Below are positions 1 through 44,983 of a stretch of DNA of 44,983 nt, one piece after another; positions within the stretch are counted from its first letter, which is position 1; the number at the start of each line of letters is the position of its first letter. Under the pieces are notes generated by a model. It did not search any database. It saw nothing but the letters and a program-made list of their open reading frames with translations, and had not been told where the DNA came from. This DNA is from a virus. The stretch spans positions 1 through 44,983 of the IMG/VR virus record IMGVR_UViG_3300017934_000001; one strand, 5' to 3'. The translations under genes and the position numbers were made by a program.

Positions 1-271
1 CAACGGCACTATTAATCCCGTAACGGGCTACACGGATGGGACCAATTATCAACTCTGCATTGGCCCATATTGGGGCCAATTGATTGATGACAATACCAAT
101 TGGACAGTTCAATATAGCTGCGATTACAACGGCGTGAGCGGTGGCGCGTGGACGATTTATATGAAAGAGACGAGGAACACCTTCGCAACGGCTACGCAAT
201 TGATTGTCTTCAGCGATCCCAATAGCTCAAGTGCAACGGTCCACATGATCTTCGACAGCTACACGCCATAA
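1..271 (+). CDS. Secreted fibre-like protein, C-terminal end (continues from 43413)
   Basis: This is the last part of a 572-residue protein that starts at 43413 and crosses the circle junction. The frame begins at base 2, runs without a stop to TAA at 269-271, and the first 123 bases duplicate the window end. The segment is rich in Trp, Tyr, Asn and Thr and looks like a beta-rich C-terminal domain of a fibre or receptor-binding protein. A 60-bp repeat starts four bases after the stop codon. Confidence 0.75.
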   Translation, partial: NGTINPVTGYTDGTNYQLCIGPYWGQLIDDNTNWTVQYSCDYNGVSGGAWTIYMKETRNTFATATQLIVFSDPNSSSATVHMIFDSYTP

Positions 272-274
272 GCG

Positions 275-332
275 TCAGAGCGCGAACGCGACATGCCACA
301 ACCCCGTCGAGACAATTAAGAAGAGCGCCAAC
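275..332 (+). repeat. 60-bp family, forward copy F1 (family defined here)
   Basis: Each full copy has a left core TCAAAGCGCGAACG (or GCGCGCACGCC), a variable middle of about 30 bases that often holds a GTCTC...GAGAC dyad, and a right core AGAGCGCCAAC followed by a purine-rich AAAGAAA tail. The two cores contain the direct repeat GCGC(G/C)AAC. This copy joins the fibre gene to the 353 gene, and its purine tail supplies that gene's ribosome-binding region. Confidence 0.9.
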
Positions 333-352
333 ATAAACACAAAAAGAGACCA

Positions 353-622
353 GTGACTACACCACGTTTTGAACCAACCATCAATCTCGGGCATCTGCTG
401 ACGATCATCTCGATTCTGTTCTCGGTCTTCACCTCGGCGGCCGTGATTGTCTCGCGGCAGTCTGTGTTAGAAGCCGAGCAGCACAATCTCGCAGCGCGCG
501 TGCAACTAGTGGAGAACCAGTATCAGCGCAAGGACGTGACGGACGAGTTCCGGCAAAGCATCAACGTGCAGTTGGACGAGATCCGTCAGGAGTTGAGGCA
601 GTTGAACGAGAAACTGAAGTAA
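353..622 (+). CDS. Small membrane-anchored coiled-coil protein
   Basis: The product has 89 residues and starts at GTG 353, placed just after the purine tail of the preceding repeat. Residues about 11-33 form one hydrophobic helix, and the rest is charged and heptad-like with many Glu, Gln, Leu and Val residues, a probable coiled coil. The single N-terminal anchor followed by a coiled coil resembles phage spanin-like or virion-associated membrane proteins, but no family is recognised. It ends five bases before the beta-propeller gene and is probably cotranscribed with it. Confidence 0.65.
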   Translation: MTTPRFEPTINLGHLLTIISILFSVFTSAAVIVSRQSVLEAEQHNLAARVQLVENQYQRKDVTDEFRQSINVQLDEIRQELRQLNEKLK

Positions 623-626
623 GCGT

Positions 627-1925
627 ATGCCTGACATCCTGCACTACTTCTACCAAGGGTACACGGTTCATCACGTGGACGGCTGGTTCCACACCGCAGT
701 CCAGCGGGACGGTACCGTGGGGCCGACGCACACGTTCTCGAACATGTTCACCGGGAACGCGACGCCGATACCCAATGTGCAACCCTCGGGCTTCGGTTGC
801 CGGCCGATCATCGTCAACAAACAGATCCTTGTTCCGTATATCGACGCGAACGGGCACCCGGCATTGTGGCGAGGCAACGCTCAGTCTTTAGATCCGGCCT
901 GGACGTCGGAACTGGTATCGAATGACGTGATGCCGGGTGTGAGCGGCTTCAATACGCTGGACTATTCGCCCTCGATCGCGGTAGATGAAAACGGTGTACT
1001 GTTTTACGCCTATATGCTGAACGACTTCGCTACGTTCGGTTTGCTGAAACTCTGCACAAATTCCGGATCGGGATGGAGCGCGCCAGCGACGATTTACGAC
1101 CTGGTGGCGAATCCGCCTCCGAACGATCCGGGAATCGGGATATCGAGCGGCGTCCAGAACGCGGGCCTTTTCGCAAAAGGCGGGAAGGTCTACGCTACGG
1201 CCTGTCTTGATCAGCAAACTGGATTGAATTACCACAACGAAGTGCTGTTTGCCATCGTCAACGGGTTGCCCGTGGCCGTGGATCAAGCCAACTTCGCGGG
1301 GTTGACCTCGCCTTACTTTGCCGGCCGCGTGATCGTCAATGGAATTCAATACGTCATTGCGGATGGCTCTGGAACCAATGTCGGGATGTTCCTGTATTCA
1401 AGCGCGGACGGAGGGAACACTTGGACTCAACGCGCGCAAGTCCTCACTGTCAATGGGCAGACGAACTTCTATTATGATCCCGTGCGACAGCGGATCTACT
1501 GTCTGTACTCCCCGACGCTCATCAAACTGCGGGCGCTCGGATATTTCGATCTGCTGAATCCCGGAACCTTCGTGACTCTGGAGACTACGTTCGATCCGTC
1601 TACGTTGCCGCCGCTCGCTCCGAGTTCGGCTGGACAAAGCGGCAGTAGCGCAGTGGCGCCGTTTTCAGACGGTTCGGTTGCGTTTATGATAATCGGAAGC
1701 AATACACCTGCCGTGCCTCCGAGCAACACGTGGATGCTGCATTATTCTTTCACGCCTCCTAACTCTGTAGCCAACGGAATCATCGTCAATTCCTTCATGC
1801 CAGCCACACAGGCCAGCGGCAACAGTCAGTTCTACAGTTTCGTGATGGATTCCATCGTTGCACCTGGGGGATCACAATACCTGACTCTGGCCTTTAAGGG
1901 AGAGAAGGTCTACCCACAACAATGA
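627..1925 (+). CDS. BNR/Asp-box beta-propeller virion protein
   Basis: The product has 432 residues. Residues 258-266 (SSADGGNTW) match the Asp-box S-x-D-x-G-x-T-W found in sialidase-type beta-propellers, and a weaker copy lies near residue 147 (SGSGWSAPATIYD). No catalytic sialidase residues could be assigned, so a glycan-binding or attachment role is more likely than hydrolysis. The last ten residues, FKGEKVYPQQ, form a motif shared with the ends of several other proteins here and may dock the protein on the particle. The protein at 2980 is a distant paralogue. A reversed 60-bp repeat follows 28 bases after the stop. Confidence 0.75.
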   Translation: MPDILHYFYQGYTVHHVDGWFHTAVQRDGTVGPTHTFSNMFTGNATPIPNVQPSGFGCRPIIVNKQILVPYIDANGHPALWRGNAQSLDPAWTSELVSNDVMPGVSGFNTLDYSPSIAVDENGVLFYAYMLNDFATFGLLKLCTNSGSGWSAPATIYDLVANPPPNDPGIGISSGVQNAGLFAKGGKVYATACLDQQTGLNYHNEVLFAIVNGLPVAVDQANFAGLTSPYFAGRVIVNGIQYVIADGSGTNVGMFLYSSADGGNTWTQRAQVLTVNGQTNFYYDPVRQRIYCLYSPTLIKLRALGYFDLLNPGTFVTLETTFDPSTLPPLAPSSAGQSGSSAVAPFSDGSVAFMIIGSNTPAVPPSNTWMLHYSFTPPNSVANGIIVNSFMPATQASGNSQFYSFVMDSIVAPGGSQYLTLAFKGEKVYPQQ

Positions 1926-1951
1926 GTCTCTTAGAAGAGTAAGATGATTAT

Positions 1952-2302
1952 ATGTCGGCGCTTTCCTCAGAGGTCTCTCAAGTTCCGAAGCCTGACGGCG
2001 TGCGCGCGTTGAAGCGATTCCAGAATCTCGGGACGAAAGAACTGACAGTATTGCGGCGACTCCGAGACGAAGACGAAGAACTTGTCTATGAACGCGGCCG
2101 CGCGTACATTGACGTGGATCGTGTAAGCAAGGCCGTAGTCTTCTCTTTACTTAGAGCGTGTGCGATTTCTTTGGACAGTTATTCACGACTCGGAGGATGC
2201 GAGCGCTATCACATCAACGGAACTGGACTTACATTACTTCAGAGCGCGAACGAGCAAATGTCTCAACCCGTCGAGACAGAAGAGAAGAGCGCCAAATCAT
2301 GA
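1952..2302 (+). CDS. Cassette gene with repeat-encoded ends
   Basis: The product has 116 residues and is built as leader, payload and tail. The leader (about 23 residues, ending PDGVRALKR) is encoded by a reversed 60-bp repeat, and the tail (LQSANEQMSQPVETEEK) by a forward copy. The payload, about residues 24-95, is charged and helical (ELTVLRRLRDEDEELVYERG) and may be a small DNA-binding or regulatory protein, but it is not recognised. The stop overlaps the next start as ATGA. Alternative starts inside the payload cannot be excluded. This is one of the cleanest examples of a gene bracketed by an inverted pair of the repeat. Confidence 0.6.
   Translation: MSALSSEVSQVPKPDGVRALKRFQNLGTKELTVLRRLRDEDEELVYERGRAYIDVDRVSKAVVFSLLRACAISLDSYSRLGGCERYHINGTGLTLLQSANEQMSQPVETEEKSAKS
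1954..2012 (-). repeat. 60-bp family, reverse copy R1
   Basis: Left bracket of the 1952 gene cassette. Read on the plus strand it contains the start codon region and encodes the leader ending DGVRALK. Confidence 0.85.
2239..2296 (+). repeat. 60-bp family, forward copy F2
   Basis: Right bracket of the same cassette. The middle holds the dyad TGTCTC...GAGACA. It encodes the C-terminal tail of the 1952 gene and leads into the start at 2299. Confidence 0.9.
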
Positions 2303-2448
2303 AAGGAACAACCGAAGCAGACATCATCCGAACGCCGAATCCGAATTGCAAAGCCTGTGTAGAAAGACGGTGGCACACGGAAGAGGAGTGGAAGAATCAC
2401 CCGAAGCGCGGAACCGGCGTGGAATACAGAAAGGCTCCGCAAACCTGA
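2299..2448 (+). CDS. Small hypothetical protein with CxxC
   Basis: The product has 49 residues, starting MKGTTEADIIRT, and contains NCKACVERRWHTEEEW, a CxxC plus His pattern that could bind one zinc. The ATG overlaps the upstream stop (ATGA), and its own stop lies three bases before the next start, so it is part of a coupled series. Function unknown. Confidence 0.6.
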   Translation: MKGTTEADIIRTPNPNCKACVERRWHTEEEWKNHPKRGTGVEYRKAPQT

Positions 2449-2451
2449 CTT

Positions 2452-2979
2452 GTGTATTTGCCTATCCAATCCCGGAGACAGTTACGACGTCGTGGCGTAG
2501 GTGATATCAATACAGTAGCCTCAGCCATTCAAACCCAAGAGGGCTGGTTCCCAGGCTCGGTGTCGTACCGGAACAACAATCCGGGGAACCTGATGTATGC
2601 GGGGCAACCGGGATCCATCGGCGCGGATCCCAACGGATTCGCCATCTTCCCCGACTTTCAAACCGGCTGGCAGGCGCTACTCAATCAAATCTCGCTGGAC
2701 GCTTCCCGAGGTCTGTCCATCTTTCAGTTCACATCGAAGTACGCGCCTGCGGCGGCCGGCAACGATCCTACGGCCTACGCTAATTCACTCGCAGCGGCAA
2801 CCGGAGTATCGCCTTCGGATTCTCTCGCCGCAGCTCTGGCGGGCTCGCCTTCGTCATCGGGCGGGCTGTTAGACACGTCAGGCTTGGATCTGTCGTCTAT
2901 TCTGCCGTCTGATCCCATGAGTTGGTTGGTTTGGGGCAGCGTGGGGGCTTTAGTACTCGTGCTGATGAGCCAAAACTAA
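2452..2979 (+). CDS. Lysozyme-like transglycosylase, membrane-anchored
   Basis: The product has 175 residues from GTG 2452. Residues 25-50 (AIQTQEGWFPGS, then YRNNNPGNLMY) match the active-site region of phage structural lysozyme-like transglycosylases, with Glu30 as the candidate catalytic acid. A Ser/Gly/Ala-rich linker leads to a C-terminal hydrophobic helix, about residues 155-173. A muramidase domain tethered by a single helix fits a virion-associated enzyme that opens peptidoglycan during entry, as in membrane-containing phages such as PRD1. It lies between two beta-propeller genes, and its TAA abuts the next ATG directly. Confidence 0.72.
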   Translation: MYLPIQSRRQLRRRGVGDINTVASAIQTQEGWFPGSVSYRNNNPGNLMYAGQPGSIGADPNGFAIFPDFQTGWQALLNQISLDASRGLSIFQFTSKYAPAAAGNDPTAYANSLAAATGVSPSDSLAAALAGSPSSSGGLLDTSGLDLSSILPSDPMSWLVWGSVGALVLVLMSQN

Positions 2980-4233
2980 ATGGCCACCCCGGTTGATCTT
3001 CGATGGATAGATGATGGCGTTTCAGGGGGCCACGCGATTGCGCAGTCCATTGTTAAAAAGGCATCAACGTCGAACGATGGGAACTCATGGACCGCTCCCG
3101 CCACGATTTATGACGACACTGCCCATCCACCGCTTGGAGTCGGTTCAGGGCTAGCGTTGCTTGATTTGTCAGTCGGCCAGCCCAAGGAAAAGGGCTACCT
3201 TGTGATGTTCGGAAATCCTGAGAATCAGTGGGTGTACATCCCATCCGACTCAAGTATTTCTCCGGTCATCATAGATCCAGTTGTAAAACCGATCTCTAAT
3301 TCCGGGTTCAGCGTTACGCCAAGCGGCCCGTGGGTTGCTTCATCTGGCGCTCTTTACTTAGCAGCTTATAAGAGCACCGGGCTGCTGATGTGCGTGTATA
3401 AATCGACTGACAACGGTGCAACGTGGGTGTTGAAGGATAATTCCCATGCGCCGTCGTTTGCTCCCGCCGGAGCCGATCCGATTGGATGGGTATGGGACGA
3501 TGCGAACCAACTTATACAGATTGTGTGCCCGGACGCTTCCGGTTTTCTCGCCCTGTGCGAGTTTTCGACTGCGACAGACACATATTCGGCCATCCACGAT
3601 TCCAATCTAGCAGGTCCGAACACTCAGGGCTTCGTGCAAGTCGGAAAGATCGGATCAACTATCTTTGCTACTTATGCCGTGCCCAATGGGTCCGGGCACG
3701 GTGAATGTTTCATCTCCATCTTTTCTGGCGGCTCATGGACGACGGTTCAAGAGAAGTACTCGACAAATATCGCGGGAACAACGGATGCGACCAACTGCAC
3801 AATGGCTGTCGATTCAACGCGGTCTCACTTATTCTACGGGTTTGTCGCGCCTGGAAACATCATCACGATGTTCTACCGCTCCTGCGCCGCGGATGGAACA
3901 CTCGGGAGCATCTTCGCGTTTCCGGCCGGATCGGGGAACGGGGATTTGACGGGCGCTCCGAACGACGCGATTCAGCTTCCCTACATCGACCAGGCCGGCA
4001 ATGCGATTGCCATCTCGAGCCGCACTTTTCATCCGGTCACGGGAGATCTTGTGCCAGGAATCTTTATCGGAACGCCATTGAGCGCGCCGGCGTGGACCGG
4101 ACCTATCCCTGTTTGGGATTCCCCGACTGCTCAATACTACGGGGGAGTGCTGGCGGCGTCTTCGCTGCCTGTAGTCATCACGGAACTGACACTTGCTTTT
4201 AAAGGCACGAAAGTATATCCTCAACCCAAGTAG
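2980..4233 (+). CDS. BNR/Asp-box beta-propeller virion protein, second copy
   Basis: The product has 417 residues and starts immediately after the upstream stop (TAAATG). Asp-box-like segments lie at 31-38 (SNDGNSWT) and 141-149 (KSTDNGATW). The text SAPATIYD or TAPATIYD is shared with the 627 protein, and both end in LTLAFKG-x-KVYP, so the two are distant paralogues. A role in host attachment or glycan binding is inferred; catalytic residues were not found. Confidence 0.72.
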   Translation: MATPVDLRWIDDGVSGGHAIAQSIVKKASTSNDGNSWTAPATIYDDTAHPPLGVGSGLALLDLSVGQPKEKGYLVMFGNPENQWVYIPSDSSISPVIIDPVVKPISNSGFSVTPSGPWVASSGALYLAAYKSTGLLMCVYKSTDNGATWVLKDNSHAPSFAPAGADPIGWVWDDANQLIQIVCPDASGFLALCEFSTATDTYSAIHDSNLAGPNTQGFVQVGKIGSTIFATYAVPNGSGHGECFISIFSGGSWTTVQEKYSTNIAGTTDATNCTMAVDSTRSHLFYGFVAPGNIITMFYRSCAADGTLGSIFAFPAGSGNGDLTGAPNDAIQLPYIDQAGNAIAISSRTFHPVTGDLVPGIFIGTPLSAPAWTGPIPVWDSPTAQYYGGVLAASSLPVVITELTLAFKGTKVYPQPK

Positions 4234-4257
4234 TTCTTTATGCTGCACATGACGAAA

Positions 4258-4278
4258 AGAGCAACCTACGGTTTCTCT
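4258..4278 (+). repeat. Hairpin family B, copy 1
   Basis: The sequence folds as AGAG-c-AACC-tac-GGTT-t-CTCT and is followed by TCGTCGCTTCACTCTTCCC, which is shared with the other copies. It lies in the 77-bp gap before the dioxygenase gene. Confidence 0.7.
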
Positions 4279-4310
4279 CTTCGTCGCTTCACTCTTCCCT
4301 TTCTGATTCG

Positions 4311-4955
4311 ATGACGCCAGAACAACTCAGCGAGTTTAGCGAGGTTGGCAGCTTGGTATTGCGCGGCGTCTTGGATGCTCAAGAATTGCAGTCTCAATGG
4401 GGCGAGTTGAAGCACGCTATTCTGAGCGGATCGGTGCAGCGCGCCGGTCGCTTTGTTCCTACGCCGCCGCCACCGATAGGAGACTTGTGGAAAGATTCTA
4501 GATTGACTGCTCTGGCTCAGCAAATCTGCGGGAATCATACGTTATTTCTGAATCGGTTGCTATTGAAGGATTCGACTTGGAATCTCGCGGTCTCGATTCA
4601 TCAGGATTGGCCGTACTTCTCGGGAGGCGGTAATAAACTCACGGTCTTCCTTCCGTTGTCGGCAGTGAAGGACCAGGGAGGCTTGACCTTCGTAAAGGGA
4701 TCGCATAAACATGGCGTGTTGCCGAGAGGAATGATTCAGCCGCATCGGTTTCCAGAAATGGAGAACTACAGGCCGGATCTGGAAGTCGGCGACATCGTGC
4801 TGATGGACTTTCTGACGTGGCACTATTCACAGAAAGCGCCGTCTTCATCAGACCGTCCGCTTGTTCAGATTGCCTACGAACCATTGGAGCCGAGCAGCTA
4901 TCTGGCACCGATGGTCCAGTGCACAGTGGGAAGCGCTACAGTACCAGATGTCTAA
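4311..4955 (+). CDS. Phytanoyl-CoA dioxygenase-like Fe(II)/2-oxoglutarate oxygenase
   Basis: The product has 214 residues. His97-x-Asp99 (HQDW) and His171 (TWHYS) form the metal-binding facial triad, and Arg182 (DRPLVQIAYE) is placed to bind 2-oxoglutarate. GGLTFVKGSHKHG is typical of the PhyH family. It should hydroxylate a small molecule or surface group; the substrate cannot be read from the sequence. Its 3' end overlaps the FkbM methyltransferase gene, so the two probably act together, perhaps modifying a glycan or lipid. The gene looks host-derived relative to the structural genes around it. Confidence 0.85.
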   Translation: MTPEQLSEFSEVGSLVLRGVLDAQELQSQWGELKHAILSGSVQRAGRFVPTPPPPIGDLWKDSRLTALAQQICGNHTLFLNRLLLKDSTWNLAVSIHQDWPYFSGGGNKLTVFLPLSAVKDQGGLTFVKGSHKHGVLPRGMIQPHRFPEMENYRPDLEVGDIVLMDFLTWHYSQKAPSSSDRPLVQIAYEPLEPSSYLAPMVQCTVGSATVPDV

Positions 4956-5775
4956 ACCCTTCGATTCGTTCTCGCTTGTGTCCCTACTCGAGCGCGACGG
5001 CTTCCAACTGGACAGCTTTCTCGGGACGATTGTACGGCGGGCTTACCGCATCGAATGCGCCACTGGGCCATTCGGAACTCCGTCTTATCCGCCGCAAGAT
5101 TCCGAATATCGGGAATGGGTCGATCTGCTCGAAGCAGTCTTAGAAGCGCGCGAATGCTTCACTATGATCGAGCTAGGCGCCGGATTCGGTCGCTGGACGG
5201 CGCGGGGGGCGTTCGCGGCGAAACAGCGCGGCATTCCGTATCGGCTGATTGCGGTCGAACCGGACCCGACGCATTTCCTGTGGCTCGAGCAGCACTTGAA
5301 AGACAATGCCATTTCAGCATCGTGGCTAATGCGAACTGCGGTAACGGACACGCGCGAAACCGTCCAGTTCTCAAAACAGAATCCCGCTGAGTCTTACGGT
5401 CAGTGCATCATACGGCACGCGGATGTAGAGACAATCGTGGTGCCGGCCTTCACATTGTCGGACATCCTCGCAAGATTCAGAGATCCTTGGTACTCGTTCC
5501 CTGATTACGTAGACTTGATCGACATGGACATACAGGGAGAAGAGGCCAGAGTCGTCCTGTCATCGGTCTCAGACTTAAACGCCAAGGTAAAGCGGCTGCA
5601 CATCGGAACGCACACGCGCGGGATCGAGCAGAAGATCCGGGAATGCCTCATATCGAATGGATGGACGTGTCTTGCGGATGAACCGTGCGGCCTTCAGGAT
5701 GGAGCGCAGAGTTGGGTGAATCCCAGGCTTCAAAGCGCGAACGGGCAAATGGCTCAGGCTCACCGAGAGCCCTGA
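4948..5775 (+). CDS. FkbM-family SAM-dependent methyltransferase
   Basis: The product has 275 residues from ATG 4948, overlapping the upstream gene by eight bases. SAM-binding motif I is ELGAGFG (75-81), followed by the acidic loop VEPDP (103-107) and MDIQGEE (193-199), the signature of FkbM-type O-methyltransferases. The C-terminal 16 residues (LQSANGQMAQ...) are encoded by a 60-bp repeat and are probably dispensable. The family methylates sugars or other hydroxyls, so a modification pathway with the adjacent dioxygenase is a reasonable inference. Confidence 0.85.
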   Translation: MSKPFDSFSLVSLLERDGFQLDSFLGTIVRRAYRIECATGPFGTPSYPPQDSEYREWVDLLEAVLEARECFTMIELGAGFGRWTARGAFAAKQRGIPYRLIAVEPDPTHFLWLEQHLKDNAISASWLMRTAVTDTRETVQFSKQNPAESYGQCIIRHADVETIVVPAFTLSDILARFRDPWYSFPDYVDLIDMDIQGEEARVVLSSVSDLNAKVKRLHIGTHTRGIEQKIRECLISNGWTCLADEPCGLQDGAQSWVNPRLQSANGQMAQAHREP

Positions 5776-5788
5776 GAAGAGCGCCAAC
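5730..5788 (+). repeat. 60-bp family, forward copy F3
   Basis: Encodes the C-terminus of the methyltransferase. The middle holds the hairpin CTCAGGCTC...GAGCCCTGAG, with one bulged base. Confidence 0.9.
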
Positions 5789-6005
5789 AACATAAGTAAG
5801 TGATAGAGAAACAAAGGGCGAACAGGTACTAGTACTCTCAAATTGATTCCTGAGTGAAAACAGTACTTTACATGGGTACGGTTTTGGCGTATTCTCTCCA
5901 GTAGAGGTTCAGAGAGACATGACTTTCAAGTTCACCTTTCTTCGTCTTGCGCCGCCCTGGAGTTGCGGCGCATCGGATATTCAGTCTTCGGGGAGGGCGT
6001 GAGAA
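5789..6005 (+). promoter_or_regulatory. Leader region before the zinc-ribbon operon
   Basis: This 217-bp gap holds the palindrome GTACTAGTAC (5826-5835), A/T-rich sequence, and the strong hairpin 5948-5972 described separately. A promoter for the 6006-9927 series is likely here, but I cannot assign -35 and -10 boxes with confidence. A 27-codon frame from ATG 5920 runs through the hairpin; it is not conserved in the other hairpin copies, so structure rather than peptide seems selected. Confidence 0.4.
5948..5972 (+). repeat. Hairpin family A, copy 1
   Basis: Perfect 8-bp stem TGCGCCGC / GCGGCGCA with the 9-base loop CCTGGAGTT, preceded by TTTCTTCGTCT. See the copies at 9943 and 22809. Confidence 0.85.
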
Positions 6006-6203
6006 ATGTTCACCACTTCAGCGAAGATTGCAGGTGTCTGCGCGCGTTGCGGCAGTCGCTTCTATGTCGGGGATGAGATCGCCTTGGATACGATTGCCGG
6101 TAACGATGTAGCTTATCACATTGACTGCACGCCTCAAAGCGCGAACGAGCACAAGTCTCAACCTGTCAAGACCGGCGAGAAGAGCGCCGACATAAAGGAA
6201 TAA
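6006..6203 (+). CDS. Small zinc-ribbon protein with repeat-encoded tail
   Basis: The product has 65 residues. CARCGSRF followed by YHIDC gives a CxxC...HxxxC pattern for a single zinc site, as in small phage zinc ribbons. The last 23 residues (PQSANEHKSQPVKTGEK...) are encoded by a 60-bp repeat. It is the first gene of a coupled series of small accessory proteins. Confidence 0.65.
   Translation: MFTTSAKIAGVCARCGSRFYVGDEIALDTIAGNDVAYHIDCTPQSANEHKSQPVKTGEKSADIKE
6134..6190 (+). repeat. 60-bp family, forward copy F4
   Basis: In frame with the 6006 gene, encoding its tail. The middle holds GTCT...AAGAC; the right core is altered to AGAGCGCCGA. Confidence 0.88.
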
Positions 6204-6208
6204 CGGCC

Positions 6209-6625
6209 ATGCAGAAGTTAACCGAACTCCAACTGGAAGAACGCCGCTTGCGCTCCGAGAACGTCAACTTCAAACCGATCCCCGCTCCCAAGCCGATCAC
6301 CGCGCAACCCTCAGCGCATCCGGCCCGCAAGCCGCCAGCCTCAGCGCGCGAATTAGGACATGTAAACGTCCATGAGATAGACTGCCAGCACTGCGGCGGT
6401 TCGGGCTTCGATCCCGGCGCGCTCGATCCCTTCGGCGAACTGTGCCCGCGTTGCAAGGGATCAAAGAAGGAAACGGTACGCCGCGACTACCTGGCTGAAG
6501 CGTTCCAGATTTGCGCGCGTCCTGATCCGCAACAGAGAGTCGAGCGGGCGCATCTGGTGGCGATTGTCGAGCACTGCCGCGCGTGTGTGGCGGCTGTTAT
6601 TGCGTTGCCGGAGGTGGCGGCATGA
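6209..6625 (+). CDS. DnaJ-type zinc-finger small protein
   Basis: The product has 138 residues. CQHCGGSGFDPG and CPRCKGSKKE are the CxxCxGxG-like knuckles seen in DnaJ-type zinc fingers and in small phage regulators. The N-terminal 50 residues are Pro- and Lys-rich. The stop overlaps the next ATG (ATGA). Function unknown; RNA, DNA or protein binding is possible. Confidence 0.65.
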   Translation: MQKLTELQLEERRLRSENVNFKPIPAPKPITAQPSAHPARKPPASARELGHVNVHEIDCQHCGGSGFDPGALDPFGELCPRCKGSKKETVRRDYLAEAFQICARPDPQQRVERAHLVAIVEHCRACVAAVIALPEVAA

Positions 6626-7032
6626 GCATCGACTGCGAGATATCACTGGGCGGCGATGGCGAGCCTATCTCTGGGTTCAAGGCATTCATGACCACGGACG
6701 ACACGGAAACCACGTGCGTGGAATGCCGTCGGAAGATTCCAGCGGGCCAAGAACGTGAACGGGCGACAGGGGAACTGAACGACGAAGCATTCGAGGTAGA
6801 CACTTGCCTGGATTGCCATCACATCGCCAAAGGTTTGCAAACGGAAGGCCGGGACTACGGCTCACTATGGGCTCAACTCGAAGAGCACGGCGGCGAAGAC
6901 GAAAACGGGGCGTTTGAGCAGTTCACAACCGGCTGCTTGGATAAAGTTGAAACCGCATCGGCAAAGCAATACCTAGTCGAGCGATTCAAGAAATGGAAAG
7001 GTCTATCCGCAGAAGGGAGTGCGACCAAATGA
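6622..7032 (+). CDS. Zinc-binding hypothetical protein
   Basis: The product has 136 residues and starts at ATG 6622, chosen for its ATGA overlap with the upstream stop. CVECRRKIPAG and CLDCHHIAKG form a two-CxxC zinc site near residues 33-70. The C-terminal half is acidic, then basic. Family not recognised; part of the coupled accessory series. Confidence 0.65.
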   Translation: MSIDCEISLGGDGEPISGFKAFMTTDDTETTCVECRRKIPAGQERERATGELNDEAFEVDTCLDCHHIAKGLQTEGRDYGSLWAQLEEHGGEDENGAFEQFTTGCLDKVETASAKQYLVERFKKWKGLSAEGSATK

Positions 7033-7514
7033 GCATCCTGAAGTTCGAGCCCAACGAACCACGCGAAGTGGTTCTCAAGTATCCCTCTCCCCGCATAGTC
7101 GAGGGCACCTACGGCGATCAGGCCATGTATTCTCTCTTAGGCGGGGATCTGATGTATGTCCCGCTGATCGTCCAGAAGAAACTGGAATCCATCGATGCGA
7201 AACCCGGCCAGAAACTCCTGATAGAGAAATCGAAAACGAACGGCAAGGTAACCTGGAACGTCACGCGGCCGGCCAAGCCGCAGCTCGTCGCGAAACTCTT
7301 GGACGGGCCAGCGCTCGAAGAGTATCCCGATGAGGCGCCGCGCAAGCCTCCCACAACACAACTCGCCAACGCGCTAAAGACGGCGCTCGCGGCGGCGAAA
7401 GAAGCGGAAGCCTACTCCCAAGAGATCGGACATCCGGTCCAGTTCGACAAAGACGATGTAAGGCTGATGGCGCAAACGCTGGTTATCAATGCCAGCAAGG
7501 AACGGGCGGCATGA
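7029..7514 (+). CDS. Hypothetical protein with small beta-domain
   Basis: The product has 161 residues and starts at ATG 7029, overlapping the upstream stop. Residues 24-80 (GDQAMYSLLGGDLMYVP...LLIEKSKTNGKVTWNVTR) are predicted beta-rich and resemble small phage proteins of OB-like appearance; the rest is Ala/Lys-rich and helical. A single-strand nucleic-acid-binding role is possible but unproven. Confidence 0.6.
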   Translation: MSILKFEPNEPREVVLKYPSPRIVEGTYGDQAMYSLLGGDLMYVPLIVQKKLESIDAKPGQKLLIEKSKTNGKVTWNVTRPAKPQLVAKLLDGPALEEYPDEAPRKPPTTQLANALKTALAAAKEAEAYSQEIGHPVQFDKDDVRLMAQTLVINASKERAA

Positions 7515-7930
7515 GCCATACTCCTGGACCGTGGAAATCTGGATACGGACGCGGTGTTACTGGTCCGCGTTGCGCTCCGAGTGCATACTGGGACGGATAT
7601 CCGCACATCGTCGCGTGGCCGGTACGAGCAGGCCAAGATGTCGTCGCATGGGTTATAGTCAGCGGAGATCCGAACAGTACGCCTACCGAAACATTGGAAT
7701 CGCTTCTGCCGGATGCGCAACTGATTGCCGCAGCGCCGGAACTCCTGAACGAATTGACGATAGCGGCACGCGGCTTGCGTGCTCTGGTGGATCTCGAAGC
7801 AACCGCCATTAACTACCGTCACACGGTACTGGCTTATGCCGAACGTTTTGAGGCTGTCATCGACAAAGCGACTCGATCGCCTCAAAGCGCGAACGGGGCA
7901 GATGGCGCAACCAGCGGAAGATCGTCCTGA
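7511..7930 (+). CDS. Phage-type HTPGPW protein with repeat-encoded tail
   Basis: The product has 139 residues. The N-terminal HTPGPWK and central DAQLIAAAPELLNEL are the two signatures of a widespread phage protein of unknown function. The last 15 residues (PQSANGADG...) come from a 60-bp repeat. The start overlaps the upstream stop (ATGA). A MITE-like element lies immediately downstream. Confidence 0.75.
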   Translation: MSHTPGPWKSGYGRGVTGPRCAPSAYWDGYPHIVAWPVRAGQDVVAWVIVSGDPNSTPTETLESLLPDAQLIAAAPELLNELTIAARGLRALVDLEATAINYRHTVLAYAERFEAVIDKATRSPQSANGADGATSGRSS

Positions 7931-7941
7931 AGAGCGCCAAC
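7882..7941 (+). repeat. 60-bp family, forward copy F5
   Basis: Encodes the end of the 7511 gene. Its purine tail AAAAGAAA (7945-7952) is the target sequence duplicated by the following MITE. Confidence 0.9.
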
Positions 7942-7952
7942 AACAAAAGAAA

Positions 7953-8343
7953 GGGAATTATATACTTGACTCCCTTTTAACACTATGGTTCTGAAAGTAG
8001 ATCACGGTGTTTTGTTGTTCGGTCTCCGGCTCCGGGTGAGACCTCCCCATGTGGCGCTCTTTCTGGGGAAGAGCGGATATGTGGTCCTCGGTGAAGGAGA
8101 TGGAAAGATCGAAGGAGATGGAAAGACCATGGGCACAGCGTTGAAGCTAGACCGGCAACGGGCAGAAGGTGTCTACGCAAAGCTTGAGCCTTATCCGCCG
8201 ACAGATCCAGCGGTAAATCTCGTAACGATTGAACGCGTTTGCGGGGATTGTACAGTACTTTCTTTGACAATCGCTCCATCTGAAGCCCGCAGTTTGCTGG
8301 AGCAATTGAAATCCATGGTTAGGGAGTCAAGTATATAATTCCC
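7953..8343. mobile_element. MITE-like element 1 (22-bp TIRs, 8-bp target duplication)
   Basis: The terminal inverted repeats are perfect over 22 bases: GGGAATTATATACTTGACT plus CCC at 7953-7974, and its reverse complement at 8322-8343. The flanking 8-mer AAAAGAAA occurs on both sides (7945-7952 and 8344-8351), a target duplication. The element is 391 bp, encodes one 117-residue protein and no transposase, so it would need one supplied in trans. Removing it rejoins the purine tail of the 60-bp repeat to the 8360 gene. Confidence 0.88.
7985..8338 (+). CDS. Protein carried inside MITE-like element 1
   Basis: The product has 117 residues and lies wholly between the terminal inverted repeats; its last codons and TAA stop are part of the right repeat. 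It contains a short internal duplication (GEGDGK, EGDGK), made by a 15-base tandem repeat, and one CxxC (CGDC). No transposase motif is visible. It may be a passenger, or only a chance frame in the element. Confidence 0.5.
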   Translation: MVLKVDHGVLLFGLRLRVRPPHVALFLGKSGYVVLGEGDGKIEGDGKTMGTALKLDRQRAEGVYAKLEPYPPTDPAVNLVTIERVCGDCTVLSLTIAPSEARSLLEQLKSMVRESSI

Positions 8344-8359
8344 AAAAGAAAGAATAGAC

Positions 8360-8536
8360 GTGTATCCGACTACTATTCAATCCGTCCTTTCAAGCCTTAT
8401 GGATCGAGGTCTCTCATTCGAACACGCTGAGCAATCTGTTCAGGCTGTGAAAGAGAACATGCGCGGATTGTCTCACGATGAACTACTTGAACTGGCGTAC
8501 TCGGTCAGTCAGTTGAAACTGAAGGAGGCGGCATGA
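8360..8536 (+). CDS. Small helical hypothetical protein
   Basis: The product has 58 residues from GTG 8360, starting MYPTTIQSVLSSLMDRG and ending LKLKEAA. It is helical and amphipathic. The start follows the purine tail restored when the upstream MITE is removed, and the stop overlaps the lipoprotein start (ATGA). The MITE insertion separated it from its original upstream neighbour. Confidence 0.6.
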   Translation: MYPTTIQSVLSSLMDRGLSFEHAEQSVQAVKENMRGLSHDELLELAYSVSQLKLKEAA

Positions 8537-8874
8537 ACATTCACGCTTTAGTGAGACGAGTCTACAAGGAAAGAGCAACCTACGGTTTCTCTCTCCTCGT
8601 GCTCCTCACTCTTCCCTTGGTGGGATGCGGCCCGTATCAATACGAGCGTGAAGAGGGACGGGTAGTCAGTTGTAGGGATCAAAGCTACTACCAACTGATT
8701 GACATAGAGACGGACGATGGAGCGATTGTCTCTATCTTGACTGACCAAGATGACAGCAAAGCTATTCCGGGTTGCGGGTTGTACGCTCACGGCGGGAGAT
8801 TCGAGTTCGTACTTCGGAATCGACGGATTGTCTTCGTGAGGGAAGAAAAGGATTTGAAGGAAAAGAAACCGTAG
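8533..8874 (+). CDS. Putative lipoprotein
   Basis: The product has 113 residues. A hydrophobic stretch (FSLLVLLTLPLVGCG) ends in a lipobox LVGC, so the mature protein should start at Cys32. The rest is mixed beta, with an acidic segment DIETDDGAIVSILTDQDD. Hairpin family B copies overlap both ends of the gene, so its signal region and its C-terminus have been shaped by repeat sequence. Function unknown. Confidence 0.65.
   Translation: MNIHALVRRVYKERATYGFSLLVLLTLPLVGCGPYQYEREEGRVVSCRDQSYYQLIDIETDDGAIVSILTDQDDSKAIPGCGLYAHGGRFEFVLRNRRIVFVREEKDLKEKKP
8572..8592 (+). repeat. Hairpin family B, copy 2
   Basis: Same 21 bases as copy 1 (AGAG-c-AACC-tac-GGTT-t-CTCT), here inside the lipoprotein signal-peptide coding region and followed by the conserved CACTCTTCCC. 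Confidence 0.75.
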
Positions 8875-8884
8875 GTGTCGTTTC
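8862..8884 (-). repeat. Hairpin family B, diverged reverse copy 3
   Basis: Core AAACCGTAGGTG with outer arms GAAAC and GTTTC. It overlaps the lipoprotein stop codon. Confidence 0.5.
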
Positions 8885-8898
8885 CTTCAGACAGCGGC

Positions 8899-9078
8899 AT
8901 GAACGCAGATATTTACATGTATATCGCAGGCGCGTGTGCGGGCTTCATCTGTACCTTGGTAGGCGCATGGCTAGAATGGAAGAAACACCGCCGCTACTGT
9001 GATTGCAAGCGTTGTAGTGCGTGGCGCGGCCGACGCCGCGCGGAAGGCGAACGCGACGGAAAGAAGCTAGAACGATGA
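8899..9078 (+). CDS. Small membrane protein
   Basis: The product has 59 residues from ATG 8899 (a GTG at 8875 is an alternative). One membrane helix spans about residues 5-24 (YMYIAGACAGFICTLVGAW), followed by a strongly basic tail with CDCKRC. The stop overlaps the nuclease start (ATGA). Confidence 0.6.
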   Translation: MNADIYMYIAGACAGFICTLVGAWLEWKKHRRYCDCKRCSAWRGRRRAEGERDGKKLER

Positions 9079-9518
9079 CCCCCACACGCTCAAAAGCACA
9101 TCGCACTTTCATCGGCTCGCTGCCTTGCGTAGTCTGCGCTGACTCCGGGATCCTGAAAACCCGCACAGTGGAAGCCTGCCACACGCCAGGATCGCGCGGT
9201 ATGGGACAGAAAGCATCCGACCTGGACACGTTGCCTATGTGCCGGCTGCATCATGATGAGCAGCACCGCATCGGCTGGCCTCAATTCATCCGTACCTACC
9301 AATTAGATGTGCAGTGGTGGCTCAACGAATTGCGCCTGAAGCCGCGCATTGATGTCATGACTGCGGTTCCGCCCGCGAGATACTCGATGTTTTATCGAGG
9401 GGATCAGTACTATCTCCTGCCTGTATCGGCTGGCTTCCAGTCTTCGTGGGCGCTTGCAATAGACTTGTGCCGTGAGGTTCTGATTGCTGAAGTCTTCGGA
9501 AAGAGGAAAGCCGCATGA
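9075..9518 (+). CDS. HNH-type nuclease, DUF968/phage recombination family
   Basis: The product has 147 residues from ATG 9075. Cys18-x-x-Cys21, Cys35-His36, Cys56 and His59-His60 with His64 form the zinc and HNH pattern (CVVC, EACHTPGSRGMG, PMCRLHHDEQH) of phage DUF968-like nucleases that act in recombination and genome processing. The start was chosen for its overlap with the upstream stop. The C-terminal 60 residues are an extra domain of unknown role. Confidence 0.75.
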   Translation: MTPTRSKAHRTFIGSLPCVVCADSGILKTRTVEACHTPGSRGMGQKASDLDTLPMCRLHHDEQHRIGWPQFIRTYQLDVQWWLNELRLKPRIDVMTAVPPARYSMFYRGDQYYLLPVSAGFQSSWALAIDLCREVLIAEVFGKRKAA

Positions 9519-9790
9519 CCTGCAAGTGTGGCCGCGTGCTTGAACCTGGAGAATGGGGAAGCGCGGTTAGTTTCCGCCTGATCGAATGGGGCCGGGACGC
9601 GGGCGAAGATAACGTCACCCTCGAAACATCCGTCGGCCACCTATTGCCGCACGAGCGTGTCGCCGTGCTTGCGAGCATCAACGCTTTCGCGTGTGCGCTG
9701 GTTCACGACATCGCTTCAGAGCGCGAACGCGGCAAAGGCTCAGGCTCACAACCGACCGGCGAGAAGAGCGCCAACAACAAAGAGAAATGA
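9515..9790 (+). CDS. Hypothetical protein with repeat-encoded tail
   Basis: The product has 91 residues, beginning MTCKCGRVLEPGEWG, a CxC zinc-like N-terminus. The last 24 residues are repeat-encoded: SERERG from the left core, in a different frame from most copies, then TGEKSANNKEK from the right core in the usual frame. Both the start and the stop overlap neighbours as ATGA. Confidence 0.55.
   Translation: MTCKCGRVLEPGEWGSAVSFRLIEWGRDAGEDNVTLETSVGHLLPHERVAVLASINAFACALVHDIASERERGKGSGSQPTGEKSANNKEK
9716..9775 (+). repeat. 60-bp family, forward copy F6
   Basis: Links the 9515 and 9787 genes. The right side is nearly identical to the copy at 10143. Confidence 0.9.
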
Positions 9791-9927
9791 CGAAACCACG
9801 TCCCTATCTAACCCTCTTCACACAATCAGAACAGTCTCTACTAGTGGATCTGGCAAACAGACTGAAGATGTCAGCCGAAGACCTGGCTGAAGAAATATGG
9901 AGAGCTACTGACATATGGTCCCTTTAG
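9787..9927 (+). CDS. Small helical protein, ribbon-helix-helix-like
   Basis: The product has 46 residues: a short strand (RPYLTLFTQ) and then two helices (SEQSLLVDLANRL, SAEDLAEEIWRAT). This order resembles small ribbon-helix-helix DNA-binding proteins, but the assignment is tentative. The start overlaps the upstream stop. Confidence 0.6.
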   Translation: MTKPRPYLTLFTQSEQSLLVDLANRLKMSAEDLAEEIWRATDIWSL

Positions 9928-9942
9928 TCCTTTCTTTCGTCT

Positions 9943-9967
9943 TGCGCTGCCCTGAAGTTGCAGCGCA
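9943..9967 (+). repeat. Hairpin family A, copy 2
   Basis: Stem TGCGCTGC / GCAGCGCA with loop CCTGAAGTT. Relative to copy 1, one base pair has changed from C-G to T-A on both sides. It lies between the 9787 and 10004 genes. Confidence 0.85.
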
Positions 9968-10003
9968 TCGAAGCAGGCCGTCTTCGGTTGAGGCGGTCCG
10001 GTC

Positions 10004-10195
10004 ATGAGCCTGGATGAACACCTTGCCTCTGGCGGCACTGGCTGGTTTGCGACCGTTGGCGGCGCACTTGTGTCCTTCACCTTAAGAGCGTTTCAATGCC
10101 TCGCTATTGACTGTCAGGACATTCTGCGACGGCGCTGGACACTGTCTCAACCCATCGAGACCGGCGAGAAGAGCGCCAACAACAAAGAGAAATGA
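10004..10195 (+). CDS. Small hydrophobic protein with repeat-encoded tail
   Basis: The product has 63 residues. A hydrophobic stretch (GWFATVGGALVSFTL) may be a membrane segment. The last 17 residues (SQPIETGEKSANNKEK) come from a partial 60-bp repeat. The stop overlaps the recombinase start. Confidence 0.45.
   Translation: MSLDEHLASGGTGWFATVGGALVSFTLRAFQCLAIDCQDILRRRWTLSQPIETGEKSANNKEK
10143..10180 (+). repeat. 60-bp family, right part only (F7)
   Basis: Contains the TGTCTC...GAGAC dyad and the right core, but the left core is missing. It lies directly before the recombinase gene. Confidence 0.75.
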
Positions 10196-10842
10196 AACAG
10201 GCCGTACTCTACTTACGTGTCTCAACCACAAAGAAAACAGAACCAGGGGGAGAGACCTGGCTTCAGAACCTCGACCTGCAAAGGGAACCACTTGAGAAGT
10301 TGGTAAGACAACGCGGCTGGACATTGGCAAAGATCTATGAGGATCGGATGAGCGGCGCCGATCACACCCGCCCTGGTTACCGGCAACTGCTGGACGACGC
10401 CCGCAGAGGACTGTTCAACGTAGTGGTGGTCTGGAGATTCGACCGCTTTGCGCGCTCAGCCAAGCATCTGGTTCAAGCCTTGGAAGAGTTCCAGGAGCGC
10501 GGCATAGACTTCGTGTCCTATCAGGAAGCCTTGGACTCATCCACGGCGATCGGCAAGGCGATGTTCACCATCATTGCGGCCATGGCCGAGATGGAGCGGG
10601 ACATCCTCCGGGAGCGGACCCAGGCTGGCGTGGACTACGCCAAGACCCACGGTACGAAGTCGGGCCGACCGATCGGGGCGCCGGTCAAGGTCTGGAACCG
10701 CGAACGCGCGCGCGAATTGCAGGCCGCTGGCTGGCCCATCTGGAGGATAGCCCTAGAACTAGACGTGCCCCAAACCACCCTCAGGAGGGCGCTGAGATCG
10801 ACGCCAAAACCCCCTCCAGTGTATGGGGATTCCAGCGGTTGA
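10192..10842 (+). CDS. Serine recombinase, resolvase/invertase family
   Basis: The product has 216 residues. The N-terminal domain has the nucleophile Ser11 (YLRVST), RFDRFARS, and an IIAAMAEMERDILRERT segment leading to the E-helix. The C-terminal part (ARELQAAGWPIWRIALELDVPQTTLRRAL) is a helix-turn-helix. The length matches small resolvases and invertases rather than large integrases. It may resolve multimers of this circle or invert segments; the inverted repeat pairs elsewhere make inversion worth considering. The start overlaps the upstream stop and follows a truncated 60-bp repeat. Confidence 0.9.
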   Translation: MKQAVLYLRVSTTKKTEPGGETWLQNLDLQREPLEKLVRQRGWTLAKIYEDRMSGADHTRPGYRQLLDDARRGLFNVVVVWRFDRFARSAKHLVQALEEFQERGIDFVSYQEALDSSTAIGKAMFTIIAAMAEMERDILRERTQAGVDYAKTHGTKSGRPIGAPVKVWNRERARELQAAGWPIWRIALELDVPQTTLRRALRSTPKPPPVYGDSSG

Positions 10843-10914
10843 TCCAAAGCGGCTTGCGAGGCAGAATTTCAGTCACCATAAAGGCATGGTTTTGGTTGTT
10901 TTGAGGATTACATC

Positions 10915-11331
10915 ATGAGTAGGTCAGGATACGGCTACGAGCTAGACAACTGGGATCTGATCCGGTGGCGCGGTCAAGTCGCGAGTGCGATTCGTGGCAA
11001 GCGCGGTCAGAAGTTGGTAGACGACCTGATAGCCGCCTTGGACACTCTGCCGGCAAAACGGCTCATAGCGAATGAACTACAAACAGAGACGGGCGAAGTC
11101 TGCGCCCTGGGAGCCGTGGGCTGTCTTCGCGGGATCAGTATGACGGATACCGATCCAGAAGACTATAGCGGGGTTGCCGCCACGTTTGATATCGCTGAAC
11201 AGTTGGCGAGAGAGATCATGTATGAAAACGACGAATGTTGCCCAGGCGAAACACCAGAGCAGCGATACAAAAGAATGAAGCGCTGGGCGATGAGTCTGAA
11301 AGTCAAGCCGCCCGCTTCCGCTTCAGATTGA
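10915..11331 (+). CDS. Phage-type conserved hypothetical protein
   Basis: The product has 138 residues. Its pattern (CALGAVGCLRGI, DPEDYSGVAATFDIAEQLAREI, NDECCPGETPEQRYKRMKRWA) is that of a phage protein family of unknown function. A 72-bp gap separates it from the recombinase. Its 3' end overlaps the convergent gene at 11303 by 29 bases, marking the meeting point of the two large transcription units. Confidence 0.75.
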   Translation: MSRSGYGYELDNWDLIRWRGQVASAIRGKRGQKLVDDLIAALDTLPAKRLIANELQTETGEVCALGAVGCLRGISMTDTDPEDYSGVAATFDIAEQLAREIMYENDECCPGETPEQRYKRMKRWAMSLKVKPPASASD

Positions 11332-11779
11332 ACCGCACCGGCTTCCTGCCGTGTCCCGAGTTCTCCCCGTGGCCGGCCGCGCGCAGCACGCCTCTAGCAG
11401 CCAGCTTCCGGAGCGCCGCGGCGACGGAGGATATCTGTCGTTTCTCCGAGGCCGAGAACTTGAAACCGCGCTTCAGCAGTTCCTTGTGGACAGTGAGACT
11501 GGTGATCTCCTTCAGGGACTTCGTGACATGCTCCACAGAAGGCAATAAAATCCTCCAGGCTCGCTTTCTACGTGTTCCCTTGAATGTTACCATCCCCTTG
11601 GGTGAGCTGTTCTTTCTGACGCCTCGTAAGGGCTTGAAACGGGTTGTCTGATTCGGCTGCGGCCTCTTCCGGCGTGGAGTGATTGAGGCTACCGTCACGC
11701 TCTTGTGTTTCTTGGCGTACTTGCGGAGCTCGTCTACTAGATCGTAGGATTCAAATCCTTGTTTGATTCGTTTCTTCAT
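11303..11779 (-). CDS. Basic winged-helix-like protein
   Basis: The product has 158 residues from the ATG at 11779, which overlaps the upstream stop as ATGA. The N-terminal half is very basic. The C-terminal part (SASEKRQISSVAAALRKLAARGVL...GRKPVRFNL) has the shape of a winged helix, with recognition helix and wing. Probably DNA-binding. It is the last gene of the leftward block. Confidence 0.6.
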   Translation of the reverse strand: MKKRIKQGFESYDLVDELRKYAKKHKSVTVASITPRRKRPQPNQTTRFKPLRGVRKNSSPKGMVTFKGTRRKRAWRILLPSVEHVTKSLKEITSLTVHKELLKRGFKFSASEKRQISSVAAALRKLAARGVLRAAGHGENSGHGRKPVRFNLKRKRAA

Positions 11780-12078
11780 TCTTTTGGTTTGGCGCTCCCC
11801 TCGGCTGTCTCGGTCGCTAGACTTGAGTTGCGTTCGCGCTCTGAATGATTCCATAGTGCAAACGCCGGAGTCTCGCGACGCATATGGTGGCAAAGGGAAT
11901 AAATATGCTGAACGATCAATAACCCATCGTTTGTTCGCTTCGGCGCGAGCGACGCAACCCAGTCCATCAACAAGACACAGAAGCACACCCTCAGCTCGTC
12001 CCATAATCCCGGTTGCTTCAGCGCGCGCACGCCGTCAGGCTTCGGAGCGTCATTGACAGAAGAGGAAAGCGCCAACAT
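11776..12078 (-). CDS. Cassette gene with repeat-encoded ends
   Basis: The product has 100 residues. The N-terminus (MLALSSSV...PDGVRALK) is encoded by one 60-bp repeat and the C-terminus (SERERN...AEGSAKPKE) by an inverted partner. The payload of about 55 residues between them (WDELRVCFCVLLMDWVASL...) is unrecognised. The frame is open through both repeats, and its stop overlaps the next start. It has the same design as the genes at 1952 and 23138. Confidence 0.55.
   Translation of the reverse strand: MLALSSSVNDAPKPDGVRALKQPGLWDELRVCFCVLLMDWVASLAPKRTNDGLLIVQHIYSLCHHMRRETPAFALWNHSERERNSSLATETAEGSAKPKE
11787..11844 (-). repeat. 60-bp family, reverse copy R2
   Basis: Downstream bracket of the 11776 cassette. 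On the minus strand the middle forms GTCT...AGAC. Confidence 0.85.
12018..12076 (+). repeat. 60-bp family, forward copy F8
   Basis: Upstream bracket of the 11776 cassette, with the GCGCGCACGCCGTCAGG type of left core. Confidence 0.85.
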
Positions 12079-12090
12079 AAAGAACTTATC

Positions 12091-12258
12091 TTACCATTGA
12101 GAAGGTTCGCCAAACAAGCTCATCATATCGGAGTAGTGAACCAAAGCCGAGCCCATCTCAAACAGAAGAGCAAGTCCGAAGAGCACGAAGACCAGAAGGA
12201 TGAAGCCTCTGAGGGCGGGCCAGAACAACTTGCAGAGCAGATGGGTGCGGAGGGTCAC
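12091..12258 (-). CDS. Small single-helix membrane protein
   Basis: The product has 55 residues from a GTG start whose bases overlap the upstream TGA. It starts MTLRTHLLCKLFWPALR and then has a membrane helix (FILLVFVLFGLALLF). A truncated copy of its 5' end lies at 12422. Confidence 0.6.
   Translation of the reverse strand: MTLRTHLLCKLFWPALRGFILLVFVLFGLALLFEMGSALVHYSDMMSLFGEPSQW
12214..12257 (-). repeat. 44-bp direct repeat, copy 1
   Basis: Matches 12446-12489 with a single mismatch. It covers the first codons of the 12091 gene. Confidence 0.85.
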
Positions 12259-12425
12259 GCTCGTTTCCAGCCATAATTCGTTCGGAAGCAATGCGGTCGC
12301 ATGTACGGTTCCAGGCGGTCGGTGAACTTCAGCGTCAAGTAACACACGATGTCGCCCCAGTCTTTGCCGCGCGTCTCGTACCACTGGATCGCGGCCTTGA
12401 TCTCGTTACGCTGCGCGGTTGTCAT
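12255..12425 (-). CDS. Small helical hypothetical protein
   Basis: The product has 56 residues (MTTAQRNEIKAAIQWYETRG...). It is helical and then basic. The start overlaps the truncated upstream frame (ATGA) and the stop overlaps the GTG of the membrane protein gene. Function unknown. Confidence 0.55.
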   Translation of the reverse strand: MTTAQRNEIKAAIQWYETRGKDWGDIVCYLTLKFTDRLEPYMRPHCFRTNYGWKRA

Positions 12426-12432
12426 AACAGCC

Positions 12433-12446
12433 TCAAAGCGCGCACG
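12433..12446 (+). repeat. 60-bp family, left core only (F9)
   Basis: TCAAAGCGCGCACG abuts the 44-bp duplicated segment directly; no right core follows. Confidence 0.75.
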
Positions 12447-12489
12447 GCGGGCCAGAACAACTTGCGGAGCAGATGGGTGCGGAGGGTCA
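12446..12489 (-). repeat. 44-bp direct repeat, copy 2
   Basis: Partner of 12214-12257, joined to half of a 60-bp repeat. Confidence 0.85.
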
Positions 12490-12490
12490 T

Positions 12491-12907
12491 TCAGATCGGT
12501 ACTTCGTCTTCATCGTAGTCAAGTGCGTGATCTTCGTCTGGTTGAGTGATGAGTCTGAGATTTGCAGGCACTTCGATCAGGATGAGCGGGCGGGAGGCGT
12601 GTTGCTCGATGGCCGTTCGCGCGGCTTCTTCGGTGCAAGGGTTTATCGCGTAGAGCGAACCGGGTGAGACGAGGCGGCTCTTTGCTTGTGACGCTGGTCG
12701 TTTTACCTTCGCTCCGGCTGGAGTCCAGCGGCCCTGAACGTACTCAGGGCTGGCAAGAACGAACTCGCGTTCCGGCAATTCGGGCGTATCGATCCTGAAA
12801 AGAACGGCTTGCCCGTATGTCTCGGTCGTGACGAATCCGATCTCTTCTTGATGGCCCATCATCTCCACGACGGCCCAGCCTTCAAACTTCGCTTGTGTAG
12901 ATTCCAT
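12491..12907 (-). CDS. Hypothetical protein
   Basis: The product has 138 residues. The first half (GWAVVEMMGHQEEIGFVTTETYGQAVLFRIDTP) looks like a beta-barrel domain typical of small phage proteins; the second half includes AARTAIEQHASRPLILIEVP and an acidic end (DEDHALDYDEDEVPI). The family is not named with confidence. The TGA abuts the next ATG. Confidence 0.65.
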   Translation of the reverse strand: MESTQAKFEGWAVVEMMGHQEEIGFVTTETYGQAVLFRIDTPELPEREFVLASPEYVQGRWTPAGAKVKRPASQAKSRLVSPGSLYAINPCTEEAARTAIEQHASRPLILIEVPANLRLITQPDEDHALDYDEDEVPI

Positions 12908-12916
12908 AAGATCCTT

Positions 12917-12975
12917 TCAAAGCGCGAACGCTGGAAAGCAGCAACCAACGAACGACCGAAGAGGAGAGCGCCAAC
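12917..12975 (+). repeat. 60-bp family, forward copy F10
   Basis: Lies between the leftward genes at 12985 and 12491, and is in leader orientation for the latter. Confidence 0.85.
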
Positions 12976-12984
12976 ACATAAGGA

Positions 12985-13668
12985 TCATACTGAGATAATA
13001 CCAAACTCCTTCTTCCTTCGTTCAAGTACCTGATCCCCAATTCTGAAGCTCTCTTCAGAATGTTGTAACCGGTAGACATCATCCCACTCGGCAGTTCCGT
13101 ACTGGGGATGCCTGTGCTCGAACCTCAGGTGCTTGGCCGGGATCACAACGCCGTCTTTCCTGGCGAGCATAGTCAAATCGTCATCGACTCGCATCCCCAG
13201 GTATTCCGGGTACCAGATGCCTCCCTGGTATCCGTAGTCTCGGGTCAATCGATTGAAGTACGCCCGCGTCATGATGCCGTGCGAGATCAGGCCGTTTGAG
13301 GCGCCGGAGTCAACATCAAAGACGGCCTCATGGTCAAAGTCTGGAGATATAAGCCACAGTAATTCGGTATCCCAGTGCGGCGACGGAAACAGATCGTCTG
13401 CCAGTGTAATCAGGATCTTTGATTCAGGATTGCTTTCCCGTGCTGCTTGGTTCCAGTTATCGACTGAACATGAGCGCATGTGGTTCACCGCTAGTCTGCT
13501 CGATGGGAAAAACGGCGTGTATACGAAGGCGCCGGAATCGACGTGAATCCCCAGGATGTGCTCCACTGTTTCCGGCCGGTCGCAGTTGTCGAACCACGCT
13601 TGTACAGCGGGCTTCCATCCGTCCGGTAAGCGGCGCGTGGCGTGGCACAGGCTGAAGAGGATACTCAT
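12985..13668 (-). CDS. GT-A-like glycosyltransferase, short paralogue
   Basis: The product has 227 residues. FSLCHATRRLPDGW at the start, a DxD-like LADDLFPSPHWD near residues 88-99, WYPEYLGMRVDDD and KHLRFEHRHPQYG are shared in the same order with the 33584 protein. The arrangement resembles nucleotide-sugar glycosyltransferases of the GT-A fold, though the family was inferred only from these motifs. It probably transfers a sugar to a host or virion surface component. The start overlaps the upstream stop (ATGA). Confidence 0.65.
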   Translation of the reverse strand: MSILFSLCHATRRLPDGWKPAVQAWFDNCDRPETVEHILGIHVDSGAFVYTPFFPSSRLAVNHMRSCSVDNWNQAARESNPESKILITLADDLFPSPHWDTELLWLISPDFDHEAVFDVDSGASNGLISHGIMTRAYFNRLTRDYGYQGGIWYPEYLGMRVDDDLTMLARKDGVVIPAKHLRFEHRHPQYGTAEWDDVYRLQHSEESFRIGDQVLERRKKEFGIISV

Positions 13669-13940
13669 TGCAGGCTATTCGTCTGAAAACGTTGTATGCC
13701 GTATAGTTGGGCATGCCTTATGATGGCCGGCCAACTCGTCAGATTTGTGAAACGCGGGCCATCGTAGCCGTTCATCCAACGCATCAGTCGCAGGTCCGAA
13801 TCCAACTGTTCGCGGCGAGCCCGAGAGCGTTGTGCCTGGACTGATTGCGAAGCGTGCGTTAACCTCCAGCGCCGGGTTTGCTCCGCAGCTACCGTTCGCG
13901 CGCGGCATACCGGACAGTTTTCGCATTGACAGCGCCGCAC
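13665..13940 (-). CDS. Small Cys-rich basic protein
   Basis: The product has 91 residues. The N-terminus CQCENCPVCRA gives a CxC/CxxC zinc-like cluster, followed by an Arg-rich helix and a C-terminal domain ending GIQRFQTNSLQ. The stop overlaps the glycosyltransferase-like gene start. Function unknown. Confidence 0.6.
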   Translation of the reverse strand: MRRCQCENCPVCRARTVAAEQTRRWRLTHASQSVQAQRSRARREQLDSDLRLMRWMNGYDGPRFTNLTSWPAIIRHAQLYGIQRFQTNSLQ

Positions 13941-13941
13941 T

Positions 13942-14433
13942 TTAGTGTTGGTACTTTGCTTCTATGAAGTCAGCGGGCTGACCGCCTTGTGCGGGCTGCG
14001 GAATCGAGCCAGCAAGAAACGTGATGGACGGATTGCACGTTGCTCCGCTACACGTGATCGTGTAGTCTCCGTTGGCGACAGAGAGGGCGATGCCATTGCG
14101 GAAGATGGTCTGCGAGTTCACCAGAGGCGCGAATCCCAACGTGAACGTAGCGTTGGTTCCGTCAATTGTGCCTCCTGGAACTTCGTCTGCCCATGTTGGT
14201 CCTGTCGACGTAGCGGCGTTGAGGGCACCGCCGCTGATCGAGAGATTGGTTCCGGCTTTAATCCACGCCACAGCGGTGCTGTTTGGCAATGTAGCAAGCA
14301 GGCTGCCGGTTGAAGAATTGACATCGCCGCGAATCTGGTTGGCGAAGATGTGGGTGAGCCCTATCAGGCCGCCTGTTGAGGCCAGCATCAGGGCGAGGGC
14401 TGCGAGAAACGGTACGAAGCGTTTCATGGTCAC
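13942..14433 (-). CDS. Secreted virion/fibre-associated protein
   Basis: The product has 163 residues from GTG 14433 (an ATG two codons later is also possible). A signal peptide (FVPFLAALALMLAS) leads to a beta-rich domain with GTNATFTLGFAPLVNSQTIF and RNGIALSVANGDYTI, a pattern common in phage tail or fibre proteins. Probably exported or virion-associated. The GTG overlaps the upstream TGA. Confidence 0.65.
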   Translation of the reverse strand: MTMKRFVPFLAALALMLASTGGLIGLTHIFANQIRGDVNSSTGSLLATLPNSTAVAWIKAGTNLSISGGALNAATSTGPTWADEVPGGTIDGTNATFTLGFAPLVNSQTIFRNGIALSVANGDYTITCSGATCNPSITFLAGSIPQPAQGGQPADFIEAKYQH

Positions 14434-14603
14434 GCCGCCACGAAGAAATCGTACTCGGTTCGATCAACCTGGTTGGACGCCGTCTCGCCGTGCCCGACCT
14501 TCATGATGAAGTCGGTATAGACTTCCGGCTCTGGATCCTGAATGTTCACCACGTCATTGATGGTCCTGATCGGCACACCGTTCTTGAACAGTGTTACATC
14601 CAC
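14430..14603 (-). CDS. Small beta-rich hypothetical protein
   Basis: The product has 57 residues from GTG 14603, preceded by GGAGG at good spacing, which decides the start. The text FKNGVPIRTINDVVNIQDPE and FIMKVGHGETASNQ is beta-rich and resembles the RNG domain of the neighbouring 13942 protein. Probably structural. Confidence 0.55.
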   Translation of the reverse strand: MDVTLFKNGVPIRTINDVVNIQDPEPEVYTDFIMKVGHGETASNQVDRTEYDFFVAA

Positions 14604-14618
14604 ATTGCCTCCACAATT

Positions 14619-14783
14619 TCACGTCTTCGAGAGCGGAGACGGAATCAGCGCGTTGAGCGTGCCCGCCGCTGGCGTGATTAGCGCAGCGGCGGGCGGAAAC
14701 AGAATGACTCCGGCCACGCCCGCCCCCATGACGGCAACATGCGCGACCGAAAGCCAGAATCGCTTGGACTTGAGCCAGCCCAT
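14619..14783 (-). CDS. Small membrane protein
   Basis: The product has 54 residues, with a hydrophobic stretch SVAHVAVMGAGVAGVILF followed by an Ala/Pro-rich end. One or two membrane segments. It sits in a series of tiny proteins before the lysis genes, so a virion-membrane or holin-like role is possible. Confidence 0.5.
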   Translation of the reverse strand: MGWLKSKRFWLSVAHVAVMGAGVAGVILFPPAAALITPAAGTLNALIPSPLSKT

Positions 14784-14785
14784 GT

Positions 14786-14929
14786 TTAGAACGTCGCCAG
14801 GACCGCAGTTCCGGAGGCGATGAAGTTCTCCAGCGCAGATTTCTGCGCTGGAGTCAACGTTGAACTATTGACCAACAAACTGGCCAACGTCAACGCTTCT
14901 GAGATTGCGAACTTGAGCCAGAAACTCAC
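14786..14929 (-). CDS. Small helical protein
   Basis: The product has 47 residues from GTG 14929, with the strong ribosome-binding site AAAGGAG upstream. It starts MSFWLKFAISEALTLASLLV, moderately hydrophobic, and includes TPAQKSALENFIASG. It may associate with membranes. Function unknown. Confidence 0.55.
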   Translation of the reverse strand: MSFWLKFAISEALTLASLLVNSSTLTPAQKSALENFIASGTAVLATF

Positions 14930-14941
14930 GTTGTTCTCCTT

Positions 14942-15460
14942 TCAGGCAGTCGATTTGGGTTGAGTCTGCGAAGGCGTTGAGGCGCCGCCCGAAGCCGTCA
15001 CGATAACCGGAACCAGCGCGTCGGCCAATTTTGTAACGATATCGGTGAGTGCCGCGATTTGCGCCGCAACGGATGAAAGTGCGGTTTGCACTACTCCGGT
15101 TGCGGTTGCTCCGGTTTGATCCACGTTGCGGATCGGAGGATAGACCGCGCCGGCCGGTTGCTGGACTTCGGTGTCCGCAGCTCCGGTTCGGATCGGGCTA
15201 ACAGTCTGTTGGCTTTCGACTGTGCCGGTCTGCATCTGATTGACGCTCAGCATAGACACCAGATGATCAAAGGTTGCCGCGTTTTGCGCGCGTCGAAGGT
15301 TCAGATCTTCGTAGGCCCGCTGCCGCGCCAGAACTTCGCGCCGGTTATCCAGCACTTCGTCAAAGAGTAGTTTGATGTTCTCCGGTCCACCGATCAAGGT
15401 GTGCGGAGGAACTTGGGTTGCTGCGGAACAAAATCCGCCAGCCGGGGCTGTGTCTGACAT
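14942..15460 (-). CDS. Hypothetical structural-type protein
   Basis: The product has 172 residues: a helical, charged middle (LLFDEVLDNRREVLARQRAYEDLNLRRAQNA in two segments), a Thr/Gln/Val-rich linker, and a C-terminal Ala-rich helix (SSVAAQIAALTDIVTKLADAL). This resembles small virion or scaffold-like proteins that oligomerise through coiled coils. Family not recognised. Confidence 0.6.
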   Translation of the reverse strand: MSDTAPAGGFCSAATQVPPHTLIGGPENIKLLFDEVLDNRREVLARQRAYEDLNLRRAQNAATFDHLVSMLSVNQMQTGTVESQQTVSPIRTGAADTEVQQPAGAVYPPIRNVDQTGATATGVVQTALSSVAAQIAALTDIVTKLADALVPVIVTASGGASTPSQTQPKSTA

Positions 15461-15472
15461 TTAGGTTCTCCT

Positions 15473-15889
15473 TTAGAGTCCAGTATACTCTCTCTTCGCT
15501 CTCTGTTTGCAAGCACCTTCTGTCTCCGCATTTTCTTTGCTGAGGGCGCTCTTCTCAACTGTCTCGACGGGTTGCTCCAGTTGCCCGTTCGCGCTCTGAA
15601 GGAAGCACTGGTCGCAGAACACCGAACGTAACGGGTATATGGTCACAACTTGTTGGTGACCGCACTCCAGAATGTATTCCGACAATTCCGTGTCTCTTGG
15701 AGCAGAATGACGGCAGCGGTCCTGGTCGATAGTCGCGACGATCTTCCGCTCGAACCTCTCGTACGCCTCAAGAGACAACTTACTTCTCCACCTAGGATCT
15801 AGGTGCCGCATCGCCACGATCGCATCCGCAATGCTATCGCGCTTCAGAGCGCGCATGATCACACTAACGGCAAGCTTCAGGGTAAACAT
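15473..15889 (-). CDS. Cassette gene, zinc-binding, with repeat-encoded ends
   Basis: The product has 138 residues. The first 17 residues (ending MRALKR) correspond to a degenerate 60-bp repeat. The payload (about residues 18-95) ends in LECGHQQ...FCDQCF, a C-x-H/CxxC zinc pattern. LQSANGQLEQPVETVEKSAL is encoded by the reverse copy at 15542, and the frame then runs on for about 20 residues. The start overlaps the lysozyme gene by 13 bases. Confidence 0.6.
   Translation of the reverse strand: MFTLKLAVSVIMRALKRDSIADAIVAMRHLDPRWRSKLSLEAYERFERKIVATIDQDRCRHSAPRDTELSEYILECGHQQVVTIYPLRSVFCDQCFLQSANGQLEQPVETVEKSALSKENAETEGACKQRAKREYTGL
15542..15599 (-). repeat. 60-bp family, reverse copy R3
   Basis: Encodes the LQSAN tail of the 15473 gene. 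On the minus strand it contains GTCGAGACAG. Confidence 0.88.
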
Positions 15890-15890
15890 A
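15844..15890 (+). repeat. 60-bp family, degenerate forward copy
   Basis: TCAGAGCGCGCATG matches the left core, and TAAACATAA lies where the right tail should be; the right core has decayed. It brackets the 15473 gene upstream. Confidence 0.5.
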
Positions 15891-16467
15891 ACGCCTTTAG
15901 ATCATCAGGACTTCCGTTAAACCAGTCCAGGTCAACAGGAGTGGATATCCCGGGCACCCTGCCCCACTGGTATTGCCAGAAGGTATACTGAGTCCACGGG
16001 CGCGGCGTCACTATGGTGACGTTCTTGTCGTAGTCGGCGAACCACAACGGCAGATCCGCGCTCGGGATGTTCAGCTCGACGGCCATCCAGCGATCAAGGT
16101 AAAGAATCGGCTTGGGCGTGTTCCAGTGGTCCGATAATTCCTTCAGCAGCGCTTGAACTTCGGCGAGTGTGATGCGCTGGTCTTCAATGTCGATTGCTAA
16201 TGGAAGCGAGCCGGAGCGATCCACGGCATTCAGGAACGCGAACAACCAACCGGCAGCTAAACTAGCGGGCGTTGCCGCCTTCATATAATGGTACGGCCCG
16301 ACAATCAGGCCGGCCTTGCGCGCCTTGGCCCAGTTCGACGTAAATCGAAGATCCCGTGAGACCGCGCCTTCAGTCGCATTGATGTAGGCGAACTTCACGC
16401 CCGATTGGGCGACCTTCACCCAGTCGATCTGCCCCTGGTAGTGGGATACGTCTATGCCTGGAATCAT
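15877..16467 (-). CDS. GH25 lysozyme (endolysin)
   Basis: The product has 196 residues. GIDVSHYQGQIDW at the N-terminus with Asp6, AYINATEG, and LPLAIDIE with Asp93 and Glu95 match the catalytic pocket of glycoside hydrolase family 25, and FWQYQWGRVPGI...PVDLDWFNG is the typical end. It should cut the muramic acid-glucosamine bond in peptidoglycan for lysis. The length is that of a single catalytic domain with no binding repeats. The gene directly upstream encodes a two-helix holin candidate, supporting a lysis cassette. Confidence 0.92.
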   Translation of the reverse strand: MIPGIDVSHYQGQIDWVKVAQSGVKFAYINATEGAVSRDLRFTSNWAKARKAGLIVGPYHYMKAATPASLAAGWLFAFLNAVDRSGSLPLAIDIEDQRITLAEVQALLKELSDHWNTPKPILYLDRWMAVELNIPSADLPLWFADYDKNVTIVTPRPWTQYTFWQYQWGRVPGISTPVDLDWFNGSPDDLKALCLP

Positions 16468-16469
16468 CC

Positions 16470-16745
16470 TCAGTAAACTCCGCTCATGTCTTTCATGTTT
16501 TGGCGCTCTTCTGGACGGTCGCTCGTCGCTTGAGACTTTCCCGCGTTCGCGCTCTGAAGTATAGACGCTATTGCGATCAAGGCTGAGATGATGCCAATCC
16601 CCACATCACCGATGATGATAGATAACTGCCGTGCTTCAGAAACAGATTGGGCCGGAGTAGCACTGATCAATATCGCCAACAGCACAATCGCCCCAAACGC
16701 CCACAGCAACCCAAGCGTCTTGGCTGAGTACAATAGAAACTTCAT
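16470..16745 (-). CDS. Two-helix holin candidate with repeat-encoded tail
   Basis: The product has 91 residues. Two hydrophobic helices (TLGLLWAFGAIVLLAILI and SIIIGDVGIGIISALIAIAS) are joined by a short polar loop, as in class II holins. From LQSANAGKS on, the C-terminus is encoded by a 60-bp repeat. It sits directly before the GH25 gene. The holin role is inferred from topology and neighbourhood, not from sequence homology. Confidence 0.6.
   Translation of the reverse strand: MKFLLYSAKTLGLLWAFGAIVLLAILISATPAQSVSEARQLSIIIGDVGIGIISALIAIASILQSANAGKSQATSDRPEERQNMKDMSGVY
16498..16557 (-). repeat. 60-bp family, reverse copy R4
   Basis: Encodes the tail of the holin candidate and leads to the lysozyme start. 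Confidence 0.88.
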
Positions 16746-17017
16746 CGTGGGAGCCTGTTCAGTTCTTCTAGGTCGATTATGTATTCGCGCTCTTCTCGCG
16801 TGTTGGGGTCTAGTTGATTCTGTCGTGCGTTCGCGCTCTGAAGCCCTCGGGTTGCAGTCATGCGCTCATACGTCGCCTTGTGGAGTTCCTTCATGTCTGA
16901 GCGGCCTTCGCCCCAGGCCACCAACCAGCAACCGATCCGAACTACAAAACGCGGGGAGTGATAGAAGAGCAGCCACGCGAAACTGACGATCAGATAACCC
17001 CACAGCAGACTAATCAC
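16742..17017 (-). CDS. Small membrane protein with repeat-encoded tail
   Basis: The product has 91 residues. An N-terminal membrane helix (LLWGYLIVSFAWLLFY), an amphipathic second segment and the tail LQSANARQNQ...REEREYI from a 60-bp repeat. It is the neighbour of the lysis genes and could be an accessory lysis protein. Both ends overlap neighbouring genes by ATGA. Confidence 0.55.
   Translation of the reverse strand: MISLLWGYLIVSFAWLLFYHSPRFVVRIGCWLVAWGEGRSDMKELHKATYERMTATRGLQSANARQNQLDPNTREEREYIIDLEELNRLPR
16781..16841 (-). repeat. 60-bp family, reverse copy R5
   Basis: Encodes the tail of the 16742 gene. The right core is altered (TATTCGCGCTCTTC). Confidence 0.82.
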
Positions 17018-17412
17018 GCGGTCCTCCCGGTCAGTTTATAGCGGACTTCGGCAAGAGAAATCAGAATCAATGGCTGTGGACGATCCAAGGCTTTCTCAAG
17101 AAGCGATTCGGGCGTCAACGCGATTACGGGTTGCTGTTTGGCGTCCAGCATCACTAGGTCCACATCTTGCTCGGCCATCAACTTCTCAACCATGCGAAGA
17201 GACTTGCGGATCTTCTGGAGCGTCTGATTCTTCCGCTTCAACTCCATCACGAGACCCACCGCGAGTGCTTGGTTGAGGCTGTACTGCCGCTTGTGCGAGC
17301 GGATGTCAGGCTTAATCATCTTACGCTCGTGCCACCATTGCAATTGGCGGTTTGTCAGTCCAGGCAAGAGCCTCACGAGTTCGGTGCTGGTGTATTGACG
17401 CTCTTCGATCAT
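17014..17412 (-). CDS. MerR-like regulator
   Basis: The product has 132 residues from the ATG at 17412, which overlaps the upstream TGA (ATGA); the longer frame upstream is rejected. Residues 8-75 (YTSTELVRLLPGLTNRQLQWW, ERKMIKPDIRSHKRQYSLNQ) match the winged-helix DNA-binding domain of MerR-type proteins, followed by a helical dimerisation region. The effector domain is short and has no metal-binding Cys. Likely a regulator of the lysis or late genes next to it. Confidence 0.72.
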   Translation of the reverse strand: MIEERQYTSTELVRLLPGLTNRQLQWWHERKMIKPDIRSHKRQYSLNQALAVGLVMELKRKNQTLQKIRKSLRMVEKLMAEQDVDLVMLDAKQQPVIALTPESLLEKALDRPQPLILISLAEVRYKLTGRTA

Positions 17413-17774
17413 ACGCTGTAGAGTTTCTGGCCGTGAAATAGTATTATTGCTTCGGGACGGAACAGCCATCGCCAAGGTGCGTACCACGGCACTTTCACCG
17501 AATGCTTGACGATAATCGGAAATGTCTCGCCGCTCGCAAGAAACTGCGGGGGAATGCAGGCTAATGGCAACATCGAAGCCGGGATCGAAGAGAAGCGTGA
17601 ATACTGAACATCGCAAGCCTTACCGAGTAATCGATTTGTATTGATCGCTAGGCTTTCCAGTTTAAAACCTGCGTCTGTGCCGATCATAAGTTTTGTGCTG
17701 ACGGTGTTTATTCTCTTTAGTAATCTATCAAAACGAATCGTGCAAACGTAAGTAAACGGAACCTGTGTTGTCAT
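17409..17774 (-). CDS. Hypothetical beta-rich protein
   Basis: The product has 121 residues from the ATG at 17774 (MTTQVPFTYVCTIRFDRLL). Its content suggests alternating strands, ending in RPEAIILFHGQKLYSV. A further in-frame extension upstream lies in a 60-bp repeat. Function unknown; it is coupled to the MerR-like gene. Confidence 0.5.
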   Translation of the reverse strand: MTTQVPFTYVCTIRFDRLLKRINTVSTKLMIGTDAGFKLESLAINTNRLLGKACDVQYSRFSSIPASMLPLACIPPQFLASGETFPIIVKHSVKVPWYAPWRWLFRPEAIILFHGQKLYSV

Positions 17775-17784
17775 CCTCGGCGCC

Positions 17785-17841
17785 TCAAAGCGCGAACGTG
17801 GCTCATGTCTGAATACCGAGATCGGCGAGAAGATCGCCAAA
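17785..17841 (+). repeat. 60-bp family, forward copy F11
   Basis: Leader orientation for the leftward genes from 17774. The right core is altered to AGATCGCCAAA. Confidence 0.82.
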
Positions 17842-17903
17842 ACATGAGCATCAAAACCTGCATATTGTCCTGTTGGTATTGGTAACAGAAAACATTCATG
17901 GTG

Positions 17904-18539
17904 TCAAGATGTTTTCTGAAGACTGGCTTGCTCGGCTAACCGGACGATGATTCCCCAGCCTCGCACGGTATCGCGCCGACTGAAATCCCGGACGTAACCC
18001 CGCAAGCGTTGCCAGTGTTCCTGTGTCGGGAGCAGTTTTGCCAGTTTTCGGATGAGCGGCGGATCGGCTGGCTTCCCTCCGAGTGTCAGAGTTCCGAGGT
18101 TTTCAACAGTGCGGGATAGAGATGCGGCGTCTGGTGACCTCTCCGCAGGAGTTCTTTCCTGCTTTTGGGACTCATATAAGGATGGACCAGCAAATGATGT
18201 GACACGAGACTTGCCAGCGGGTTTTGATTCTTCCACATCTTTTCCTCTGCCTGTGGATTTCTCCAGAGGTTTAAGAAAACGGTACTCGTTCGAGCGTGGG
18301 CCGCGGCGCCGGGGTTCGATGTGTCCGAACTGGACGAGCTCTTGAATCCAGCGGATGATCGACCGGATCGACTTCCCCAGGCGCTTGGCAATGTAGGCGT
18401 GGGAGGGGAAACAGAAGTCCCGGCCGCAGGAAACAGCTTTCATCAACCAGTAGACCCGGCGAGCCCAATAACTCAACGTTAAAGGCTTGGGCTTGGGTTG
18501 GAAGTACTCGGGAGGGTAGGCAAAGGTGAGTTGAGTCAT
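17904..18539 (-). CDS. Winged-helix replication-type protein
   Basis: The product has 211 residues. Residues about 40-90 (CFPSHAYIAKRLGKSIRSII, RWIQELVQFGHIEPRRRG) form the helix-turn-helix typical of phage and plasmid replication initiator-like proteins (Pfam HTH_36 type). A Pro/Ser/Lys-rich linker and a second helical domain (LPTQEHWQRLRGYVRDFSRRD) follow. It overlaps the methyltransferase gene (ATGA) and lies with a helicase, so a role in starting replication is a reasonable inference; it could instead be a regulator. Confidence 0.68.
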   Translation of the reverse strand: MTQLTFAYPPEYFQPKPKPLTLSYWARRVYWLMKAVSCGRDFCFPSHAYIAKRLGKSIRSIIRWIQELVQFGHIEPRRRGPRSNEYRFLKPLEKSTGRGKDVEESKPAGKSRVTSFAGPSLYESQKQERTPAERSPDAASLSRTVENLGTLTLGGKPADPPLIRKLAKLLPTQEHWQRLRGYVRDFSRRDTVRGWGIIVRLAEQASLQKTS

Positions 18540-19546
18540 GCTGGTTCCTCCGCGAGTTCTTCGAGTCGCTGAAACTGTTCGCGTTGAAATTCAAAGGCGG
18601 CCTGCTCTGAATCGTCGCTTTCAGTTTCCGCCAGTTTCACGTTCTGGACGGCCTGCCGGTAGTAACTCGGCTTGAGTTCGATTCCGAGCCCGTGCCGGCC
18701 GCCACGCACCGCCGAGTAAACCTCGGATCCAACACCCATGAAAGGCGTCAACACTGTTTCTCCCGGATTCGACCAAAGCACCAGGCAGCGGTCGATCACG
18801 TCCAGTTGCAACGGGTGAATGTGTTTCTCGTCCTCTTGGTCGCGGGTCTCGCGGTAGGGAAGCACGCGGGCAATCCGCACATCGTCCCAAAACGCCGATG
18901 CGTACTGTCTCCATATCCAATGAGAGAAACGGTTCTCCGTCTGCTTTCCTTTCCATCCCCGATAGCGATGAAGTTCGGATGGAATCTTGCGCTCGCCCGC
19001 GTAGGACAGCAAGCCTGACGGATGCGCGATAGGAATTGTGTTGACGCCTTTCCGCCTGAACACCAGCAAGTAGTCCGCACTCGCCACCGTGCAGCGTGAA
19101 GAGTCCTCGACAATCGACTTATGAGCCAGCGCCTTCGTCAGCGTCCGGTTACGAACCGCCAACGGTTCTTTCCAGACGTGGTAGCGTGCGACATACCGAA
19201 AGCCCAAGCGTTCATGGAGCCGGATGATGTCGCCAGGGAAGTCCGTCAAATAGTCGGTTCCTGAGTTGCCGGAAGGCACGTCCATGCAATGCACCGCCGT
19301 CATGCGGCCGGGAGCGGTCAGGCGGAACAGTTCCTTGACTACAAATTCGTAGTGCTCAAAGAACTGCGTATAGTTCCAGCTGTTTGAGAGATCCTCGTCG
19401 GATGACGAGTAGTGGTACAGTCCGGCGAAGGGCGGGGAGTACACGGAGAGATGAATCTTTTCGGACGGCAGGTCTCGCATCACTTCGATGCAATCCCCGT
19501 TGTACAGTGCGTACCGTTCTGTGACTTGCTGAGTTGCTACAGCCAT
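18536..19546 (-). CDS. DNA methyltransferase, N4-cytosine or N6-adenine type
   Basis: The product has 336 residues. SPPF at 37-40 (YSPPFAGLYHY) is the catalytic motif IV, and PFMGVGS at 268-274 is the SAM-binding motif I, in the beta-class order (IV before I). SPP-aromatic is commoner in N4-cytosine enzymes. YNGDCIEVMRDLP is the typical start of the pfam01555 domain. No restriction enzyme is adjacent, so it probably protects the element from host restriction. It overlaps the helicase gene by ten bases. Confidence 0.88.
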   Translation of the reverse strand: MAVATQQVTERYALYNGDCIEVMRDLPSEKIHLSVYSPPFAGLYHYSSSDEDLSNSWNYTQFFEHYEFVVKELFRLTAPGRMTAVHCMDVPSGNSGTDYLTDFPGDIIRLHERLGFRYVARYHVWKEPLAVRNRTLTKALAHKSIVEDSSRCTVASADYLLVFRRKGVNTIPIAHPSGLLSYAGERKIPSELHRYRGWKGKQTENRFSHWIWRQYASAFWDDVRIARVLPYRETRDQEDEKHIHPLQLDVIDRCLVLWSNPGETVLTPFMGVGSEVYSAVRGGRHGLGIELKPSYYRQAVQNVKLAETESDDSEQAAFEFQREQFQRLEELAEEPA

Positions 19547-20979
19547 GATGGTAGTCTAACCTCCTCAATGCGGTTGTTCCCGCGAAACACTTTCAATTCC
19601 TGGTTCATGTTGGAAACCAGTTCTGTAAACATCTTGTCGGCCTGCTCTGATTTCCTCCGAAGGTTGTCTTTCGCGCCTCTCTCTCCTTCGGTAGCGATGA
19701 TGTCCACGATCACGGGCGACTTCTGGCCGAATCTCCAGCAACGCCTGACGCTCTGGTAGTACTGTTCGTAGGAGTGCGAGGCGAATGTAACCACATGAGC
19801 GCAGTGCTGCCAGTTCAATCCCCAGGCTCCGATCTTGGGCTTGATGATGAGGACGCGGAGTTGTCCGGTTGAAAAGGCGTCGAACAATTCTTCTTTCTCT
19901 TCGTCCGAGTGTTTTCCTGAAACTTGGCGTCCGCCCAGGATCAATTGCTCGAGCAGGTCTCCCTCGTCGTTCAGGTGGCACCAGATCACAGCGGGTTTCT
20001 TTGTCCCGTACACCAGGTCTGCCGCTTTTTCGCAACGCTCCTGAATTGTGCGGCGGCGCTCTTCACGCTCTTCGTGCATGTTCTCAGCCGGGACAGGGAA
20101 GAGCTTCCCCAGTGGAAGGCTCCGAGTCTCGACTATGTGTTCCCGTTCTACCAACGGCGGGAGTTGAAAGTGCTCATCGCTGAATCCGATGTCCGATGGC
20201 TTCCGGCAGGCTCGCGCCCACGAGCACACCCAACGGAAGAACGGTTTCTCTGCGTGGCCTTTGAAACGCCACTTTTGACCGTATTCTTTCTTGAATCGAG
20301 TGCGCCCGTTTTGCACCATTGCGGAGTTCTGATCGTTCTTGAAGAATCTTCCGAGCATGTCCATCAATCCCATTTCCCCTAGGGCTTCTGATGAGGTACC
20401 GAGTTCTGTGTAATCGTTAGGTGCGGCCGTAGCGGTGCATAGCAGACGGTACGGCAGTTTCTTCATAAACTCCGTTACCTGCGTGCGTCTCGCTCCGTTG
20501 AATGCCTTGATCGCGCTCGATTCGTCGCACACCACTCCCGAGAAATCATCCGGCGAGAAATAATGCAGCCGTTCGTAGTTCGCAATGGTGATGTGACTCT
20601 CCGGCTTTTCCGAGCGCTTGCATTGGATGTGGAATTTCTCGCCCTCGCGTACGGTCTGGTTTGCCACGCCCAACGGCGTCAGGAGCAATACTGGCTTGTT
20701 CGTTTTGCGGACCACGTTGTCGGCCCAGGCGAGCTGCATCGGCGTCTTGCCGAGCCCGCAGTCCGCGAACAATGCACAGCGTCCTTTCCAGAGTGCCCAA
20801 TCGGTCAAGGCCCGCTGGAAGTCGAATAGTTCAGAGGGAAGTTGAATAGCCTCAAAACCGTCCTTGGTTCCGAGTTGCGCCTTGCGTTCCAGAAATTCCC
20901 GGTACTCCAGAACCTTGTCGGTCGCTTCATCAGCATCCCGCATAGCAGTTCCCATGAGAGGAGAAAATGTTCTACTCAT
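19537..20979 (-). CDS. Snf2-like DEAD/DEAH-box helicase
   Basis: The product has 480 residues. The Walker A motif is ADCGLGKT at 72-79, motif II is DESS at 152-155, motif III is TATAAPND, and the C-terminal RecA-like lobe has PKIGAWGLNWQHC and SYEQYYQSVRRCWRFGQ (motifs V and VI). The order is that of superfamily 2 Snf2-like phage helicases, which are often found beside a DNA methyltransferase, as here. It may act in replication, recombination or anti-restriction. A MITE-like element sits 14 bases upstream of the start. Confidence 0.88.
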   Translation of the reverse strand: MSRTFSPLMGTAMRDADEATDKVLEYREFLERKAQLGTKDGFEAIQLPSELFDFQRALTDWALWKGRCALFADCGLGKTPMQLAWADNVVRKTNKPVLLLTPLGVANQTVREGEKFHIQCKRSEKPESHITIANYERLHYFSPDDFSGVVCDESSAIKAFNGARRTQVTEFMKKLPYRLLCTATAAPNDYTELGTSSEALGEMGLMDMLGRFFKNDQNSAMVQNGRTRFKKEYGQKWRFKGHAEKPFFRWVCSWARACRKPSDIGFSDEHFQLPPLVEREHIVETRSLPLGKLFPVPAENMHEEREERRRTIQERCEKAADLVYGTKKPAVIWCHLNDEGDLLEQLILGGRQVSGKHSDEEKEELFDAFSTGQLRVLIIKPKIGAWGLNWQHCAHVVTFASHSYEQYYQSVRRCWRFGQKSPVIVDIIATEGERGAKDNLRRKSEQADKMFTELVSNMNQELKVFRGNNRIEEVRLPSWL

Positions 20980-20993
20980 TCAACGCTCCGTTT

Positions 20994-21188
20994 GGGAATT
21001 ATATACTTGACTACCTTGAGCTTCGGTTCTAACCCGAATCGCTGGCCAGTGACCGATTGCTCGATGTCCCTCGGTACCGGGGCTACCCTGCGGCCTGCCA
21101 GTCCGTCTCGAATACTGCCAGCAGCTACCTGTGTTATCGCTCATCTTCATCCACAGCGGCATCAAGGTAGTCAAGTATTATAATTCCC
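20994..21188. mobile_element. MITE-like element 2 (22-23 bp TIRs, 8-bp target duplication)
   Basis: The left terminal repeat (20994-21015) begins GGGAATTATATACTTGACT, as in element 1. The right one (21166-21188) is its reverse complement with one inserted T. The 8-mer CTCCGTTT flanks both sides (20986-20993 and 21189-21196). The element is 195 bp with no convincing gene inside. It separates a 60-bp repeat from the start of the helicase gene. Confidence 0.88.
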
Positions 21189-21207
21189 CTCCGTTTCTTC
21201 TTTATGC

Positions 21208-21266
21208 TGAAGGCGCTCTTCAGAACAGTCTCGACGGGTAGCAGTAGTTGCGCGTTCGCGCTTTGA
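21208..21266 (-). repeat. 60-bp family, reverse copy R6
   Basis: Its purine tail, on the minus strand, was the insertion site of MITE-like element 2. The middle contains GTCTCGACGGG. Confidence 0.88.
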
Positions 21267-21271
21267 GGCGT

Positions 21272-21487
21272 TCATGCGGATTGCTCCAGGTCGAGAATTT
21301 CATCCCGAGCCTCAGACGCACGGAGAATGGCGCGGATGAGGGTCGAAATATGGCGTAGTCGTGGCTTAGGAGGCTCAGGAGCGAGCGGCGGTCGGAGCGG
21401 ACCCCGGAAGTACATCTGATTCGGATGAACCCAGTGGATGTCCGAAATATCGACAACGCGAGGCCTCTTTCGGACGCGCCTGCTCAC
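21272..21487 (-). CDS. Small basic hypothetical protein
   Basis: The product has 71 residues from GTG 21487, preceded by GGAGG at good spacing, which decides the start. The N-terminus is basic (MSRRVRKRPRVVDISDIHW), the middle Pro-rich and the C-terminus helical. It was originally next to the helicase gene before the MITE inserted. A second overlapping frame exists but lacks this ribosome-binding site. Confidence 0.55.
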   Translation of the reverse strand: MSRRVRKRPRVVDISDIHWVHPNQMYFRGPLRPPLAPEPPKPRLRHISTLIRAILRASEARDEILDLEQSA

Positions 21488-21520
21488 GGTCGGCCTCCGA
21501 AGGGAAGAGCGAGCGACGAG

Positions 21521-21541
21521 AGGGAAACCGTAGGTGTCCCT
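21521..21541 (-). repeat. Hairpin family B, copy 4
   Basis: AGGG-a-AACC-gta-GGTG-t-CCCT. Here the outer stem is AGGG/CCCT instead of AGAG/CTCT, a compensated change. It is preceded by GGGAAGAGCGAGCGACGAG, the reverse of the conserved flank. Confidence 0.7.
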
Positions 21542-21592
21542 TTCGTCATGTGCGTAAGATTACAGAGGGACTGAAAATCCGATCGGGGGGGC

Positions 21593-21621
21593 TTGACTTC
21601 TAAGCGGGATGTTGGTAATTT
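21593..21621 (+). promoter_or_regulatory. Promoter candidate
   Basis: TTGACT (21593-21598), a 17-base spacer and TAATTT (21616-21621). The -35 box is good and the -10 box is weak. It points at the terminator 40 bases downstream. Confidence 0.4.
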
Positions 21622-21627
21622 AGTCAT

Positions 21628-21703
21628 GCGTAGTTCCTCTCTGAACCAGTTGGAACGCTTAAGACGCCGCTCAATTCACCACTGGGCGGCGTCGTTGTTT
21701 TTC
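21628..21703 (+). ncRNA. Candidate short RNA between promoter and terminator
   Basis: A transcript from the promoter at 21593 would start near 21628 and end at the terminator, about 75 nt. A 28-codon frame (MRSSSLNQLERL...) also fits, so it could be a leader peptide instead. Confidence 0.3.
21663..21703 (+). terminator. Intrinsic terminator
   Basis: Perfect 8-bp stem GACGCCGC / GCGGCGTC, 15-base loop, followed by the T-rich GTTGTTTTTC. Confidence 0.7.
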
Positions 21704-21833
21704 ACGCCTTGATTTTCACAAGGATTCTCCAAATCTGATGTTCGATCCCGTAATGGGCATGTTTGGAAGTATAGACCTACCCTGATAAGAATTTCAATAC
21801 CTAAATTCGTTTTTGTTGCCGGGAGAGCAAGGC

Positions 21834-21854
21834 AAGGCAACCTGCGGTTTCCTT
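21834..21854 (+). repeat. Hairpin family B, copy 5
   Basis: AAGG-c-AACC-tgc-GGTT-t-CCTT, with a compensated outer stem AAGG/CCTT, followed by a diverged TATCCTTCCC flank. Confidence 0.7.
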
Positions 21855-21877
21855 TCCTTGCGATCCTATCCTTCCCG

Positions 21878-22279
21878 TCAGCCAGCGAGAAAGTTCTTGC
21901 GTTGTCCGTCAACTTCATCGGCCCGTGATACGATGCGGCCCTGCTTCCGCAAAATCGACAGTGCCGAATAGATGCTTGGGGCGCTGGCTTTTACAGTCGC
22001 TAAGATTTCGCCGCTCGTTTTGCCGCCCTTCTTCAAGGACTCCAGGCACGCCGCCATTGCCCCGCTGTCTTGTCCTGGTCCGATAGCCGCTGTCTTGCGG
22101 GGCCGTCCGCGTCCACGCTTTAACGGCGCGGCGATTTGAGCAGGCGCAATTATTGGCGACTGAACAGCGACAGACGGCGGCTTGCCGTTCAAAGCCTCTG
22201 AAAGTACGCGAATCGCGGCATTGACCGCAGCATCGTCGCCCTCGACTTCACCGAATACGATACGTAGTTTTGCCATCAT
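21878..22279 (-). CDS. AT-hook/winged-helix DNA-binding protein
   Basis: The product has 133 residues. An AT-hook (RGRGRPRKT) near residue 60 precedes a helix-turn-helix-like end (GKTSGEILATVKASAPSIYS, ALSILRKQGRIVSR). This combination suggests a DNA-binding regulator or nucleoid-type protein. The start overlaps the upstream stop; two adjacent ATG codons are possible. Confidence 0.65.
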   Translation of the reverse strand: MMAKLRIVFGEVEGDDAAVNAAIRVLSEALNGKPPSVAVQSPIIAPAQIAAPLKRGRGRPRKTAAIGPGQDSGAMAACLESLKKGGKTSGEILATVKASAPSIYSALSILRKQGRIVSRADEVDGQRKNFLAG

Positions 22280-22791
22280 TTGACCACCTGAACCGGATGT
22301 GGCGTGCGCTCTTCCAACACGTCGCGGAGCGACTTCAGCAGAGCCAATGTGGCGTCGTACAAATCGCTATCATAAACAGGCTCATAATGATGCTTGAAGG
22401 TTTCAGCAAGCCGTTCCTTCAACCGTTCATCCGATACCGTGTTCTTCCGCGTCCTACGATGCACCGCCGCCCGTGCAAGCTCCCGCTGCTCCAGAAACAC
22501 CGGCTCGGAAGTCTCGAACGCATCCAGAAGCAGAAGCCCTCGGTAGTTCATGACTTGCAATTCGATGAACTGCGTCCAGTTCTTGTTCTGGTCGATCCGC
22601 GATAGGTCCGACACTGGAATGGAATGCGCGTCGGCCAGGTGCTTCATCAACGGGGCCATGAGTTGCTGAACTTGCTGAGCCTTCGCAGTTGGAGAGGTTG
22701 CCAGCAGGGTAGCCGAGTGGAAGATGTCCGGTGGGAAGATGTGATTGCAGAGACGGCACTTCGTTGGCGTTACTACTAAAGGCTCGGTCAT
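22276..22791 (-). CDS. Hypothetical protein with N-terminal zinc-finger-like pattern
   Basis: The product has 171 residues. CRLCNHIFPPDIF followed by paired His residues (MKHLADAHS) could form a C2H2-like zinc site near residues 12-56. The C-terminal half is helical and charged. Both ends overlap neighbours. Function unknown. Confidence 0.6.
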   Translation of the reverse strand: MTEPLVVTPTKCRLCNHIFPPDIFHSATLLATSPTAKAQQVQQLMAPLMKHLADAHSIPVSDLSRIDQNKNWTQFIELQVMNYRGLLLLDAFETSEPVFLEQRELARAAVHRRTRKNTVSDERLKERLAETFKHHYEPVYDSDLYDATLALLKSLRDVLEERTPHPVQVVK

Positions 22792-23141
22792 TTGATGTTC
22801 TTTCGTTTCGCGCCGAACTGAGGTTTCGGCGCGTTGGGGATTCGTGCCTTCTTCTTCCGTGGCTTTGGATTTGGCCTTGAGCTTCTTTCTCGCCGTGGGA
22901 TTGCTTTTTCGATTCGTTCGTCAATCTCAGCGACTTCCCGTAAGGCTGGCTGCAAATCTGTGATGATCATGTCTAGCACGCGCTTCAGGTCTTTTTCGTC
23001 CCATGCGTGCGCGAGTTGCTTGGATAGCCCCTCAAGTAAAACGCCAGCACGAAAAGTCCAACGGTCTGAAAGTTCCTGAAGACGCTGTACGCGCTTGCTA
23101 CGTATACGCCTGTGATAACGCCGTATGTATCTCATGGTCAC
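22788..23141 (-). CDS. Basic helical hypothetical protein
   Basis: The product has 117 residues with Arg/Lys-rich ends (RYIRRYHRRIRSKRVQRL; NPKPRKKKARIPNAPKP) and a helical middle. Nucleic-acid binding is likely. A family A hairpin lies inside its last codons. It starts four bases inside the end of the upstream cassette gene. Confidence 0.6.
   Translation of the reverse strand: MTMRYIRRYHRRIRSKRVQRLQELSDRWTFRAGVLLEGLSKQLAHAWDEKDLKRVLDMIITDLQPALREVAEIDERIEKAIPRRERSSRPNPKPRKKKARIPNAPKPQFGAKRKNIK
22809..22833 (+). repeat. Hairpin family A, copy 3
   Basis: Stem CGCGCCGA / TCGGCGCG with loop ACTGAGGTT, preceded by TTCTTTCGTTT. Three stem positions differ from copy 1, all compensated. This copy lies inside a leftward coding region. 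Confidence 0.78.
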
Positions 23142-23419
23142 TCGCTTTCTTTTGGTTTGGCGCTCCCCTCCGAGGTCTCGACTGGTTGAGACTGGACGGC
23201 GTTCGCGCTTTGAGGCTGAGGATGTTCAAACGCACGAGCGTACGACGTTATACCGCGAGTTGAGCACGGATAGCAGTACATGCCTCGGACTGGATCTATA
23301 AACCACTCGCTGAACGGTTGGAAGCACCAACAACACAACAATAGCGACCGATCTTGCCTCAAAGCGCGCACGCCGGTACGTCGCAAACAGCGAAAGACCG
23401 ACCTGAAAAGCGCCAACAT
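23138..23419 (-). CDS. Zinc-ribbon cassette gene with repeat-encoded ends (type example)
   Basis: The product has 93 residues. The leader MLALFRSV...TGVRALRQ (about 22 residues) is encoded by a 60-bp repeat, and the tail PQSANAVQSQPVETSEGSAK by its inverted partner. Between them is a 45-residue payload with CCWCFQPF and MYCYPCST, two CxxC knuckles of a zinc ribbon. Start and stop both lie inside the repeats, and the stop overlaps the next gene. This is the clearest complete cassette in its sense orientation. Confidence 0.65.
   Translation of the reverse strand: MLALFRSVFRCLRRTGVRALRQDRSLLLCCWCFQPFSEWFIDPVRGMYCYPCSTRGITSYARAFEHPQPQSANAVQSQPVETSEGSAKPKESE
23155..23213 (-). repeat. 60-bp family, reverse copy R7
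   Basis: Encodes the tail of the 23138 gene. Contains the dyad GTCTCGACTGGTTGAGAC. Confidence 0.9.
23359..23417 (+). repeat. 60-bp family, forward copy F12
   Basis: Encodes the leader of the 23138 gene on the minus strand. Confidence 0.88.
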
Positions 23420-23425
23420 AAAGAA

Positions 23426-24934
23426 CTAAAAACCTGACTGCGGACGAGCATCCAAACTTGACGGCTGCTCATCCTCATCCGGTGGTGGTGACCAGGGTTT
23501 AGAAGACAAGAACTCCTCAATGAACTTCTGTACCTTCTCGGCGGGTTGAAGGTCCTGCAATTCCCTTTGAATGTTGGGAGGGGCGGTCTGACGGCGCATG
23601 TCGATCACGCCCATAATCGTCCGTATGTCCAAACGGACAACTTGATCATAAACGAACGTGCCGAAGCGTTCGAGGAACCATTCGCGGAACTCCATCCCCA
23701 CGCCTTCGGGATCGCGGAAGATTTCAATGATCGTCGGAACGCACTCGTCAAACAACGGCCCAAACTGAGCGTTGAGGACTTTCAATGCGTCTTCCTGTTG
23801 TTGAGGAGTCATAGGCTGCATCGTCTCCTGGGGGGGGCTCGGTGCTTGACCTTGCGGCGCCGGAATCTGTGGGCGCATTCCAGGCTTCGGCTGAGCCTGC
23901 TTTGCGAACCAGAGCCTAAGCCCGCCGTCCGCGATCTCCAGAATCTTGCTTCCGAACTCCCGCGCTATACCGGCCCAGTCCGTCCCGCCGCCGCCGTCAT
24001 TCGATCTGGAACCGCCGCCACGAAAGAGCGATACTAGTTCCTTCGCTTCGAGCACCTGGTCCTTGAAACTCTTGGCTTCGGCCGGCGTGTTCATCTTTTC
24101 AAGTAGAGACCGTGTGAACTTCCGCTCTTCCCTCAGTTCCTCAAGAACGTGGTTCAGCATCGCATCCCCGGAACCAGAGCCGCGTTCGTCCAGGATCAAC
24201 TTCACGAGCGGTACAAGGTCCGCCAATCCGCCGCCCTTCGCCTGGAGAATTTCAAACATCCGGTCCTGACTCGATTGCAGGGCATCGATGACGTGAGCGG
24301 TAAGGGCCTTCTGTTCTTCGGCGTCGGCGCCGGGTTTGACTTGCTTGATCGTCTCCCGGATCGCGTTCGCCACGACTTCTGCGACTTGCGCGCCCTCCGT
24401 GCCGCGGTTGACCTTATCCATTGCGTCTTGGTGCTTGGCGATCAACTTCGGTTTGGCCCACCACCAATCGCGGTTACGCTCGTCATCGACCCACTCGCCC
24501 ATCGGAATTTTAGGCGGATACTCTTCGTCCAGGATCGCGACGTACTGAACTCCGAGCACGTTCTGATGCCGCGTGGTTTCGTCCAAGCAGTTCAATTGGA
24601 TCTTGTAGACGCCCGATCCGAACTCACGCTTGATGTCGTCAATATCGATGGGAACGGTCCATTTGCGGATGTAATTCTTGTTTCCTGTCAACTTCCGGTC
24701 GGTGATCGGCTCGACTCGATAACCGTACAGGATTAGTTTGTTCTCCCAATCAGACGGCGGGTAGCTTCGGAGCCGGTCGATCAGGGGAAGTTCATCGTCG
24801 GGAGTGCCCGGTTCAGCTTTGGGAGGCTTAGGTGGCTTGTTTTTACCGCCCTTTGGTTCCACGGCCGCTTTTACGAAGCGGGAAGCGCGGTCATCCGCTT
24901 GTTTTTCAGTGTCTTGTACGGTTGTTTCTGCCAT
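23426..24934 (-). CDS. Large hypothetical protein, first gene of the leftward block
   Basis: The product has 502 residues. An acidic/basic low-complexity N-terminus (about 1-55) is followed by a compact domain with VDIDDIKREFGSGVYKIQ-like text at about 95-180, a long helical region with Glu/Lys/Gln, a Gly-rich stretch (FRGGGSRSNDGGGG), a Pro/Gln-rich linker and a C-terminal helical domain ending acidic. No catalytic motif, Walker box or portal/terminase signature is visible. Its size and place next to the parS-like site suggest a central role such as replication, packaging or maintenance, but this is only inference. Confidence 0.7.
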   Translation of the reverse strand: MAETTVQDTEKQADDRASRFVKAAVEPKGGKNKPPKPPKAEPGTPDDELPLIDRLRSYPPSDWENKLILYGYRVEPITDRKLTGNKNYIRKWTVPIDIDDIKREFGSGVYKIQLNCLDETTRHQNVLGVQYVAILDEEYPPKIPMGEWVDDERNRDWWWAKPKLIAKHQDAMDKVNRGTEGAQVAEVVANAIRETIKQVKPGADAEEQKALTAHVIDALQSSQDRMFEILQAKGGGLADLVPLVKLILDERGSGSGDAMLNHVLEELREERKFTRSLLEKMNTPAEAKSFKDQVLEAKELVSLFRGGGSRSNDGGGGTDWAGIAREFGSKILEIADGGLRLWFAKQAQPKPGMRPQIPAPQGQAPSPPQETMQPMTPQQQEDALKVLNAQFGPLFDECVPTIIEIFRDPEGVGMEFREWFLERFGTFVYDQVVRLDIRTIMGVIDMRRQTAPPNIQRELQDLQPAEKVQKFIEEFLSSKPWSPPPDEDEQPSSLDARPQSGF

Positions 24935-25048
24935 GTTTCACGCCGATCCGATATGTTCCACGTGGAACATTCGGAATCCGGCTGTAATTCTACAGTACAG
25001 TATGCTCGCAACGCAAGTTAAAGGTTTTCTGGCTTATGCTCTAGACTG
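24935..25048. promoter_or_regulatory. Divergent control region between the two major blocks
   Basis: The two large transcription units start from either side of this gap, so it must hold promoters in both directions, though no convincing -35/-10 pair can be assigned. The parS-like palindrome lies in its left half. Confidence 0.6.
24953..24970. promoter_or_regulatory. parS-like palindrome
   Basis: ATGTTCCACGTGGAACAT is a perfect 18-base palindrome. Its central 16 bases, TGTTCCACGTGGAACA, agree with the bacterial chromosomal parS consensus TGTTNCACGTGNAACA bound by ParB. No ParB or ParA gene is seen on the element. Confidence 0.75.
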
Positions 25049-26062
25049 ATGGAGCCTCTACAAGTCGCTGATCCTCTTACGAGTTTGATCTCGCCTGGGG
25101 CTCCACATCTCATCAAAGAGAAAGTTCCGGCCGCCGCCGACACCGACAATTCGACAAAACAGACCATCGCGAAAATGTGCGAGTACCGGCGCGCGGCCGC
25201 GAACGATCCGATTGTGAAACGCTGGGCGCACAACGCGCACCAGGTCTACGGCCAGAACTGCCCGGACTCGCGCGCAAAAGCGTGGGGCGCGTACTGGCAG
25301 GTAAAACACGGCGTCAAGTTCGCATCGGACGAACCGCGGCTGTTTCAGGTAGGGGAACCGGCCGCACTCGATTTGTTGATTGCGCCGGCCGTACTGGTGA
25401 GACAGCCGAATCCCGAGGGCGATTGCGACGACTTCACGATGTTGATCCAAGCGCTACTCGATCAGATGGGAATCGAGAGCTACACGGTCACGATCGCCGC
25501 GGACCCCTCAGACCCGGAGCGCTGGTCGCACGTCTTCTGCGTTTGCAAACTTCCTGATGGGACGTTGTGTTCGATGGACGCCTCGCACGGAAATTATCCC
25601 GGATGGATGGTTCCTCGAGAGCACATCTTCCGCTGGCAGGGATGGGACTCAGCCGGCAATCCCGTCAACTTGCCGATACCCGAGAAACAAGGACTGCACG
25701 GTTACATTCCGACGCGTCGTCGTCACGGGATGCGCGGACTTGGAATATGCGACTACGAAGGTGATCCGACGTGCAGCGTCGATACCACCGGAGGCGGTAC
25801 ATCTTCAATTCCGATTGACTGGGGATCGGTTATCTCGAACATCATAACGAGCGGCGCGAAGGTTGCGCAGGTTGCCGAGCTCCCACCTGGCGGATTCATT
25901 CAGACCACGCCATCCGGCCAAGTTGTTTCCGCTGGTGGCGGATCCCTGTTTGGTTCGTCTCTGACCGGCGCGTTCTCCTCGCTCGGTTCTTTTCTTCCGT
26001 GGATTTTGTTGGCAGTTGTCGGATTCGCCGTCGTGCAGGGGATGGAAGGCGGGCGTCGATGA
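25049..26062 (+). CDS. Transglutaminase-like cysteine protease-fold protein, membrane-anchored
   Basis: The product has 337 residues. Cys126 (GDCDDF), His161 (WSHVF) and Asp177 (CSMDASH) form the catalytic triad order of the transglutaminase-like superfamily, which includes many cysteine proteases. A Gly/Ser-rich region and a C-terminal membrane helix (PWILLAVVGFAVV, about 311-329) follow. It is the first gene of the virion block. It may be a virion protease or cross-linking enzyme, or a degraded structural relative. It contains GMRGLG (227-232), a motif repeated in later proteins. Confidence 0.78.
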   Translation: MEPLQVADPLTSLISPGAPHLIKEKVPAAADTDNSTKQTIAKMCEYRRAAANDPIVKRWAHNAHQVYGQNCPDSRAKAWGAYWQVKHGVKFASDEPRLFQVGEPAALDLLIAPAVLVRQPNPEGDCDDFTMLIQALLDQMGIESYTVTIAADPSDPERWSHVFCVCKLPDGTLCSMDASHGNYPGWMVPREHIFRWQGWDSAGNPVNLPIPEKQGLHGYIPTRRRHGMRGLGICDYEGDPTCSVDTTGGGTSSIPIDWGSVISNIITSGAKVAQVAELPPGGFIQTTPSGQVVSAGGGSLFGSSLTGAFSSLGSFLPWILLAVVGFAVVQGMEGGRR

Positions 26063-26072
26063 GGCAACATGA

Positions 26073-26753
26073 ATGAACCGACGTTGCCGCTTCTGTCGGC
26101 TTCCGTATCCCGCTCATTCCCGGTGTTGTCCGAGACGCCGGGGCCTTGGTGCTCCACTGACGGGCGGAGCGGCGACAGCGGACAGAATTGCAGCGGCGGG
26201 CGCGGCGGGCACGGTGTCAACGCTGGTAGCACTGGGCGCGATCGGCGGGCCAGTTGGTATCGCGGTTGGCGCGTTGATTGGAATCGCTTCGCAAATCGCC
26301 TCGCTCTTCGGTGGCTGCGGGCAGACATGCGTGCAGGCGACCCAGTATGCCAACCAAACGGAAACACTCTGGCAGCAAAACCTGGAAACGTACATGAACG
26401 CGCCGGTTCATTACGCGAGCTTGCAAGCAGCGGCGTTGAACAACTTCGACACGATTGCCAACGCGCTCTATACCGCCTGCTCGAATCCGGCGCTCGGATC
26501 GGCGGGACAACGCTGTATCTCCGAACGACTGGTGCGTGGTTCGGTCTGGGACGCCTATGCTCACTTCAGAGATCCGATTGCGAACGATCCGAATGTAGTA
26601 CCGGACCCAAGTCCTGTCACTCAAGCCGGAGCATCAGTGTTGTCCGCACTTGGCGTGAATCCCTCGCAGACTCTTTTCGGAGTGCCGCTCTCCAATTTAC
26701 TTTTGCCTGGGGGATTGTTTCTTGTCGCGCTCTTGTTCTCTTCGGACAACTGA
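26073..26753 (+). CDS. Membrane-associated virion-type protein
   Basis: The product has 226 residues. A basic, Cys-rich N-terminus, an Ala/Gly-rich hydrophobic stretch (TVSTLVALGAIGGPVGIAVG), a conserved-looking middle domain with two Cys pairs (GGCGQTC; CSNPALGSAGQRC) and a C-terminal hydrophobic helix (LLLPGGLFLVALLF). The two anchors and the place after the transglutaminase-like gene fit an internal-membrane protein. Family not named. Confidence 0.68.
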   Translation: MNRRCRFCRLPYPAHSRCCPRRRGLGAPLTGGAATADRIAAAGAAGTVSTLVALGAIGGPVGIAVGALIGIASQIASLFGGCGQTCVQATQYANQTETLWQQNLETYMNAPVHYASLQAAALNNFDTIANALYTACSNPALGSAGQRCISERLVRGSVWDAYAHFRDPIANDPNVVPDPSPVTQAGASVLSALGVNPSQTLFGVPLSNLLLPGGLFLVALLFSSDN

Positions 26754-26926
26754 TGCAGCAAGGCGAGGATGCTATCGTCGGACAGTTTCCATGGCTTCGA
26801 GCCGTGCATGATGTTTGTGATCCTGGTCAGCAGACACCGTGCGGAAAGTCCCTCTTCCTTCAGCAACGAAAAGATCGAGAGCAATTCCGAGACCGCAACG
26901 CGTTCGTCGCGCTTCAGCGTGCTCAT
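26621..26926 (-). CDS. Possible antisense small protein
   Basis: The frame has 101 codons (MSTLKRDERVAVSELLSIFS...LLHQLSEENKSAT), and its first 60 residues read like a helical regulatory protein. It lies opposite the end of the 26073 gene and starts back to back with the lipoprotein at 26927. No 60-bp repeat flanks it, and the overlap of 133 bases weakens the case. Confidence 0.4.
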   Translation of the reverse strand: MSTLKRDERVAVSELLSIFSLLKEEGLSARCLLTRITNIMHGSKPWKLSDDSILALLHQLSEENKSATRNNPPGKSKLESGTPKRVCEGFTPSADNTDAPA

Positions 26927-27142
26927 TTGATTCCGAGATTAGCATGTCTCGCGTTTTCGCTTTTGATGTTGGCAAGCTGTAAGCCTCCGGCATTTGACCA
27001 ATCGATTGCTTGCGACAACGGCTTCAAGGCATCGGGCGTTGCGGCTTACGCCTACGATCCGAAGAATATCCTAGTGGTTTATCCAGACCGAAACTTCACG
27101 CTTCTCGTAGGCGAGTCTTGTGTGATTCAGGGGAAGAAATAG
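26927..27142 (+). CDS. Small lipoprotein
   Basis: The product has 71 residues from TTG 26927. IPRLACLAFSLLMLASC is a signal peptide ending in the lipobox LASC. The mature part has a second Cys pair (IACDNG; GESCVIQ) that could form a disulfide. The frame is open far upstream, so the start is uncertain. Confidence 0.5.
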   Translation: MIPRLACLAFSLLMLASCKPPAFDQSIACDNGFKASGVAAYAYDPKNILVVYPDRNFTLLVGESCVIQGKK

Positions 27143-27143
27143 C

Positions 27144-27920
27144 ATGGCGTACCTGAATCTTCAGCCTGCAACTTCGGGAATGTCGGGACTGGGACGACGC
27201 CGGCCTTTTGTTGTTCGTAGACGCCGCGGCGTGGGCGTGACGATCGACTGCGTTGCAGATCCGAGCGCGTGCCAGAATGCCGTGCCGTGGTATGTAGGCC
27301 AATCGCAGACGCAGACTTTCGCGGCCACGGCTCAATATGCGCCGCCAGTCTACACCAGCAGTTTCCAATCCTCGAACGACCCGAGCGTATTCACTGATCC
27401 GGTCTATGTCGCGGCGATGCAAGTGGCGAGCGCGATCCAGGCCGCGAACGAGCAGAACGCGAACACATTCGCAAACTATCAGAACGTCTACAACAACTGG
27501 CTTCTGGGAAATCAACAAGGCGCGCCACCTTCACCGCCCACTTATGTGACGCCGCAAGGATCAGGGATTGTAACTCTTCCGCCTGGTTCTCCGCTGCCAG
27601 CTGGGACACGCAGTCCGCTTGCGGCTGGAGCAATTCCATCCATTTTCAGCGGCGCGGGGCCATTCACGGCTTACAATCCGCCGGCCGCTGTTGTTCCGAA
27701 TCCCGTGACGAATCAAGGTCCGCTGCCGCCGTCATCTCCGGCTCCAGCTCCATCAGTTGCGGGTTCGACGCAGACCACGCCGCCGACACAGACGACAACT
27801 AATCCCTTGGGCTTCGTGACGCAGCCAGTCGATGTCTTTGGATCTTCGTTTCCGATTTGGGAACTCGCGCTGGCCGGCATCCTCGGCTTCATTGTGTTGC
27901 GGAAAGCGTTTTCAAAATGA
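27144..27920 (+). CDS. Pro/Thr-rich virion-type protein with C-terminal membrane helix
   Basis: The product has 258 residues. GMSGLGRRR near residue 12 is followed by an Arg-rich stretch, a helical Ala/Gln/Asn-rich domain (about 85-125), a long Pro/Thr/Ser linker (about 130-225) and a C-terminal helix (WELALAGILGFIVL). The architecture suits a particle-membrane protein with an extended stalk. It is the first of a series sharing the GLG motif. Confidence 0.68.
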   Translation: MAYLNLQPATSGMSGLGRRRPFVVRRRRGVGVTIDCVADPSACQNAVPWYVGQSQTQTFAATAQYAPPVYTSSFQSSNDPSVFTDPVYVAAMQVASAIQAANEQNANTFANYQNVYNNWLLGNQQGAPPSPPTYVTPQGSGIVTLPPGSPLPAGTRSPLAAGAIPSIFSGAGPFTAYNPPAAVVPNPVTNQGPLPPSSPAPAPSVAGSTQTTPPTQTTTNPLGFVTQPVDVFGSSFPIWELALAGILGFIVLRKAFSK

Positions 27921-27930
27921 GGTACGTCTG

Positions 27931-28563
27931 ATGGCGAAATCGGAAATGGGAACTGTTCTGACGCTGGGCCTAGTCGGGGCCGGGATCTACTTCGCTTGGC
28001 CTTACATCTCTCAGTTGCTCGGAAGCATTGGCGCTCCACCGACTGCACCGACTATACCGCCTACGACGCCGCCATCGACGCCCGCGAGTCCGGCCAGTTG
28101 CGCGACGCTCAGTTTCACGTGTCCTGATGGAACCGTATTGCAGCAAGTCGGACAGGGGCCGAACTGTCTCGCTCCGAATCCGTGGAATTGCCCGCCGCCG
28201 GCAAGCAATGCAACGCTCGTGAGCCAATTGATCACGGCGGCGCCCGGTTTCTACAATCCGACTGGCGGAAGCATCGCCGCCAACGGAACGCCCGGGCCGG
28301 CACAATGGCCGGGAACCTACAGCGTCTCGGAATGGAATTACATCCTCGCAAACGGCGTGCGGTCAGGCCAGCCGCTTTCCGATTTAGTCAGCGGAGCCTT
28401 CGGACTGAATCAGCAGATTGACGCCGCTACTTACGTCGCGGCGCGGTTGAATGCGGGATTGTCTGGACTGGGCCGGCGCTTCGGCGTTCATCGCGGGCGC
28501 AATCTGCGGCCTTTGATGCAGGGCGGATACGTGCGCTTGGGTACGCCGATGAGGATACGCTGA
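27931..28563 (+). CDS. N-anchored virion-type protein, long paralogue
   Basis: The product has 210 residues. TLGLVGAGIYFAWPYISQLL is a membrane helix at residues 10-29, then a Pro/Thr linker, then a small Cys domain (SCATLSFTCPDGTVLQQVGQ, PNCLAPNPWNC) and a helical domain found only in this copy. It ends with LSGLGRR and GTPMRIR. The 28564 protein shares the helix, the Cys domain and the end. Confidence 0.7.
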   Translation: MAKSEMGTVLTLGLVGAGIYFAWPYISQLLGSIGAPPTAPTIPPTTPPSTPASPASCATLSFTCPDGTVLQQVGQGPNCLAPNPWNCPPPASNATLVSQLITAAPGFYNPTGGSIAANGTPGPAQWPGTYSVSEWNYILANGVRSGQPLSDLVSGAFGLNQQIDAATYVAARLNAGLSGLGRRFGVHRGRNLRPLMQGGYVRLGTPMRIR

Positions 28564-28908
28564 ATGGCTAAGTCTTCCGATATGGGCACGCTTTTGACAC
28601 TCGGTTTGGTCGGGGCTGGGATTTACTTGGCGTGGCCCTACATCTCGCAGTTGCTTGGACGCGTACCGACTACTCCCGCCATGCTGCCGATAACGACATT
28701 TGCGAGTCCACCTCTAGGGACTCCATCGCCTGCGGCTCAAGCCAATTGTCCGACACTCAGTTTCACGTGCGCGGATGGCACCGTGTTGCATCAAGTCGGG
28801 CAAGGTGCAAATTGTGTGATTCCTAAGCCATGGAACTGTCCGGCTCCCGGTATGTCGGGATTGGGCCGGAGTTACGTGCGAGCCGGTACGCCGATGAGGA
28901 TGCGCTGA
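28564..28908 (+). CDS. N-anchored virion-type protein, short paralogue
   Basis: The product has 114 residues. It has the same order as the upstream gene: TLGLVGAGIYLAWPYISQLL, a Pro linker, CPTLSFTCADGTVLHQVGQ with NCVIPKPWNC, GMSGLGRS and GTPMRMR. It lacks the helical insert. Tandem duplication followed by domain gain or loss is the simplest history. Confidence 0.7.
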   Translation: MAKSSDMGTLLTLGLVGAGIYLAWPYISQLLGRVPTTPAMLPITTFASPPLGTPSPAAQANCPTLSFTCADGTVLHQVGQGANCVIPKPWNCPAPGMSGLGRSYVRAGTPMRMR

Positions 28909-28909
28909 T

Positions 28910-29161
28910 ATGGCTTACGTTTCCAGACGCCGCGGAATGGGGCAGGCAAACTGTCCGTCCATGCAGCAGCTTCAAGGCATTCAGGACTGCACCGATCCGT
29001 GCCAAGTTTCAAATCCAGCGTGCGTGAATACGAACTTGCAAGCCGGGATCGACTACCGGGATTCGCTTCTCACGCAGGCGAGCTCACAGAACAACATGCT
29101 CATGTTTGTCGGCTTCGGCTTGCTCGCGTTGCTTGTCTTCGGAGGACTGGGGCGACGATGA
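28910..29161 (+). CDS. Small membrane protein, Cys-containing
   Basis: The product has 83 residues. RRRGMG at the N-terminus, several Cys residues (QDCTDPCQVSNPAC) and a C-terminal membrane helix (MLMFVGFGLLALLVFGGL) ending GRR. Probably another particle-membrane protein. Confidence 0.65.
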   Translation: MAYVSRRRGMGQANCPSMQQLQGIQDCTDPCQVSNPACVNTNLQAGIDYRDSLLTQASSQNNMLMFVGFGLLALLVFGGLGRR

Positions 29162-29424
29162 GCAATCCGCTAGCACCTTCGCAGCAATCGTTGCGTGATG
29201 TCGATCCGCGCGGCCGGATTGACGTTGCGGTTTTTCGACTTTTGGAGATGGTCACGAAGAAACGGCTCGAGCCCGCGTTGAAGAATCGCCCGCTGTGGGA
29301 TTCAGGACTGGGTGATCTGGTTGACGCCGCAATCACCGAATCGGGCGTGTTTCCGTCTCAGCCGATTACTGCGCGAGACGTGATCCGGGAACTGTTCGGC
29401 GGACGGCAACGGAGACTCCGATGA
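29158..29424 (+). CDS. Small soluble hypothetical protein
   Basis: The product has 88 residues from ATG 29158, overlapping the upstream stop. Helical and charged (DVAVFRLLEMVTKKRLEPAL, DVIRELFGGRQ). It is the only gene of this group without a membrane segment. Confidence 0.6.
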   Translation: MSNPLAPSQQSLRDVDPRGRIDVAVFRLLEMVTKKRLEPALKNRPLWDSGLGDLVDAAITESGVFPSQPITARDVIRELFGGRQRRLR

Positions 29425-29636
29425 GCCGAAGCAAGAAGCCGACAGTATCGGCGCTGAGTTTAGTCGTCGGTGGTGTCGCTGGCTGGGTGGTCGGGGGATG
29501 GCTTTGCTCCCAGGCGAACAACATCAACACGCTTCAAGGCAATAGCAGTTCTCCAATGTGCGGTGGTGGCTTTCCGTGGCTTCAAGCGATCACAGCTTTC
29601 GCGGGCGTCTATGTCGCAACGGAGGTTGGACCGTGA
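29421..29636 (+). CDS. Small two-segment membrane protein
   Basis: The product has 71 residues. Hydrophobic segments ALSLVVGGVAGWVVGGWL and WLQAITAFAGVYVA flank a polar loop with Cys. The start overlaps the upstream stop. Virion-membrane or holin-like protein. Confidence 0.6.
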   Translation: MSRSKKPTVSALSLVVGGVAGWVVGGWLCSQANNINTLQGNSSSPMCGGGFPWLQAITAFAGVYVATEVGP

Positions 29637-29881
29637 TACTCCCCCTCGGCCAGAAATCCTCGGTTGCGCTGTTCACCGATGGCGGATCGCTCGGTCACTT
29701 GCTCGCGGGCTTGCTTGCGGGGATGATGCCTGAGCCTTATTCGCTTGGAATCTTCGCATTGTTCGCCGGTTACCAGTTAAGTCAGGTTCCTACTGGCGTT
29801 CCTTGGGTACGAACAGGCGGGGAGTTCGTTGAGTTCGGCCTGGGCGCTGCGGCTTCGGCGCTTCTGCGGAGGGCCATGTAG
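29633..29881 (+). CDS. Small membrane protein
   Basis: The product has 82 residues from GTG 29633, preceded by GGAGG, which decides the start. Hydrophobic segments lie at SLGHLLAGLLAGMM and SLGIFALFAGYQL, with an Ala-rich end. Function unknown. Confidence 0.6.
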   Translation: MILPLGQKSSVALFTDGGSLGHLLAGLLAGMMPEPYSLGIFALFAGYQLSQVPTGVPWVRTGGEFVEFGLGAAASALLRRAM

Positions 29882-30333
29882 TGCCGTACATCCGCACACG
29901 TCCGCGCTTTTCTCGCCGGGGCATGGGGGCTTCGTGCGCGTGGTACGACCTTCCGTGTTGGTTGATGGGGAATGCTCAGACTCAAGCGGATTTGATCGCG
30001 CGGGCCGATGCGGTCACAAAGGCGCAGCAAGACGCCTCCGCTTGGCAAGGTCTGAATCTGACACTCACGGGCGGCGTGCCGAGTGCGCCTCCGGTTTTAG
30101 CACCGGGCGCGATCAGTCCAGGACTTCCAGTCGGATACGATCCTTTGACTGGAACGGTATCACCCGACAACATGACGGGCGCGACGGATGTGAATGTGTT
30201 TCAGGCCAGCTTGCCATCCGCGCCAGTGGATCTTACGTCGCCATCGACTTGGGGCCTTTCACAATGGCTCATCGCTGGCATGGTTGGCTTGGGGCTTTTC
30301 ATCGTGATGCAACCGCATGGAGCTCGCCGATGA
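29881..30333 (+). CDS. Virion-type protein with C-terminal membrane helix
   Basis: The product has 150 residues from GTG 29881. RRGMGASCAWYDLPCW at the N-terminus, a helical Ala/Gln region, a Pro/Gly-rich linker, and a C-terminal helix (WLIAGMVGLGLFIVM). Similar design to the 27144 protein. Confidence 0.62.
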   Translation: MPYIRTRPRFSRRGMGASCAWYDLPCWLMGNAQTQADLIARADAVTKAQQDASAWQGLNLTLTGGVPSAPPVLAPGAISPGLPVGYDPLTGTVSPDNMTGATDVNVFQASLPSAPVDLTSPSTWGLSQWLIAGMVGLGLFIVMQPHGARR

Positions 30334-30575
30334 GTTACCACATCGCAACTCCATTTCCGATGAGACCGCGCGGCGTCGGCCTGTTCGATAACGGCTTCGA
30401 TCCTTCCACCTGGGGAATCGGCGAGTGGGCCATCGTCGGCCTCGGTGCGTACTTGTTCGTGAAACTCACGCAGGACGTGAAGAAAACGAGTCGCAAGGTG
30501 CGCCGCTACAGCAAGTCGCGCGCTAAGAAATCAGCCAGGAGAGAAAGCCTGCTCAAAGAATTGAGGAGTCTGTAA
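30330..30575 (+). CDS. Small membrane protein with basic tail
   Basis: The product has 81 residues. One membrane helix (WAIVGLGAYLFVKL) is followed by a strongly basic tail (KKTSRKVRRYSKSRAKKSAR). Such proteins can link genome and membrane. The start overlaps the upstream stop. Confidence 0.6.
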   Translation: MSYHIATPFPMRPRGVGLFDNGFDPSTWGIGEWAIVGLGAYLFVKLTQDVKKTSRKVRRYSKSRAKKSARRESLLKELRSL

Positions 30576-31018
30576 TGCCTTACCTGAGACAAGGTTCCGC
30601 GATGCCGCACGCGATACCCGCTGCCATCGCTTCCCGCATTGCAAGGATGCGGAAGTTACCGAATTACGTGAGGACGCACGGGACGGGCGATTACTTTTCG
30701 CTCGCCACTCCGATGCCGATGTCGAGCCCTCTATATATGTCTGCTGGTCAGATGGGGCTCACGTCGAATCAGGCGGGCCGCAATTCGGGCTTAGGTTGCG
30801 GATCAGGCGGCGGCTGCACTTGCGGCGGCGCCTGCAAGAACGGCGGTCTCGGTTTCACGATGCCTACAGACTGGAGCTTCCAATCTTCAAGCATTGCCGA
30901 CTCACTGGGGATCGGACCATTCGCAACATCCTATCCCGTGATCGGAACTGATATTCCGAACTGGGTCTGGTACGCACTCGCTGGAGCGATAGCCTTGGGA
31001 GTCTTTAAGGGACGATGA
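30575..31018 (+). CDS. Gly/Cys-rich virion-type membrane protein
   Basis: The product has 147 residues. Met/Pro-rich stretches, a Gly-Cys block (CGSGGGCTCGGACKNGG, about residues 73-90) with five Cys, and a C-terminal helix (WVWYALAGAIALGVF). The stop overlaps the start of a frame that runs across the antisense cassette downstream. Confidence 0.62.
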   Translation: MPYLRQGSAMPHAIPAAIASRIARMRKLPNYVRTHGTGDYFSLATPMPMSSPLYMSAGQMGLTSNQAGRNSGLGCGSGGGCTCGGACKNGGLGFTMPTDWSFQSSSIADSLGIGPFATSYPVIGTDIPNWVWYALAGAIALGVFKGR

Positions 31019-31048
31019 AAGGGTTAGTCTACTTCCGGTTATTTTGTT

Positions 31049-31108
31049 GTGTGGCGCTCTTCTGCGCTGTCGTTCAAGGTCTGCGCGTTGACGGCGTTCG
31101 CGCTCTGA
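31049..31108 (-). repeat. 60-bp family, reverse copy R8
   Basis: Left bracket of the first antisense cassette; the payload gene stops just before it. Nearly identical to R9 over its middle (GTCGTTCAAGGTCTG). Confidence 0.9.
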
Positions 31109-31113
31109 ATGAC

Positions 31114-31440
31114 TCAAGGCTCATCTGGAACAATGAGAGGTTTGGCGGCGATGCCTTTGGGTTTGTTGAATCCTCGATCCGTCACGCACTTGGCGCAAGC
31201 AATCCTGAGCAGGTCGTAGTTAACCGGGTTGCTTTCGTAGCAACCGTCACAGAGCAGAGAGCCGAGCGTGGGATGGCTCATGCCGGGATGCTCCATGAAA
31301 CCAACGGGAGCGCCTTGCTGCAACACATGGATGCAGGACACGTATCCCATGCCACCATTACCGTGAACCCGACACTTGGCAAACTTCGGTTTCTTCAGAT
31401 GCACTGGCACGGTGCTGATCGGAATCATCTTGTCGCTCAT
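31114..31440 (-). CDS. Zinc-finger cassette gene, antisense in the virion operon
   Basis: The product has 108 residues. CRVHGNGGMGYVSC, LLCDGCYES and IACAKCV provide three Cys/His pairs, suggesting two small zinc sites. The gene runs against the virion operon and is bracketed by a reversed 60-bp repeat on its 3' side and the remains of a forward copy (AAAGCGCCAAC at 31457-31467) on its 5' side. Confidence 0.6.
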   Translation of the reverse strand: MSDKMIPISTVPVHLKKPKFAKCRVHGNGGMGYVSCIHVLQQGAPVGFMEHPGMSHPTLGSLLCDGCYESNPVNYDLLRIACAKCVTDRGFNKPKGIAAKPLIVPDEP

Positions 31441-31512
31441 GCCTACACGATACCAGAAAGCGCCAACACATGAAAAGACAGCGGTGGTTAATCCAGTTAC
31501 GTTTGTTTTGTT

Positions 31513-31572
31513 GTTTGGCGCTCTTCGGGGCCGTCGTTCAAGGTCTGTGCATTGACGGCGTTCGCGCTCTGA
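31513..31572 (-). repeat. 60-bp family, reverse copy R9
   Basis: Left bracket of the second antisense cassette; the payload stop lies directly before it. Confidence 0.9.
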
Positions 31573-31573
31573 A

Positions 31574-31846
31574 TTATTCGATCAACTCGCCCATGTGTTC
31601 GCAGACGAGCCTAGCTCGGTTCCGTTCATATGGAAGGCCGTACTCTTGTTCAATAACTTTCACCTCTCCGTCTGCCAGCCTGTATCCCGTGCCACCGCAG
31701 AACATCGCCCCCTCTATTGCCGGCAAACACACCCACACGGCTATTTCATGGTCGATTGTCTCTGCAAGTGACTGCATCCCAAGTTTCGCAGCAGTGATCG
31801 CACATGCTTTTCGGATCACAAATTGTGTCGTAGGCATTTCAATCAC
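31574..31846 (-). CDS. Antisense cassette gene
   Basis: The product has 90 residues from a GTG that overlaps the TGA of a repeat-encoded leader frame (ending GVRALKLS). The content (FVIRKACAITAAKLGMQSLA, IDHEIAVWVCLPAIEG) is that of a normal soluble protein; no family recognised. Bracketed by R9 and F13. Confidence 0.6.
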   Translation of the reverse strand: MIEMPTTQFVIRKACAITAAKLGMQSLAETIDHEIAVWVCLPAIEGAMFCGGTGYRLADGEVKVIEQEYGLPYERNRARLVCEHMGELIE

Positions 31847-31853
31847 GATAGCT

Positions 31854-31913
31854 TCAAAGCGCGCACGCCGTCAAGGCCCACTAGTACTATCGACCGTTCA
31901 GGAAAGCGCCAAC
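31854..31913 (+). repeat. 60-bp family, forward copy F13
   Basis: Right bracket of the second antisense cassette. The following 20 or so bases (ATGAAAAGACAGCGG) also occur before the cassette at 31470, a flanking direct duplication. Confidence 0.9.
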
Positions 31914-31915
31914 AC

Positions 31916-32914
31916 ATGAAAAGACAGCGGCGCAAACGGAACGGCATGTTCGACTTCCTGACAAAGAAGCGGGTGACCTACCACGGCCACATAGCCAGAG
32001 GACCGCGTAAGCCACGTCGGATGGCGAAGTTCAAAGGCGTGCAGGTCTGGAAACTGCCGGATGGTTCGTACACCACAGGGATTGACAAGGACTCGCACCA
32101 CGATACTCTGCGGGACGCGCAGCGCTTCATCGCATCGTGGAAGAAGAATCCCGCCAAGTTCGACCGCTGCGTATCGAAGGTAAAGAAGTCGCTGAAGAAA
32201 CAGCGGCGCTCCGGCAACGCCTACGCGATCTGCTCAGCGGCGGGGCCACGGAACCGAGGAAAGAAGCGGCGCAACATCGTACCCCTGAGCGCTTGGGATG
32301 TAATCGCGGCTCCCAGTCTGACACAGCAACTCGAAAAGGCCGGCTCACAACTGAAGCGCGCGGTGGGTGTCGGGCGGAAGAAAGATAGGAAACACAAGAG
32401 ACGCAACCCCACACGGCGCAACACCGTGGAAGCGGCAGAGCGTGAATACCAAGCCACGCACGGACGGCCCGCAGAGAAGCGGACGGTCATCAAAAGGGTA
32501 CTGCACGAGCACAGCGTACTGCCGGGATGGGGCAAGCTGGAGCGCCTCGACATCGAATCGATCGGTGGCGGGACAGTCCGAGTGGAAGGCTTCAAAGGCG
32601 CACTCTTAGCATTCAACGAACAGCGGAAGACGCGCCCGCAGTTGTTCATCGAAGGCGGCGATCAGAGCGTCGATTTGCGGAAGTTCGGGATTCAACCGCC
32701 CTACCACGAGACGGAAGTACTCGGTTTGTGCAAGCGGGTGTACTACTTCACAACGAAAGATCACTTGCGACCGGAGGACGGTGGAACCGCGACATACAAG
32801 CACTCCTTCCGGTTCGGGAAGCGGAAGCCGACGGTCATCTATGACACCGTGAACAAACTGCTTTCCTTTGCAGGGGGGAAGTACACGATTTTAGACGAAG
32901 GGATCGACAACTGA
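31916..32914 (+). CDS. Basic multi-domain virion-type protein
   Basis: The product has 332 residues. A basic N-terminus is followed by KGVQVWKLPDGSYTTGID (about 45-62), FDRCVSKVKKSLKKQRRSG and NAYAICSAAG (about 83-110), a phage motif with two Cys, then a Lys/Arg-rich linker and a C-terminal beta-rich domain (GWGKLERLDIESIG ... LFIEGGDQ ... YKHSFRFG ... LLSFAGGKYTILDEGI). The last domain resembles one seen in uncultured phages. Probably virion-associated DNA-binding protein. Confidence 0.62.
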   Translation: MKRQRRKRNGMFDFLTKKRVTYHGHIARGPRKPRRMAKFKGVQVWKLPDGSYTTGIDKDSHHDTLRDAQRFIASWKKNPAKFDRCVSKVKKSLKKQRRSGNAYAICSAAGPRNRGKKRRNIVPLSAWDVIAAPSLTQQLEKAGSQLKRAVGVGRKKDRKHKRRNPTRRNTVEAAEREYQATHGRPAEKRTVIKRVLHEHSVLPGWGKLERLDIESIGGGTVRVEGFKGALLAFNEQRKTRPQLFIEGGDQSVDLRKFGIQPPYHETEVLGLCKRVYYFTTKDHLRPEDGGTATYKHSFRFGKRKPTVIYDTVNKLLSFAGGKYTILDEGIDN

Positions 32915-33282
32915 TGGCGAAAAGAGCAAAGCGTTATTACATCACGCCAGATCGCGATTTCAGCGGTAACCGTCAATACGCGATTCGCGTAAGGGCCAGC
33001 GGTGGAGTCGTAACGCGCCGTCGGACAAAACGCGAAGCACAAGCCGCGATGCGTGAATTAGAACGAGAGAATCCACGCCGCAAGGCTTCAAAGCGCGCAC
33101 GCAGGAAAGTCTCACGCCGTAATCGACCGTCGAGAAAAGCGCGAACACAAAGAAGAAAGCGGACAACTCGAAGGCGTACAACTCGGCGTAATCCAACCAT
33201 GAAAGGTCGAGCGCCAAAGAATCGTTGGATCAAAGCCAAGGCTGTGAAGATCAGCCGGGGAAAGATATTCATCAAGCGATGA
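32914..33282 (+). CDS. Arg-rich genome-condensing-type protein
   Basis: The product has 122 residues. A short N-terminal beta domain (YYITPDRDFSGNRQYAIRV) precedes a long Arg/Lys-rich tail, which suggests DNA condensation. A forward 60-bp repeat lies inside the tail and is read through as SKRARRKVSRRNRPS, so repeat DNA supplies part of the basic region. The start overlaps the upstream stop. Confidence 0.65.
   Translation: MAKRAKRYYITPDRDFSGNRQYAIRVRASGGVVTRRRTKREAQAAMRELERENPRRKASKRARRKVSRRNRPSRKARTQRRKRTTRRRTTRRNPTMKGRAPKNRWIKAKAVKISRGKIFIKR
33088..33146 (+). repeat. 60-bp family, forward copy F14, inside a gene
   Basis: Both cores are present (right core AAAGCGCGAAC) within the Arg-rich coding region. 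This is the only full copy deep inside a longer coding frame. Confidence 0.85.
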
Positions 33283-33596
33283 ACACTCACACCACTCTAT
33301 CGGCAGAATCCAAGCGCGTCCTTGACGCTATCGGGCATGGCATGCGTCTCACTATTCCGAAACAACCGCTGAACGCCGGACCCAGACGGGCTGTACTGGC
33401 GCGAGTGATTGTCAATCCGGCGTATCCCAAAGAATACCAAGAGGCAGAGTTCGATGTGAGCACTGCCGCCGTTTCAGAACTCATTTCCTCGGGGCTCATC
33501 GGTGAGATTCCTGAACACCGAACGAATCAGAAGAGCGGATGGCGCGAGTCAGGTCTTCCGGGCGATACGCACAGGATTTACGCATGCATCCAGTAA
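33279..33596 (+). CDS. Small soluble hypothetical protein
   Basis: The product has 105 residues from ATG 33279 (ATGA overlap). Mixed alpha/beta (RRAVLARVIVNPAYPKEYQE, AEFDVSTAAVSELISSG). Function unknown. Confidence 0.6.
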   Translation: MNTHTTLSAESKRVLDAIGHGMRLTIPKQPLNAGPRRAVLARVIVNPAYPKEYQEAEFDVSTAAVSELISSGLIGEIPEHRTNQKSGWRESGLPGDTHRIYACIQ

Positions 33597-34678
33597 CATT
33601 CTCGCTCTGTCATACCACGGCCCGTCTCCCGGACGGCTGGAGGAAAGCCACACAAACCTGGTTCGACGCCTGCGACAACCCGCGCGACGTGGAACACGTG
33701 CTCGTGACTGACTGTGGGTTCACTAGCGAAGTCTCGTGCTTCGAGGCGATCTTTCCTCGGATGCAGTGGCGCCAGAACACCGGCAGACGTTGTGCAGTGG
33801 ACGGCTGGAACACATCGGCCAGATTTGCGGAAGGCCAGTTCCTTATCACCTTGGCGGACGACTGGTTCCCCTGTCCGCACTGGGACACGCGCATCAAGCA
33901 ACTCGTGCCAGACATGACGAACCCCGTCGTTCTGGACGTGAACACGGGCGGCGATCACGACATCCTGACTTTCTCCATGTTGACCAGGCCGTATCTCGAG
34001 CGATTGATCCAGGAATACGGCTACGAAGGCTTCTTTTATCCCGAGTACTTGGGAATGATGGCCGATACCGAGTTCGGAGAAATCGCGCGGCTGGACGGCG
34101 TGGTCCTGAAGGCGAAGCATCTGCTCTTCCCGCACGATCACCCGAACTACACCGGCAAGCCGATGGATTCCATTCATCAGTGGCAGCATCGCAGGGAAGC
34201 GCTGAAGACCGGCGAAGAGGTATTCCTTCGCCGCATGGAGCAGCTGACGAAACGCAAGCTTCCGCGCTTTATCGACAAGCCGGGGATGCCGCCGCTCAAT
34301 GAACTGTTCGGGATTCGGTGGGAAGCGGGAGCCTTGAAGCACTTGGTTGAGCATCCCGAGCAAGTGATCGCCGAAGAGACACGCAAGTATCGCGCTGCGG
34401 CCGCGATTCGAGAGGCGACGTACTACATCGGCGAAGAGTGCGAAGCGAAAACTCCCTATGGCTGGAGACCGGCCTTCGTCACAGTCTGCCGGCGCGACAA
34501 GAACGACAACTTCACGTATCGCGTGGAAACCTCGAATCACATGGAGTTCGAGCTTCGCGCGCAGGACATCCGCCGAAAGCCTCAGAGGGCGAACGCGGAA
34601 AAGGCTCAACCAACGAAAGACAGCGGAGAAGAGCCCCAACAACAAAAGAGTAACGAACTCATCCTGGAGAACAAGTAA
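33584..34678 (+). CDS. GT-A-like glycosyltransferase, long paralogue
   Basis: The product has 364 residues from ATG 33584, overlapping the upstream gene by 13 bases. TFSLCHTTARLPDGWRK, LADDWFPCPHWD with a DD pair near residue 93, YPEYLGMMADTE and KHLLFPHDHPNYTG match the 12985 protein in order. An extra C-terminal region of about 130 residues includes a small beta domain (TPYGWRPAFVTVCRRDKND). The last 30 residues are repeat-encoded (PQRANAEKAQ...). Sugar transfer to a virion or host surface component is the likely role; the substrate is unknown. Confidence 0.68.
   Translation: MHPVTFSLCHTTARLPDGWRKATQTWFDACDNPRDVEHVLVTDCGFTSEVSCFEAIFPRMQWRQNTGRRCAVDGWNTSARFAEGQFLITLADDWFPCPHWDTRIKQLVPDMTNPVVLDVNTGGDHDILTFSMLTRPYLERLIQEYGYEGFFYPEYLGMMADTEFGEIARLDGVVLKAKHLLFPHDHPNYTGKPMDSIHQWQHRREALKTGEEVFLRRMEQLTKRKLPRFIDKPGMPPLNELFGIRWEAGALKHLVEHPEQVIAEETRKYRAAAAIREATYYIGEECEAKTPYGWRPAFVTVCRRDKNDNFTYRVETSNHMEFELRAQDIRRKPQRANAEKAQPTKDSGEEPQQQKSNELILENK
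34582..34640 (+). repeat. 60-bp family, forward copy F15
   Basis: Encodes the tail of the 33584 gene; both cores carry one changed base (GAGGGCGAACG and GAGCCCCAAC). Confidence 0.85.
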
Positions 34679-35445
34679 TGGCACAAGTCACACGGATTCG
34701 AACCATCGTAAATCGAGGTCGAAAAACAACTCGATCGCGCACTCGCTCACGGTCGAGAAGTCACAGGCGCAGAGTACGGCGCAATTCCGGCGAGATCATC
34801 GGCTACACCCTGAGCTCAAACCCAGGGAGAAGGAAAAGGAGAAATATGGCAAAGACGAAAACAAATCGTCGCCGGCGTCACGCCACGAGGCATAACCGGC
34901 GACGGCATCATCGGCGTCGGAATCCGGGTTCGGTTTCCGTGACCCGATTCAACCGGCGTCATCACCACCGGCGTTACCGCAGAAACCCGGGCGGCGCGGG
35001 TCGGCTGGTCGATCTCGGCATGACGGCGTTATTCACGGTCGTGGGCGCGGTCGGATCGAAACTCGGCACGCAAATGCTGCTGGGCGCGAACAACGTGGGG
35101 CTGATCGGCTACGCGGGCAACGCGGCAGTGGGCGGCGTGTTGTGGTTCATCGCGGAAAAATTTGTCCACAACAAAGCGGCGGCCAATGGGATGATCGCCG
35201 GGACTGCGGTGCAAATCGTGATCCGGCTCATCAACGACTACACGCCGTTCGGCCAGTACGTATCGAACCTGGGAGTGGGGGATTATCAGGCGCAAGCCTT
35301 CGTGACTCCTCAAGTGTTGGTCGATCCGTACAATTCGGCGCAGATTTCCATTCCCGCAGGTTGGGGCGCTCCCGCGGCGCTCCCTGCCGCGGCGGGCGCG
35401 GGACTCAGCGGCTCAATCTATGACGGCCAGGGGAACCTCTACTAA
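34678..35445 (+). CDS. Arg/His-rich DNA-binding membrane protein
   Basis: The product has 255 residues. Residues 1-100 are extremely basic with RRRHATRHNRRRHHRRRNPG-like blocks; two or three membrane helices follow (TALFTVVGAVGSKLG; IGYAGNAAVGGVLWFI; GMIAGTAVQIVIRL), then a polar C-terminal tail. This combination would tie DNA to a membrane, fitting a lipid-containing particle. An internal ATG at 34846 with its own AGGAG is a possible alternative start, so two forms may be made. It lies directly before the capsid candidate. Confidence 0.7.
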   Translation: MAQVTRIRTIVNRGRKTTRSRTRSRSRSHRRRVRRNSGEIIGYTLSSNPGRRKRRNMAKTKTNRRRRHATRHNRRRHHRRRNPGSVSVTRFNRRHHHRRYRRNPGGAGRLVDLGMTALFTVVGAVGSKLGTQMLLGANNVGLIGYAGNAAVGGVLWFIAEKFVHNKAAANGMIAGTAVQIVIRLINDYTPFGQYVSNLGVGDYQAQAFVTPQVLVDPYNSAQISIPAGWGAPAALPAAAGAGLSGSIYDGQGNLY

Positions 35446-35490
35446 AGAGAACCAGGGCCAAACAATTCAACAAAGGAGTAACACACAGCT

Positions 35491-36177
35491 ATGTCGTATC
35501 GTACCGGACTCGGTGGGACGATCCTGAGCGCTACAGAAGCGATGCAGGCTCGTAACACAAACTCGATCATGCAGGGCTGGGTAGATCGAGGCCCCTGGCA
35601 ATACTGGGACACCCTCACTCTTCCCCGCTCCGCGACTGCCGCCCTGCAGCAGCAGTATCAACCGTTCTCGGTTCCGATCGGACAGCAAGATCCGCTGGCC
35701 TCGATCGCATCGGGAACTACCGTAACCAAAACCAAGCTCCAGACCAACATGACGGAGGGCAACAAATTTCCGCCTCCGCGCTGCTTGTTACTGGAAGCCA
35801 TCGGCTTCTACTTCAGCTCGCAATGGCTGAAGGCCGACATGGACAAGATGCTCGATTCCTGCTGGATGGAGTTGCGAATCGACGACAAAATCTTCCATGA
35901 AGGCCAGCTCTGGCAATTCCCTCCGGGCGCGCGCATGACCGGCGTGGATTCTGTGGACGGAGCTTGGGGCCTGGGCGTTCCGGCGCCGTTCTACATGCGA
36001 CGTTACGGTTCGTGGTCGAAGTACATCGCACCGGAACAACGGTTCTCGATGACGATCAACTTCGGCGGCGGACTGGTAACTGTCCCGTCCCTTTCGTCGG
36101 GCGGTACCACCACCGGGGCTTATCCCGGCGTGCTGGTAGTCTTCCTCGACGGCTTGACCGATCGCTCGGTGCAGTAA
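35491..36177 (+). CDS. Major capsid protein candidate
   Basis: The product has 228 residues, with a strong AAAGGAG site 14 bases before the ATG, the best in the window. The sequence has no signal or membrane segment and is rich in Pro, Gly and aromatic residues in a pattern of beta strands (GFYFSSQWLKADMDKML, SCWMELRIDDKIFHEG, YIAPEQRFSMTINFGGG, GVLVVFLDGL), consistent with a jelly-roll fold. Its isolated strong translation signal and place among virion genes support a main coat role. The fold was not proven and no named family could be matched. Confidence 0.6.
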   Translation: MSYRTGLGGTILSATEAMQARNTNSIMQGWVDRGPWQYWDTLTLPRSATAALQQQYQPFSVPIGQQDPLASIASGTTVTKTKLQTNMTEGNKFPPPRCLLLEAIGFYFSSQWLKADMDKMLDSCWMELRIDDKIFHEGQLWQFPPGARMTGVDSVDGAWGLGVPAPFYMRRYGSWSKYIAPEQRFSMTINFGGGLVTVPSLSSGGTTTGAYPGVLVVFLDGLTDRSVQ

Positions 36178-36219
36178 CACTGAGAGCCAATCTGTCGGAG
36201 GATGGCTTTTGGATCTTTG

Positions 36220-36247
36220 AGGGGAGTTCCGACTTTAGGGCTCCCCT
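36220..36247 (+). terminator. Hairpin after the capsid candidate
   Basis: Stem AGGGGAG / CTCCCCT with a 14-base loop, 43 bases after the stop. The T-tract is poor, so it may attenuate rather than terminate. Confidence 0.4.
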
Positions 36248-36296
36248 TGATCTTAAAACTTGAAGGACTGGAGTTTTCTGGTAGTAGACTGAGTGT

Positions 36297-36575
36297 ATGG
36301 TTAAAGCGCTCAAGAAATGGTTGGTTCATCTTCGCTGGAAAGCGACACGGTTCGCATTGCAGGTCCGCTGTTTCGCTCTCGGGCATCGGAAGCAGTTTTG
36401 CTTCGTTCGGGGACGCGCGCAGCAATTGGAATGCTTGCGATGCGGTGAAGTGTGGGTCAACATCGAAGAGATCAAACGCAGAGATATAGAGCGCGAACAG
36501 GAAGCGGAACGCCGGAGGGCGGAAGAAGACCGGCGCATCGGAATCCTCATGGGAGAACAGAAAGCAGTGGAGTGA
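36297..36575 (+). CDS. Small basic/acidic helical protein with CxxC
   Basis: The product has 92 residues. A basic N-terminus (KALKKWLVHLRWKATR), a zinc-like LECLRCGEVW and a long charged helix (IERDIEREQEAERRRAEEDR-like). It follows the 119-bp gap after the capsid candidate. Function unknown. Confidence 0.6.
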   Translation: MVKALKKWLVHLRWKATRFALQVRCFALGHRKQFCFVRGRAQQLECLRCGEVWVNIEEIKRRDIEREQEAERRRAEEDRRIGILMGEQKAVE

Positions 36576-36576
36576 G

Positions 36577-37155
36577 ATGTACACCTCGCAGCAATGCACG
36601 GAACACAACTCGGCCTCGCCAATCACGCAAGCGGACATCGACCGCGAGAACGCGAAGATAGCGCGCGTGGCGGCGATCTTCCAGAACGGCAACAAGGCTC
36701 TGTCAGACATCATCTCGATTCTGACGCCTCCGGTTCCTACAGGATCGTGTTCCGATTTCACCACTTCGGCTTCGATGCGGAACACCTCGCCGTTTCCAGA
36801 CTATGCGATCACGGGCGCGACGTTGTCGCCTGCAACCGGCCTCGGTAGAGTGAGACGCCGCCGTGGAATGCGCGGGTGGGATCAGATGTTGCCGACTGGT
36901 TCTTACGCGACTCCGCAACCGGGCTTTCAGTTCGACGTATCGAATCTGATTCCCGTGTGGGGCTGTCCATCTCAGCAAGCGACAGAGCCAAGCATGGTGG
37001 GCGGGCCTTCCGCTTCGCCGTCTGTCGCTGGTGCCCAGGTGCCTCCGTCCTCTTCGTGCTGGCCTTGGCCGTGCCTACTCATTGTGCTCGGCGGGCTTGC
37101 CATGTTGATGCCTTCCGGGAAGAAGCGCGCGGAGCGGAAGCGGAGGCGGAAGTGA
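36577..37155 (+). CDS. Virion-type protein with C-terminal membrane helix
   Basis: The product has 192 residues. A helical N-terminal region, RVRRRRGMRGWDQM in the middle, a Pro/Ser-rich linker and a C-terminal helix (WPWPCLLIVLGGLAMLM) followed by a basic tail. Same design as the 27144 and 29881 proteins. Confidence 0.62.
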   Translation: MYTSQQCTEHNSASPITQADIDRENAKIARVAAIFQNGNKALSDIISILTPPVPTGSCSDFTTSASMRNTSPFPDYAITGATLSPATGLGRVRRRRGMRGWDQMLPTGSYATPQPGFQFDVSNLIPVWGCPSQQATEPSMVGGPSASPSVAGAQVPPSSSCWPWPCLLIVLGGLAMLMPSGKKRAERKRRRK

Positions 37156-37265
37156 CGCACTGGAATCCATTGTGGGGGCCGGCGCTCGCTGTTGGAACTT
37201 ACTTGCTATCAGTGTCGATTGGACTCTTGATCGCACGGTGTATTCGCTTGCGGAGGAAACGGTGA
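37152..37265 (+). CDS. Very small membrane protein
   Basis: The product has 37 residues from GTG 37152, overlapping the upstream stop (GTGA). It is almost all one membrane helix (ALAVGTYLLSVSIGLLIA) with a basic end (RLRRKR). The stop overlaps the next GTG. Confidence 0.55.
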   Translation: MTHWNPLWGPALAVGTYLLSVSIGLLIARCIRLRRKR

Positions 37266-37702
37266 ACCTTCGCACGCTGAAACTCTCGGACCTGCAACTG
37301 GGCGACTGCTCGCGCTGGTTCACGCCCTCCGGGACGCAGTTCCTTGAACTGCCGTTGATCCTCCCGTACTTCAAGCAAGTGACTGCCGGTCAGGTATTGG
37401 ACGATGAAGAGGTAGGAACGCCGCCTGAGTATCCGTTTATCTGCAAGGCGATCGGGTTTACCGGAGCGACGCCGGGAACGTTGGTGCAGATCCAATGGCC
37501 CGATGGCCGGTATCTCTCGAATCCTGGCATTGACTTCTTTTCGTTCGTCGGGACGGGACGCCGCGGCCGGCTGATCGATCCACATAAGAAGATGCCACCC
37601 GCGTCGAAGATCATCCTGAACATCGACAACACGGGCAACGATACCGCGAACCTTGAGATTTACTTCGAGGGTTGCCTTCTTATTCCACTGGTGGGAGCAT
37701 GA
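37262..37702 (+). CDS. Beta-rich virion protein
   Basis: The product has 146 residues from GTG 37262. Alternating strands (FLELPLILPYFKQV; PFICKAIGFTGATPGT; KIILNIDNTGNDTANLEIYF) suggest a single jelly-roll-like domain, as in spike or penton base proteins. Its stop overlaps the start of a frame across the following antisense cassette. Confidence 0.58.
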   Translation: MNLRTLKLSDLQLGDCSRWFTPSGTQFLELPLILPYFKQVTAGQVLDDEEVGTPPEYPFICKAIGFTGATPGTLVQIQWPDGRYLSNPGIDFFSFVGTGRRGRLIDPHKKMPPASKIILNIDNTGNDTANLEIYFEGCLLIPLVGA

Positions 37703-37732
37703 ACGCACTACTTTACTACTGTCTTCTTTGTT

Positions 37733-37792
37733 GTTTGGCGCTCCCCTCAGCCTTCGGCAACGAGTTGAGACTTGACGGCGTTCGCGCTCTGA
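37733..37792 (-). repeat. 60-bp family, reverse copy R10
   Basis: Encodes the LQSAN tail of the 37747 gene on the minus strand. Confidence 0.9.
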
Positions 37793-37953
37793 AGCGATTC
37801 AGCTTCGTCAATTACGTTTCTCCACGCAATAGTCAAATGTTCGGGATCAAACTCAACCGCGATCTTCCATCCGTGAATCAAGCGGAGCCGTTTTGCCTCA
37901 GTCATCGATTGAACCGGCGTAGCAATTCCTCGATCATTAATCACGAAGATCAT
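37747..37953 (-). CDS. Antisense cassette gene with LQSAN tail
   Basis: The product has 68 residues. The first 52 (MIFVINDRGIATPVQSMTEA, KRLRLIHGWKIAVEFD, LTIAWRNVIDEAE) read as a compact alpha/beta protein; the last 15 (LQSANAVKSQLVAEG) come from the repeat. It is bracketed by R10 and F16 and runs against the virion operon. Function unknown. Confidence 0.58.
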   Translation of the reverse strand: MIFVINDRGIATPVQSMTEAKRLRLIHGWKIAVEFDPEHLTIAWRNVIDEAESLQSANAVKSQLVAEG

Positions 37954-37968
37954 GACAACCAGTCTGCC

Positions 37969-38028
37969 TCAAAGTGCGCACGCCGTCAAGGTCCAGGCGT
38001 ACTATCGAACTCCGAGGAAAGCGCCAAC
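37969..38028 (+). repeat. 60-bp family, forward copy F16
   Basis: Right bracket of the third antisense cassette. The middle (CCGTCAAGGTCCAGGCGTAC) is nearly identical to F17. Confidence 0.9.
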
Positions 38029-38053
38029 AACAAAAGAAACATGAGAACAGAGC

Positions 38054-38989
38054 ATGTCTAGCAGTCCTTTCCCTCAATTCGGTAACATCTTCGCGCCTCC
38101 CTGGTATGGTTTCAGCCGGGTGTTGCCGGGAATCCGGGACATGGAGAACGATCTAGACTTGCCGCAGACCATCGTGGCGCAAGGCGTGGTCTCACGGTCA
38201 AATCAATTGACCATCGATAACGATGCGGACTTTCTGTGCCGGGAGATTCAATTCGTTGTTCCGGCTTTTGCCGTGGCCGCGCCCGCGCCCTCCGATCTCC
38301 GGGTACGAATCCGCGACGGCGACGGGCGGCTGTTCACTTCCGATTTCGTGCCCATCTTGGATTTGAATGGGCCGCTTGTCCCGCCGTGGCCTCTGCAACG
38401 CGCCTCAGTCTTGCTCATCGACTTTCAGAACTTGGCCGCCGCGCCCAATCAGACGGCCACAGTGTGGATGGTCCTGAAGGGATGGAAGCGGATCACCTGT
38501 GCAGACCGGACAGACTGGAAGAGCCCGTACACGCCTCTCTATCAGCGGTATTTGCAGCCCTCGGCCGATTACGACGTGGAGGACTTCGAGTATCCCAAAA
38601 CGATCGTAACGACTGGCGCGGTGGATCAACTTCGATTTCCGATCCAGACCGACAACGATGCGGACTTCTACTGGCGAGGAATCACGGGCGACTGGAACAC
38701 GGCGAACAACGACGTCGCGGTAACGGGGAATTGCGGAATCACGTTCTACGATCCATCCGGGTTGCCGATGGCTCAGGCTCCGCTCATTGTGCCATGGGGA
38801 TCTCTCGCTTCCGGGCCGTTCCGGGAATTAGTTCTCGCGTCAGGTGGCGGAAGGCCGGCTCCGCTCTATCCCGAAGTCTTCATCCCACGCGGGGGAATCA
38901 TCACGGCCGACTTCAGCTTCGGCGCCGCGGTTACGCTCAGATTCTCGTTGCGTGGGGTGAAGGTCTACAGTAAGGTGTGCCCGACATGA
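38054..38989 (+). CDS. Two-domain beta-rich virion protein
   Basis: The product has 311 residues. An internal duplication is visible: LTIDNDADFLCREIQF (about 55-70) and FPIQTDNDADFYWRGI (about 195-210) each start a beta-rich domain. The end is VTLRFSLRGVKVY, a variant of the FKG-x-KVYP motif. The two tandem jelly-roll-like halves suggest a virion shell or spike protein. The homologous gene follows at 39141. Confidence 0.65.
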   Translation: MSSSPFPQFGNIFAPPWYGFSRVLPGIRDMENDLDLPQTIVAQGVVSRSNQLTIDNDADFLCREIQFVVPAFAVAAPAPSDLRVRIRDGDGRLFTSDFVPILDLNGPLVPPWPLQRASVLLIDFQNLAAAPNQTATVWMVLKGWKRITCADRTDWKSPYTPLYQRYLQPSADYDVEDFEYPKTIVTTGAVDQLRFPIQTDNDADFYWRGITGDWNTANNDVAVTGNCGITFYDPSGLPMAQAPLIVPWGSLASGPFRELVLASGGGRPAPLYPEVFIPRGGIITADFSFGAAVTLRFSLRGVKVYSKVCPT

Positions 38990-39042
38990 CACGACGAATC
39001 GGACACTTTCCCGCATTCGTTGCACTTTGCAATCCAACTCAT
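38965..39042 (-). CDS. Tiny antisense zinc-ribbon-like frame
   Basis: The 25-residue frame (MSWIAKCNECGKVSDSSC, HVGHTLL) has a C-x-x-C...C...H pattern. It starts just inside F17 in the leader direction, as cassette payloads do, but it has no partner repeat on the other side. It may be a shortened cassette gene. Confidence 0.4.
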   Translation of the reverse strand: MSWIAKCNECGKVSDSSCHVGHTLL

Positions 39043-39057
39043 GACAACGAGTGTGCC

Positions 39058-39117
39058 TCAAAGCGCGCACGCCGTCAAGGTCCAAGCGTACTATCGACCG
39101 TCCAGGAAAGCGCCAAC
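39058..39117 (+). repeat. 60-bp family, forward copy F17
   Basis: Its purine tail leads into the 39141 gene. Confidence 0.9.
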
Positions 39118-39140
39118 ACAAAAGAAAAGACGTGCAGTGT

Positions 39141-39986
39141 ATGAGCCCATCGACAACACAGCAAACCCCGATCGAGCGACCGCATTGGTACGTCCAGATC
39201 TTCCCGAATCCCAATCTGGTGGCAGGTTCGACATTGTTGGGCGTGGGGCTTCGGATCGATACCGATGCGCCGTTCCGCTGCGTGGGCGTCGCGGTCTACA
39301 CCGTCAGCGCGGCCAGCGTTCCCTTGGCGGGCGGCGGCAACGTTGCGCAGCAACTTCGCTTCACGAGACCAGACGGGACGTGGTTCCAGCGGGACATCTT
39401 GTCAGCTCAGCAAGTGAATCCGTTCGATGCAGGCGCCGTGAACGGCGCCGGAGGACAGAACGCACCGTTCTTTGAGTACTTCACGCCGTTACATCCCAAC
39501 ATCCTGTACCCGGCCGGCTCAGTCATATCGATTGACCAGCAAGGACTCGCTGCGAACGAAGATGTTCTGGTAGTGGTGGTCTTTGTCGGGACGAAGATGT
39601 TCCGGCCTGGTCAAGTCTGGTGGCCGACGTATCCACCCAAATACCGGGCGCGGCCTTACTCGGTCTCCGGCTTCAATGTCCAGATCCCCTTGGCGCAGAT
39701 CCCGATTCAAAACGTCAAGGTTCCGCAATCGACGCCAAACTATCCGAACCCCAACTCCGATGCGGATTTCGTGTGGCAGTTTGGATCCCAATCGGATTAT
39801 CGGCCGAACTTCGCCGGCTTGGGGATCAGGATCAAGGACTGGACGGGCAAACCGTTCATGAACGACTACGTTCCTCTTGAATTGATCTTTGGGTTTGACA
39901 ACTCCCAATCACCAGGACTGGTCTATCCTGAGATTTACATCCCACGGAATCAGGCGTTGTTTATCGACTTGAAGAGTCTCGTATGA
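39141..39986 (+). CDS. Two-domain beta-rich virion protein, interrupted at its C-terminus
   Basis: The product has 281 residues. VVVVFVGTKMFRPGQ near residue 152 and SDADFVWQFGSQ near residue 208 match the order in the 38054 protein, followed by LVYPEIYIPRNQALFIDL, where the homologue has LYPEVFIPRGGIITADF. The homologue then continues into LRFSLRGVKVY, but here the frame stops after KSLV at the edge of a cassette. The missing strand, LTLSFKGIKVYP, is encoded after the cassette at 40963. Confidence 0.65.
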   Translation: MSPSTTQQTPIERPHWYVQIFPNPNLVAGSTLLGVGLRIDTDAPFRCVGVAVYTVSAASVPLAGGGNVAQQLRFTRPDGTWFQRDILSAQQVNPFDAGAVNGAGGQNAPFFEYFTPLHPNILYPAGSVISIDQQGLAANEDVLVVVVFVGTKMFRPGQVWWPTYPPKYRARPYSVSGFNVQIPLAQIPIQNVKVPQSTPNYPNPNSDADFVWQFGSQSDYRPNFAGLGIRIKDWTGKPFMNDYVPLELIFGFDNSQSPGLVYPEIYIPRNQALFIDLKSLV

Positions 39987-39988
39987 TG

Positions 39989-40414
39989 CTACGTTTTGCT
40001 TTTATGTTGGCGCTTTTCTCGGGGTTCGGTTACGGTCTGCCGCTTTCCGGCGTGCGCGCGTTGAGGCTTCCGCTCGGGATTGAGCAAGGCTTCACGGCGG
40101 GCCTCGGCCTCGGAGTATCGCATGCACTTCCCGCAGTGGAACTCACAGCGCGGCCAGCCACAAACGACGTAGCGTTTGACCAGGACGGGAAGTTCCAGGA
40201 ACGCGATGACGAGCGTCTTACGCTGCCCAGTGACAACTTGGACGGCGTTGTCGTCGCGCTTGCTACGCTTGAGCTTCAGGACTTGGTAGAGCAGGCCGTC
40301 CACACCACGCAACACGTCTTTGGATTTGATCTGCAATGGCAGAACGATGATCCACTCCAGGTGGAGTTTCTTGCAAGCGCTGGTCGCGGGTTCTCCACAG
40401 AAGGTGCAGGTCAT
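39989..40414 (-). CDS. Zinc-finger antisense cassette gene
   Basis: The product has 141 residues. CTFCGEPATSAC at the start and CGWPRCEFHCGKC near residue 87 give two zinc-binding clusters around a beta-rich middle (VQVVTGQRKTLVIAFLELPV). The C-terminal basic tail (PERKPQRAHAGKRQ...) is encoded by R11. It is the last gene of the antisense cassette. Confidence 0.6.
   Translation of the reverse strand: MTCTFCGEPATSACKKLHLEWIIVLPLQIKSKDVLRGVDGLLYQVLKLKRSKRDDNAVQVVTGQRKTLVIAFLELPVLVKRYVVCGWPRCEFHCGKCMRYSEAEARREALLNPERKPQRAHAGKRQTVTEPREKRQHKSKT
40006..40064 (-). repeat. 60-bp family, reverse copy R11
   Basis: Left bracket of the tRNA-containing cassette. Confidence 0.9.
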
Positions 40415-40630
40415 CTATCGGCGCGGCATGCCCTTCATGCCGTAATCGTCACGCGGAGTCCACGGGGCTTTTCTCAAGATCGGCGCATCGGCGGGATTCA
40501 ACGTAGCGCGGTAGGCTTCAGCCTGCTCTTTCATCTTCAGCGTCAACCATTGACGGTAGGGCATTCCGCAGAAGTCGGGATGAACTTCACGGAGTGGAGT
40601 CGAGGCGGGATAGAGATCCGAGAGCGTCAT
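40415..40630 (-). CDS. Small antisense cassette gene
   Basis: The product has 71 residues (MTLSDLYPASTPLREVHPDF, ...QAEAYRATLNPADAPILRKA). It starts at an ATGA overlap with a 9-codon leader frame and abuts the 39989 gene. Pro- and Arg-rich, soluble, unrecognised. Confidence 0.55.
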   Translation of the reverse strand: MTLSDLYPASTPLREVHPDFCGMPYRQWLTLKMKEQAEAYRATLNPADAPILRKAPWTPRDDYGMKGMPRR

Positions 40631-40809
40631 AAGTGCTTGGGGCGTGATTCCGTCATCGCTGATCCACGCCCCTGCTCTGATTTACACCTAAGTTCCTCCT
40701 TTCGGTTCGATTGGCCGTCTCTCCGGCCTGTCACCGTTAGGACTAACGCACCACGGTCTAGCGGTCTGATTGAGGCACCGGAGCGCCAGCGTCCAGACGG
40801 AACGCCCAA
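40631..40809 (-). other. Spacer between tRNA and cassette genes
   Basis: In the minus direction this holds AAAGGAGG, a tiny frame of nine codons (MTESRPKHL) and several imperfect stems, but no gene I can support. A second tRNA was looked for and not found. Confidence 0.4.
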
Positions 40810-40881
40810 TTGCGGCGGTCGGAATTGCACCAACGATCTCCAGGTTATGAGCCTGACGAGTTACTGCTTCTCCACGCCGCG
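40810..40881 (-). tRNA. Initiator-type tRNA-Met (CAT), partly degenerate
   Basis: On the minus strand, 72 bases fold as a cloverleaf. The acceptor stem is GCGGCG/CGCCGC with an unpaired C1-A72, the hallmark of bacterial initiator tRNA. The anticodon loop is CTCATAA with CAT, on stem CAGG/CCTG; the D-stem is GAG/CTC with a shortened loop, and the T-stem is GTTGG/CCGAC with loop TGCAATT. The order closely follows bacterial tRNA-fMet. Departures are the short D-loop, T-loop TGC instead of TTC, and only two of the three usual G-C pairs above the anticodon loop. CCA is not encoded. It lies just inside F18. Confidence 0.78.
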
Positions 40882-40894
40882 AAACGATTATCGT

Positions 40895-40951
40895 TCAAAG
40901 CGCGCACGCCGTCAAGCCCAAGCTTTGACGACCAGCGAGAAAAGCGCGAAC
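40895..40951 (+). repeat. 60-bp family, forward copy F18
   Basis: Right bracket of the tRNA cassette, 14 bases from the tRNA 5' end. The right core is AAAGCGCGAAC. Confidence 0.88.
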
Positions 40952-40962
40952 ATATAAGACGT

Positions 40963-41064
40963 ATGGCCCAAGAGATACCACGTCAACTTACTCTTTCGTT
41001 CAAGGGAATCAAAGTGTATCCCGATCAGCCCAAGCCACAACCGGCTCCAAAGGTGAACCAATGA
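40963..41064 (+). CDS. Detached C-terminal piece of the 39141 virion protein
   Basis: The product has 33 residues. MAQEIPRQLTLSFKGIKVYP carries the same final beta strand and FKG-x-KVYP motif found at the ends of the 627, 2980 and 38054 proteins, and is missing from the 39141 protein. It lies directly after the antisense cassette. It may still be translated and assemble with the main part, or be a remnant. Its stop overlaps the next ATG (ATGA). Confidence 0.6.
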   Translation: MAQEIPRQLTLSFKGIKVYPDQPKPQPAPKVNQ

Positions 41065-41663
41065 GTGGCATCTGCTTTCCGATCATCCCGCCGATCAATC
41101 CATTACGATTGGCGTCGAACTACCGGGATTACTACGGCAACCAGCACGAACGCTTGACGGAGTTGACGGACCCGATTGACGATGCAGGCTGCTACATACC
41201 GAGGATCATCCATGCGCCCGATACACAGACGGAAATCACGGGCGTCAAGGCGAACGGGTATCTTGAATACGCACTTGCGTTACCGACTGGTTCGTTCATC
41301 CTGGGATTTCTGCACACCTTCACGTCGGGGCCAAGTGCGAATGCAACCGATCCGCCCGTTACCAGCGGGTTTCAACTTCAGATCACCGACGTAGACCGGG
41401 ATTACAAACTGTTCGAGAAGCCCATACCTGAAGCCTGGTTGCTGAATGACGCGCCGTCCTCGAATCCCCAGGCCGTGTTTGCCGCGGGACTCTACGTCTT
41501 GAATCCGTCCGTCCGCTTGCTTCCGGCGCCGTACCCCATCACGCCGCCCGGCATGTTAAAAATCGAGTTCTGGAACATGCTCGCCACTACCAACAATCTG
41601 ATCCGGTTGAGTATGCTGGTGGCTATACCCGATCCTGATTTGAAGAAACGGAGCACCACATGA
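41061..41663 (+). CDS. Beta-rich virion protein
   Basis: The product has 200 residues. Strand-rich text (YLEYALALPTGSFILGFLHT; GFQLQITDVDRDYKLFEKP; MLKIEFWNMLATTNNLIRLS) resembles the 37262 and 38054 proteins, suggesting a jelly-roll-like spike or shell protein. The start overlaps the upstream stop, and the stop overlaps the 41660 start. Confidence 0.62.
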   Translation: MSGICFPIIPPINPLRLASNYRDYYGNQHERLTELTDPIDDAGCYIPRIIHAPDTQTEITGVKANGYLEYALALPTGSFILGFLHTFTSGPSANATDPPVTSGFQLQITDVDRDYKLFEKPIPEAWLLNDAPSSNPQAVFAAGLYVLNPSVRLLPAPYPITPPGMLKIEFWNMLATTNNLIRLSMLVAIPDPDLKKRSTT

Positions 41664-41986
41664 TCCTGGGAAGGCGTAGGTTTATTCAAGGATGTTTTTC
41701 TTTTGTTGATGCTCTTCTAGGCGTTCGTTCGTTGCCTGAGACTAACGGCGTTCGCACTTCGCGCATCATTCTGGATCACGGCCAACGATCAGCCCACGAG
41801 TTCATCGGCTTGCAATGGACCTCGGCATTTGAAACGCAAAACAGCCAGATGCAAGCCCTCCAATTCTTTGACCGCGTGTACGCCGATATTCGGCGTGCCG
41901 GATCGCTTCAAAGCGCGAACGGGCAAATGGCGCAAGCAACGCGAGACACCAGAGAAGAGCGCCAACCTAAAGAAAGAGACGTGTAA
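41660..41986 (+). CDS. Cassette gene with repeat-encoded ends
   Basis: The product has 108 residues. The leader (to about residue 34) comes from a diverged reversed repeat, and the tail (SLQSANGQMAQATRDTREE) from F19. The payload (SRIILDHGQRSAHEFIGLQW, TSAFETQNSQMQALQFF) reads as a small alpha/beta protein in the sense direction. The start overlaps the upstream stop. Confidence 0.55.
   Translation: MILGRRRFIQGCFSFVDALLGVRSLPETNGVRTSRIILDHGQRSAHEFIGLQWTSAFETQNSQMQALQFFDRVYADIRRAGSLQSANGQMAQATRDTREERQPKERDV
41705..41763 (-). repeat. 60-bp family, degenerate reverse copy R12
   Basis: Cores altered to GTTGATGCTCTTC and TTCGCACTTCG. Left bracket of the 41660 cassette. Confidence 0.65.
41908..41966 (+). 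repeat. 60-bp family, forward copy F19
   Basis: Right bracket of the 41660 cassette. Its GGGCAAATGGC middle resembles F3. Confidence 0.9.
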
Positions 41987-41989
41987 TCT

Positions 41990-42478
41990 ATGGCCGCCGC
42001 AGTCCTCGGTTCTCAACAGCTCGCCCACGACTTTCAGGCTGCACGAACTACGAAGTACGGCATACCGATTCCACGTACCGCTTTGCCAGTTACCATCCTG
42101 GGCTTCATTGCATCAGGCGGCATGGCGGTACAAGTTGAGATATTGGAGTACACCGTCAAGGCGAATTGGTTTTGTCTCATCGATGAAATCCTACTGGGTT
42201 TCACTGGCGCACCGTTGAATCCGGGAGACGCGACGTTTACAGTGGATATCGACCGGCCGCTGGGCGTGACCAACTCAGGGTATTCAGAAAAGGACTACGG
42301 GGCCTTCCCATTTGCGGTTGGATCATTCACCCTGGGAAGGCTCTGGTGGTGCAACTTCCGCCACCGGAACAAGGAAACCATCCGGGTAAAGGTAACGGAC
42401 AATATCGGCGTAGGAGCGGGAGTATTTCAAGCCGCTCTACTCGGATGGGAATGGCCGGAAACTTCACACGGTTCTTAA
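41990..42478 (+). CDS. Beta-rich virion protein
   Basis: The product has 162 residues: strands around PVTILGFIASGGMAVQVEIL, ANWFCLIDEILLGFTG and ETIRVKVTDNIGVGAGVF. Probably one jelly-roll-like domain, a vertex or spike component. It follows F19 with a purine-rich leader. Confidence 0.6.
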   Translation: MAAAVLGSQQLAHDFQAARTTKYGIPIPRTALPVTILGFIASGGMAVQVEILEYTVKANWFCLIDEILLGFTGAPLNPGDATFTVDIDRPLGVTNSGYSEKDYGAFPFAVGSFTLGRLWWCNFRHRNKETIRVKVTDNIGVGAGVFQAALLGWEWPETSHGS

Positions 42479-42504
42479 CGTCATCTTCTTTAGGAGATTC
42501 TTTT

Positions 42505-43425
42505 ATGTTGGCGCTTCTCTCATATGTCGGTAACGCTCACAAGTCTGACGGCGTGCGCGCGCTGAAGCGGTTCGGCTCGCTCGGTTCGTTGTTGTTTCTC
42601 GGGGCCTGCATCGCGTTCATTGCCGTACTGCCGGATCTTCTCAACTTCCTGACGAAATGGAAGTATTCGCTTGGCCGCGTTGTCAAAGCCGCGCTGGGGT
42701 TGGCGATCGTGCTCGCGGTGTTCGCGCCGCTCAGTTACTCACAGCAATCCAAAGTCTCGCCGGATTGCCCGATAAACCTGGGCGTACGATCCACGACGGG
42801 AATCAGCGTCGTATTCGACAACCGCCCCCAGACGCCAAATACGGCGCCGTGCAGCGAGTGGATCTTGATCGCTTCAGCGACAACGGCCAATATGTCTTTC
42901 ACCGTGACGGCTCAGAAGGCCCAGGACAATGGCGTAGCGGGTTGTGCGGGTTGCTCATGGAGCACCTTTTCAGGGCTCACGCTAAGCGCGGAAGGACTCA
43001 TCACGGCCAGCCAGGTAACGGCGGATTACATACGGATCAATCTGTCAGCCATCAACAGCGGGACGGTATCAGCAACGCTTTTAGGATGGCGGGACAATGC
43101 CGGATCGATTGCGAGCGGTCCTGGAACGGGGCCGTGTACAATTGCGGGCTTTACGCCTGGTTCGGTGCTCTTCATCGCATTGGGGCCTATCTGCGCGCAG
43201 GACAACGCGGCATTCTTTTGGGATGAGGCGAACAAGCGACTGAACATCGGCGGACCTGTGAATGCCGGGCCGGTTGTGTTCGCGTCCCTTCCGGCGCCCG
43301 TGAACGGGATGCAGATTTACTGTTCGGACTGTACGGTCACGAGCGCGATTGACGATACTTGCGCGAACTCTGGAAATGGTTCTCTGGCGGCGCGGATCAA
43401 TGGAGTGTGGCGATGCAGAATCTAA
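42505..43425 (+). CDS. Fibre-like protein with repeat-encoded N-terminus
   Basis: The product has 306 residues from ATG 42505, with TAGGAG upstream. The first 21 residues (MLALLSYV...SDGVRALKR) come from a reversed repeat. A hydrophobic segment (SLLFLGACIAFIAVL), a second signal-like segment (VVKAALGLAIVLAVFAPLSY) and a long beta-rich region follow. The end (VNGMQIYCSDCTVT ... NGSLAARINGVWRC) matches C-terminal domains of phage fibres. It may be a fusion of a small membrane protein with an exported fibre. Its end overlaps the next start. Confidence 0.62.
   Translation: MLALLSYVGNAHKSDGVRALKRFGSLGSLLFLGACIAFIAVLPDLLNFLTKWKYSLGRVVKAALGLAIVLAVFAPLSYSQQSKVSPDCPINLGVRSTTGISVVFDNRPQTPNTAPCSEWILIASATTANMSFTVTAQKAQDNGVAGCAGCSWSTFSGLTLSAEGLITASQVTADYIRINLSAINSGTVSATLLGWRDNAGSIASGPGTGPCTIAGFTPGSVLFIALGPICAQDNAAFFWDEANKRLNIGGPVNAGPVVFASLPAPVNGMQIYCSDCTVTSAIDDTCANSGNGSLAARINGVWRCRI
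42507..42565 (-). repeat. 60-bp family, reverse copy R13
   Basis: Supplies the start and leader of the 42505 gene. No convergent partner copy follows downstream. Confidence 0.88.
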
Positions 43426-44983
43426 TCCGCTCTTTTTTTTTGGCGCTATTCGCCTCCATTGCGTTCGGACAATCGACTGTCACTTACATCCCTGGCCAGC
43501 CGATTGATCTCTCCGGCACGTCATACGTCAGGGTAGCGAATGGCGCTGGAGCGTCAACTACTACAGCCGGGGCACTGATCTACGACACCACGAACAAGAA
43601 TCTGCACGCCGGAGGGAATGGCGTGGATAACTTTGTCGGGCTGATTCCGTCCGGTTCCGTGCCTTCTAATGGGAACTGCACTCAATTCTCTGTCGTCGGC
43701 AACGTGGTGACTTTAGCGGATGCGGGAGCACCTTGCGGGACAGCAGGAGCCAATCCAACCATCACGTTGACGAATGCGGCGGTTACCGGAACGACTCTGC
43801 ACACCCTGACCAAGCTCGGGACGCTCGGCACGGCGCTGATTGCGACAGCCGGAGACACGGGAGGCGTCGTCGGTATAACGACGGCAGGCGCGGGGACAGT
43901 GGGGACAGCAACCATCACCACAGCGGGGAAGATCACCTGCGTCTTCGACGGCGCAACGACGGCGAACGATTACGTGCAAATCTCCAGCGGCACGGCGGGC
44001 GATTGCACCGACACCGGAGCGGCCACATATCCCACCAGCGGGCAAGTCATCGGACGAGTCCTGAGCACCAACATAGGTGCGGGGACATACACGATCGATC
44101 TGTTCCCGTCCGAGATCAAAGCGGCAACGGGCTCAGGTCTTGCAGACCCAGGAGCAAACGGAATCGTGCAGCGCACGGCCTTGAATACTACAGCGCCCGC
44201 CACGTCTCACAACCTCTCAGCTCCGCTCTTGTGCGCGGACTCTTCCGGCTCCGGCACGGTGCAGAGTTGCACCACATCTCCGACATTCGTGGCAGCAGCG
44301 GGAGACACGATCATCTACACCACTACGACAGCCAATACCGGAGCGTTGACTATCGCAGTCAATGGCGGAGCGGCGGCGGCAGTGAACAAATGGGGCGGAT
44401 CGGCGGCGCTCGTTTCAGGGGACATCACGGCCAATAAGCCATTCAAGATGGTCTTCGATGCGGCGGGGCACTGGGATGTGGATGATATTGGAAATGCGCC
44501 GACAGGAGGCGGCGGCATCGCCCTGACCGCTCCAGTGAATGCGAACTGGACGGCGTTCAATACTGGATCGGATGTGGTGGTTCCATCTTGCGCATCGCTT
44601 AGCCGTTGTGAATGGGCATCGGCGGCTCTCGGCTCTAAATCGGCTACTGGGGTCGCTACGCCTCTTCCAACACCCCCATACACCGCAACCTTCCGCATCT
44701 GGCCATCATGGAATAAAACGGCTAGTAATTTTGCGGGGATCGGCTGGGCAGACGGGACTGTCGGGACACCTGGAAAACTGGTTGTTTGTGGAGCTTTTAC
44801 TCCTGGCTCAAACGGCTTCCCAGTTATGCATTGTGAAAACGACAACAGCCCGACGAGTTTCAACGGCACTATTAATCCCGTAACGGGCTACACGGATGGG
44901 ACCAATTATCAACTCTGCATTGGCCCATATTGGGGCCAATTGATTGATGACAATACCAATTGGACAGTTCAATATAGCTGCGA
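43413..44983 (+). CDS. Secreted fibre-like protein, main part (ends at 271)
   Basis: The product has 572 residues when joined to 1-271 across the circle. A clear signal peptide (MQNLIRSFFLALFASIAFG) is followed by a Gly/Thr/Ala-rich beta region, and residues about 290-350 (TTTANTGALTIAVNGGAAAA, VNKWGGSAALVSGDI, FKMVFDAAGHW) match a repeat typical of phage tail fibres. The C-terminal 150 residues are rich in Trp and Cys and may bind the receptor. The start overlaps the upstream gene by 13 bases. Confidence 0.75.
   Translation, partial: MQNLIRSFFLALFASIAFGQSTVTYIPGQPIDLSGTSYVRVANGAGASTTTAGALIYDTTNKNLHAGGNGVDNFVGLIPSGSVPSNGNCTQFSVVGNVVTLADAGAPCGTAGANPTITLTNAAVTGTTLHTLTKLGTLGTALIATAGDTGGVVGITTAGAGTVGTATITTAGKITCVFDGATTANDYVQISSGTAGDCTDTGAATYPTSGQVIGRVLSTNIGAGTYTIDLFPSEIKAATGSGLADPGANGIVQRTALNTTAPATSHNLSAPLLCADSSGSGTVQSCTTSPTFVAAAGDTIIYTTTTANTGALTIAVNGGAAAAVNKWGGSAALVSGDITANKPFKMVFDAAGHWDVDDIGNAPTGGGGIALTAPVNANWTAFNTGSDVVVPSCASLSRCEWASAALGSKSATGVATPLPTPPYTATFRIWPSWNKTASNFAGIGWADGTVGTPGKLVVCGAFTPGSNGFPVMHCENDNSPTSFNGTINPVTGYTDGTNYQLCIGPYWGQLIDDNTNWTVQYSC
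44861..44983 (+). repeat. 123-bp terminal redundancy (copy of 1-123)
   Basis: Exact copy of the first 123 bases. A reading frame continues through the junction, so this is most simply the overlap of a circular assembly. Confidence 0.92.

Follow-up and report, generated by a model that had tools for sequence, protein, structure and literature searches.

An initiator-type tRNA gene with an A18.G55 elbow in a repeat-bracketed cassette of a virus genome

Introduction

Is the tRNA-like sequence on the minus strand of this virus genome a real initiator tRNA gene, and what would a virus do with it? The stretch analysed here, called the window, is a virus record of 44,983 bases with 56% G+C and identical 123-bp ends, as expected if the virus genome is complete and either terminally redundant or circular. 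It encodes a helicase, a DNA methyltransferase, an endolysin, replication-initiation-like and tape-measure-like proteins and a serine recombinase. An earlier note on the sequence had considered an initiator tRNA borne by such an element unusual. This is not the case, as phage-borne initiator tRNAs are already known and frequent: a scan of viral contigs (viral_contigs) gave at least 120 rows of them, and 119 phage records match the window tRNA in blastn at E up to 1. Carriage by an element is not surprising alone; the window tRNA is a new example of a subgroup with an A18.G55 elbow, found in an unusual shuffled cassette setting.

Detection and identity of the tRNA gene

ARAGORN makes a single tRNA call in the window, tRNA-Met(cat) at 40809-40882 on the minus strand; on 40 copies of the window made with a first-order Markov model it gave 2 chance calls, about 0.05 per window. 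In a search of the whole window, the Rfam model RF00005 matches 40810-40881 (minus strand) over its full length with 53.3 bits and an E value of 8.8e-9, above the gathering score of 29; it thus clears the covariance-model cut-off that the earlier note had named. The earlier note had described an initiator-type tRNA with a CAT anticodon and a C1-A72 mismatch on the minus strand, to be checked with ARAGORN; ARAGORN, Rfam and the sequence itself all bear this out. The gene, of 72 nt at 40810..40881 (minus strand), was further placed by comparison with 120 other initiator tRNAs.

Segment by segment, the tRNA strand reads CGCGGCG TG GAGA AGCAGTA ACTC G TCAGG CTCATAA CCTGG AGATC GTTGG TGCAATT CCGAC CGCCGCA A. 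In the acceptor stem C1xA72 is unpaired and is followed by G2-C71, C3-G70 and G4-C69, while the D-stem has A11-U24, a purine 11 with a pyrimidine 24. All five are marks of bacterial initiator tRNAs, and the four acceptor positions matter for formylation. The anticodon loop is CTCATAA, and the anticodon stem, with A29-U41, G30-C40 and G31-C39, keeps two of the three initiator G-C pairs. Other features depart from the usual form: an A18.G55 elbow with a short D-loop (AGCAGTA) and the T-loop TGCAATT, an A13xA22 mismatch with A46, and a G-U pair in the T-stem. The base at 73 is A, and CCA is not encoded (ATTG at the 3' end). One real initiator-type tRNA gene on the minus strand is thus confirmed.

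The repeat-bracketed cassette

About 30 copies of a 55-60-bp repeat occur in the window in both orientations, and none in shuffled controls. They are made of two similar motifs about 33 nt apart; in the copy next to the tRNA (40896..40951) these are CARAGCGCGMACG and ARAGCGCCAAC, with a 32-nt spacer. Copies were seen at the ends of small genes, for example at 1954-2011 (minus), 2240-2296 (plus), 37734-37791 (minus) and 37970-38028 (plus), and they encode recurrent peptides, VRALK at the N-terminus and QSANAG...EERSANT at the C-terminus. It looks as though entire genes travel between bracketing repeats, as cassettes. The same repeat is found in two other virus records, 26 times in G029 and 23 times in G030. 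A serine recombinase of the DNA-invertase/resolvase type (10192..10842, plus strand; PF00239 1.4e-41, PHROG DNA invertase 1e-55) could be the agent that moves or inverts the cassettes; a 52% identical copy is present in G030, and none in G029 (41.8 kb, perhaps incomplete). The arrangement differs from integron gene cassettes, as the repeats lie in both orientations rather than head-to-tail and a search of the window at E up to 10 gave no match to the tyrosine integrase family PF00589.

The tRNA is the first item inside one such bracket, as the earlier note had it. It sits just inside the right-hand repeat copy (about 57 bp; 40896..40951, plus strand) and is followed by two minus-strand open reading frames and then by the left-hand copy (40006..40063, minus strand), which is inverted relative to the right-hand one. 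The description of these neighbours as small zinc-protein genes holds for the third item, which encodes a 141-aa Cys-rich, probably zinc-binding protein (39989..40414, minus strand), and fails for the second, whose 71-aa product (40415..40630, minus strand) is not Cys-rich. Both proteins have homologues in G030. That of the 141-aa protein is 45-46% identical, likewise lies on the minus strand and has a repeat copy at its end; that of the 71-aa protein is 53% identical over 47 aa. Since the two homologues sit in different cassettes, genes are mixed and matched between cassettes. A search of viral contigs for further copies of the two genes found them in G030 only; Pfam on the cassette proteins was uninformative, as was a related-loci scan with a 200-aa neighbour protein. 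A 324-aa open frame antisense to the cassette (39983..40957, plus strand) was rejected as a real gene and taken as a shadow of the minus-strand genes: the conserved Cys-rich reading, judged from the G030 homologue, lies on the minus strand, which by this reading is the coding strand of the cassette. Between the tRNA and the 71-aa gene, at 40682-40699 (minus strand), a Shine-Dalgarno-like GGAGG precedes GTG TAA, where the stop comes straight after the start, perhaps by chance.

No tRNA was found in G029 or G030. The earlier note would have counted a missing cloverleaf in relatives against the tRNA; the absence is real, but it shows only that the tRNA is an accessory item of the cassette, because in G030 the Cys-rich gene stands in a similar bracket without it. 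The two relatives also bear on a role that the note had offered, support of the very frequent reinitiation-type overlaps of this genome. Such overlaps are not especially frequent here: 4-nt overlaps of same-strand neighbours number 9/52 in the window against 20/57 and 22/60 in G029 and G030, so that the relatives, with no tRNA, have twice the rate. Reinitiation does require formylated initiator tRNA, as normal initiation does (PMC2268962); this need is common to both modes and therefore does not single out this virus. Reinitiation support was accordingly rejected.

Coupled changes in loops and stems

The departures in the D-loop, T-loop and anticodon stem had been read as divergence from a host gene. 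They were compared across 121 distinct initiator tRNAs, the window's included, drawn from the viral_contigs scan (at least 120 rows) and all other loci. Among the matches listed, G55 always occurs with A18-G19 (40/40, counting L110 and L125, whose D-loop AGGAGTA has GG at 15-16 and whose position 18 was read by eye as A), U55 always occurs with G18-G19 (81/81), and A13xA22 is accompanied by A46 in 10/10; these tRNAs are related to each other, and the counts are not numbers of independent events. A rough tree, built with the coupled sites included, implies about eight changes at them. With G55 fixed and position 18 left free, a pattern search found 25 viral stretches, and every readable D-loop among them is short with A18-G19. 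Pair 29-41 is A-U in 58, G-C in 38 and U-A in 27 of the about 121 initiator tRNAs among the matches listed.

Compared in this way, the odd positions of the window tRNA are concerted, matched swaps that would keep tertiary contacts, common to many viral and some cellular initiators. On the strength of the 18-55 and 13-22/46 couplings, decay of a host gene was rejected as the source of the loop changes. The couplings also weigh on a broader explanation, in which the tRNA is a passenger: an initiator gene captured not long ago, under no selection for a function, moved by cassette shuffling and already drifting. Its absence from both repeat-sharing relatives, the failure of the search to find another tRNA-bearing copy of the cassette, the lack of an encoded CCA, the T-stem G-U pair and the worst predicted cloverleaf of the 121 among the matches listed would all suit a passenger. 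Against it stand the coupling of every departure, in swaps that preserve tertiary contacts, the intact formylation determinants and a predicted promoter at the right distance, and we regard this explanation as unlikely.

The A18.G55 elbow was also seen in non-initiator tRNA-Met genes, in EBPR siphovirus 2 (L273:2501-2576) and in a Parcubacteria sequence (L102:1376-1450), and elongator-type tRNA-Met with this elbow is present in several Parcubacteria. Because it occurs in elongator-type tRNA-Met too, it is, on these comparisons, a general elbow alternative and not initiator-specific. A literature search on A18-G55, Patescibacteria initiator tRNA and anticodon-stem variants yielded nothing of use.

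Predicted promoter and fold

A sigma-70-like promoter, TTGACG-17-GATAAT with a 10/12 match, is predicted at 40887..40915 on the minus strand. Its -35 element and most of its spacer lie within the repeat arm, and the -10 element lies just inside the cassette. A transcript from this site would start at about base 1 of the tRNA; such sites occur by chance at a mean of 1.0 per 2.2 kb over both strands, which makes the match weak apart from its position.

With ViennaRNA, the unmodified window tRNA prefers a rod fold (-31.8 kcal/mol) to the cloverleaf (-21.8 kcal/mol), in a prediction that leaves out modified bases and tertiary contacts and is unreliable for tRNAs. The difference of 10.0 kcal/mol is the largest gap of the 121 initiator tRNAs among the matches listed; the next three are 9.7, 9.6 and 6.8, at least two of which belong to sequences whose acceptor register was shifted in the script's reading. 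The same gap of 10 kcal/mol is reached by 11% of stem-keeping shuffles. The rod preference may reflect weak selection, an alternative fold or nothing.

An alternative fold of this kind invites a reading close to the decoy or regulator of translation proposed in the earlier note. The RNA would be tRNA-like and switch between rod and cloverleaf, binding the initiation machinery, MetRS, Fmt or a nuclease, or it would be the 5' part of an mRNA and control the translation or stability of the two downstream genes. The predicted rod, 10 kcal/mol below the cloverleaf, agrees with this, and so does the position of the tRNA as first in the minus-strand gene row, where the only evident promoter starts at the tRNA. 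The conserved features, however, are those of an ordinary initiator and nothing more, the near relative L090 is predicted in the same way to form a cloverleaf, and the fold prediction has the limits given above. We therefore consider it quite improbable. A combined version is very doubtful: a bistable initiator-like tRNA on a shuffling cassette would act on host initiation, as decoy or mRNA leader in its rod form, and in its cloverleaf form as an initiator whose pseudouridine-free elbow goes unrecognised by host tRNA-targeting defences or modification enzymes.

Occurrence of A18.G55 initiators in viruses and cells

A genome scan found the A18.G55 initiator in 25 cellular contigs, nearly all of which belong to lineages of the Parcubacteria type or to unnamed MAG bacteria. 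The form is the only initiator matched in five Parcubacteria genomes, which suggests that an A18.G55 initiator can serve a cell. Across the wider phylum (Patescibacteria) the form is in the minority, with 1/40 matches. Closest to the window tRNA among the matches listed, at 87.5% each, are the Parcubacteria sequence L121 and two tRNA-rich phages, and A13xA22 is shared with the phages L090, L095, L124 and L129. In a tree of 120 initiator tRNAs, the window tRNA falls among viral and Parcubacteria sequences, in a group of 11 tips with 0.967 support, although 72 nt are too short for a placement. Patescibacteria were considered as the host because of the elbow, and this is not supported: a search of 192 Patescibacteria genomes gave no close match to the viral helicase of the window, the form is in the minority in the phylum, and a Rhodobacteraceae prophage carries it too.

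That prophage (L103, with tail sheath and tail genes) lies in a genome that also has an ordinary U55 initiator, and its A18.G55 tRNA was seen at 6415-6489 within the tail gene row. The form is likewise found among tail genes in L125 and adjoins the terminase large subunit in L133 and L141, and in four viral records, of 84, 39.8, 43.3 and 36.6 kb, it is the sole tRNA. In Pseudanabaena phage Pan5 (L145:5000-5072), an unannotated initiator-type tRNA overlaps the start of an annotated omega transcriptional repressor gene.

These surroundings also bear on two explanations that involve integration. The first is that the sequence was left by an attachment site, or is host DNA from the edge of a prophage, and not a viral gene; some U55-type matches in viral contigs lie near locus ends, as host initiator genes at prophage edges would. 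Here, in contrast, the tRNA is internal, bracketed by the virus's own repeat and followed by a viral gene, and the identical 123-bp ends fit a complete genome, so that this explanation is scarcely credible. The second is tRNA-dependent lysogeny, in which the host initiator tRNA gene is the integration site and the function lost there is restored by the copy that the phage carries. It is documented for other isotypes (PMC10865867), and tyrosine integrases are present in the solitary A18.G55 carriers G050, G066 and G070 (in G070 below the curated cut-off). The window, however, has no tyrosine integrase match at E up to 10, and its serine recombinase is of small invertase/resolvase size with a homologue in G030, which has no tRNA. 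Such lysogeny is highly improbable here and was rejected.

Proposed role

We judge it slightly better than an even chance that the gene encodes a working viral initiator tRNA, which supplements or replaces that of the host during infection. This reading builds on the gene itself, its initiator identity marks, the coupled tertiary changes and the recurrence in other phages. The score and completeness of the tRNA, its intact formylation determinants, the coupling of its departures, the placement of the promoter and the recurrence in unrelated phages speak for it; the 10.0 kcal/mol rod preference and the fact that G029 and G030 do without the tRNA speak against it.

Under the proposed function as a viral initiator, the tRNA would be transcribed from a promoter of which the cassette repeat supplies half, host enzymes would trim the transcript and add CCA, host MetRS would charge the tRNA and host Fmt would formylate it. 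It would then add to or replace the host initiator pool and be used in initiation. Within its modular cassette, bracketed by repeats, it would travel as an accessory item. The surface of the A18.G55 elbow would differ from that of a U55-type host initiator, and pseudouridine is impossible at 55 because this elbow has no uridine there. The benefit, most likely, would be that initiation is secured when the host initiator is limiting or attacked by tRNA-targeting toxins. VapC toxins cut at the anticodon loop, and since that loop is unchanged in the window tRNA, escape from them is not explained. Hosts are known to have toxins that cleave initiator tRNA (PMC8522696, PMC4105405), and escape of phage tRNAs from tRNA-cutting host nucleases has been proposed (PMC10264068).

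If the tRNA is functional, a medium-sized virus with a single tRNA has chosen the initiator, in a form that recurs in unrelated phages and some Parcubacteria. Viral takeover of initiation through a starter tRNA of the virus's own, with an altered elbow, would then become testable. The strict 18-55 coupling is a useful marker by which initiator tRNAs of this form can be told apart, in metagenomes, from the ordinary ones of hosts.

Comparison with known systems

Phages with tRNA-dependent lysogeny (PMC10865867) likewise keep a tRNA gene for an essential isotype, whereas the window is without a tyrosine integrase. The phage tRNAs proposed to escape nucleases (PMC10264068) resemble the window tRNA in that they, too, depart at defined positions from the form usual in hosts; known tRNA cuts fall in the anticodon loop, whereas the changes in the window tRNA are in the elbow and D-stem. 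The initiators of Parcubacteria/Paceibacteria (Adlerbacteria, Kaiserbacteria, Nomurabacteria and others) share the short D-loop, A18.G55 and often A29-U41, with up to 87.5% identity (L121); they are chromosomal and mostly have C13-G22, in contrast to the viral window tRNA with A13xA22. The virus-encoded, initiator-like tRNA-Met(CAU) genes annotated in the published genomes of Pseudomonas phage D3, Caulobacter CcrSC and Komagataeibacter phiKX1 are of the same kind as that of the window. D3, phiKX1, BUCT566 and DoCa5 have G18-U55, whereas the window has a single tRNA with A18.G55, and unlike the tRNAs of the D3, CcrSC and phiKX1 type, none of which is known here in such a setting, it lies in a repeat-bracketed cassette.
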